NCBI RefSeq assembly: GCF_008831285.2
Contig: NC_045147.1
Coordinates: 15,788,854-15,852,853, forward strand
DNA length: 64,000 bases
Reading direction: 5' to 3'
Source: Nymphaea colorata
Taxonomy: Eukaryota; Streptophyta; Magnoliopsida; Nymphaeales; Nymphaeaceae
In this document: positions 1-64,000 of the stretch, piece after piece
Layout of the letters: each line of letters starts with the position of its first letter
Position numbering within the stretch: position 1 is the first letter of the stretch
Made by a program: the position numbers and the translations under genes
Notes under the pieces: model-generated
The model's database searches: none
Told to the model about the DNA's origin: nothing
Seen by the model: the letters and a program-made list of their open reading frames with translations, nothing else

Positions 1-113
1 TTATCTTTGTTGTTTTAATCGTTCTTGATAGGAAGAGGGTGTGTGAAGCTTGGCCGTCTTATTGCTGTCTTACTAATCTTGGCATTGTTATATCTAAACA
101 GGAACCCGTGGAT

Positions 114-209
114 ATGCAGTGGCCGATTTCAATGCCACTTGATTGTGCGGCTATTTGGTGGATCCTAGGACGGGGGTCCTGTTCTGCACCGATAGTGAAG
201 GGATCTTAG
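114..209 (+). CDS. upstream ORF (31 codons) in the leader of the PEPKR2-like kinase
   Basis: An ATG at 114 opens a 31-codon frame that stops with TAG at 207-209, 18 bases before the kinase ATG at 228. It begins MQWPISMPLD and contains CAAIWWILGRG. A pyrimidine-poor but plausible splice acceptor (ctaaacag) ends at about 101, so the uORF would sit wholly in the last leader exon. It does not overlap the main frame. If translated, it would lower or condition initiation at the kinase start. I do not know whether the peptide is conserved in other species. Chance occurrence in a 5' leader is quite possible. Confidence 0.4.
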   Translation: MQWPISMPLDCAAIWWILGRGSCSAPIVKGS

Positions 210-227
210 GTACTACATATTACCAGC

Positions 228-6687
<6,460 letters not shown>

Positions 6688-6929
6688 AGGTTGACTTGGC
6701 AATCTGCCAGTGATATATGTGAAACCAGTTTCTTTTAGCAGCCTAATACAACTCAGACCGAGCTCGTGGATGATTTCAATACTTACCACTCAGAAGAAAT
6801 TGCCTGGTTATGTTCTCTCTAACCTTTGGCGGTCTTCGTACCCCTAACCGAAGCTTGTGTATGCGGTGTAAATTGTTTGTAAATTTTCGCGTGTTAAGAC
6901 GGGCGTGGACATGGTTTTTTTGTGAAATG

Positions 6930-6940
6930 AATAAATAAAA
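6930..6940 (+). other. poly(A) signal of the kinase gene
   Basis: Overlapping AATAAA-type hexamers (aatgaataaataaaa) lie about 250 bases after the kinase stop codon, a normal 3' UTR length for a plant gene. A CT tract at about 6977-7006 follows. The cleavage site itself cannot be placed. Confidence 0.45.
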
Positions 6941-7516
6941 GCTTAGTTATGCACTCCTTGCCAAAATGGCTGAGCCTGCCTCTCTTTCTGTCTCTCTCTC
7001 TCTCCCCCTCACACACGCATAGAGACGCACAAAGACGTGGGTATGCCTGCCTTATGGGGATAACGCCAATGAAAAACTCCGACAGGAGAATGGCATGGAG
7101 GCTTCTGATTTAGGTTTCTCAATGTGACTTTCATTTCACATTCAGTTTAAAGCCATATTATGTTTTGCTCGGACCAGAAATGTGCATGTTTCTGTATGGA
7201 TATTTGGGAATGTGGTAAGCTGTTTTATCTATTTTGGAGGGGATCATTCCCTTGACTTAATTGTCCTGTCAAGTTTTAAAGGTTTGTGGTGAAGTCTTAA
7301 GTTGCCTCGTTGAAATGCCATGACAATTGACAAAAGCTATGGAAAAATCTCAGATTTCTTCAAAGTTCAAACCTCAAGGTGAATTAGGATTTATGATCTT
7401 GGACAGCATTTATTAATATCTTCGGGCCTTGTATATTTCCGATATATTCAGCTTTCTGTTGCAAAGTTAATATCCAAAGTAAAACTTTTTTGAGCCACGT
7501 CAAAGTCTTCGGCAGT

Positions 7517-7776
7517 GTTTGGATGACACTCCAAAATAATTTTTTTTGGATCAAAGCAGTCATTATAGAGTGTTTGGATGAGACCAAAACTAGGTTTTCT
7601 GAAATATGATTTTTGAAAAACCTTGTTTTCGAAAATAATTGAACAACCTGGTCCCCCTGCTCATTAAAAGAAAGAGTTTTAGGTGTTCCATCCAAATGCA
7701 CAAGCCAAGTTTTAGAAAATGATTAAAAAAAAAAACTATTTTTTCACAAAACCAATTATGAGGATGTCATCCAAAC
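7517..7776. mobile_element. MITE-like element with 12-bp terminal inverted repeats
   Basis: GTTTGGATGACA at 7517-7528 is exactly inverted as TGTCATCCAAAC at 7765-7776, about 260 bp apart. The interior has further inverted TTTGGATG/CATCCAAA motifs, is AT-rich and is non-coding. No clear target-site duplication is visible. A related sequence lies in opposite orientation at about 21765-22080. The superfamily cannot be fixed; hAT- or Mutator-like are both possible. Confidence 0.6.
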
Positions 7777-8715
7777 GCGCTTTACAGTTAAGAACATTCC
7801 AGAAACGAGGGCCACGTTGCTTAAAAATGGCCATTAATTTGCGGCTGCGGGAAGAGCCTGTTGTGAAAGATCGATCTGAATTTATAGTTGGAGGTCGCCG
7901 GATTCCTACATCATGCACAAGAGCACTCCTAGTTTGACAATGGACCTTTAAACTGTGAATTGTAAAGCAAACCAATCCAGATCACCAGAGAAAGTTTAAA
8001 ATAATTGGGTGTCCAAGAATATACTTGGTTTGGCCATAAATCCGCCGACTTTTTCTTTTCGTCCTCGGTCACATGGTCTCTGGCCTTCATTTTGGTGCGG
8101 TCTTCTAAAACTTGATGTTTGTAAGAAAAACAGGAAGTTTAGAGAAAATTTATTTTGATTTTAAGCAAGCAATTCTAATGGTAAATCGTGCTCCGCGTTC
8201 ATCATCTATGTCTCACATTCTACGTCTTATTGATGAAATCAACAAGGTTTTATGATAAACCCCAAGAGTCTTCCTCCTTCCTAGTTACAGTCCACAGGAC
8301 GGGATCTTAAAATGCATACTTTCGAGAATGCGGCAACGCCTTGCTAATGTGGCAAGGAATCAACACCAGCGTTTATGGCTTATGAAAGCTAAGGATTCAT
8401 GTTTGTCATACTAACATCAGAGGAGAGTTCAATCTTAAATTCATGAAGATCAAAACGTGAGGGGTTTTGAGACTTGAACGGATCTGAGGTAAACAGATGC
8501 ATTCACGTATAAACATGAGTTCTCAAGCCCATGTTAAGAGTAAAAATAACAAAAAATTGGTAGTTTTTACTGTTGCAAATGGTTCAAATACAAGAAAAGG
8601 CACGAAATTGTGCGCCCGCCTATACTAAAGACGGTTCCGTGACTCCGTGTGGAGCATCATATTCATATTTTAGGAAGAGGACCTGAGACAGACAAAGCTT
8701 CGATCGTGGAGCAAT

Positions 8716-8717
<2 letters not shown>
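7777..8717. other. intergenic, nothing recognised
   Basis: No coding signature or element was recognised between the MITE-like sequence and the GA tract that opens the leader of the GEM-like gene. The promoter of that gene must lie in its right part, but no clear TATA box could be assigned. Confidence 0.5.

Positions 8718-8749
<32 letters not shown>
8718..8749. repeat. (GA)n tract in the 5' leader of the GEM-like gene
   Basis: Sixteen GA units lie 27 bases upstream of the GEM-like ATG. GA/CT tracts at this position are common in plant leaders and core promoters. The same is seen here before the ERF gene and near the ZHD gene. Confidence 0.9.
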
Positions 8750-8751
<2 letters not shown>

Positions 8752-8775
8752 CCTGGTCGTCGGGAGGTGCGAGAG

Positions 8776-11700
8776 ATGGATCGCGAGGGCCACGCTCCTG
8801 CCGATGATGAAGCCAACAAGAAGAAGACATCCTCTACCCATTCCGCCGATTACGCTCCCTATCCCACCATCGATCCAAAGGACGTCGAAGTCACCGCCCC
8901 TGCTCCCGTTCCCGCTGCCGCTCCTGCTCCTGCACCTTTGGCCGCCGAACAGGGTGGGGAGGAGAACTGGGCTACCTTCGTCATGGGTTCTCCTTCCGAC
9001 CCGCCACCTCCGCCAGCCAACCCTGACAAGTCCGTCACATGGAGCTCCAATTTGACGACAGAGGCTTCCCGTGATGGCAACCCTGCCACCATCCCCTCCT
9101 CCAATCCTTACGTTTCCTCTTCCCCCGCTCCCGCTGGGAAGGGTGAGTTCGCCCTCCTCCGCTCCTTCAACTTTATCCCTTGATCTCTTTCTTGATTTGA
9201 TCTTTGATTGCTACCTGTTAGGCGCATTGGACTCCGTCCGCGATGTATTGGGACGTTGGGGAAAGAAGGTGGGCGAGACCACCAAAAAAGCTGAGGATCT
9301 TGCTGGAAACGTATGGCAGCACCGTAAGTCTCCGTCTTGTCATTCCTTTCCCCCTCCTTCTTCTTCTTCCTGCTTCCGTGCTTGTTCCCCATTCATGATT
9401 CTTCCTTCTTTTCGTCTCTGGTTCTTGCTTTGCTCTTCTTCCCCAAATGAACGCTTCTGATGATTTGAGAAATAAGTGTTAGAAGACATTACTTCACTAG
9501 GATTACCAGTATTTTGCTAGATTTCTTGGATCCTGGAACATCACATTGCTTATCAAAAAACAAGCCAAATTTTTCATGCCTATTTTTTATAGATGTTGCT
9601 TCAGGCCTGTGCTGAATTGAAATCTTTGTTGTCATTCTTATATTCCTGTGGACTCCTTGTGGTGCCATCCGAAATCAATATCCTCTTTGGAATCAGGGTG
9701 GCATTTTAGACAGAGATTTCGAGATGACATTATATGTTCGGGGAGAGTGCATATCTTGAAAGTGCCCACCTTGACTTTCATCTAAACATAAGATTTGGGA
9801 AGCCAAGAATATGCAATGAAACAATAAACTGGGAACAAAATAAAAGGGATATATTAGATCCGGAAAAGTTTATCTCTGCCCTGCTAGAACCTAACTAAGA
9901 GAAGCTAGTATCTTGTGTAAATTTTGGTCCGAATCTGGAGTTTGGTTTCATCAACACATGCATGATAAGATAGTTCCCATATTGCTTCCTTCTAAAGTCC
10001 CACCATGAGTAGATCTGACTTGCTAGTTATCATAATAGGTCATTTATATATAACAGGAGTTTATCCATTCCGGCCAGTATCAAAACAAAGCTTCATCTCT
10101 AAACATATTGTTGAATAGATTTCGTTTTCCAATTTGACCTTATGCCACTCTTAGCCTACCTAATTTGTTCCGTTTTGCTTTACTCTCTAACGTGAATTGT
10201 GTATTTGTCACATGCCTAATTTTAGGGCTGATATCAACAAAGTGTGTATATGTGTAATCTAGTTATTATGGGCCTTTTTGTGGACCTTAAATGTTCAACT
10301 ATCATAATATTAGTATTACCAAATTAACCTCTTGCTCAAGGGACATGACTTTTGATTCTTGTTGTCCCAGTTATGGATAACAACAAACTCATTTTTGGAG
10401 AGTAAGTCCATGTTATGGAATGTCTCGTGAAATCCATCACACCCGTATGGGCTGGGTTTTGGAGATGAAAATGGGATGCAAGAGGGGAACCGTCTGGCAT
10501 CCCTCTTCCCCATGCTTTGGAACATACTCGAGAGTTGAGATGTGGGACACATTTCACAAAACATCTCAACAAAATAAATTGTGTTTCAACTTCACCTAAG
10601 TGAAATGAGTGGGATACTCATAAAAATAACTGACTTATAAGATTTTTCTTGCATCTGTCCTATATGAAAGAGAATGTGTTTGCTTGAAGTCCCTTGCTGT
10701 CATGCAAGGATGCACCCATGGTGTGTCTTTTAAAAGAGCCACTCTATGGTGTTGCTCCTTTCATGATATTGCAAGTCATATTTGACATGCCTGTCTATGA
10801 AAGTCCTCTGACTTGAAAATGGGGTCTTATATGTCTATGCGCCTAGAAAATTGCTCTCAAGCACATTGTTGAATATGAAAATCTACATTCATTACTTGTC
10901 CCATAATCGATATATATGTAGATTTAGGCGAATGATGATCAAGTTTAACGGCCTAATGTTCATCGTCACGTGAAGTTTCTGAAAATATCTGCATAACTAG
11001 CTGTATGACATATATTTCTGGACCAAAGTTGCCACATGGAGATATAAATATGTAATGAAGTAGAAATGAGGCCTTTCTAGCTGCATGTGGAGAAGGAGAG
11101 GGAAATGAATATCAAAATGGTTTAGATGCCTTTAGAGTGAATGTTGCATTTTCTAGTTTTTAACTTTTAATGCTAGAGATAGTAAGAATAAGATGGATGA
11201 TCTTCAATATCTTCCTTAACCTCTTTAGGATTTCTATATAACATATGATTTTGGAATGAATTTTAACATGAACAGGAAAAGCACCTGCTTGACTAATTGA
11301 ATACTATTCAGAAGCTTCCTTGTGCTTTCTTGCTTTTATAAAAATTGAACATCAACTTCAAGCATCGTACTCCTAAGAAATGGCCCTGCATATCATAATC
11401 AAGTTCACCATCTGTAGGACCATCTTCTCCAATATTTTTGATATTATTCTCACCTTAGAGCTGACCTAACAATGTAATCAAATATGATACCTAACATATA
11501 TTATTAAAATTATCATTTTTCTAGCGCCCTAATATTTTAGGTTAAGTGTATATCTCATATTTCTTTCTTTATTCCTTATATATTTTTAAAGTCGTCTTTT
11601 GTTTTCTTTATATTTATTTTTTGCAAGAAGAAAACTAGTTTGTAGGTTTATATATTCTTCATCTTTGCTTCCAATATTTTTCCTAGAAAAAGTTACATTT

Positions 11701-14700
11701 TTGAAAAACTTCTGAAAACCTATTTCTGAAATGACATTGGCTAGTAACTTATTGTGAATAGGGATACAAAAAGCTGGTTATGGTTAGATACTGTTACTAG
11801 TCATGTGTCCTCGATCTTTACACTCAGAAACCAAAATACTTGGATGGATGGATCATCATATTTTAGATTATCAGTTCATATTTAGTTAAGATTATAAAGT
11901 AAGGCATTCTCATTGAATTGGATTTTTTTTTCCTTAGAAATTTGTTACATTTATAACAATGTATAGTACATTTCTTGACATCTGCATGTACAACATTATG
12001 AAAAAAAACATGATATATCTAAATTATTCAGTGCTCATTTTTCTTTATATACATTTGAGAATAGGTGTCTTGGTCAAATTTTATGCATCTGTTAAAGTCT
12101 TGGTCATACTGATGGTTGCTTGAGAGCCAGTATGGGAGTTTAACAAATCAAGTGAGAATTCTCCCTTTTTGATATGTATTGAAATGTTGATGTGAAATTA
12201 CCACCTTGATGTGTATCAAGTCCAGGATCTTAGGTCCTACTTTTCCAAAATATGTGGATACTGTCTCCATATCCACTTGGTGTTGAGAGTATTCATCTAT
12301 ACAAGTGTAGGATGCTGAATATAAAGCAATTTGAGAAGATAAAATGTTATTATAGATAATTTCATGTCTTTTTATGGTTGACGAGTTCAATCCATCAAGA
12401 TATGTTTCCAAAAATTTTCCTACATATCCAACCTGTTAATGAAGTTGGGCAAGGACTGGATTCTGATAGCCGAAAGAACTGGCAATCATATTGGTAAACC
12501 AACATCTGTCTATGGAAATCTATGCTTGCTGGCTACTAAGGTCCAGTCTGCATGCTTCGAGTCATTTGGCTTTTTCATCTCCCTTGATGAACTTGGGAAA
12601 CAATATCATCTTTTGCATTGCATAAACAGAAAACTTATAGAATTTTGAGCATATCATTTATGAAATAAGCCATAATTTTTTGTTTATTGCATGATCTCAA
12701 TTTATGTCCACTTTATTTTGTTTAGTTTTCTTGTCGATACAAATTGCATTCAGAAAGTAGCTTTCACATTTTTGATAGACACTACAAGAAGTTCATGGTG
12801 GCTTAAATCTTAATAGTTTGTTTCTTAATTTATGCTTATATATGTAGCTATTTACATACCATTCCCAGGCAAGTCTTAGGCCATGTTTGATTTTCCCCGA
12901 TAACACATCTGGGAATCTGAGATGTCTGTGCAGTACATATAATGTGCATGGTTTTTCTGGATTATCGATCAGATGTGGGGGACTCTGACTGAAAATCCAT
13001 AATTTTTTGCTCTTGCATTTATGGACCAAAATTTTTGTCAAGAGATGAAATTTTCTTTTATCTCCTTCAGATTTCTTTCTACAGAACTTGTAAATTTTCC
13101 AATTTTAATTTATCGACGTTTATATTTACTGATCTATGGAAGTTTTGGGAACAGTGAAAACAGGTCCTAGTGTTGCAGATGCAGCTATGGGGAGAATTGC
13201 TCAGGCAACCAAGATTCTTGCAGAAGGAGGCTATGAAAAGATTTTTCAACAAACATTTGAGACACTTCCAGGGGAGCAACTGCAGAGGTCATATGCATGC
13301 TACTTATCAACATCTGCTGGTCCTGTCATTGGAATACTGTACTTGTCCAGTGCAAAACTTGCATTTTGCAGTGATAATCCTCTTTCATACAAAGTTGGTG
13401 ATCAGACAGAATGGAGCTACTATAAGGTGTGTTTTCTAATTAACTACACAAGTATGCCACTGTGGTTTGTGCAGTAAGGGTTTTCTTTTTTCTCTCTCTT
13501 TCTCTCTCTCTCTTTTGTTTGTGTGTGGAGGAGGAAGGGAGAGGGATGATTCAACTACTACTTGAATTGGGTGTCAGATATTCTGAGTTTCCTCCAACAT
13601 TAGTGAAAAATGGTATGTTGGGATATGATTTAAAAATTAGAAGTCGGAGATACTAATAATACTGAATATAAGTTTCAAACAAACCTATCACAATAATAAG
13701 AACAAGCATAAAAGCAAGGGCGTACTATGTCACACAAGCACTTATAAAATGATAATGTCTGGGAAAAATGTTCCGAGAAACATGGGAGAATACAATAGGA
13801 TGATTGTAAAGCCCAATGGACCAGCTCTTTGTTGGTCTAGTGTTCAGCCTATTTGTTCGGACAAGTCTGTTTGACCAGTGGCCACAAAAAAAACCAGAAA
13901 AGTAGAAAAAAAGAAAACCATTATATGCATTTTGTGTACTATTTATATACGTTGTATATACAAAATAGTCAGATATCTATTTCATGAGTGCAGGTGTGAT
14001 GTGGACAAGCCTGTCTGATCAGTGGCCACAAGAAAAACATAAAAGTAGTAAAAATAGAATCATAATATACATTTTATGTATTTATATATGTTGTACGTAC
14101 AAAACATTCAGACATCTATTTAATGAGTGCAGGCGTGGTGTGGATGCAGGTGCAGCAATGGTGTGCGTGCATGTGTGTGTGTGTATATACATATATATTC
14201 ACATATGAAAGATGCATATGTAATTGAAGTTATTGAACTAGAGTATAACAACAAAATCTGAGAGATGCACCTGCACCTGCACCTGAGTTGACTTGGGTGC
14301 AGTTTGTGTGATATAGACACATATATACAGGTATCTGAAGATGTTATCTATGTTTATATATGTGTATAATGTTCCAGCATTCCCTTCCAAGTTTTATGAT
14401 TTGGTTAAAAAAAATTATTCAGGAGGAATCTGATTAAGAGCTTGAGAGTCTTGGTGAAGAGGTCCATAAATTGGAAATCTACATTCTCCTGAAGTTCTAT
14501 GTTTTGACGTAAAGACAATTATCCAATATGCCTGATACGCTTGTGGGAAATTGTCACTGCTATATAATAATTTGTAAATGAGTTAAATGCTTTACCTTTG
14601 GGAACATCCATGCCAGGGGGAACCTCCATGAAAGCTTCTTTATTTTTGTTTTCATTTTATCATTCATTTAACAAACATTTGATTTCTTAACGAGTTATGC

Positions 14701-16673
14701 TATATAAAACAGTGAGTGAGCTAAGGTTTGTTCACAATCAATTGGGTACACCATATGGTAACTGGGCAAACTTTATCATCTTCTTAAAGTTCCATTCCTC
14801 TTAGTGTTGATCTTGTACAGCCATTTTATTCTCGTTACTCCTCTAATGGTAGGTCTTCAATTTTCGATGTACTGTGTTTTATAAAGGGCATTTTATTATT
14901 TTCTTATGCTTTCATTGCTTATCTTCTTTCAAAATGATTTTTTGTTTTAGAAGGTTTTACGAGAGGATATTTTGCAAGTGGATAAGTTGTACAACTAGGA
15001 GAAACCGATATTAGTAGGAGATACATCTACTGTTAAATCTTGAAACCCTTTGAAACCTGCTGAGTATAGGATCTTTTAAGTTTTAAAAGTATTTCTATCT
15101 AGTGCATTTGGTGTTGTTACTACATGGCATGATTAGATTTTGTTTCTGTTTTTATTTCAACATGAGGTTCCTCCAGGGCTTTGGAACCCAACAATATCAT
15201 CATAATCACCACAGACTTGAAAAGATTTGTAATTTGCATCGTCAGATTGTGCAGTGAATAAAAAGGAAAAGAGTATTTTCCTTATACTTTGATTCATAAA
15301 GGTCTTTTTCATCTTCAAGCAATATCACATCCCATTTAACATTGTGAACTTGTCATGTTCTTGCACTAAGATCATGCAGGGTATTGCACTAGTTGAAGGT
15401 TCAGGATTTGTCCCGAAACAACAGAACATTTGCAACAAAGTCCTAACTCTTTGATGATCGGGCTCCATTTGATAAGTTTTTTGGAAAGAAAAACATCTTA
15501 GAACGAGTGTAAAGGATTCTGTTGAGTCAATACCCATTTTTATGAAGTGAAAATCTGACATTCATGGTGCAAGATGTGAGAAAATGAGAAATATTTAAAC
15601 TATTGGAATGCATATTACTTTCGGAACACAAACTCTTTTTTTATTAGTTGATATTTTAAAATTCCTATGCTTTTGATTTTAAGAGACTAGCCAACCAAGG
15701 TAGAACATACCAGAAGCCAAAGAATTAGTTCAGAAGGCGACATCATGGGCTGTTTCGGTTCATAGGAGATGAAACATTAGATTCAAGCCAAGAAACCATA
15801 TTGAATGGGAGAGATGTCATTGCAACAATTGGATTGGTGTTCTTATTCCTTTGAAAGCAGGTCACAAGGCCTTCATGAGTTGTGTCAACAACATGGAGGT
15901 TCGGTCTCCACCTTAGATCTTTAGTTGTGCTGAATTTATTCTTTCTTCATCTGGTATGTCATGACTTCTGCTATGTTGATGAATAATCTTTCTGACCTTA
16001 ACTTTATACGAACTCAAGAACTTTATTGGTCCATGTGTCCTCCCTCTCTTTAGACATTGTGTGGACACTGTGTTTCTTTCTTGCAAGGTTCCTTTTTCTT
16101 TTGTAGAGAAAAGAATGTTATCAGAACTTTTGCTTATACCAAGCTTCGTCTCCTCATTAGTTAGCTTACTAATAACCTCAGCAAGGTCTCGTTTGCCTCA
16201 TTATGAGGAAAGAGAATGTGAATAATTGCATTCCTGCATTCCCATTGAACGATCCATATCATCTTCATTTGGATACAAGAATGTGGCATGCTTGGCAATA
16301 TTGCAGATCATAGAAATGAATTTTAAGAGTAAAGCGATCCTATAAATTCCACCAACCTATTTGCCGTCTTTTGCATTTAGCTATGTAAAGTTCTCGCCTG
16401 TTGCAGTTAGTACATTCCACATGAAGTGGTTGTTTATCATACGGTTTTGGTGTATTCTGATGCTTCCTTCGTTTTGGAAAACAGGTTGTAATTCCCCTTC
16501 ACCAGCTAAAATCAATCAGTCCTTCACACAACAAAACGAATCCTGCTGAAAAGTATATTCAGGTTGCATCCATTGATAACCACGAATTTTGGTTTATGGG
16601 CTTCGTCAATTACGACGGTGCTGTTCAAAGCCTAGAAGATGCCCTACAAGCCCATCGTGCTCAGTTGGCCTGA
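8776..16673 (+). CDS. GEM-like protein with GRAM domain, 4 coding exons
   Basis: Coding exons 8776-9142, 9222-9323, 13155-13426 and 16485-16673 splice in frame (phases 1, 1, 0) to give 309 residues. The N-terminal third is a Pro/Ala-rich, probably disordered tail. Next come the family block [18 protein letters not shown] and the linker [15 protein letters not shown] (about residues 159-173). A GRAM domain runs from about residue 187 ([16 protein letters not shown]) to 266 ([19 protein letters not shown]). The protein ends in a short helix, [15 protein letters not shown] domains bind membrane phosphoinositides. GEM itself was described as a GL2-expression modulator, and relatives (GER/GRE types) respond to ABA. 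Which paralogue this is cannot be told. Introns 2 (3.8 kb) and 3 (3.1 kb) are unusually long. The ATG at 8776 is the first in frame after the GA tract. Confidence 0.94.
9324..13154 (+). other. intron 2 of the GEM-like gene
   Basis: Donor GTAAGT at 9324 and acceptor ACAG ending at 13154. The interior is AT-rich. Short frames on both strands, for example around 10316-10572 and 12148-12411, have no family resemblance I can name. Some of it is probably worn transposon sequence. Confidence 0.8.
13427..16484 (+). other. intron 3 of the GEM-like gene, with tandem duplication
   Basis: Donor GTGTGT at 13427 and acceptor AAACAG ending at 16484. It contains a 144-bp tandem duplication (13859-14147), a short GT/TA microsatellite (about 14170-14205), a GCACCTGCACC-bearing repeat (about 14260-14313), and about 2 kb of AT-rich sequence with no recognised element. 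A minus-strand stretch at about 15880-16300 may be a decayed retroelement gag, but this is too weak to call. Confidence 0.75.
13859..14147. repeat. 144-bp tandem duplication
   Basis: Two adjacent copies, 13859-14002 and 14003-14147. Each begins ggacaag(t/c)ctgt(t/c)tga, passes through cagtggccacaa, a long A-rich stretch and a tata(c/t)gttgta(t/c)(a/g)tacaaaa segment, and ends in a gagtgcagg(t/c)gtg(a/g)tgtgg motif. They differ by scattered substitutions and small indels, so the duplication is not recent. Confidence 0.85.
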
Positions 16674-19230
16674 CCACGACCGTGCAGATTTTTATGTCTT
16701 GAATTGTGTTAAATCTGTTATTTGAGGATTGGATATGAATCATGTAAAGAAGCTGTTCTTTTTGCAAGGGTGCCATGTTTGTGCAAGAAAGTTTTTTTTT
16801 TTTTAATTCTTCCATGTGCCATGTGGACCTGAGGTGAACATAGAATGTATATTCTTGAAATACTAAATTTTCAAGAGGCAATAAGCCCAGTAGAGTTTGT
16901 TTTGGATATGATGCATCTCCCTCAACTGTTTTGCCTCGGTATTCTCTTGCTATTTCTGGTTTTGTTGCTTGGGCGGGTCCCAGTTTAGCTAGCACCAATG
17001 CTGCAGAATTTGGTTGAAGGCTGGGTCACCATGCAGGGTACTTCAAATAATTTGTGTTCCATGTCCAGAAAGAAGCAGAAACAAGGACGATGGGGCAGTG
17101 ATGTAGTGACTTGCCATGTTTCTGAACAAATGCGAAACCTTGGTCCCAACCAAAGTGACGTTAGTCCCTCCCGTCGAACAGTTACAGGCACTTACCGGTC
17201 AGGCCACAGTTGCTGAATAGTTGGTGTCATGGTGCAGTTCTGCCACTGAACTAGAGAGAAAAATGAGGCGCGTTACAGCCACAGCCACCACTTGCCGAGT
17301 AACTTTTACTTTTCTCTCACCAAAGAGAAGCAGGCTGGGTTGCTTGAAGGGTGAGCATGCTGACACAAGACCTGCCCGGCAGCGTCTGTCGAGAAATGCC
17401 TTTTCCTAATTATTTAAGATGGGACCTAGATGATGCCTTTTCCTCCTAAATGAGGTTTTTACATACAAAAGAGAAAAAGGTCAGCCGATCGTAGCTTGGT
17501 GTCCTTTAGGTAAATACTGCAATTCTCGACAGCAAGGGCTCTGCATTTTTTCTCTTTAATGCTTAGCCTTTAGGCATCTGGTGGAGGACGGTTTCTTTTC
17601 TTTCTTTCTTTTGGCAATTTCCACATAGAGGAAACGGCAGCTCGTCCACCTTTTTCATTCACTTGATGTTGCTCTCACTCATTTCTTCTCCTGCTTTTGT
17701 TGTAATGGAAATTGGAAAACCTAAAACATCTCCTAAATGGTGACCGGCAACTCTCGCTCTCTCCCCCACTCTCTCGTCCTGATTGCCAAAAGCCTGAAAC
17801 TTAAACCACGTTGTCGTCGCTGCCATTACAAGGCACTTACCAACAGATTTTTTCCTTTTTTAAACCTACCATCTGATGAGGGTTCTGTTTCAGGGGCTGA
17901 GTAGAGTACCCCAAGACTAAACAAACGGACGGGTTCTCTCACCATTCCAAATGGAACCAAAGGAGAACAAAAAAAGGGAAGAAAGAAAGAGAAGAAGAAA
18001 AAGAGAGGGCACATGCCTAGCAATTGTACATGTTTGGCAACTACCGTGCGTCATACCTGCCGGGAGACTGGGACCGGCGAGAAACCAGACTCCCTTCTAC
18101 CAACACACAGATTCAAGCTGTCTTAGAGGGGGATGGGTGGTCTCGATGCCACCCGCCATTAGTGGCCCACACCCCCACCAGTCGACGCAGCTACTTAAGC
18201 AAAAACAGTATATGCTGCGGAGATGCCTGCCTCCTTCACCTGGCGACCATCAAATAAAGAGATCGAGACCCTCCTCTTCCTCACCCACAAGCGTAGACGA
18301 AAATGGCGGTCCATTGACAGCATTCCACTCAGAGTTCCTGCTGCAGCGCATTTATTTCGCGCTCTGAAGATGACAAACAGCTAATGCGTGACGTTTACAC
18401 TGGAGCATTGGCGCAAGCTGATCAGATGCAACTTGCATAAATCCCAACCTCTCTGTCTGTCTGTCTGTTTCTCTCTCTCTCTCTCATATTGAAGATGCCG
18501 TGAGGGTGGTGAACCTGGTTTTGGAACAAGGGAGCAGCAAGTGGGCGTTCAAAGTTAGAAAAGTGAATGTGGAAAACGGCTGGCTGTTGCCTTCTAAATT
18601 ACTCCTTCGAGAGCTCGGTCTGCACCGGTAACGTGTGCGGCCGAACTCCCTGCCGCGCCTCCAATTTCATCCGACACTTTGCGATCGCGCCCTTTGCACT
18701 TTCGATTGCACTACCCACATGGCATCTTTATCATGTCACCGCAAAAGCGAGAGCGAGAGAGAGAGAGAGAGAGAGAGAGCCTTGTGAATGAATCCTTTCC
18801 TCAATACGACGCTTAAGACTGAAGATGGAATCCATTGATCGAAACTCTCTCTGATCGATCTCTCTTTCTCTCTCAATGTCAATCACAAAGTAGAGTTGAG
18901 AATGGAGAGGTGCAAGAAAGGTATCCGTGGGAATCCAATCCTGGAAACATGATAAATAACGTGAAACAACAAGAGTACGCATAAAAATAAGCTGGATGGT
19001 GGGCAGCAGATGGCGAACAAGCCTTGAAAAACTAATAGCCTAAAACCTAAAAGGAACCACACTCTCTCCCCCCCTACTCTCCGTCTTAGAATCATCAACC
19101 GCCTCGTGATCATCATATTTCAATCCTTCCCTACAGAAGGAAAGGATCAAAGGGTCGAGAAACACAGAGAAGAAGGTACACCGTTGTCCTCCTTCGACCA
19201 AGCGGCCCGGACTGCCAAGCAGACGATCGA
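16674..19230. other. intergenic between the GEM-like and ZHD genes
   Basis: This holds the 3' UTRs of the two convergent genes plus CT/GA tracts (18470-18485, 18754-18779, 18844-18875). Short frames at 17951-18367 and elsewhere are low-complexity and show no family signature. No gene is called. Confidence 0.5.
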
Positions 19231-19977
19231 TCAGCTCTTCTTACCTAGCGTGTGTTTGTTATTGTGCATCCACACCTTGAGCACATGCCTCTTCACGCCT
19301 GTCTCCATGCAGAACTGCTGCACCGTCGCCTCATCGTGCTTCTGAATCCTCCAGCCCAACCTCTCCGCGAAGGCCAGCATCTTCTCCTTCTGATCCTGCG
19401 TGAATTTGGTCCGGAACCTCTTTTTTGGAAGGCCGGCGCTCCCACCGGTACCCCCGGAAACGTCGTCCTGATCATCCCTAGCATGGCCGGCGGCAGCCGC
19501 AGCAGCAGCTGTACCACCTCCCCCTCCAGAAGTCGACGGCAGAGCCAACGGCGTCCGATGGGGCATGTGCAGGTACGCCGTCGGCGTCGGTGGCGGCCTG
19601 TAATAAGGAGAGAACTGCGAGCTGTGGTGGTGGAACACAGCCGCCACCTCCCCCTCCGTCTCCTTGCGGTGGAAGTTCCGGTGGCAGTTGCACGCCGCAC
19701 ATTTGAGGGCGTCCAGCGTTCCCTCCTCCCCGGCGGGCATGAACTCCCCGCACCCATCCACGGCGTGGCCCCCGATGCTCACCGCGTGGTTCTTGAGGCA
19801 CTCGCGGTAGCGACTCACCGGCTTCTTCCCCGTCTCACCACTCATCTTTACCCTCGCAGTCACCGGCGCCGGCGCGTTCCCTAGGGATTCATAACTCCCT
19901 GCTGCCGGCAAGCTGATCTCCTCCTCCTCCTCCTCCTCCTCCTCCTCTTCCTGATCTTCCTGCTCTTCGAATTCCAT
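19231..19977 (-). CDS. zinc-finger homeodomain (ZHD) transcription factor, intronless
   Basis: 248 residues. A Glu-rich N-terminus ([10 protein letters not shown] plus a poly-Glu run) precedes the ZF-HD dimerisation zinc finger at about residues 56-105 ([20 protein letters not shown], then [16 protein letters not shown]). A His/Pro and poly-Gly/Ala linker follows. A C-terminal homeodomain at about 184-243 has [13 protein letters not shown] and the recognition helix [11 protein letters not shown]; the MHNNK replaces the usual QNRR and is diagnostic of plant ZHDs. The zinc finger mediates homo- and heterodimers and binding of MIF mini-proteins; the protein acts in the nucleus. The start at 19977 is the first true ATG in frame. 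Upstream in-frame sequence lacks an ATG. The family is normally intronless, as here. The subtype (ZHD1-4-like) is not certain. Confidence 0.95.
19918..19951 (-). repeat. trinucleotide repeat encoding poly-Glu in the ZHD protein
   Basis: On the plus strand a run of CTC units, read on the minus strand as GAG, encodes about eleven consecutive Glu residues near the N-terminus of the ZHD factor. It is a likely site of length variation. Confidence 0.85.
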
Positions 19978-20849
19978 TGCTTGCCTCCGGCTTCCCTTCT
20001 CACTCTCTCGACCTCCTGCTCCTTGGTTTCCACCGGCCCTCTTTCCCCTACCAATCAACAACAGCCACCTCCATCACCTTCCTCCTCCTCGCCGGCTCCC
20101 CACTATTCATTTCCCGGCGGGGAAGATTAAGGTGGTGGTTTCGAACAAGATAAGATGAAACAATTGAGGGTGGTGCTCATGGATTGTTGCAATCCCCCGT
20201 CTAGCTAAGCTAATGGGCCAGCTAAAATACAAATGATAAAAACTTTCCTCCTCCCTTCTCCCTCTATATTTTATTACACAGAAACTAAAAAGAAGACAAT
20301 GATAATATTTTTATCCCTTTTTTATATTTGTCATCATTTTAGTGATAAAATAACAAAAGAGTTCATTGTTTTCTTATACTTTTTCCGTTACTTAAAAACC
20401 CCCCACAGACACCACCGGCTACCGCCGGTAGTCTCCTTCTTTTTCCCCGCTTTGGGCTCCTCCCCACATCCCTCTCATTCACCTCCTGTTGCAGAGGATT
20501 CGTTTCGTTTCTCTCTCCTTTTTTCCCACCCGTGCATCCAATGGCACCACTGCAGCAGATGGGTAAAGGGTAAAAAATTTAGCAGATCCAAGACCACCCA
20601 TTTCTGGTTTTCACCATTCTTTTTTAACCTCAGTCAGTATGAGTACGACGGCGAAAGAGAGAAGCAGCAGGAGTAGCAGAAGTAGTAGTAGCAGGAGGAG
20701 GAGACGGGGAGCAGCAACGACTCTCAGAAGCAATCTGGAAATTTTGTTTGCTTGACCGTCAGGAAGGAAGAGGAAGGAGGGCCCCAAGAGAGAGAGAGGA
20801 GAGTATGGATGAGATCAGAGCGGCCGGAGAAGTTTGAAGAGGACTCTGT

Positions 20850-20892
<43 letters not shown>

Positions 20893-21760
20893 TTTGTCTT
20901 CGGCCGGTTGGTGAACTGAGAGGGTGGTGGGGAAGGGTGGTGGTGTCCTTCCTCGAAACGTTGCGTCAGCGTTTGACGCTTTCTTTTTCTCCTCCTTGTG
21001 CGTGTCTGCACATCTCCATACATGGTTTCATTTCTCGAGGCAGAAACAACTATTTAATTTGTGTTGATTAGACACATTTGTGGGGAACTAGATCTGATAA
21101 ATAACAATTTTTTTCTCTTTCTCTGGCTATCTGTGCCTACCCTGGGGTTCTGCCACGCATCCTCTCCTTCGAGTTCTTTACCTCAACAAGCGGCGTACAA
21201 CAGCGAGAACTAATCTTTTTGTTGTTTGTTTATAGAGTTAATGCTTGGAAGTCTGGTCCCAGCTTCTCAATTATTTTTATTTTCTCGTGTTCATCTTCTT
21301 TCTTTTCCTTTTTCCGGAAATCTAAAATGGGTAGTGATCTCAAAGCTTGGTATCTTAAATTTTCTCACGATTTCCAAAATTAGAAGTTCTGTTAAATTAT
21401 GAATTTTGGATGAGTCCCACATTCGAATTCCTTAACGTTTTCAAATCCATCGTCCCGTTTCTTTGTTAAAATATGATAAAGTCATCATCGAGATTGTTAT
21501 AAACTGTTGGAGTAATCAACAGAAACTTCTAAAACGGACGAGAAAGACTGGGAAGCCTTTCTTTATTTTTCTTACAAGAAGTCCGACGTATGCGAGGGTC
21601 TTCTAATGCATAAATAACGCCCTTCATCTGAAGTCGATTCTCTTAAACAAGGTTTATATCAATGCTTCAAGTTTTTGAAAGCTTGTGAGGAAGGATACAC
21701 TTCATACCAATTCGAGTACAATTAAGAGTGAGAGAGTATTTGCATGACCCCCTCGTTCAA
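19978..21760. other. upstream region of the ZHD gene
   Basis: Leader and promoter of the minus-strand ZHD gene. The first few hundred bases are rich in CT and purine runs. A (CT)n tract of about 36 bases lies at 20852-20887. Frames such as 20233-20676 are low-complexity and not believed. No TATA box could be assigned with confidence. Confidence 0.45.
20852..20887. repeat. (CT)n microsatellite
   Basis: About 36 bases of CT repeat, some 875 bases upstream of the ZHD start codon. Confidence 0.95.
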
Positions 21761-21764
21761 CAGT

Positions 21765-22080
21765 CTAGTGAAAACTAGTTTTGTGAAAATCAATCAATTT
21801 TTTTTGTAATAAAATTTTGAAAACTTGGTTTGCATGGATGGCACACTCAAAACTCAAATTTTTTTAATAATCTTTGGAAAGTGGGAGGAAAGGGGTTATC
21901 ATGTGATGTCAACATTGGGTTTTTTCTCAAATATAGTTTTGATATCACCCAAAGCTCGAAAGAATACCATTTTGGAGGCAAAACTAAGCTTTGTCTCCAA
22001 AACTGGGTGTTGATTAGGGTTTCATTAAAATGCATCCTAAATACATGTTATTTCCTACTATCCGAACCAAATGTATCAAC
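21765..22080. mobile_element. second, inverted copy of the MITE-like family
   Basis: Reads agttttgtgaaaa...ttttgaaaacttggtttgc...ggatggcac...caaaactc. This aligns by eye to the reverse complement of 7570-7750 (ggttttgtgaaaa...ctaaaacttggcttgtgc...ggatggaacacctaaaactc). The terminal inverted repeats are worse preserved here. It is non-coding. Confidence 0.5.
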
Positions 22081-25000
22081 TTAACTAAAAACTTGTTGAT
22101 TGTTTAGAGGGTGGTGAACAAAAAAAAATTAACATGTCCAAATGCTAAAAAAAGATATAAACGAGAAAAAAGAAAGATTAAAAAGAAGAGGACAAGTTTG
22201 AAAGATCATATAGGGATGGATTGCTACAGTTAAATCGACATATGAGTTTCAATAACAAAACTTCCAACTTTCCTCGCAAAAGCAACAGTAAAGTTGTTTA
22301 ATAAATGAAAAAGGAATTACCTCTTAAGGGTTGTAGCGCACTAGGCAGTAAAACAATTCACTTTTCTTTTCTTTTTTTTTTACTTGAGTTTAAATCTAGA
22401 GATGGTCGCTGTCATAATGGGTTCTTCCTCTAAACCATAATAAGTTATGAAGTAGACTAGAATCTCTTTAACTTTAAGATTTGTGGGTAGAGAATTAAGG
22501 CCGTAACCAAGGTGGGGGGACTATTCACCGTTAAATAAAAAAGAAATGAAAAGAAAATTATTCTTCTCCCCTTCTTTTGATTACTTTTGAGATTCATCAT
22601 TTCTTTTCAAATACCACTTCGACACTCATCCTCCCACACTTCGTGTTCAGACGACTTAAAGTGAAAAGCAATCAGGTTTGATCAGAAAGAACAGCTGCGC
22701 TTGGCACGTTTAACCATCTGCTAATGATAAGATAGATACGCGCATGGTTCAGTATGTACGTAAAAGTTAACCAACCACGCGGACGTCGTCTTCGTTGAAC
22801 TTGAGCCTGAGGACTTTCAATGTGTGTGAATATCATACTTGTAGAATAAATGGTGCAAAGCAAAGGAAAAACTTGTCCACCATTAATATTTCCAAGTTTT
22901 AATCAAAATTTTTTAGTGTCAAATTCAAGGGCGCTGACACCTGGACGATGATAATGAATTTTCGTTGTTTATATCGAAATGATAGGAGATAACTGTAGGA
23001 AATGATGAAGGATAAATTTAAAAAAAAAAAAAAAAGAAAGAAGAAGCTAAAAAGCAAAGGAAGGAAAAAAGATCGTCAAGTTTCTTTCAGTCTTTTTCGT
23101 TACGGGCCGGCGAATCTCTTGTTCCACGGCAAAATAAATTTTGAAAGCACAGACTCTCTCCCTCTCAGGTAGAAGGAAAGGAAGGAAGGGAACCCAGACA
23201 GTCGAACCTATGGTGGTTGTGCGCAATCTTGGGAATTGGACCATCATTCTTTTTCTCATTAAACAAATACAGAGAAGAGCAGAGCTGATAGAAGCATGGC
23301 CATGGCCGCTCTCCCCATCTCTCTCTATCTCTGTCTCTCTCTGTGATCAGAGTGATGATCAACTGGCTTCCATTATTCATTAACAGCAGACACGCGCTTA
23401 CGTATCTAATATTAAGATCATGAAGAGAGAGAGAGAGAGAGAGAGAAGGGAGGGAACTGGCAGTGCGGTCATGTGACTGAGCCGAGACGTCTGATGCGAC
23501 GGGCTGTCACCGTACACGTCAGAGTGTCAGCTGGCGGGAAACCTCTGCTCCTCCTTCGTCCTTTTCCCTTTTGCCTCTTCCCCCAGAGAGAAAGAGAGAG
23601 AGGGAGAGCCGTCCTCTTCCTGCGCCTCCTCTCGTTCTCCTCGCTAGCTGTCGAAGTTGATACAGGGGGGAGGGACGAGGTCGCCGGCCGGCGACCTCCG
23701 GCAGGTGGGTTGACGAACAGCCGCAGGACAGAAGGCCTTGCGGTTCCGGCGCCTCTCATGGACGATGGGGCCCAGCAGTCGGGCCCCACGGAACCCAACA
23801 GTGAATTCATCAAGGGACAGCAGGCGCTCTACTTTCGAGGCCGCCAACTCTTCTCTCTTCTCTCCTTCCCTCCCCGTCCTTGTCGGTGTCAGCTGCAGTA
23901 CCTGTTCCCGCTCAGGCCACACCCTGTCCTTACTTTCCTCTCCTGTTTTTTTCTTTTTCTTTCTTTTATAGGCCAATCATTCGGGATTATCTAAACCTTT
24001 ATACTGAGAAGTTTTTATTCGAAGAGGCCCAGCAAATGTGCATATAACAAAAGCACGCTTCACACCTTTACGTATAAACTGCAACCTTTTCGAGATGGCG
24101 CTGAACGGCCGACCTAACTGAGGTTTGACGTTGTTTAGCAGAGTGATTAATGCGTGGAGGGATTCTTCTTCCTTTTTTGTTCCATTTCCTCTGCTCCTTG
24201 TAAGCGGTGGCTTCGAGGTTCGGGTAGAAATTCGGAAGGAAGGAGAGAGTTATGGCTGTGGGAATAAGGTTTAGTTCATGAAAGGAGTTAAGGAGGGATC
24301 GGTTTAAGAATGACAATGAAACTATTAGCGAATACTTGGAAAGTAGAGGAAGATTATGATTTGTCAGCCTATGGAAAGAGGTTTTCTGTTATATATGTGT
24401 ACACAGATCACTGTCTTCAGAATACACTTGGTTAGCAGAACAAGGAGGGGCATGAGAAAAACCCAGATACGTATTACCAAGTGCAGGTTGCTCGTCTGAC
24501 CGATCTAATCTCGAAGAAGAAGTAGCGGTGAAGACTGCCGTAGCAAAAACCACAACGACCGTAGGAAATGACCATGGTAGATGTAGATCACACGCGCACA
24601 CAAACAAGAAAGAGAGAGCGAGAGAGAGATAGAGAGGAGCAGTCTTGAATGAGTTTCCTAATATGCGTGCTCATGCTGATCTTCATGGTCTTCATGGCCC
24701 TCCCGCAGCAAACACGTGACTCTGTAACGTTGCTGCCATCGCCATGACACTTCCATTTTCGTCTCCTTTCGTCTTCACAGGCAGAGAGAGGGAGAGAGCA
24801 TAAGACCAACGCCAGCCATGTTCCTTTCAGAGATCAGAAACCGTTTAGGCATGACTTCACTTCACAGTTCTGCTTCAACCAACAACCAGCGGGGAGGACG
24901 ACGAAGTATGGTCCCGTCCAAAACGGTCACCAAGAAGAACGTTCCCCACTGTAATTAACAGCACAACAGTAATTTGCTTTAACTGTTCTTTGTGAAATTT

Positions 25001-26600
25001 TTTCTTGACGGAGGCAGTTGGATGAATTTGAGAACATGAGCGTTCCATATTTTGTTGTATATCCATTTACTGGGTACGTTTCCGTAAGATTTTCAATCTT
25101 CAATTAATGAAAAGTTTCACTAAATGAAGAGCTGATGGGAAAAAGGAAAAGACTTTCGTATTGTCATCTGTCACAGGTGAATTGATAACTGATTCCTGCT
25201 TTGTCATACCACTGTTCTTAGTTCATCCCCTCCGATGCACGAGGCTACATAGGCCGGCCTTTCAAAAAGTGGAACATTAAAAATTAAAAGTTATGATATT
25301 AAAGAGCCTCCCATGAAATCTAGATGCAGAATCAACATGGGCAGTGCCATGTGTGAATTTCCTACTTGCTGTCTCTTTCTTTTTTCCTTCTATGGAAAAT
25401 GCCAGGTCTCCGACGTTTGAATTCAATGCATTAATGAGATCTCGTTTTCACCAGTCATGTCATTTGATGGCAAAACTTAATGTCAATCATTGTGAGATTA
25501 TCTTTGGACATCTAAATCTATTCAAAACACCATTCTAACCTAACAAAGAAATTCCATCGCGCCATTTGTTAATTAAATTTGCCTCCATTCAGTTAACCGA
25601 CAGAAGTGCCCTTAATAAAAAGAGAAATAAACAAGTTGGTAGAAGAATTTTTTTTCCAAATAGAATAAACTTATACTAAGCTGCTAACCAAGATTTGTAT
25701 ATTGAAATACAAACGCCTTAAAATTGCAAACATAAGGTGCTGGATTTATCGATAGGGAAGGGGCATGGCTGAATTTGTAATGCAGGAGAGGAAATTCAGT
25801 GTAGAGAAAATGAGGGCTTTGTAATGGTTTGTCATAAAGCCGAGGAAGAAGAATACTGACGGCAGCATAACGATAGTGATGATGGCGCAAACTCTCATCG
25901 GATGATGATGACATGACATTCATGAGAACCCATCATAAGATCGGGGACCAATGCACTTGAAGTGGTCGGAAAAGATGGCCGGAATGCAAGGTCGTCGGAA
26001 TCTGGTGAATCAAATCCCCCCTTGAAACTAGATCGAGCACCAGTAGATTTCAAGTTGGCCGAGACTAGTCATGTGGGGGTGCCGACGTTTCTTGGTGTTG
26101 TAGTCGTGCCGCAGTTCAAGGTAGTGGAATGAAGAAGATTTAGAAGAATGATAAAATATTACGTGCTTTATACTGTTATCGAGATGTGTGAATTGAATTG
26201 TAAGGTGAAAAGGAAAAGTATTTTATTTAATTAGAGAGGGGAAGTTCTTCCCCAAAAATCCAACCATTCTTTCGGTGCCTTTGGCACTGCCGTTGCCGCC
26301 CACAACACACTTTAACTTTGGTATTTATGGCCTCCTAGAAAATGAACGAAAACTAAAGAGAATATTATTCCAAAAACGATTGCATTCCACGGTAGTCTTT
26401 ACAACAGATTTATCAAAGTATTGTTACAACATAGAAGGAAAACATTTAGAACGTCGAAACATTTACATCACAAATTAACAAAACAGCGAGATTTCAACCT
26501 TGCAATCTTTCAATTCAATCTGATTTACAAGAATTGCTTCTCGAGATTTTAGTTTCATTTCGAAACATTTACAACAGCGAGAATTGCGGCAGCATTAATT
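22081..26600. other. intergenic, no gene recognised
   Basis: Mostly AT-rich, with CT/GA tracts (23320-23345, 23425-23446, 24610-24636). A GC-richer island at about 23470-23980 has overlapping open frames on both strands, none with a recognisable domain. It could be a leader exon, a lncRNA or an unrecognised gene. The minus-strand frame 25684-25923 also shows no family resemblance. Confidence 0.45.
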
Positions 26601-26639
26601 TAAACATCAACATTCCCCTTCAAAACGGCACATGCAAAT

Positions 26640-27360
26640 CTTGTAGGCCTGATTGGGAAATAAGGTAATGAAATAATTCTTTTCAACAGAATCTGAGAAA
26701 AGATGGGCCAGTTGATCTTGAGACCAAACATGAGTAGTGGAGATGGTTCCATCTAATATCTTGTCAATTGGTCATGAACCAAACGATAATCTTTGCTCAC
26801 GAAAAGCAACATTCTTGCAAGGACGTGTGTAGCCGCTTGTTTGTCATGGAATAGCTGAGTGTCTCTTGCAAATGAATATAAAGATTGCAAAGAAAAAGAA
26901 AAATAAAGCCAAGTAATTTTACGTAGAACATTTGTCATACTTTGTTCTCCAAAGAGATCAGACTAGTTCTAAAAAATGTTCAACAACCAATGAGGGATTT
27001 CCTAGTTTCTTGCCAAGCAGTCTAATACGAGTCACAACTGTTAGAGCATGATTTGAAGATGGACATGAACAATTCTTGTCCTCAATTGCACTTAAAATAG
27101 TGCAAGGCCAACATTCGGGTGAGCGAGAAATAACCCCAACATTCGGGTGAGAGGTCCAAGAACGGCATGAGGACTGACTAACATACAAGGTTGACAAGGT
27201 TGACGGGGACTTTGCATGAAGCTGCTCACAACAAATATGTTAGAATTGCAGCTATGGATCAGGATACTTTTAATCCCAAAAAATATTTGAATGTACTCAA
27301 ATCCTTCATTTTGAATGTGTGACTCAGATAAGTTTTCAATTGAGAATGTTTTTTTCTTAC
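26640..27360 (-). mobile_element. Ty1/copia pol remnant, 3' part (RT end to RNase H)
   Basis: Minus strand, several frames. Near 27300 FKMKDLSTFKYFLGLKV matches the copia RT block after the YVDD site. Near 26850 LFHDKQAATHV, then RLVHDQLT, then (in another frame) ISTTHVWSQDQLAHLF matches the end of copia RNase H (consensus form DNQAA...H...V...SQDQLAD). Stop codons and frameshifts show it is dead. It continues the remnant at 30411-30870, being separated from it by the gypsy-derived insert. Confidence 0.75.
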
Positions 27361-27374
27361 AAGTCGTGCTATTG

Positions 27375-27449
27375 AGAGACAGGAGATTGTTCTTACACTG
27401 AGGTTTGATCTAAATTTCGAGGACGAAATTTTATTTAAGGAGGTTAGAA
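27375..27449 (+). mobile_element. Ty3/gypsy polyprotein 3' end and polypurine tract
   Basis: The stretch aatttcgaggacgaaattt at 27412-27430, encoding FEDEI, followed by aaggaggttaga, is the usual last codons and polypurine tract of plant Ty3/gypsy elements directly before the 3' LTR. The left edge is only approximate, because copia sequence resumes to the left by about 27360. Confidence 0.65.
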
Positions 27450-30410
27450 TGTAACATTCGTCTTTTTCAGGTGGGCCAGATCGGGTCCAGACCCGAATCC
27501 GAACCCACTGGCATGAAGGAGCCCGATGCGAGGGCTCTTCTCCCTCGCCTTTCCCTCTTCTCTCTCGTCTTCCTCCCGGTTGCCTCTCGTGCCAGTGCAG
27601 AGAAGAAGAAGAAGACAGAGGTGGTGCAGGGCGGCGACGAGGACGGCGGCAGTGGTGCCGGTAAGCCCTCTGATCTCTCTCCGCCTCTTCCTCTCATTTC
27701 TATCTTCTTTCTTCTCCTCCTCCCTCCTGCGCAACCCTCTCCCCTTTCCGTCAGCACCCTCCTTTTCATGTGCCCTCTCTTCCTCTCCGCTCGACCTCTC
27801 TCCCCGTCTCCTTTGCTCCTCTCTATCTCCCCCATTTCCCTCGCTCGATTTTCCCCTTTGCCTGTCTCTCGTTTCCCTCTGTGTAACTCCTCTTTTCCCC
27901 CTTTTGTCTTCTCTCTCTCTCTCTGCTCGACCTCCCTCTCTATCGGATGCCCTATTCTTATGGCAAACCCTACACTTGAATTCTTTTTCGCTAGTTTTGG
28001 GGCTGTTGGTTTGGTTTGCAGCTTGGAGACACATCATTTCCCTCGTACCAGCGAGTTGAAAGCTTGGCGGGTGGCAGCAACAATTAATTTTAACAGTTGG
28101 GGATCATTTGTATGCTTGTGATCACTGTTGTGAACGTCACGATAGTTTGCAGACTAAGATTGGGGTGAACGAGACCTAATCGGGCCTAAATTGTTGAATA
28201 TTTGTTGTCGGAGCATGTATATTTAATGATTGAGCATGCTAGTTTAAAGATTTTATGATTTAAAATGCATGTTAGAGATATTGCTATTTTGGAGAAAGTT
28301 TATGCCCATTTTAAGAAGGATGAGTACCTACATGTATAATGGTTTTCCTAACATGTTGGGTTAATTTTCAAAGCAATTGAGAAGCATGCTAGAAATTGTG
28401 GTGATGTGGAAAAGATTTAAAATCGTGTTATAGAACTCGTGAAGTATGCTTTTGTTGAGGTGCAGACACGTTGTTTGTTGAAAAATAGTAGGTATGTTAG
28501 GACGACTCCTCAACTAAGAAAGCAAAGGAGAAACAAATTAATGATTGGTTCTAGTCGAGAGTGCGGAGCTTAAATTATTTGGTGACAACCTCAAGGTGTT
28601 GGAAATTGGCCTATTGGAGGGCTTTGTGGATCGACACTACTCATCGACACCCACTTGAGGCGATGACATGCCTCAATGATTGTATTTTCATATTTGTACA
28701 AATTGTAAAGTGAAATGAGTCGAAATCTTGATTGTGTTTGCAGGTACACCGGGTAGGTCCAGTTGACCTTGAGCAACAAAACGTGAAGCTCGCGTTTTGA
28801 AGTGTTTTGTGGACGTGCGACAAACATGGCGACATTTCAGGCAAATCTCTGTCTTGGGGTCAACGTGTGAATGTGTGTTTTCGGGATCATGAGATTCTAT
28901 GATTGTGATGTTATTGAATGATTGTTTTGTGAGTGAATGTATGTATGCATGCGAATGATTCGTTATGTGATAAGTTTTGTTTTGGAAAGTTACTAAAAGC
29001 TTGTTTTGAAAACTATTACGCATTTGCATGTGCATGTTATAATTGATATCTGCTTAGGACAGATGAGGTGGGGTATCGAGTCGAGTCTCTCCTTAACCCC
29101 GATTGTGTATTAGAGAGCATCATATAATTATAATTGCATAGGACAGCTACAAACCATCACGGATCGAAACTACTCTCCAAGATGTGGCTAAGTTTTGCAA
29201 GATGTGATTGAGGTATTTGATAAATTTGAATGTTGTGTTTTGTTGCATATGCATTACCGTAGACAATAATGCAATTGAATGTGACTAAAAGGTAGTTGTA
29301 ACCGTAATGTTATGATGACTAGTTAAGAATGATAATGTTTTGTATAGCCCTTGTATGGAGGCATTTGGAGGTATGCGTGCACTCGTGGAGTGAACCAACC
29401 TCATGTGCTAGCCAACCATTTTGTGAATGTACAATTATAATGATAAGAAAGAAAAAATAAGAGATGAGAGGTCATTGGGTTGTGGCAATGTGTTTGGAAA
29501 TTGTCCCGCCTTCGTCATTGGATTCGCCTATTCGGAGCGCAGGCAGTGCAAGGCCCCATAGTATTGTTGTGTGATGTGCTTGGAGTGTTGAGCCCTTCCC
29601 AAACTGGGTGTCCTAGGGAATGCTGATTTTTCTCTTCTTGAAATTCACACATCTATGGACGAGTGCTCTACTGTTGCAGCAGGAATGAATCTATATTGTT
29701 TCGGGCCACCACGGGGGTAGTGTCCTGACTGCAGGGCGCCAGCGGTGTGAATGTGCTGTGTTTGCACCCACATGAACTGTCAATTCATTAAAGTTGATGT
29801 AAAAGAAAAGAATGTGAATGAAGTGATTGAATGATACATTATGCCAGAAATGCATGTGGCTATTGAATGTGATATTGTGGTCATTGTGTAGCCTTTGCAT
29901 GTTGTGGTATATGTGAGGGGTTTCTTGGCAAAGTATGTGACCGTGTGCCCTACCACAACATGATATAAGTTGTTTCGTAATTGTTATATCTCTTATGTGA
30001 GCCCTACCTAAAAGGTTTAGGGATTTACTTGGCTTGTTGCCATACTGTGAAGGCTAAGCCCTTAGTTGTTTTCTTTTTTAGGTTTTGCGGACTCGAGACA
30101 ACAGGTTGATCAGATGACTTTACTCACATCTTATTGGGGAGGTTTTGGGTCTTTTGTAGTGCCGACGGGTCTTGTTTTAGTCATATTGATGTCTTGTTTT
30201 TGTCTGGCATCAATTACATAGTTTGAGCCATTTTTGTTATACACATACATGTGATTTTGTATGAACTGAAATTGTTGTATAAATAAAAGTTTGCCCCATT
30301 GTTTTCAATGGTATAGCTCCCTTCTTTTTGAATTGTTGTATCGTCGCACCTCAATACTTTATGTTTAAAAAAAAAAAATTGTTTGAGGGTCAAAAGATTG
30401 AGGTGTAACA
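27450..30410 (+). mobile_element. Ty3/gypsy 3' LTR, about 2.96 kb
   Basis: It starts TGTAACATTCG right after a polypurine tract and ends GAGGTGTAACA at 30410, giving TG...CA ends, after which interrupted copia sequence resumes. The length fits the long-LTR gypsy lineages (Tekay/Del, Ogre/Tat). The first 600 bases are CT/GA-rich and hold long open frames on both strands (27444-28121) that are low-complexity and not genes. No 5' LTR or gypsy pol is present, so this is a truncated copy. A flanking target duplication cannot be tested because the left side is internal element sequence. Confidence 0.65.
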
Positions 30411-30870
30411 GCTGACCATAACAAAATCAATGACAATTGCAAGTTGATGTATATACTAGAATTGCAATTAGTAAATTGGTTTCTTTTACAGAGAGTGAAA
30501 AGTGAGTAAAGCCTTTTATTGAGAAAAAAAACATATGTTTATAGAGCATCAAAAACACTTGGCCGTTGGGAGCTTGTTTTAAACCATAAAAGGACTTACA
30601 TTATGAGAAAGCCTTATCAACATCCATTTGACACCATATCCAATTGTTAGCGAAGCAAGTGCTAAAAAGGATCTAAAAATCAAACTTGGAAATGGAGCAA
30701 GGTTTTCATGATAAATAATCAAGACCTTCTTGCCGAGGAAATCCTTTTGGTACAAGCTCTGGTTCATAACGTTCAATAGAGCTAACTTGTTTAGATTTTC
30801 TATGGTCTACCCACTTGCACCCTCTATTGGTTTCACTCTCGGTGGAAATTGTGAGTGACCAATTTAAGAG
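30411..30870 (-). mobile_element. Ty1/copia reverse transcriptase remnant
   Basis: Minus strand. From 30860 downward: GCKW, then SIERYE...LVPKGFPRQEGLDY, then RSFLALASL, then (in another frame) QMDVDKAFS followed shortly by KSFYGLKQ, and finally ILVY near 30460 at the position of the YVDD catalytic box. These are the ordered blocks of copia RT. The part between DKAF and KSFYGLKQ is deleted and several stops and shifts are present. It continues at 27360 on the far side of the gypsy LTR. Confidence 0.85.
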
Positions 30871-30921
30871 CATAGCATCTTTCTATCGCTTATCTTTTAC
30901 AGCTTAGAAGAAGTATGCGAC

Positions 30922-31051
30922 CACTACAAAACTTTTCGACAATTTGTCAGTGAAAATTAACCTTTTAATGATGTTTAGACAGTAAGTCAATAAGAATTAA
31001 CGTTTTACTGACGAAAAAGAACTGGTTACTAATGCTGTAAAAGTTGTAGTG
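30922..31051. mobile_element. mini-CACTA-like element
   Basis: CACTACAAAACTTTT at 30922-30936 is mirrored by AAAAGTTGTAGTG at 31039-31051. The interior, and the next 120 bases, carry repeated TCAGTAAAA/TTTTACTGAC motifs typical of CACTA subterminal repeats. No 3-bp target duplication is visible (gac left, atg right), so the true element may be larger, reaching about 31175. It is non-coding. Confidence 0.5.
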
Positions 31052-31477
31052 ATGGAAGGATTCCCGTTCCTGTCAGTAATGCTTCCCTTTTACTGGCATT
31101 CAGACATAAACATCAGTAAAAATGAATTTTTTTACTGACATTTGTTTTTTCATACGTCAGTAAATACAAGTTTTATTTTTATTTTTTTTAATTAGTGCTA
31201 GCAACAGAGAACAGCAGGACGTAATGTTTCAATTCTTAATGGGCATGACTCGTGTCGCCATATTAGTGAACAAACTACTTGTATTGCTTCTTCCAGGTGT
31301 TGCCAAGCATAAAATTTAATTGTTCAAGAAGAGCATGAGAGAGAGGCGGATCTCTACTGGTAACCACTGGCAATCATGCGGCTTTCTGTTCAGCCAACTT
31401 CGGTCATGATCATAGTGCCATGGCTACGACTGATTAGAAGGGTGGAAACTGATTTTACTTTTAGGGCTAGTTGTAGT

Positions 31478-31479
<2 letters not shown>

Positions 31480-31526
<47 letters not shown>
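31480..31526. repeat. (GA)n microsatellite
   Basis: About 47 bases of uninterrupted GA repeat in intergenic DNA. Confidence 0.95.
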
Positions 31527-31529
<3 letters not shown>

Positions 31530-31559
31530 AGTAAGTGCATTGGAGTATTCCAATAAAAC

Positions 31560-34508
31560 TTCTTTTGATTTGGATTGGGTCAAAGGTCATGGATCTGAGT
31601 CCGTGTATCTTCAGAGCCTCCTATGCTTAATGTGGTGACAGGAGAAAGAAGTCCACTTCTTTCCAGTAATCTGGTTTAGAATGGGATGAAAATGCCCAAG
31701 GGAGGGAGCATCACCAGGTTCTCTGTAACCAGTTCTGATTCGGATCCAGATCAAGGCTTTACTGAATTCCTCTTAGTATGACACTTCATAATTGGACTTC
31801 AAATTCAGACTCGAACCTGATCTGGACTAACACATAATCATCATATATATAGTCGGTTTGGATTGTTTTGCTATCACTGGAATATCAGATTCGAATTTGT
31901 ATTCACATTGAATTTGAATCTGATCAGTAATCAGGTCCGCTTCCTTTTTTTTTTTTTAACCAGATCCGAATAGACAAATTCAAAAAAATACATTGGTAAT
32001 TGGATATCTATGATCCTTCACATCCTTTGGTCTTGTACGCATGAAACAAATTTTGATCAATAGACCAATCACAACATGCACCAACTAAACGGTCAGTTGA
32101 GCTCCCGTCCTACAGCATGAGCCAACTATCCAATGCTTTGAACCAATAAAACGTATAGTTCCTGGTGTTCTATCAGGTAGTCTATGAACTCTTGTAAAAT
32201 TATGTGGTAGCATGAGAGAGGCAAAAGCCACCCCGTCTTTCTCCTAAGGTTTAGGGCTGCAAGTACTGTCTCGGCGTAGCATTGATCGACACGTGCAGCG
32301 GATTTCCATGGCCTATGCCTATCAGACTCCGTGGAATTCATACCTTTCTCCCCTCAGTACGAAACATAGCTCAGTCCAAGCTGAATACGCAGAGCTGTGG
32401 CCGGGCAAAATGCTAATGTACAAGAGGAATGCCTTTTCTTTTTTTGTTTGTGGGCAGCTGAACATGAATTGGTTAAAGGAAGCAGAGAAGAAGGCCTGAT
32501 TGCACATCCAGTTTGAGAAGTCTTCGGTTTCGGTTGATTGTAGAAAAATTCAAGAAGTGTTTATACATTTTCTGATATTAAAAGGCTTAACGTGTGTTCA
32601 AAACATTTGATAAGATTTTAAGCGGGCAAAGAACCCAGTTAGTCAGGAGAGGTTCACAAAAAGTGTTTACTTTCATATTAAAACATTAAAACTTTGTGGG
32701 AGTTTTTCTTATTTACATACACTTCTTTTGAAAATATAAAATTATATATAAAGTGCACCTGACTCCACCCCCGAGGTTAGTCCGTCCAATTGTACAGACT
32801 GTGTCAGCATTGTAGAACCCACTTCCACCTCTGTGTTCAATTAGATGTGACTACTGTTTTGGAACTTTGAGAAGTGTTATAAGTAGAAAATAATATGGCT
32901 CTGCAACCTATGCATAAATCAAATCGGCTTCAACAATGGCCGGATATTACAAAATTGCATGGCCTTGAAGATAGACCGGACAAGGAACTTTTCTATCATA
33001 CAAGATTGCTCGCCTATTTTGCTGATAGCCACCGTCTTAAAGCTGAAATTCTGGTCGAATGAGCATCTGCCTTGTAAATCTGCCAACTATATTCAGTGTA
33101 ACTATATCCATTACAGGTAGAAGGAATTAAAAATTAACCATGTTATCAAACGTTCAAACTTATGTTCTCTCTCTCTCTCTCAACAACAGATCATAATCTG
33201 GCAGCTGTGGATACAATAGATTGCTGCGCAGAGGCCTATATTCTGTAGCTGAAAATGGAAAGAAGCTAAACAAGCTTTAGTTTTTTAATAGTCCAGACAC
33301 ATGCCAACTCGCCTCTGAGATGAATCTAGACCAAGCTGAGTGGCTCACCAAGCATATGATTTCCATGATCACAGGACCGGGGAAACACCTTTTGAATGAT
33401 TTTGGTTCTCCAGCGTCCAATCCAAACCAGATTTTTTTTAGATTTAGCAGATCATGAGTAGATGTATAATCAAACAGGGATTTGGGAATATGATTTTAAT
33501 GAAAAGGTTCCATTACCGCCTTCACATATAATGCAACACTTAAGAAAAATACTACTCCAGGGCTTCCAAAACAATTGGAAGCTATGGACTAACCAGCGTT
33601 TTCCAACACTTGAGAAAAGTACTACTCCAGAGTCTTCACCATACAGCAATAAAACAGGTAACGACCACCATCTGCAAAATTAGAGGGGAGGAGCCGGAGT
33701 TGCCGCCGGTCAAGACTCAGCAGCAACTCACGTAAACCACGACCAACCAACCATCAAAGGCCAGAGACAGGAGCAACCACCATTAGTTCAGCCGATCAGA
33801 GCAGGGGAGAGCAGCGCATCAAGGTTCCTAAAGAGACGCGGGGGTAGAGAATGGGCTCCCCTGAAAAGGGCGCACAGTAGGAAAGGTGATCCCACCACGC
33901 GAGAGCAGCAGCACACCGGCTAAAAGCAAATTCTTGCATGGGCAGAAGCAACAACACGACACCCAACGAAGATCAGTTCGCCGGGAAGGTGGGGATATGC
34001 TGAACAGTGGGGAGAGGGGCCCTGCGCGTGCCGCCGGGCGGAGGTGGATGGGACCAAGGGAACAAACAAGAAAAACAACCAACAGAGACATGGAAAAGAA
34101 AGATGCAGCACGTCCAAGTGGCCCATCATTCCTTCCCCAACTTTTTTTTTTCTCTTTCTCTCTGCTCTCTCAGCATCGCACTGCGACGGGGCCCCCAAAT
34201 CCTCACGGCCATTTTTTGGGTACAGTGACATTGAATCATTCAAGTGGGCATCAAAAGGATCGCTGTCTTTCTCTTTCTGGTGAGCCCCATCAAAGCGCAC
34301 GCCTGCTCGCCTTGCCTTTTCTGCCACTACCAGGGGAAGGAGGCACAGAGAAAGGTCACTTCCACGTTTCAAAAGAACAACTCCAAGGAAAAGTTGTGAC
34401 AGAATCCAGTCTTGATGATTACTGCCGCTGCTGCGGATAATAGGATAATAGTCTTCGACTACTTACCGCATATGGCCCCTCCACCCTTTTTCCTTCGCAC
34501 TTTTTGCT
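31560..34508. other. intergenic plus 3' UTR of the bHLH gene
   Basis: The part next to 34508 is the 3' UTR of the minus-strand bHLH gene. At 31740-31990 there is degenerate sequence rich in attcgaat/gatccgaat motifs, resembling 56280-56640. A short direct repeat (copies at 33534 and 33604) is present. Open frames at 33886-34440 (plus) and 33920-34372 (minus) have no recognisable domain and overlap the likely UTR. Confidence 0.45.
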
Positions 34509-35615
34509 TTACCAAGGGCTGCCCTCCAAGGCTCTCACCTTGAGCCTCAGAGACCGCAGGTACTGAATCGTCTCGTCCAGGACGGTGGTGGCGTCCTTCC
34601 GAGCTCCCCCTGGAAGAATGCTGCGAAGTATGCCCACCGTCTTCCTTATCTTCTCCCTCCTAATCCTCTTTGCTGCAAATGATTCTCCCGTAGCGAAGGT
34701 GATGTTTTTCTTGGGCATTGAATGTTGAGAAGGCCTTGCGGAGCAGGACTCGGAATCACCTACGCAAGACGAATCTGTTGATTTCGGGGGCTTGTAGGAG
34801 CTTGCTGTATCTGCCATCATCGGTTCCTCATTTGCCCCTTCTTCCTCAACTTTATCGAGCTTCCTCCTCTTCAACTGAGAAGTTGAGCTAGTGAACTCCT
34901 CGTCCCTCTCTTTCCTAGGGTGTCCAGAAACATAGATGGGGGAATGGCCTGTGCTTGCTACTTCATCGTCTTCATCTTCTGAACACAAGAGAGCTTCGAG
35001 ATCTTCTGTATTTTCATGCATCTCATCGGCCTCATTGCCAGCAGAGACTTTACTTTCTCCCCAACAAGTGTCGTCGGATGTATAATTAGCATACCCAGGC
35101 ACGTTGGGCTTGGCAACAGGGCATGTGGGGAGGCTGCAGGATTTTTGGTTAAAATGTTCACGGGTAAGAGGTGGAGACATAGAGTTGATGGAACTGATAA
35201 ACATGCTTCTTTGGCTTCCTGATTGATCGAACACGACGAATTTCTTTTGTGAAGTTGCTGGTGCCAACAAAGGTGCGCCTAAATCAAGCTTTTTGAGTTG
35301 TAAATGGCAATCATAATGGGCAGCAGCTTGGACCCTCTGGCAACCAAATGCTGTTGGAGACTGAAGGGACTGGTTATGGCAATATTTCTGCCAAGGTTGA
35401 AACTGCTCATTTAGAAGTTGACAAGCATCTGCCGCAAATCCATTAATTGGGAGTGGTGGTCGACTCAAATTACAGTAATGGCCGCCATCACCACCAGGAA
35501 AGGTAGTAGCATCAGCCAATCCAAGACCTTGATCAGATGATAAGCCACCATAATTCAATGGAGATAGCTGCAATGGGAAGTGTCCATGTTTTCCCGAACA
35601 GTAGTCCTTTCCCAT
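34509..35615 (-). CDS. SAC51/SACL-class atypical bHLH transcription factor
   Basis: 368 residues from an ATG at 35615 (MGKDYCSGKHG); the coding part is a single exon. A long, mostly disordered N-terminus includes an acidic block (EDLEALLCSEDEDDE) and a basic KRRKLD stretch. The C-terminal bHLH spans about residues 314-365 (AAKRIRREKIRKTVGILRSI, loop, DATTVLDETIQYLRSL). The basic region lacks the His-Glu-Arg pattern needed for E-box contact, typical of the SACL group (Arabidopsis SAC51/bHLH142, bHLH143-145). These proteins promote or balance xylem differentiation downstream of thermospermine made by ACL5, and heterodimerise with LHW. The identification is supported strongly by the family's conserved uORF at 35882-36139. 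An in-frame extension upstream of 35615 lies in an intron (35650-35745) and was rejected. Confidence 0.95.
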   Translation of the reverse strand: MGKDYCSGKHGHFPLQLSPLNYGGLSSDQGLGLADATTFPGGDGGHYCNLSRPPLPINGFAADACQLLNEQFQPWQKYCHNQSLQSPTAFGCQRVQAAAHYDCHLQLKKLDLGAPLLAPATSQKKFVVFDQSGSQRSMFISSINSMSPPLTREHFNQKSCSLPTCPVAKPNVPGYANYTSDDTCWGESKVSAGNEADEMHENTEDLEALLCSEDEDDEVASTGHSPIYVSGHPRKERDEEFTSSTSQLKRRKLDKVEEEGANEEPMMADTASSYKPPKSTDSSCVGDSESCSARPSQHSMPKKNITFATGESFAAKRIRREKIRKTVGILRSILPGGARKDATTVLDETIQYLRSLRLKVRALEGSPW

Positions 35616-35649
35616 GAGATATAAAATGACTAGGGAGAAACTGATGCCA

Positions 35650-35745
35650 CTGCATGGCACAATCAGACGAGACGTACGAAGAACGGAAAGATCAAAAACA
35701 CATCGTGGAGAACCTCACGAAGGATGAAGAAAAGAAAAATCTTAC
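35650..35745 (-). other. leader intron between the conserved uORF and the bHLH start
   Basis: On the minus strand the donor GTAAGA is at 35745-35740 and the acceptor CATGCAG ends at 35650. Its removal leaves about 170 nt of spliced leader between the uORF stop and the bHLH ATG. A minimal ATG-CAA-TAA uORF also lies in this spacer. Confidence 0.65.
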
Positions 35746-35881
35746 CGTTTTGAAGGGACTGGAACCGGTTGATCTGCCTAAAATTCTTAGAACTCCAGCC
35801 TAATAGAGCTCCTTGGAGGTGCGTGGATTCTTTATTGCATGTGCAGACGGGGAAACAGATAATGCTGGATGATCAGCTTTT

Positions 35882-36139
35882 CTACGTCACAGGTTTCAGC
35901 AAATGGCGGAAATACTCGGCCTTCGGATATGAAGAAACAGAAATATGAATATATCAATATCAAAACCATCCACTTGTATCAAGAAAAAATCTTAAGAGAA
36001 AAAAATGGGAATATACCTGGCAGTCTTGAAGAGGTTGAAAACAAGCTATTACTCTAACAATGATGGTTGCACACCCCTGAATCCCACTTTCGTGTTTCAA
36101 TGCTCGAAATCTAGTTTGGCCTGCTGCTTGGCACACCAT
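35882..36139 (-). CDS. conserved-peptide uORF of the SAC51/SACL mRNA, 53 residues, two exons
   Basis: ATG at 36139. Exon parts are 36017-36139 (41 codons) and 35882-35920 (12 codons plus TAG), separated by a 96-nt GT-AG intron (35921-36016, donor GTATAT). The peptide begins MVCQAAGQTRFRALKHE, continues TIIVRVIACFQPLQDC and ends AEYFRHLLKPVT. Its length (53) and sequence agree with the uORF I remember from Arabidopsis SAC51 and bHLH143 mRNAs. There the peptide represses main-ORF translation, and thermospermine relieves the repression; a stop mutation in the uORF (sac51-d) suppresses the acl5 dwarf. It is intact, so the control is probably functional. It is too small and too interrupted to appear as an ordinary ORF. 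Confidence 0.95.
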
Positions 36140-39100
36140 AACTTCTCCACACTCAAAACTGCCAACTGTCTACCCGTCAACTATCTAAGCACCCAAGCAA
36201 ACAGAAAACTAGCTAAACCAGAGAAACTATTAGAAGACGACAACCACGACCAAAAATTTCTCAAAAGTGGCGTTTAAATGGAACTTTGCAAAGAAAATTA
36301 TGTGGAAACCAAGGCGTAGGTGAACAAGGTTTTAACCAGCAGGCGATATCAGGCGTCCACCAAGGTCTAGGAATATGCAGATGACAGCTTTAGCTTACTC
36401 GGAGGAAAAAACAAGGAGAAGCAAGAAGGTCGGTAGCCATTGGACAAGAAAACTTGAAGACGGGATCAGCCAAAACAGCTAAATCCTACAGTATAACTTT
36501 GCAGTATAAATTCAAGGATATAACTTTCCTAGCCACATCCAGGGATAAGCAAAACCACCACATGCTGCTCTATTTCATCAATTAGCAATGGTGGATTCCT
36601 TGCAAGAATAGCACTCCACTTCAAGTGGCAGCAGATATTCTACTTCTTACGCCAAGAAAGGTAAACGTGTCACCAGAGTGCATGTATGCCAGTAAGGTTG
36701 TATTCCTGCACACCCCAGTAAAAAGAGGCTCAGAGGCTGAAGAGAGAAAAAACAGCTAACAACAAGAGAAACACATCACGCTGCCATTGCATGACATTAT
36801 CCTGCTGGAAAGGCTCCATGGCCTCAGTTGAAACCAATGCTTAACTTTGTGAAACTTATTCAAATCAAATGAAATTTTGTGCAGAATAAAAGGAAAAATA
36901 AAACAGAGAAAGTAACAACCAAGGAATATATGTCAGGATGAAAATGGCAGTTGAGCTCAAAGCTTCTAAGTTCTAACTGAGGATTCAGATTCAGGAGGGG
37001 CATCAGGGATGAGCACGACGACCTTGAAGATCTTAACACAAGTGTGTACAGAAACCTAACCCAACCTTAGCCGACTAATTCTATGCTCGTAATACAAACA
37101 TATTCACATATTAAGTACCAGATGAAGCTACAGCCTACATTGGTCCCTCGTCATCGTTCTCAAAGCCCAAGTTGATATGGACAATCCACCTTGAGATGAT
37201 CGGAAGATGGGACATGAGCTGCATTGCAGCTCTTCTGTACAACAGATGCCCTCTAAGAATTAACGCAGGAACGCAAAACGATCAATGAGATTTGACAGAA
37301 CAACTAGGACTGATTTGAAAGCGTCCTCAGCTTTGCTTAGTCTTCCATGATCACATCGAACAACTAGGTCCTCATGCTTACAGATATAACGTCCTCACTT
37401 CTACAAGAAAAATGAGCAAGGAATCAGATAAAGGAACGGATTCTTCCGCTTGTCCTCGGATGAATATACCTGAAGTAGAAGTCTCGACAGTAAGCAGACT
37501 AAGAAGATTGAGATCCTAAATGCAGGACAAACGGAAAAGATACAACACAAATAAGCCTAACGATTTTTTTTAAAAAAAAAAAAACCTTTGGAAACAGCAG
37601 AACTCGATCAATCATCAAGAAAGGAAGCATTTTTTCATGGCGTTAAAAGACAAATGACAACAGAACCTGCCAAATTAAGGATCCGAAAGATACATCAGAA
37701 AGAAAAGGGAAGGGCCGGAGGTTTTGAAAAGTGTGAAAATGCAGTAATGCACCTAACATAAATAGAAAAGAACATATCACGTACGTGAAGAAAGGCTCAA
37801 ATGCATGCCACAAGTCGAAGCTCCCATTTACGATTCTCAACTATCAAACACAAAAGGTCTGTAATCAACAGGAGAAAAAAAATAACGCCGTTGGATTGGG
37901 ATTGTCAGGGAACACAAAAGGATAAACGGACAACTGTGAACAGTGAGGCAGTAAGAAAATGAAATGATCGAGTTAACTACTTTCACTAAAGCCTGAAATC
38001 TGAAAGCAACCCAAGACACCCAAGCGATTCGAGCATCACGCATCCATCCGTTGCATATCGATGCGAAAGGAGCAAGAATGTTATACGTGCGTAAAATCAA
38101 GATCATTGAAATGTAACAATCCCCAAAACTTGGACAGAAGAAAGACGTTCTGAGAGTTTTATTAGGAAGGGAGCAATATCAGTCGACGACCAGGACGTTA
38201 TGGAACACGTTCTAGACCTTCTCCTCCAAAACAGATCTCAAAACTTAAAACGGCAGCAACGCCCCATGGTGGAGTCTAAACATAAAACAATCAAATAGAT
38301 TGTCCCTCAAAGAAGACAGTGTACAATGGTACCATGCGGTCAGGAAAAGGAGATTTGAACGTACACGAGAGGAAGACAACGTATGAGGCTGACTATATTC
38401 AAGGAGAATAACTAATAGCAAAACTGAAAGCTTTCGTCTCCCCCACCAAGAAGAAGTGTAGGAAACGCAAACGGTAGCTTACGAAACAGAGACTCAGGCG
38501 ATCCAGATGCACGAAGACAAACGAAAAAAGAACGTAAACGAGAGAAACAGAGGTTCTTAGCCACAAAACTGGTAACAGTGAACCGCATAAATCCCCTCTA
38601 ATGCGCATAAATTTTAAGAAGTGGAGAGGAAATAAAGGAAAAATAGGAATAGATTCACAGGCACAGCAGTGGGGAGCCTGTCCATCAATAAGCAAGGCTG
38701 GAAAGCAGAAAATCATGTAGGAAGCAGGCAGAGCACCAAGGATCAAGCTTTGCGTAAGACAAACAAGAGAAGCGCTGAGGAACAGCTTGGACAAACTAGG
38801 CCTCAACAATTTTCCAGGGAAGTATGCACCAACCAAACCTTGATCCAACTGCCCATATATGGAAAAGAATCCAGCAGCAAGCAAAGAAAAGAGAAATTAA
38901 AAACCAGTCGTCGGCCTAATAAACATTAAAGACCTAAGAATCTCACCAGTTTAGAGTGCAAAAGCATAAGGAAATTTTTCAGCAGGCAAACCATTCAGAC
39001 GAAGGGGAGACGGGAAGGCACCACCTTGGAATTGAAAAGAAAGGGAAAGGCGATCAAAAGGAGAAAAAAAAAACTAGAAAAAAGAAAACGCTTTGAGTGC

Positions 39101-39595
39101 AAGCTGCAGCTATCCCACACTGACAAAAGTCTGTCTAGATCTCTGCTTTTAAAAAGGTTAGACACTACCAACGGCGCAAAACAGCAAAAACGGGAAAAAG
39201 TGGGAAACGAAAGAGAAGACGAAGAAAAAAAAAGAGAAGCAAGTTGAAAGAAAAAAGTGGAAAGAGAAGATCCATTTCAGTATACGAGTGAGATACGTCG
39301 GGTGGTCCATGGAAGAGGAGGGCCATAAGCAACAGTCCAGAAAGACCCACCAAGAAAACCAGAACTGAAGAGTGAGGAAGCACAATAACAAAGCATTACT
39401 GGCGGCAGCAGAGAAAGAAGTAACCCCAATCTTTAGCTGGAGAAAGGAAAAGCCCCGACTAAGAACCGAACAGGAGCGGGGAAAGGAGAGCTGAGATCAT
39501 AACTGAACCAAACTCATGCTCCCCACATTCAGACATTACAGAAAGACGAGAACGGAACCCGTCTCTCACATGAAGCAGCGTTGCATATCCTTACC
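36140..39595 (-). other. probable 5' leader introns and exons of the SACL gene
   Basis: The mRNA must extend beyond the uORF ATG. A good donor on the minus strand (CGGCTG followed by GTAAGG, at 39594) lies after a CT-rich stretch at 39596-39660 that looks like a first leader exon. The 3.4 kb between would then be mainly intron. It holds hydrophobic low-complexity frames such as 38399-38884 (minus) that I do not believe. Exon boundaries here are inferred, not shown. Confidence 0.35.
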
Positions 39596-39665
39596 AGCCG
39601 AAGAATCTGACTGTGAGGCTACGGAGAGAGAGGGAATGGACGAAGGACGTCGTTGGTGCAGCTTT
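39596..39665 (-). promoter_or_regulatory. candidate first leader exon / transcription start of the SACL gene
   Basis: On the minus strand this reads ...CCATTCCCTCTCTCTCCGTAGCC... and ends at the donor described for the leader intron. CT-rich starts of this kind are common in plants. Transcription start and TATA box are not resolved. Confidence 0.3.
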
Positions 39666-39979
39666 TAGATTTTCGGAGTGTGGAGAGGGTGAAGCAGAGG
39701 AGAGGGAGTACAAAAGGAAGGGGGAGCGGGTTGCCCGGAGAAGAAGGGAAGAAAAGGAGGGGCAGTAGCAAAATGACGCTCCTGTCCTCCACCCAGAGTG
39801 TCGGCGTCTCCTTTTCTTGCAGAACCCTGCGCTCGACCTGCTCCACCCTCAACTCACAGCCACCACTGGTCCACTGCTACCTACTACTTCCATCAGACCA
39901 CCTGCGTCCGATTTTCATCTAGAAAGATTTTAGGAATTTTAGATGTGGAATACATTAAGGAAGAAAATTGCTATGCTTA

Positions 39980-42900
39980 ATATCGTCACTATTGCTATCA
40001 AAAATCAATGAATTCAGTAATTGCAAGATTCATATTGGCGAGGGTACCGAGAAAAGGAGCAGGTCTTAGTTGTTGGCCAAAAAATGACATGGTTATTTTG
40101 TTTAAAGTTTATTTTTTAAGGACATTTCATTGAAGAAAAACAAGTAAAAAAAAGTGATTGACAATTTAGTATGTTATGTAGATATTTTTCTAGTGTTTTT
40201 TCGCTCAATTGACTATTATGATAAATCAAACAGCTTTCAAAAGTCAGTTTTTTAGTCTAAGGACATGAATCAAAATGGCTAACAATGGCATAATCTACCT
40301 TTTTCAAAACAAAAGCATATAATAATAATAATAATAATAATACATATCGTGTGACTGGTGAGATTGATCTGTAAATCGAATGAATTTTTGCCACCGACTT
40401 CCATTGGAATTGCCAATCTTTAATAACATTAAGCGATTAAAATGATTTTCAAACGTTGTTAAAGCTAGCTATCAGATGCTGATTCCAAGTTTTTTTTTTT
40501 TTTCTAACCTTGAAATCCCTATGGTTATCCTAGTTTTATTTCCAATCACAAGTTATGCTCAGCTAGTAACATAACCTCGCATTGTCCAGTGTCTAGTGGG
40601 TGGGTACAACCCATCCATGTTGTTTGATGCTTGAATCCAAGCTGGGATTCAAATGGATCTAAGGTTAATTCTTTCTTCCTTTTTTAATAAACAAGCTAGG
40701 GTTAGGCATGCAGTACTTTGTCATAAATTAATTAACTACCAATAAGAAGTACAAAATGAAAATCTCCCCAAAATGAATAGTACAGAGAATCCAATGAGTC
40801 TATTCATGAACTTTCTAAAGCTAACCAACTATTTTTGAAATCCAATGGATCTTGAATATGCTCGTTTCTGTCCTTCCAAATGTTCTAAGAAATAATCTGG
40901 AAAAGATGAATTCAAGGCATTATTTTGGAAACTTCTCTGTTTGATTAGAGCATTACCAGGCTAACAATGTCGCCACAAAAGAAAAAGTGCCAATGGGCTT
41001 CAAGGGGGGCAAATGGTGCAGGCAGGTAGGGTTTTAAGTAGCTAAAAGAGTCGCCAAGCGTCATCATGGTTTCTTTGTGTAAGACCTGAGGAAAGCAAGA
41101 TGAGAATCATTGTCTTCTATATTGTGTGCAAGAAATGAAACAAAAATATGTGACTCATTCTCAGTTTGGTTAAAGATAAGAGGCCAAGGCTGCATTAGCA
41201 AATTCTATTTAATTTCTTAAACTATAAGATATAGAAACAATGTAGCTTGCTTCCATTAGAAACCCACTTAAAGTTAATTATTGCTTGTAGATTGTTTCTC
41301 TCTGGACAACATGTCATGTCATAGATGAGTCTGGTCTTTATCCAAATTTCACAATCCAATTCCCCTTCCAAGGGTTTTGGAGCTCTCCAAGTACAGATTT
41401 CAATTGTAATTCCTATCTAACCTTACATGTTCATGTCATCGATGGATAGCCTCTTTTTTTTGGTAGGAGGAATAGTAGGAGTTTGGCTTTCAGTTGAGCA
41501 GTAAGATGAAATACTCTTTATGGTATCAATAGTTTGTAGTAGTAGTAGTAGTTGGAGATTAAAGAAACTGACATACAAACTTCTAAAAAATGTGTTTGTT
41601 TTTTTTCTTAATATGCTTTCATATGTTCCATTAGAGAAGGGCCACGGGTAGAATCATGATTTTATTTTGAGGGTCACGTGATTCTATGGGGAGAAAGTTT
41701 TTGACCAATGAAACAAACTTGCATGGGTAGCTTCTTTCTGTCAATTTAGACTTTATGAGAAACTTAGGACCATTTTGCTGAAAATATCATCCATAAGAAG
41801 AACTTTTCATCAAGCAGCAGGGATCAGATATTTGTCACCAACAGACATCATATCCTAGCATTCAAACATTGCAGCGGAAAACTTCTCCCCAAACCATGGG
41901 CGATCCGCCATGAATTCTCCTTCCTTTTGTGTGACATGGAGGGAACTCTGCCTTCATCAATGCGTAATGCGCATGCGATTTTTCGAAGATGGAAACAGCT
42001 CCCACCTTCTTCCTTTTCTCCCACTTTGACTCTCAGCTCTTTTCCTCAAACTGACCACCCACTCTCCTTTTCTTTGCTTCTTTTGATACCCCACTCGAGC
42101 ACCACCACTCCCCATTCCTTTTCTTTCGTGGTGGATTTTATTAAGCTCAGTTGCAGAGCATCATCATCATCATGATTATCATAATCTGAAACTATCTCCC
42201 TCTCTCTTTCTCTTTCTTTTTGAGGCATCGAGGAAGGAAGCCGTCCACTCAAAGCGGAAGCGAGCGTGATGAGGCCGCGGCTCTCGATGTCTCTCCTTCC
42301 TGTCTCTTGCTTTCAACGCCAGACCTTTCATCATGGCAGCCAGAATGTCAGACCCACGAGTCAACTGATCAGATTTAAAATGCTTGAAAGATCTCACGAT
42401 TAGTTCAAGATGATCGAGAATCACGATATGATATTTCCTTTGGAAGAGGTCGCAGTATTTAAATTTAGCAATGTGCCTGTGGGTTCCACCAGGTATTTCG
42501 TGTGGTAACTTGAGTAACTCCATACAAATATCAATATACAAAAGTTTTACATGGTTTTGAAGTCATCTTTGGGCTTTATACGCCCATGGCAACACTGAGT
42601 GTCCACTACTTTGCAAAAGCGAATCAAATTGGAAGCAGACCCCATATTTTATTGTAAACCTGGTTATATGTTCAGCCCTAAAACATATTGTCCAAAAAAA
42701 AAAAAGAGAGAAAAATATCGAAAGAATCATTTTTCTATTTTGTCCAGGGAAGAAGGGCTCTTTGACAGCGAACAAACATCATAGACCAATGACAAAGCCA
42801 GAAATTTTGAGCTATGTAGCACTAAGTAAAAACCCTCACATCTTACAGGTCACCACCCTATATAAATGAGCAAAACTTTTAAAGAAATCAACATGAAAAT

Positions 42901-45590
42901 GAAAGTTTTTATGATGGTCGTGTTGGCAATTGCTCACACCTGCCTATATGTGGTTCTGCGACTGCCACAGAATCGTCTTTCATGGATTGACTTTTGTGTG
43001 GGCTCTTGCTCCGTAGTTATGCACTTCTTATCTGGGCAGCAGTCAATTATTCTAGGTTTAGTGTTGGTGGAGCATTTGAGTGTGGGAGGAAAAAGAAATG
43101 AATGGGAATGGCATCTAAAGTTCAGTCACCACCTCCATTAACTTGGCTTTTAGGAATGAGGAGAAAAGAAGGCGACCATGGAAAAGCTCGAATGTCCCTC
43201 CACTGCCCAAATGCGAATGACAGATGGAGAAAGAGAGGCATCTTTGCTGTTTATGGACACCATTTTAATGGCGGAAATGAACTGAGCGAAAAGTACCCAA
43301 GTATATGCCTTATCTTGCTTCTCCTTCATGGCGGTGGGACTGAACAAAATTGTCTTTGGCTCAGTTTGAAATTGTCCTTTTTCTTTTGGACAGTTTTCAG
43401 AGCCAGGCTTCAAAAACTTAACCTTTTATGTTAATGTTGGATGAGTAAAGAAACTATAATGTTAAGAAGAATACAATAAATATATCTCTGTGAATTTATC
43501 TCTTCTAATCTCTTAACATAAAAAATGCTATTGGGTTCATATAACCAGACTAATCATATGAAAATAATGTCTCATCAACCAATAAGTTTGATAAAGCAAA
43601 AAAAAGTTTCTATTATCAATTTCTCATAGAAACTGTAATCAAAACATTGGGAAATTAAAAGGCCGACAATGGGCAACCTACCGCATCAGTCACGAAGCCA
43701 TAATTGATAGACTACACGGGGAATTGCATGCGCGAGCTTGGGTCCTTCCCCTCCCTTCTTTCAGATGCATCATGTCTGGTTCCAATAATTTGCATTGGAA
43801 AATAACATACATATTCAACAAAGATCCATGCGTTCAAATTCGATAACGGGCTTGTCCATGAAGCAGAATTGGTCATTTTTCGGTGTTCATTTTTTGAGGG
43901 ATGGGGAACTATGCATTTTGGGCTAAGATTCTGCCTCTACCAATTTTGATTTGCAATTCCATTATTCATCAATTCATGCAAATTGAGTACAATGTAATGC
44001 ATCCAACATAGTTTCTTACTTAATATCAGGCAAAAAAACCACCTTCATTTGATTTATGTGTTGAATAAGCAAGAAAAGTATTTCGTCATATCTTTTAATA
44101 AGAAGGCCAAAACCCCAGCATTCTTTAATGGTATTAGGCATGCTTTTAGTGCTTTGAAATAACACCCTTATTATACTTCAATAATACCCCTCTTTTTAAA
44201 AACATATACTTCAACTTATATGTTAGTACCCCTCTTTTTAAAAACATAAAAAGTTAATACTTCAAAAACTTGAATATAGAAACATGCCTCCAATGAGGTT
44301 AGGCCCTTTACCTATTCAAATTGAATTTGGGTTAACACCATTAGATACACCACCCAATTCAATGGTGCAACTGCAAGTTATTATCTTCAACCAATATAAT
44401 ATTAAATTGTATTCAGTTTTGAAAATATTCCAATCCCGATTCGATTCAACCCTTAACCGATTTTGATAGCATTGTTGTACACTGGCTAAAAGTCACAAAT
44501 ATGAGTGATCACTTTCTGTTATTCCTTCACATGTCCAAAGCATTTTTGGTAAAATATTATTTTTAAAAGATTTGCAAATCTTCCTTCTTTTCCTATCAAA
44601 TAAGCGTTGTAAATGTATTCTTTTTTTTTTTCCCTCTCGTCTTTTTCTGAAACTCCTGGTCCTTGGATGCCTTTACCCTTGGCATCTTCCTCTTGGCGCT
44701 TCCATAAGAGGACTCCCTATACAGAGCAGCCATGTGAACAACTTTCTGGGGAGACACCAGCTTTTACTACTCTCTGTGTGTCGCCAGTCCTCCATTATTT
44801 CTTAGCCCACCTCCTCCTCCTCCTCCTTCTGCTTCCCATCTCTCAATGGTGTCTGTTGGTACGTTCACAATCTCTCTCTCTCCCTCTCTTTCCATGCCCA
44901 TGCCCACAGGGTACAATTATCGAACCCACGGTGTAGCATAAGCCAAAACAAGAACAGGGCATCCCTAGGAAGGCAACAAGATTTAGACTGACGTCCCCGG
45001 CATTTGATTATGGCACTCTGCCGCCTATTTTTCCTTGAAATTGATGCCCAAGCCGAAACATTATATATATAACTATTAAAAATGGGTGAAGAGCATTTAT
45101 AAAAGCTGAATTTGTCTGTCTGTGTATGTATCACCACTCACCAGGTTGCACATTGTTTTTCACGATCCTGATCCTGGTCCTGGCCTACAGACAGGCTTGT
45201 TCTCCAATGTTAAATAGACGCATCTTAGCAGTATTCTTCAGCTATTCTCTGCATCCTGACTTCTCTTCTCCAGGACAAATTATCAGGTAAATGACTAACT
45301 GCATGAGGCACCAATAGAGTGATTCACCGCAACTTACAGTATCCTGGCCATTCTGCTGCAGTATGAACATGAGTATGGATGGGAAGTAGTGAAGTGGTAG
45401 AGGTAGAGGCATTACCCATCAGAACTTGTGCTTTTCTAGAAAATCGTTCAAAAAGAGTAGACAGAAGCTACAGAACCAACCTGAAGTTCTGAACGGCATT
45501 AGTTACTGAAGTTGAACAAAGTGGTAGGCGTTCTGATCTTCGTGCCGCTCACGCTTCGAATGGGTAGCCTAGTTGAAGCATAAATGTGCT
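39980..45590. other. intergenic, no gene recognised
   Basis: AT-rich DNA with an (AAT)n tract at 40320-40342, CT/GA runs near 42194-42215 and 44871-44889, and a 42-bp-spaced direct repeat of acccctctttttaaaaacata (44186 and 44228). Frames at 42179-42541, 42866-43141 and 43102-43434 show no domain I can name. The last two overlap and could belong to a lncRNA or a decayed element. Confidence 0.45.
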
Positions 45591-45600
45591 GATTGATACC

Positions 45601-45602
<2 letters not shown>

Positions 45603-45672
<70 letters not shown>
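45603..45672. repeat. (TA)n microsatellite
   Basis: About 70 bases of pure AT dinucleotide repeat. Tyr-Ile frames across it are artefacts. Confidence 0.97.
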
Positions 45673-45674
<2 letters not shown>

Positions 45675-48600
45675 CATAAAGCTCACTTATATACACAAAC
45701 TGTGATCCCCTATGGAATTTTTTTCCAATCCAGTGTGGTAATGTAATTGGTTGAGAACCATTTTCCAACTGTTTCTAAGCAACCAAAATGGAAAAGGCTG
45801 AGTTTTAGCATCGTAATATAATGGTTCACTTTCCTCCGTGGGCTTCAAGATGTTGACAAGCTTTCTTTCATCGTGTGGCCATGGTTGTAACTGAGAGACT
45901 CTGGACCTACTGATCGTGTGCAGAAGATTAATCGATTTCACTTCAAACTTCCACTTTTTCCCTTTTTTCTTGTCTACCATTAATGAGTGCTCTAAACAGT
46001 TTCCAGATCTTCATAGAAAAATGAACAGTTAGATGTGGAAGACATGCCATGCGAGACATCGACACCATGCTAGGGTCTGTGTTTGGGTACTGTACTGGTT
46101 CCATCAAGCAATTACTAAGAAAGGTCTTCATTTGCAAATTATAATCTAATGACATCTATGTTTCCTATTTTCAGATACTGAACTAATAGAATCAAGAAAA
46201 AAAATTGCCAATAAGCACTTCCCCTTGTTAAATGATTCATAGTTGGGCCATGATTTTCAGCTTGAAGATGACAATGTTGAAATTTCCCCTGCTTCAGGAT
46301 GCTAATCTTACTAGCACCATCCAAAGGCTTCCTTGGTCAATGTTTTTTCCAGAGCATTTCCTTATTTTTAACTCTCCTGAAAATAGGACCTGCAGAACTC
46401 TTGAGAAGTACAGTGAAATTCATAATTCCAAATGTATCCTATTAGTATTACCATCTTAAACACCAATTTTTTAGCGTAAAAGGCAAGGTTTATGTCCTCT
46501 TTTCTGATGAATAATGACCTTCTCAGATAAAAACAAATACTCTTCTCAAACTTTTTGCTCCAGTCTGATAAAGCCGTGATAGTTCGACCCTTCTGCAACG
46601 CGGAAGCTACCTCTGGAAAATTTACTGCAGTTAATTCTTCGCAGCATGGCAACATACCTAGTGGCAGTAGTTGCATGCCACAGGACTCACGTCAGGTTCT
46701 GTATGTTGCCTGCAGATCAAACTTTAGAGATAGGCACCATAAGGTTGAAATTACGAAACAACTCCTGACATCCCACCATGCTTACTAAGAACTTCGTGAA
46801 ATCAATTAAAAGATGATATTAAACACTAAGTTCTTTTTTGATAATCATTAGAAGAAAATTTGATGTCATGTTCCAAAAATGACATCTCATTTTTCACTTC
46901 CATAACATATTCCTGTTCTGACATCAGAAAAAGCACCAAGAACACAGGAAGGACAGCATACCAAGAACAAGGACATTCACATTAATAGTTTAATACAGGC
47001 AAAAAGTCAAGAAGAAGATGGCAAATACTTTCCCACCAAGCACCATAAGCTGAACCAGCAGAGGGACCTAGCAAGGAGCCAAAAGTGCAAGAACACCCAG
47101 GTGATCCTGACTCCTTCATCCACTTAGACCCACTCGATGGAGCGCAGGTGTAGATTTCAAATATCATCCTTTGGCTTCTCTTGAGAGAAGCTCAGCTACT
47201 ATTCGGAAGACTGACAGGTGCACCTTCAACTGTGTCCTAATGCCAAGTAAAAAGTGGTCAAGCAGCATATGGGGCGTCCATGGCCCAACTCTGCTTCACT
47301 TGTATCAAGCTAGCAAGGTTGGCAGATCCCTAGCAACCCTGTCGGCATTCATTTTTGCTGCAACAGGGTCCAAATTGTGTATCACTGTGGGTACTGAACG
47401 CTGACAAATGGTGCTCAAACCACACTTACAGAATAATGGCGCAACCATCCGTCCACCCAGTAAAGCCTTCTAATAAGCATAACATGACAGATCATAGTAT
47501 GGAAAGGTCGGTGCTGCCATTGCCACGGACATTGCACGAGTCGATGGGAATTGCCTACATATACATAATATGGATGGGACGTAACTAGAGGCTACCAGAG
47601 TCTCTGACAAAGATAATCATGCTAACTGCGCACAACACTGAAGCTTCTGAACCGTGGCAGTTCCCTGTATACCTGTGGGAAAGTAGACTGATGAGGCACA
47701 ATGCTCATGGCCTCACCAGCCCTTTTTAACGAAGCTCCAAGCTTATCAGCAATGTGGTAAATAGGAGACCAAATCAATAAATGGCCGCGAGCCTTTCTTT
47801 CATCTACTCCAATTTTCTAAAGGATGATTTCCAACTTTTTAGCATAAGGGAAAAATGCTACCTGATGCGCTCAGGTTTTTTGTATATCTTGCTACCATAC
47901 ATCCTGAGCGAAGGTTGGAGAAAATACTGTAAAATGCTCGTTCTGTCGTTCATCTTCAAGACAAGGAGGTCTCCAAATTCCAACCATTTCTAACGTTTTC
48001 CAGAATTATATATAAACAAAAAAAAAACAAAAATTCTTTCTGATCCAGAGAGTGGGTTGAAGTTATTATACTGAATTAGAGTCCTTCCAATCCTACGCGC
48101 AAATCTGTCCTCATATACACTTCAAAGTTTCAAAATTTATCGTGTTAAGAATCCGCCATCCATGTGAGACTGATCAGCATTCCTGTGAGCTATAAACACA
48201 TCAGCTTGATGGGAATGCACACATACTCCAGGAATTTCCAAATTTTAGCAAATGATACTTGTTTCTCAACTTTTTGACGCAAATCTGATCCTTTTAGAAA
48301 AACTGAGAGCGCGACAGGGCGTCTCTTTGACTTGTTTGAAGGTTGGCCTCTTTCTGAAAATGATTTGCCTTGAAACGATTTACCGAAGATTATATTTGTG
48401 TCTAGATCACTTGAGATACGAGTATATTTGCATAGAAGGAGCCTTAGACGCAAACCTCATGACATAATTGTAACAGCATTGTGAAACTTAGATGAAAATC
48501 TTCAATCATTTTGGGATCCTGCTGCTTCAATTTAGATGCAAAGCATTATGCATTGCTCGTGAGGCGGAAAATGGCTTCTGTCTAACCAATGTAGACGCAA

Positions 48601-49600
48601 ATTCATATTTGCATGTAAATGGTTAGACAAAAAAATAGTTGTGCTCTAGAAACCAAATTTAATTTCTCACTATGAGAACTGGTTCATTCCGAACTTAAAA
48701 AAATTTACCCTTTTCCTTTGCTTATTTTATGTTTTCTTTGTCTTAGCCCTTCTTGCTTATCAGTAATCACCATGAGAGGCACCTTCATTGTGGGTCGATT
48801 ATCCCACCATCGTCCTGCTTCGCTTAAAAATTTGAACAGGGTGCAGTTGGAGCCATTTCTTGAACGAGGAGAGGTAGAAACCAAAGAAGTAGATTTAAGT
48901 CTAAGAAGCATTTGAAGGAGCACTTGAAGATCTGTTAGATCAAGGCAAGGTGAATTAGCATCTCATCGATTAGGTTAGCTCTATCTTTAGTTTCCTTCCC
49001 AATATTGTCATTTGAAGTGTTTAAGTTCATCATATAGCTAAAGGACCATCTCTATTTCCCTTCGCACTTTCCTTGAGGATTGTTTATATTCTTTGCATGC
49101 ACTCCCATGCATTTACATGTTAGTAGATTTGCTAAAGTTTTGTATACCATATTCCGCCCTATCTCCTCCTTTTCCTTGGCTTAACCATGTTTGGTACCTA
49201 GAAAACTCTAATAGAATAGAAAAGTTGCTCAAACTCTAGCTTTAGAAGCATTTTGAGAGACCATTCAACACCAACAACTTTTATAAGCATTTCATCCTTC
49301 CTTTCACATTATAGCTAAGCCTTTTGTTTATTTCTATGGGTGTTAATTATTTAGCCCCGCAGGAACAGGGTGACCAATCTGGACACCAAAAGCTAACTGC
49401 TAAAATTGTTCGGTTTCCTTCTTCCTGTGTACATAGCAAAGTCCAAGGCAAGCTCATACCTTAAATGGCGTTTTCAGAAAAGCTGTTTTGGAGAATCAAT
49501 GCCTTCCTGAAATTACAGGGTGGTGGCAGGGGCATGCCCACAATGACATTGAACGCCGAGTAAGATATTCCTGTTGTCTCGTTTTTTTGTATTTCTTTTC
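45673..49600. other. intergenic, no gene recognised
   Basis: Many short frames on both strands (for example 46368-46676 minus, 46555-46788 plus, 47171-47404 plus), but none can be joined by splice sites into a family I recognise. No transposon hallmark was identified either. Confidence 0.4.
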
Positions 49601-49631
49601 TTAGGGGTTGTCCATAGAGTGATGATTCTTT

Positions 49632-49898
49632 GTTTACTGCAAGGGGATGAACGTAGCATTATCATTATCTTTAACGAGAGAAAATTAAGGAGTTTAACAT
49701 ATTTTACTTATTATATTTCCATTTCTAAACTGAAGTAGATAAAACTTAATGCTCACGCACTTGTAGAACCCTGCAGTATGATGTAGTTCAAGCATGCTTG
49801 TTGAAACGTAAAGCTCATGCCTGCATTGTATAGGCTAGATCTGTTAGTTACATTGCTAATTCTGTGTCTTTTTTTCACGGGCTGTGAGAATCTTTACA
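49632..49898. repeat. diverged direct repeat, copy 1
   Basis: It shares ordered blocks with 50852-51091: tttactgcaag(g/t)ggatgaa, gaaccctgcag, aaagctc(a/g)tgcc(t/c)gcattg, cta(g)(a/g)tctgttag, and a ttttttcac(g/a)ggct...gagaatc(t/c)tta tail. The offset is about 1.2 kb. No frame is conserved between the copies, so it is probably non-coding or transposon-derived. Confidence 0.75.
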
Positions 49899-50851
49899 AA
49901 AGTTACCAAACTAAGTCAACATGGAGTTGAAGATAAACTTCAAAGTTGGTCTCATCCCGATAATCTTTTAATTGAAGTTCGCGTCTTTGAGATATATATG
50001 TAGCTGGATTCTGATGAACCCTAATCTGCAATTTACTGTCACCACAACGATCAAGTTTATTCGTGCGAACATCGATAAGGTATTCATGCAAAGTGTGTCA
50101 TTTTCTGCGGGAAACTTCTCAATAACATTATACTTGTGCGAAGTGTTAGGTTCTGTCACAGATGAGAGAAGCAGAGCGGAGAGTGGAGATCATCAATCAT
50201 CGTCGTCCCTCAGCGTCAATCAAGAGCAGAAAGAGAGAAGCTGTTCGCCTCACTAGATGGATAGTTCTTTCTGTTTTCCACTTGTGTTGGTTGCAGGTAG
50301 AGAGAGGCGTTGCTCGGCATCCTCCTCCGCCATCCTTCTGCTCACTGGGTGACCATCCTTCAAGTCATCAAGTAAGTCTCTCTCTCGCTGTCTCCCAGTT
50401 GTCTCCTTCAATAGACAAGGAGGAGTTCGGTGACTGGTTCTGTTGGAAGTCTCTCTCTCTCTCTCTCACAGGGTAATTGTGTTTGATTTCAAAAATGATG
50501 TCTCTATGAATAAATATGCGCCAGATTAATGATTAATTTTCGGACAAAATTAAAATTTTGAAGGTTTTTTGATCTTACATGCGGGTTATGCGTGTGATGG
50601 TAGCAGCCTAGCAGGTCTGTGGAATTAGGGGCAATCTGTTGTCTTTTTTTAATGATGTTAAAGATGCTTTGGTTGTTGGGTTTACTGATGTTCGTTGTTT
50701 GTTGTCATTTCATCGGTCGTCTAAGGTCTTTTATTTCTCTCTGTGTTTATTTTTGTGGAGAAAGGCCGGTGGTGAAGGCAATTAGATCTCTCTATGGTTT
50801 GTATGTTAAGGGAGATGTATGTTGAATCTTCGAGCCATAGTTGGTTGTCAG

Positions 50852-51091
50852 TTTACTGCAAGTGGATGAAGACCAACTTTCAAAAGTAGCTCGATTCTAG
50901 GCTTTAACAACAGAAATGGGGAGCTGTTGTTTTACCAAGTATATTTTCAGCTCCAAAATGAAGGTGATAAACTTATTGCTCATGCCGTCCTAAGAACCCT
51001 GCAGTGGGTAAAGCTCGTGCCCGCATTGCATAATCTAGGTCTGTTAGGATGCTCATTCTGTTTTATTTTTTTCACAGGCTGAGAATCCTTA
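50852..51091. repeat. diverged direct repeat, copy 2
   Basis: Partner of 49632-49898, with the same block order and small indels. The sequence between the copies includes CT/GA tracts and exon-like splice signals, but no recognised coding region. Confidence 0.75.
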
Positions 51092-53840
51092 GGACTTGTA
51101 TGACTTGTGAGCTTTGCAACGGTTTGGAGCTCGCAAGGAACTTTCAGTTTCCAATTCTGGGACATGTTTTTATGCTTGGAGTTTTTTTGTGGCATGTATG
51201 ATTTGTTTTCCTTTTTCTCTCGTCTCCTTTGGCACGAGACTTTTGAAGCCAGAGCCTAGTAAAGACAACTTCTTACGTGACATTTGATTCTGCTAGAAAT
51301 CAGAAAAGAAGACTGGCAAGGCAACCAAGTTGACCATTTCTACTATTGTAATTTGAATAACTGTAGTCTGATGGCAAGAAACATTAAATCACTATCTTGA
51401 GGACACAAACTTGGAAACAGTTCAGCTTAAAAGATGCTGAAATTCTTATTTCTAGTTTTTAATGGTGAGAACAAGTAGCTTTTGTTTCAGAAACTGGCAC
51501 CTTTCTTCTTTCTACATTTTTCTTTCGTAAACTGGCGCTTTTCTTCTTTCTACGTTTTGGGTGTTCTGTTGTTTAAGTGAAGCACAAAGGAAGCAGAGGT
51601 GATTCAGGTTTGCTGAGGAATGACTAAAGGAGGCTTTCCAGTGTATAAGTTTGAATGCAGAGGATGACGGTCCATGACAGCAAGTGAAAAATTGCAGAGA
51701 TAATGTAAGATCTAATCCTCTTTTCTACCAGTCTCATTTACTAAAGGAAGTGCGAATTTCTCGTGTTTGAATTTCTCGTATGATCTTTTATTGATGATAT
51801 GGTTGCACAACAAGGAGGCAAAGAAGGCATTGGAGGAGGCATTCAAGATGACCAACAGGGTGGGATTTTGTGATGCCATTGCTCATCGGCTTCTGCATTA
51901 GAAGAGACATAGGGAGATCTAAGCTGCAGAGGGCAGCAGAGTTTTCATTATAGTGGAAGCAACCATGTTTGGGAGCGCAGCCAAGAGTGGGCCATTGAAT
52001 TTTTGTATATTAACTCTTTTATCGTATATAAATTTTTGTTAATAAAAATTTTTGTCTTGAAAAATTTTCTCTCTATTTTTATTATATATATATATATGTG
52101 TGTGTGTACACACACGCACACTCGCACTGCAGCAGGATATAGCGATAAATGGACGAAGGGCAACAGGTTCAGGGTTTGTCCAGAGAAGTGACTGTGCCCA
52201 TGTGAGCCGATGGGAACACCAAGAAGAAGAACTGGTAACAGGTGGAGAAATGGATACACCGCAGAACAAAGCAGAAACAGGGCGATTGAGAACAATGAAA
52301 AAGGCGCATGCTGATTCTTTCTTCTTATTGTGTACAACCATGAAACGTTACGAGGACAACACCATGAGAAGGCAATTAGACAATAGAATGGCAGGGTTGG
52401 GACTTGATCTAACAAGGTCTTCAGGCAATAAAATGGCTGAGTTGGGACTCGATCTAAGGTCTTCAACTTGGCAGCCTTCCGTTTCCCATCTTATCACATG
52501 GTTTTATACTTTAGGTTTTTCATAGCTGCCAGGGGAATGCAGCCCCTTGAACAAAATTATCTGTACAAAAGGAAATGATAACACCAAAGACCTACCTTCA
52601 TCGTTATATACTTTGCCTATGTATTTTGCTACTTAGAAACTGAGTTGATTCCTTTTTTTATAAGTTTCGTGTTTAGTGTAATTGGCGGACAAAAACCTAG
52701 GTAAAAGGAAGTGCTTAAATTGATAGCTAAAAGTTGTTGGGTTAGGTGCTTTCCTCGAAAATAACATAATTCAGATATTGTGTGAAGCTTCAATGTTTGG
52801 AGTAAGTATCAATGGCAAATGCGCCTGAAATGACTAAACCGCTTACCAGCAACACAAGTTCCATCTCCCCATTTCACATTGACTTCAATTTGGGCAAGTT
52901 TTAGAAAGATATCAGTTAAAACTGTGCACTTCTAGTGGCAACATTTCATCCCTTTTTTTTTTTAACAACCAAACGCCAATAATTCATGACAGCTCCACAG
53001 TTCCTAGTTCATTCGCAAGTTGACAGCAGGAACCTATTCATTTCTGTTGCCTTTAGATGCTAGACTATGTTACATTTAATGCCTCTGCCTATCATGTGTG
53101 ATTAATCAGCTTATTTTGTAGGCACTAAAAGTTTATATAAATTATAGTAGCTGAACAATACGGCAGCAAAAGCTTTTGTTATCTACCACACCTTTAGTAG
53201 CCAACAGGGAATATATAGATCTTTGATCTGGCCGGTTTATGTTTAAAATAATTTAGTTGTTAAAATAATTTTGAAGCTACTGTAGTGTGCCACTTTGCTC
53301 TAGGCTATTCTTAAGTGTTGATACTGTTCTTTTTTTATATTGACCTTGAAATCTGAGATAGGAGTTGGGTTTGGTTATAATCCAAGCTGTCGATCTGTGA
53401 TTTACGTGCAAAACTAGATTGAATAAACTATCTTCTCTCTTAAGCGACGCCTTCAAGCGAATCTTGCTCGGATTTAAGACTCTAATAAAGAGCTGGTACG
53501 ATTCCGATTACCCGGAAAGATTGGTTATGACTTGTATCCCACGCCATGCCTCACGTGCAGAGGTTACACCTGGCGTCTGTTTGCGAATACGAAGTTGGTG
53601 GTCAGCGGAAACACAGGTTCATCGTACAATGGTCATAGAGAACCAGAAAAAGAAACAAAGAACATTCAAGTTCTTTTCCTCCTCCTTTTTCCTTCCTATC
53701 ATCTTATATAATGCTTTTGTTTGTTTCTTCAGAGTTCTCTTTTCACAGATACGAAGGCGAGTGGAAGTTGCGGGCTGCTTCTTTTTTAAATACGAGGAGG
53801 GAAGGAGAATAGTATAATAACACAAAATCATACGTAAGAA
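51092..53840. other. intergenic with small tandem duplications
   Basis: It contains a 38-bp tandem duplication (51491-51566), a 45-bp tandem duplication (52381-52467) and a TA/GT/CA tract (52084-52117). No gene is recognised. The minus frame 51948-52466 merely reads through the duplication. Confidence 0.45.
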
Positions 53841-54099
53841 AGCTGCCAGTGGAGAAAGACGCGTAGTACAGAGTCAGCAGCAGCAACAGCAGAAGCGTGG
53901 GAGCCAGTAGTGCACCAGCTCAGTATGCCTGCGGACAGAAGAGCTTCGGTATGTGCAAAGTGTCTCTTACTTCGATCCAGGAAGCTGCCATTCCAGGGCA
54001 TCCTATGTTACCCAGTAAGCAATCTCTTATCTTTATTATTTCTTTGTTTTCTTTCTTTTTTTTTTTTTTTTTGGTTTCTGCCATCGATCCTAGATAGCT

Positions 54100-54236
54100 A
54101 GCTCTATATTATAGAGCAGGCAAAGAGAGCCTCCACAGTTGGTTTCACAGTCTCTCCCTCTCTCTATCTCCGTCTCTGTCTCTCTATCTCTGTGTAATTG
54201 CTGCTCTGTCTGTGTGTCTGTCAAGAAGAAGCCGCC
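54100..54236 (+). promoter_or_regulatory. core promoter and leader of the ERF gene
   Basis: A TATATTATAG stretch at about 54106-54115 is a candidate TATA box. A CT-rich leader (54146-54193) follows, and the start context gccgccATGG at 54231-54240 is near ideal. The placement of the transcription start at about 54140 is inferred. Confidence 0.4.
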
Positions 54237-54791
54237 ATGGTAAGGCACGGGGGAGCCCCTCAAGGGAGGAAGCACACCAAGTACAAGGGCGTAAGGATGA
54301 GGAGCTGGGGTTCTTGGGTGTCGGAAATCAGAGCTCCCCATCAGAAAACGAGGATTTGGTTGGGTTCTTACGCCACGCCGGAAGCCGCCGCCAGAGCCTA
54401 CGACGCCGCGCTTCTCTGCCTTAAGGGCGCCACCGCGTCCTTCAACTTTCCCGAGTCCGCCGCCCGGCGCAGTGTCCCTGACACGCTCCTGTCTCCTAAG
54501 TCTATTCAGAGGGTTGCCGCGGCCGCTGCCGCAGCTTCAGACGCGTCGTGTTCGTTCGCCGACGACGCGTCCTCGTCACAATCGTCCACCATGACACCGC
54601 AGCCTCCGCCGCGACCAACGCCGCCGGCCACCTTCGCTTCGTCGTCTTCGGATCTTGGGGATGGAGGGATCGACGCGTGGGTCGATGACTATGATTTAGA
54701 GTCGGCCAAGTGTTTGGATCACTTCTTTGCTTCGCCCATAGTGGAAGAAGTCGATGAAGTTGCAGACATCAGTTTGTGGAGCTTCAGTTGA
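54237..54791 (+). CDS. AP2/ERF transcription factor, ERF012/013/014 (DREB group II) type, intronless
   Basis: 184 residues. One AP2/ERF domain at about residues 15-72 reads [20 protein letters not shown], then [20 protein letters not shown], then FNFP. The valine of the DREB pair (V14 of the domain) is kept, while the second position (E19) is Ala, as I recall for the Arabidopsis DREB26/ERF012-014 subgroup. An Ala/Ser-rich middle (AAAAAAAS...) and an acidic C-terminus follow, ending [10 protein letters not shown], a family-type LWSF tail and probable activation region. There is no EAR motif. It is a nuclear factor binding GCC/DRE-type elements; its biological role here is unknown. The gene is GC-rich relative to its AT-rich surroundings. 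The start at 54237 is the first ATG and has an excellent context. Confidence 0.95.
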
Positions 54792-56980
54792 ACGTTCCTC
54801 CTTTTTCTTTCCTCTTCTTTTCCTTCAGCTCAATTTTGGTATTTATCCATATGACTAGAATATTCGTTTTTTATTATAAATATTACTAACAAAAATTTCT
54901 AGCTTCTTTGAAATTCATCCTCTCTCTCTCTCTCTCTCTTTGAGAACATCAAGGTAGACATACAGATAAATATATTACAAATGAATCAATGAGATCTATG
55001 TAAGAAGATTCTTCAGAGTTTCCGCCGTTTATTTTTTTCCAATTACCAATTTGTATTGCCACAAGAACTTGTTGGGAATCCAGCAGTCCAATTCATAGTT
55101 GGCAGTTAATGGTGTAGCATCAACCTGCACTTCGACCACAGTTGGACTCGAGTCTTATCTAAGGAAATCAAGCGATGATCCTCTCCAATCCGACCCCAGT
55201 TTGGGTTAGAAGCTCAATTGGGATGCCAATTTATCTCTCATTTCATTGTTCATCCAATCATTTATCAGAATCTGCATCTGATTAATCCGTTTTATAGTAA
55301 AGAAAATAAAATTCAGGGTGCCGGCAAGAATTCTGTGCAATAGGTGGAGAGTCAGACACAAGTTTTTCAAATTGAATAAGACCAAGAACTTAAAGCCCAG
55401 GTGCATCTGTGGACATAATTTAAAGTGGCAGGAGTCTGCCAGCTTGTCTATTAAAAGAAATACAATTAATAACCAGAATTAGATTCTGTGTGTAGTTTAT
55501 ATTGGAATCCAGCTCTTGCACATAGATAATGGTTTTTTTTTTTTTTTTCTCTTTTAGGTTACTTAGTTTTGACTTTAAAGAATTTCGTCACCGTCCAAGT
55601 CCCAACTTAAGCTTTGATTATTTGGTACTCCGACTTTGTAAACCAACCACAGGCGCTCCACCTACTGAAATCCCTATATCTGATCAGCTCAACCAGAATT
55701 CCTACGGTGCTCCTATATATTATCCTTGTAAGCTTACATTTTTATGCAATTAATCGGATTTAGATTTTACTTGGGTATCACTCCAGTTTGGTGAACAAAT
55801 CAATGTCAAATCTAAATCTGTTTCTACACCAACTGTGCAAATTCTAGATTAATTGTTGATTTCTTATGAAAGTTTGATGCAAACCTGTATAATCCAAAGG
55901 AGCTCGATCTAAACAGAAAACTTTGCTTTTTTTTTTTTGGACATTTGAGTTGCAAATGTAGTAAGAATGAGGAATAGGGTTTATAGATCAAGTACTGACT
56001 TTTAAATTATAAGTGGATAACTATTACATTTGGAAAATGACCCTGAGACTCCAAGCCCATGTATGCATGTGAGCACTAAAATGAATCAAGGATAACATAT
56101 AGCAGCACTTTCATTCCCTTATTTCCTTCTCCCCAATATCATAGTGCGCTAGCTGTCAATCTGTGACATGTCCTATCTGTCCTCTGTTTGATAGGACATG
56201 TGTCACTCCTTCCTACATGCAGAAGTGCAGGGCCTGTCATGTCATGTCGAAGGCTATGTTGGGATATCAACAGATCATATTCAAATCAGATGTATATTTC
56301 ACGATCATATCCATTTTTTCGGATATCTATATATTCATATTCGAATTTGGAGAAAGAAAATTCTATACCACATCTGAATCTGAAATTTAAATTTATAATC
56401 TGAATGTGACTTTTAGATTAACAATTGAATCCGACTTTTGAACCAAATTCAAACCACATTATAAACATTAGTAGGATATTTATTGAAAACTATATCTTAT
56501 CCAAATCTAAATCCGAATCCAGTTAATACTTACTTAAATCTGAATCCAATCAGAATTCTTAATCGAATATCAATTTTTTTTTTCGTATTCAATTTTTTTA
56601 TGCAGTTCGATCGGATATCAAATTTAAATTGACATTCCTAGCCACATGGCACCTTTGGACCAAGGGCAGATCGACGCCCTTGGATTTAATCTCCCTTGCT
56701 AATTTCAGGCATGGCCCATTAACTCTTGTCATGTATTATCCGCTTAAGAAAACTTAATTTTTTTCCTAATTTATACATTTTCATTCTAATTTCTTGCATT
56801 TTTTACATGTAGAAGCTATGTTTTTTCTGAGTCCATGCTCTAGAGCTCTTCATTTCATTCGAGTCTGATTAAACCTCTCATGCACAAATGGAGTTTTAAG
56901 CTTGTCAGATTATCCAGCAATGGTGGCTGATTTGGTTTCAGAAGCGCATTTTGAACCAAGTCAAGATAGAAAATATTGAT
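54792..56980. other. 3' UTR of the ERF gene and intergenic repeats
   Basis: A CT tract at 54919-54938, a T-run at 55532-55549, and at 56280-56640 a degenerate stretch rich in gaatccgaatc/attcaaat motifs similar to 31740-31990. No coding region is recognised. Confidence 0.5.
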
Positions 56981-56984
56981 TAAA

Positions 56985-58140
56985 AAATCTCACTCAACAT
57001 CGTGTGTTTGAAACAGAAATATTAGTCTGCCAAACATCATATTTTCCTGATGAAAAAACAAACATGTCTTTGTATATAATTCCTCCCGTGCTTGGACGGC
57101 AAACACTCTTTCCTTGAATCAAGTCTTGTATCCAAGAAAAGCACAAGGTAGAGATTTCAGATCTACCTTTTTTTTTTACCTTTTTTTGGCATAATCTCTC
57201 AAATATGCGACAGAAAACCAGCACCCAAAAACGTGGGCCAGAATAATCTCAACCAACTTGGTGGAAATGGAGATCCCATGTTCATCTTTGATGAGAGGTT
57301 AGAAAGGCTGCCATAAAGAAGTTTGTAGCCTTATCTTTTTGAAAGTGACTGCTAAACTTAATCGTGAAGCCTAATTTCATGATCTTTTTAATTATTTCTT
57401 TCGTTATGAGTGCTTAAACAATGTTTAATGCAAAAGTATTAAAAACTAATCTCTATTTTCCCATTAAACTGTCGCTTGATATAGTTCTTGAAATGTTATT
57501 AAACTTTCAAAAAGAATAATTTCTGCACTTACAAAGCCAGGGATGGCAGCAGCGTTCCCTACAACTTAATAACGACAGTTTTGATGTGATAAGTTCCGGC
57601 CGGCCCCAAATATCAGAATGCACTTTTTCAATTATTATATAACTTGTTTCATCAACCTCAAGAAATGGTGACCCACAAGGTTTTACCATATTGGCAACTT
57701 GAACATGATATCAGATTCCTGTTTTGTCGAGCAACGTCAATAAAACTTCATATTACTCAAAGGGCCTCGAAGTGTTGATTTGGAGGTAACTTCTTCTACA
57801 AAACATGATTGAAACATATTTTGTAACATCTTCAAGGCATGTATTTCACTTGTCAGTTAAGGTAATCAACAAAAGATCCTTACTTCAAGTTTGGAACAAA
57901 AACACATTCCTGAGAGAGAGGGAGAGAGACTCATTTAACAGCCTTCATTCTTTTCATTTCCAGCCATAAACAAATCAGTTCCTCTATAAGTATTCGAGTT
58001 TTGCAGCCAACCAGACTTTCCAGGCATATGTGCGCCTGTATCCACAAACCAGTTGACATCTTGGGCATCACATAAAGTCGATGTGCCAGGTGCATCATCA
58101 GATTGAGAACTGAAGCATGCTTGAACCAATTACAGCTGCC
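56985..58140 (-). mobile_element. Ty1/copia remnant: protease to integrase
   Basis: Minus strand, in element order. Protease near 58040 (NWFVDTGAH, then SGWLQNSNTYRGTD and MAGN). GAG-pre-integrase zinc motif near 57690 (CSSCQYGK). Start of the integrase core near 57615 (KVHSDIWG). Integrase C-terminal block near 57150 (SLPCAFLGYKT). Stops and frameshifts separate the blocks, and the RT/RNase H part is absent. It is a second, independent copia copy from that at 26.6-30.9 kb. Confidence 0.85.
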
Positions 58141-58585
58141 CAGAGCAGATTATTCTAACTTTTGGCAATCTTTATACATCACCTCTTCTTCTTTTCCTTT
58201 GCTTTGCTTTTCTTTACTTTCCATATTGATGCTTCTCGCCATTCTTTGTCGTCGTCTGGAGTCTTTGGACTTCTGTTTTGATGGAAATTTCGATCCCTTG
58301 AATTAAATTTATAATGGTGGTTGTCCTAGTTTTCCCTTTTTCTTATTTGTCATAAACGTGAATTCTCATTCCCGGCTTTGAAGTAAAGGAGTGAGTTGGG
58401 GAAGAAGGCTTCAATATAAGTACTTGTTACGAAAGTCTTGGATTCTGGACCACTTGGCCTTGTAACACCCAAGAAGACCATGTTTTCTTCAACAAGATTT
58501 CCCATGCCCACAACATCATCAGAAATGGAATTCATCCTTCCGGTGCAATTGGTAAGATGATTCATATTTTTCTTGATCACAGACA

Positions 58586-58980
58586 TCATAGAAGGGGATT
58601 GAACTCTCTTTGTTCAAAGTCTTCGGACTCATGAATTCTTAAATTACTTTTCGGTAATCTTCTAAGTTGGCAGCAAATCCAAGCGCACTTAAGACAGGGT
58701 TCCAGTGATCCAACCTTTGAGAAGGTGACCATACCTCTTGCAGGAAACATACTGCCGATCAGGAACTTCTTTTGCCCTTCCCACAGAATCAGTGCCATCA
58801 ATAGGTCGACTTGGAGCAGTAGTTTCGTCATCCAAGAAACTAACATATCTTGGTTTTCATGACCTAAAGCTAACATTCGCCTTTCCATGATTAAGAATTG
58901 GATGCTATCGACTTTACACTGGTAGGCTGGGTTTAGGAGAGTACCATCCCCATCAAGATGGGCCATTCCATGTAACGTTG
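58586..58980 (-). mobile_element. probable gag segment of the same copia remnant
   Basis: Minus strand, upstream in element order of the protease. One frame reads VPDRQYVSCKRYGHLLKG, resembling a degraded CCHC zinc knuckle of copia gag, although the pattern is incomplete. The neighbouring open frame 58586-58966 is the same DNA in a shifted frame. The intervening 58140-58586 shows no identifiable block. Confidence 0.4.
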
Positions 58981-60196
58981 CTTCTGTACCTGTTCTAACA
59001 TTTAAACGTGCTTCTTCATGTGCAGGATGCTGATGTTACTTGCACGTGTAAACCTTCCCTCCGCGACCTACTACAGGCTTTCTTTGTCGAAAAGTTGCAA
59101 CACATTTGGCAAGTCTGCGCCTATTTAATACGGAAGAATCGGAGCAAATCTTTTACTAACCCCTAAAAGATCATACTAGGCACCTAAAACATGTTCAAAT
59201 ACTGTAATGGCATCCAATAGTATGATACACCTGGAGGCATCTTGTTGAAGAACTCAAGAAGCAAAAGCCAACAGATACTTCCGGTACGTCTAATTCAGAG
59301 TGGGAAAAAAAAAATTCAGGATTAGCACATTAAAGAAGCACTAAAACTTCAAAGAGTGGGACTAAACAATAGGTGCAGGGTGCAACTAAAAAATGGCTGG
59401 CAATTATCCAACATTCTGGAGAACGGCTGCTAGGAGGTTAGGCCCCCGAACCTTTATTCACAAAAATGCAATTGTCCAACATTATTTGTTCGATTTGGTA
59501 AATAAAATTGAAATTCTACTGCACTGACCCTCATATAATGTTGAACAAGCTAATACATGGATCAGATGAACTAAGGATGCCCAACAGCAACATAAGCAAA
59601 GGATTTGACTATCTGCCCATACCCATTGGGTTCAGTAAGAACGATGCCCACTGCTAGTGAAACAACCAAGGTATTAACCATCATATGCAATGTAAAGGTA
59701 TCAAGCAAACTCACTGTTCCAACTCATATGTTAATAATCTCCGTTCCTTGGCAGCATTCAACTAATAAAATTTGAATGGTCAACTTTGTTTAAAAAACCC
59801 ACAAATCAGAAGCTACACTAATCCCGTTGCGTGATGTTAGACAATGAAATTGATTCCTTGCTACGCCATATAGAGCTTTATCTAATGCAAAGTCTTTTAT
59901 GAAGAGTTCCATGGACTTTATCTTTCTCAGAACATGAACGTGCTAAGTGCTCAAAGATCAAACCAAGATGCACCTGGCTTTTTGCATATGCCATTACACA
60001 GCTTCATTGGCAAGAGGAAAAGTAAACCAAAGATCAAGAAAAGGGATTTACAATATACAGTTGGAAATGATGTTACGGTGGTCTATTCACAGAACCTTGC
60101 AATATCTCAAAACTTTGATAAGCAATTAATTGATTAATTTTAGGGATAGAAAATTACAACAACAAAAAAAGACTGTCTGTCAGCCAGGGGCATATA
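58981..60196. other. intergenic / 3' UTR of the TMEM131-like gene
   Basis: Its right end is the 3' UTR of the minus-strand TMEM131-like gene. Otherwise nothing is recognised. Confidence 0.5.
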
Positions 60197-62399
60197 CTAG
60201 TACGGGAACTTCTGCAAGTGGCTCTGAGGTGTTTGGGCGAAAAAGCTCTGTGAATCAGGTGATATGTCAAACGTCTTAGAAGAACATATCCCTGGGCTGT
60301 CCATGAGCTGGAACTCAGGAAAATGATTGCCCCATATATCATAAACAAGACCTTCATTCACAGCCAATCCATCATTTTCATTTTCCTGTTTATTTATTCT
60401 TTCTTTCCCTAGCCTTGACCCTGGAGCTCGTGCATGTGGAGCAACACCAGAAGGCTGTGATAAACATGGGGAAGACGGTGATGATGAAAAAGTGGAAGGA
60501 TTGCACGCTCTTCGCTCATCATGTTTTCCACTAGTTGGGAATGTCGCAGAGGGCAATAAAACAGGACGACCACTCTTTTTCCTTGACATACTCAAGCAAG
60601 GCAGCTCAGGACTGGTATTTTCTGTGATTTGCTTGGATGGTAACACAGTCTGTCCACAAAACTTGTCTGGCTTTGGTTCTATGTTACCAGAATCTGCGAG
60701 TGATGTCTCGGTGAGAGCATAAGCAGGCATCTCAGCTGCACGCACATCAAGGCTAGATGACCCTTTAATAAGCGGGCTACCTGGACAAGATGATGTAAAA
60801 GGTGCAAGTGGAGACACCGGTGAAGATGGAGTGGAGTTGCCACTCTGGCTACTAGAAACCTCCTGTTTTCCTGCTAGTGCAGCGCCTCTTCTTTTCCTTC
60901 GCTTGCCTCTTCCTGTCTCTGTCTTAACTGTAAGGTTACCCTTGGGTGATGATTCAGCTAACCCTGAGCTCTCCACTATGCATTTTGATTTGCTTGTTGA
61001 ATTCGATGAGGATGACCGAGTATTATTGTCATTATCACAGTAGGACGGTAATGAAAAAGAGCTCACAATGTTATCCTGTATCCATCTCACATTTTGAAAG
61101 GATACAGTTTCAGACTCTTGGCTTTTATATGTGTCGTCGTGATGGTCAAACTCTATAGTTGAAGCAGGTGGGTTGGTTAACCTGAGAATCAGAGAAAGGA
61201 GTCAGCTTGGGGCAGGCAATGCTACACAAGTGTCTGTGTGACAGAGAGAAAGTGTGTTCTGTGTGTGAGAAAGAGTGTGTTCTGTGTGTGAGAGAGAGGG
61301 AGAACCTGAAACTCCTCTGACCCTGATGTGAATCAGCAGCTTTACCAATCTTGGTAAGTGAAGAAATAGCCCGTTTTGCATACTTGCCCAAGCATTCATC
61401 CCCTTCTGAGGTAGTAGCTTGTGGAACGATGCGGAAGAAGACCAAGAAGGTTGCGGAGGCTGCAACCAGAACCACAAGAGACACCTTTTGCAAAAGCATC
61501 CAGAAGAACGATCTTCTACAAAGGCTAAGCATATAAGCAGGAAAGGTTGCTCTCATGGGGATCACAAGGACTCCAGTTGAATAAGCAAGTTCAAGGTCCC
61601 TGTGAACCACTGATGCAGAAAAGTCTGTCTGATATGAAACAAGAAGCCTCATTGTTTCGCCAGGCTGAAGAGTGAAACCCTCACATGTGTCTACTGTAAA
61701 TCCATCTGATCCACAGCCAGTTCCTGAAATATCAATCCGTGTAACTTCCAGTGGCATATCTCCTGCATTTTTTGCATATAATACCTTCAGAAGTGGCCTT
61801 GCACAAGTGGCACTGGTGGATTTCATGTCAAGCAATTTTTCAGAAGGTGACACATTAAGAGAAAGAGGATACCCAAAGTCAAACTCCAGGCTCTGAACAG
61901 GTTTTGATCCTTCAAGCAATACAAGGGAAGCTAACCCTCCAGAACCATGTAATGGAAGCCATTCAGTCCCCGTGAGGTTGTTTCTAATCAGCACAGAGCT
62001 TCTCCAGACACAATGGTTTGATGGTCGAAATGAAATAGGCCCAAGAAGTGCACTTTCATTAGGATAAACATATGCTTCACTTATCCCAACCTCAGATATG
62101 AAAAAACCATCACTTTTTGTTGAAGCTTCATATTTGGTTGAACTACTTGCCAAGGCATGTTGTAATAGGTCATCAATGCCTGTGCACTGATCAATGATTA
62201 CTCCTGAGTTCAACACAAGCTGCATAACAACAGGCTTTTGACTTGGATTTTTCACAGTGATCCATTTTGAACAGTGTGCTCCCACATGGACAATTGGAAA
62301 CAAAATTTCAGTATCCCCGAGGACAGACATGCCTATTGCTGTTCTTTGTGATATCCAGTTGTTTAAAATACATTCATCTGCTTTTGCAATATCTGAGCC
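60197..62399 (-). CDS. TMEM131-like transmembrane protein, C-terminal exons (partial)
   Basis: Two exons lie in the window: 61306-62399 and 60197-61181, joined in frame (phase 2) across a 124-nt intron. Together they give the last 692 residues. The first exon starts at an acceptor ending at 62400, so 5' exons lie to the right, probably beyond the window. Early on is the TMEM131-family block (LGDTEILFPIVHVG, then SKWITVKNPS), an Ig-like extracellular/luminal region. One membrane segment follows (about SLVVLVAASATFLVFF), then a long Ser/Pro-rich cytoplasmic tail with a KRRKRRG basic patch, ending HLQKFPY. Animal TMEM131 recruits procollagen for secretion; the role of the plant protein is not known. 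Full-length plant members are about 1,200-1,300 residues, so roughly half is here. Confidence 0.88.
61231..61297. repeat. short tandem repeat inside the 124-nt TMEM131-like intron
   Basis: Two and a half units of a roughly 25-bp sequence, agagaaagtgtgttctgtgtgtg, fill much of the intron next to its donor. This may affect splicing efficiency. Confidence 0.8.
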
Positions 62400-62401
62400 C
62401 T

Positions 62402-63616
62402 AAAAGAAATCCCAAAATGGATGAGGGGGAAACTCTAGCTGCGCAGTTAACTATTTGTCTAACAAGGGAATGAAAAATCATTCAGGTGCACCACAGATTT
62501 AAGAATGTTACTGCCACAACTTGGCATCCCAATCTCTAGACAAATATGTGCAAGGACAATAACAGAACAGTCAAAGTCTATGGAACAGTTGCAAAATCTG
62601 GTAACAGATTATTTAACGAGTCCAAAGGCAATTATGCACCAAGAAGATTAAAATCACTGACTAAAAGTTCTCTAACTTTCAAAAGGTCTCTGGTGAAAAT
62701 GCCAGAAAGATAATTGTCAATTATTCGAAACCCTCAAATTCTCTGACATGAATGCAGACACCAGAACATGACACAACGCAGACATAATCAGTTCAAGATG
62801 ATCTTTCAAATGACAGGAAACAGGAAAATGCACACATGAACATACAAATGGGAATGGCACCTCAGGATTCATTGTCACCCTTTTAGGCCCCAACGGAAAA
62901 AATAATTGCAGGCATTTTATAGACACAAACCACTATATCATCCATTACCTAGCAAAGACAGACATTGTCAAATGCTTACATATGCACCTAGCACTTAAAT
63001 GTCAAAAACAGTGGTCTCTTGTGCACCTCATTCGACTGGATGCGTCTTCTCAAGCAAATTGTGAATGTGAACTATATGGTTTGTCTAATAAGTATCAAGT
63101 CTTGAAATTCCATTATCCTGATATGAGGAAAATCAAGGGCATGAAAATCAATGATTCAGAACACATCAAAATTTGATGCATAGAAAATCATGACATGTTT
63201 TCAGAAAGAACATGACTGAAGCATGTCTTTTAGCAAATAACTGTACCGAGTCCATGTGTATTCATCAGATTGAGTGAAATAGCATGAGAGGTATGCCATC
63301 CATCCTTCTCCCTCTCTCACATGCACATTTCAGTATATAAAGAGATTGGCGAAAGCTTTTCCAGGAACTTTTCAACATGTAAATATTCTCTCAGGAGATC
63401 TTTAAAAATCTAAAACTGAAAAAATGTAAAGAATAAAAGGGAAAACTATGAGACATAGTTTTCTAATATTTTTCTTTTAAACATGTAAAAAAATGAGCAG
63501 AAAAACCTTTTGAAAACATAAAAGAAACAAAAAAAATATGTGCTTAATATGGAAAGAGAAACTTCTATGAATCACTGAAGAAGAAAATCAAGCACATCTC
63601 AAGATAATATTGAAAC
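62402..63616. other. probable intron of the TMEM131-like gene
   Basis: No further exon of the family was recognised on the minus strand up to the window edge. Short frames such as 62717-62926 do not resemble the family, so the next exon upstream is probably outside the window. Confidence 0.5.
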
Positions 63617-63621
63617 ATTAT

Positions 63622-63877
63622 CGTTAGAGTCGGACCCAAAACAGTTTGAATCGGATCCATAGTGATAGAGTCCAGGGTCGTTAATAGTAGTAGCAGGATG
63701 TCTATCTCAGAGTCGGGTCAGGTGGAGGAGTTAGTAATGTAATAACCCACCCACAATACTATTTTTAAACAAGGGAGTTATCCTAATCGTAATGGAGAAT
63801 TTTCTGTTTGGAGAAGGCTGGGCTTTCTGTGTGAGTGTGTAGTGTCTTGAATTCGTATTTTTGTTAGCATGCTAACA
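63622..63877. mobile_element. 256-bp solo LTR (copia-type) with 5-bp target duplication
   Basis: The ends are inverted, (T>C)GTTAG at the left and CTAACA at the right. ATTAT flanks both sides (63617-63621 and 63878-63882), the 5-bp duplication expected of an LTR retrotransposon. No internal region is present. The short length fits copia. Its first base appears mutated from T to C. Confidence 0.7.
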
Positions 63878-64000
63878 ATTATTGAGTTATTTTGCCTATG
63901 GCTCCAAAAGACAATAGTATTGGGTATCTTTAAGATACCTGAGACACTAGTGACAGGATATATGTAAAATGAGAAGTGTCACAACATATTGAAGGCAATG

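Follow-up and report, generated by a model that had tools for sequence, protein, structure and literature searches.

A putative intron-split SAC51-family upstream open reading frame in the leader of a SACL-like bHLH gene of Nymphaea colorata

A bHLH gene on the minus strand of the Nymphaea colorata genome is preceded by a short peptide encoded in two pieces, which raises the questions of whether this peptide is a genuine regulatory upstream open reading frame (uORF) and whether it would respond to thermospermine as AtSAC51 does. We analysed a window of 64,000 nt (C10:15788854-15852853) against the background of the whole genome (407.8 Mb, 783 contigs). Judged by its sequence, the window uORF is highly likely to be a SAC51-family conserved-peptide uORF (HG15.3, AtSAC51 uORF4) of a SACL bHLH gene, and as such would repress the main open reading frame (mORF). 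The features of the leader, the mORF and a sister locus on contig C2 are collected in Table 1.

The uORF starts at ATG 36139 and, translated across the predicted splice, comprises 162 nt, equivalent to 53 residues and a stop codon, with exon a contributing MVCQAAGQTRFRALKHESGIQGCATIIVRVIACFQPLQDCQ and exon b AEYFRHLLKPVT. The intron of 96 nt (36016-35921), delimited in a splice-site scan as GTATATTC...ATCCGAAG, cuts the uORF at Gln41/Ala42. Splice sites were scored with a rough weight matrix; on this approximate scale the donor at 36016 ranks first among the 11 GTs in the frame and, set against every GT on the minus strand of the window, falls in the 99.25th percentile. The acceptor reaches the 93.8th percentile, and the pair ranks second among 204 GT-AG pairs (70-400 nt, donor in the uORF frame). 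The first-pass annotation had described a two-exon, 53-residue minus-strand peptide with a 96-nt intron at this codon boundary. Both elements are borne out, with exact coordinates of 36139-36017 and 35920-35882, a strong predicted donor, and the same design at C2, where the intron recurs at the same position and phase.

Table 1. Coordinates of the predicted features of the window leader, its mORF and the C2 sister locus.
Feature	Position	Strand	Description
Untranslated exon 1 (tentative)	~39760-39595	-	approximate boundaries
First leader intron (tentative)	37401..39594	-	donor CTG/GTAAGG, 99.7th percentile; acceptor TTCTTGTAG, 98.7th percentile
HG15.1 uORF candidate (weak)	36730..36792	-	20 aa, hydrophobic end; in-frame ATG 36819 would give 29 aa
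uORF exon a	36017..36139	-	codons 1-41, MVCQ...LQDCQ; translation
Alternative 59-aa frame upon intron retention	35960..36139	-	from ORF list; without AEYFRHLLKPVT
uORF intron (predicted)	35921..36016	-	96 nt, phase 0, GT-AG; splice-site scan and same position in C2 sister
uORF exon b	35882..35920	-	AEYFRHLLKPVT and TAG; bulk of conserved C-terminal block
Tiny uORF	35832..35840	-	MQ and stop; place of AtSAC51 6-aa fifth uORF, by positional analogy only
Leader intron between uORF and mORF (predicted)	35650..35745	-	donor ACG/GTAAGA, 99.5th percentile; acceptor ATGCAG, 83.9th percentile
mORF	34509..35615	-	368-aa SAC51-family bHLH, single exon; Pfam PF23173
bHLH_SAC51 domain	34539..34691	-	residues 309-359; Pfam
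C2 uORF (L007/L008; locus C2:1020115-1018766)	C2:1020115-1019725	-	two exons, predicted splice
C2 mORF	C2:1019552-1018766	-	open frame of 262 codons; bHLH, SACL-like

The window mORF scores 29.6 bits against the Pfam model PF23173 (bHLH_SAC51), 1.1 bits above the cut-off of 28.5. Together with the 53-aa length of the uORF, this agrees with the earlier placement of a SAC51-class uORF upstream of a SACL bHLH. PF23173 has five matches in the N. colorata genome at E <= 0.01, of which the window mORF and locus L003 on contig C8 (31.8 bits) exceed the cut-off; the C2 locus is not among these five. Loci L003-L006 were rejected as SACL genes, as their open frames read as other bHLH groups (presumably HECATE, among others), although L003 passes PF23173. 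Exact uORF words were not found in the 3.1-kb loci of L003-L006; a uORF could lie farther upstream of these stretches. Elsewhere in the window, we identified an open frame with a partial protein kinase domain (210-1082, plus strand; PF00069, 1.3e-43), a zinc-finger homeodomain gene (19231-20073, minus strand; PF04770 ZF-HD_dimer), an AP2-domain open frame (54198-54791, plus strand; PF00847) and a TMEM131-like open frame (61146-62399, minus strand; PF24501, PF24499), the last adjoined by a frame at 60197-61201 with no Pfam match.

A search of the N. colorata genome with the spliced peptide (E <= 10) returned two places, the window itself and C2:1019728-1019796, the latter a weak match (E 0.894) with one internal stop. 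The C2 exon b region reads TTTTTTCACAG/GCTGAATATTTCCGTCATTTGCTTAAGCCGGTTACGTAG, in which the same AEYFRHLLKPVT and stop codon as in the window follow a good acceptor, and C2 exon a ends in ...MIVIVNACFQSLQICQ, followed by a 241-nt intron that begins CAG/GTAATG. The intron position and phase 0 are therefore common to both uORFs, with intron lengths of 241 nt at C2 versus 96 nt in the window. Spliced in this way, the C2 uORF comprises 49 residues from the ATG at C2:1020115, or 91 if translation began at the in-frame ATG 1020241. Of the last 28 residues, 23 are identical between the window and C2 peptides, including all of the last 14, CQAEYFRHLLKPVT. A near-invariant stretch of 14 C-terminal residues marks the HG15.3 uORFs; the window stretch, 14/14 identical to C2, may also be identical to that of Arabidopsis and rice, and the window peptide presumably agrees in its letters with the Arabidopsis SAC51-family uORF. 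The C2 uORF also contains an inner in-frame Met that opens a 28-aa inner uORF; its ATG aligns with ATC (Ile26) in the window, so that of the two loci C2 alone has the inner Met.

Run over 19 kb by tblastn, with neither composition correction nor low-complexity masking, the window mORF aligns with the C2 mORF at 3e-9, a score to which an acidic stretch contributes. By Pfam, it barely passes PF00010 (20.8 versus a cut-off of 20.7) and falls under the PF23173 cut-off (14.7 versus 28.5). We take the C2 gene as a SACL gene on the combination of its uORF and bHLH frame. When the C2 uORF was used as a query against the same genome, the window exon was not among the results; diverged copies can thus escape such searches, and the count of at least two SACL loci in the genome is a lower bound. 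Near the C2 SACL locus, open frames at C2:1028424-1026870 (minus strand, L009) resemble cytochrome P450 by eye. A pattern search of viral contigs (5 matches), GTDB genome contigs (76 matches) and plasmids yielded no confirmed relatives, as expected of collections without plants, and uORF peptide strings looked up in literature text had no occurrence there.

The predicted intron at 35745-35650 takes out the ATGs at 35703 and 35655. The second of these lies inside the ATGCAG acceptor; were the intron retained, it would begin a 40-aa ORF that runs across the mORF start. No uORF overlaps the mORF in the spliced leader model, although this model is tentative for exon 1 and for where exon 2 begins. 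Farther upstream, the minus strand is T-rich over 37500-39750. HG15.1 uORFs are defined by a length of 18-27 aa and a C-terminus with 8/9 hydrophobic residues; the putative HG15.1 uORF has 7/9 by our own residue set, a composition reached by ORFs of 18-29 aa in 36% of shuffles, and tblastn against the C2 stretch gave no convincing counterpart (best E 0.13-0.25). It equals AtSAC51 uORF1 in length, at 20 aa (PMC4308196).

An open frame in a long leader may arise by chance: when the sequence 37400-35616 was shuffled 1000 times with dinucleotide frequencies kept, 64.3% of the versions contained an ORF of 59 aa or longer, so that the 59-aa open frame in itself is no argument for a uORF. The high frequency of long ORFs in shuffled leaders (64%) would suit the view that the peptide is a chance frame joined by wishful splicing, but the identical tail and same splice position at C2, ahead of a related bHLH frame, make this explanation vanishingly improbable. 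Within exon b, 7 of the 36 coding bases (12 codons) differ between the window and C2, all at third positions and all synonymous, with a probability of 7.5e-6 under random placement that is optimistic because the C2 locus was chosen by peptide similarity; that choice has no bearing on the evidence from where the intron lies and from the gene that follows the C2 uORF. In the last 16 codons of exon a, 11 residues are identical to C2, a level reached in none of 5000 shuffles. Given the identical tail, the shared intron phase and the synonymous differences, we regard the splice and the peptide as very probably genuine and subject to purifying selection. The peptide might still be a relic kept by descent in a leader bypassed by downstream transcription starts, and the modelled leader is indeed long and rich in ATGs; however, the 7/7 synonymous differences in the tail exon imply that selection acted for some or all of the period after the two loci split, and we consider a relic highly improbable. 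Judged from sequence, the window uORF belongs to a known uORF family, is intact and has been maintained by selection.

The intron that splits this selected uORF had been singled out as a special feature that could yield isoforms escaping control. Such a status is weakened by the intron at the same place in C2 and the three introns in the AtSAC51 leader. The same phase-0 position with different lengths at the two loci is most simply explained by an intron older than the window/C2 split, and the intron is probably ancestral, as AtSAC51 has three leader introns and exons 2 and 3 carry its uORFs; AtSAC51 uORF4 itself would then presumably span these two exons. If the intron were a regulated switch, retention would produce a 59-aa peptide without LLKPVT and free the mORF. 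In keeping with this, the retained reading stops at 35960, before the conserved block, and the retained C2 frame likewise replaces that block. Against it, any in-frame intron would have the same effect, the donor is strong, the retained 59-aa uORF would still be long and decay-prone, and an intron shared in place by the two loci points to simple inheritance. A regulated switch is thus quite improbable. A limited survey of the literature, mostly of records and passages, returned no paper that treats this intron as regulatory. We favour an inherited intron within a selected uORF.

By analogy with Arabidopsis work, we propose that ribosomes would start at AUG 36139, which has G at both -3 and +4 (the mORF ATG has C at -3), and make the 53-residue peptide, whose C-terminal block CQAEYFRHLLKPVT would hinder them at or near termination and keep them from the mORF. 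With 136 nt between the uORF stop and the following predicted exon junction, the mRNA should in addition be a likely substrate of nonsense-mediated decay. The outcome would be a low level of the bHLH protein, with a presumed role in vascular tissue; in this family, the conserved peptide frame is known as a brake in xylem development. For the Arabidopsis family, two studies report that the peptide represses the mORF and that premature stops in it suppress acl5 in the case of SAC51 and partly in that of SACL2 (PMC4308196, PMC12436307). SAC51-family mRNAs are also among the reported decay targets (PMC4308196), which fits the position of the stop 136 nt ahead of the predicted junction.

The first-pass annotation had invoked the thermospermine relief known in the family. 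The translated window uORF contains no Met after position 1, and SACL2-type leaders without an inner uORF did not respond (PMC6504692), both of which speak against relief of the window copy. In the same study, the responding leaders (AtSAC51, BoSACL1, OsSACL3A, OsSACL3C and GmSACL3) hold the conserved uORF together with an inner in-frame uORF6, the leaders of OsSACL2, PtSACL2, GmSACL2 and BoSACL3 gave no response, and AtSACL2 and AtSACL3 are cited as unresponsive in earlier work (PMC6504692). As the window uORF lacks an inner Met, the gene is more likely SACL2-like on this feature, and the absence of an inner AUG tips our expectation slightly towards a weak or absent thermospermine response, as in SACL2. 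Alternatively, the window leader could respond as AtSAC51 does, as a canonical switch that thermospermine relieves: the C-terminal block common to uORF4 and uORF6 is intact, and an AtSAC51 leader with uORF6 disrupted kept its response, albeit a smaller one (PMC6504692). This reading is tenable but somewhat doubtful, as the SACL2-type leaders of rice, poplar and soybean, and of Arabidopsis in earlier work, were unresponsive without an inner uORF (PMC6504692), which the window copy lacks as well. The published record is itself mixed: the SACL3-type mRNAs tested have another inner uORF that need not accompany a response, BoSACL3 being unresponsive (PMC6504692); SACL3, earlier called unresponsive, was counted among the relieved mRNAs in 2025 (PMC12436307); and OsSACL2 mRNA rose with thermospermine (PMC6724145).

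With a weak or absent response expected of the window copy, the C2 sister with its inner AUG would be the likelier responsive one; its inner Met may correspond either to uORF6 or to the other SACL3-type inner uORF. Because ATC or ATG at a single uORF codon decides the presence of the inner uORF, the two genes could differ in their thermospermine response. That they form a natural unresponsive/responsive pair, and that an old split between hormone-gated and ungated SACL genes hangs on one inner start codon, is a speculative extension that we regard as rather unlikely. As a family member, the window uORF is a matter of routine annotation, and annotating intron-split uORFs is useful because plain ORF scans miss them. 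PMC6504692 leaves open which uORF feature underlies the thermospermine response of SAC51-family mRNAs, and two sister leaders in one genome, with a common C-terminal block and intron position and a different inner AUG, provide a test case.

In its evolutionary setting, the uORF has been placed as a gain in the ancestral vascular-plant SACL mRNA (review, PMC13415961), and Marchantia MpBHLH42 is described as having no such conserved uORF (PMC11020214). HG15.3 uORFs span 43-54 aa, a range that includes the 53-aa window uORF, with 13 of 14 C-terminal positions completely conserved (PMC2075485). Among the known systems, the SACL2-type uORFs (AtSACL2, OsSACL2, PtSACL2, GmSACL2) share with the window the conserved uORF without an extra inner uORF (PMC6504692). 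AtSAC51 differs in having the inner Met of uORF6, which the window uORF lacks. AtSAC51 (At5g64340) has five uORFs of 20, 16, 48, 53 and 6 aa, of which uORF4 (HG15.3) has the same 53 aa as the window uORF, and the sac51-d mutation cuts it to three residues (PMC4308196); this product is consistent with codon 4 being a single change away from a stop, and codon 4 of the window uORF is CAA. AtSAC51 has four exons, its three introns all lie in the leader and its coding sequence lies wholly in exon 4 (PMC4308196), with the uORFs on exons 2 and 3 (PMC6504692). The window gene matches this plan, with leader introns, uORFs on leader exons and the coding sequence in one exon. The SAC51-family uORF (HG15.3) is thus a known element, of which the window copy looks like an ordinary further member.
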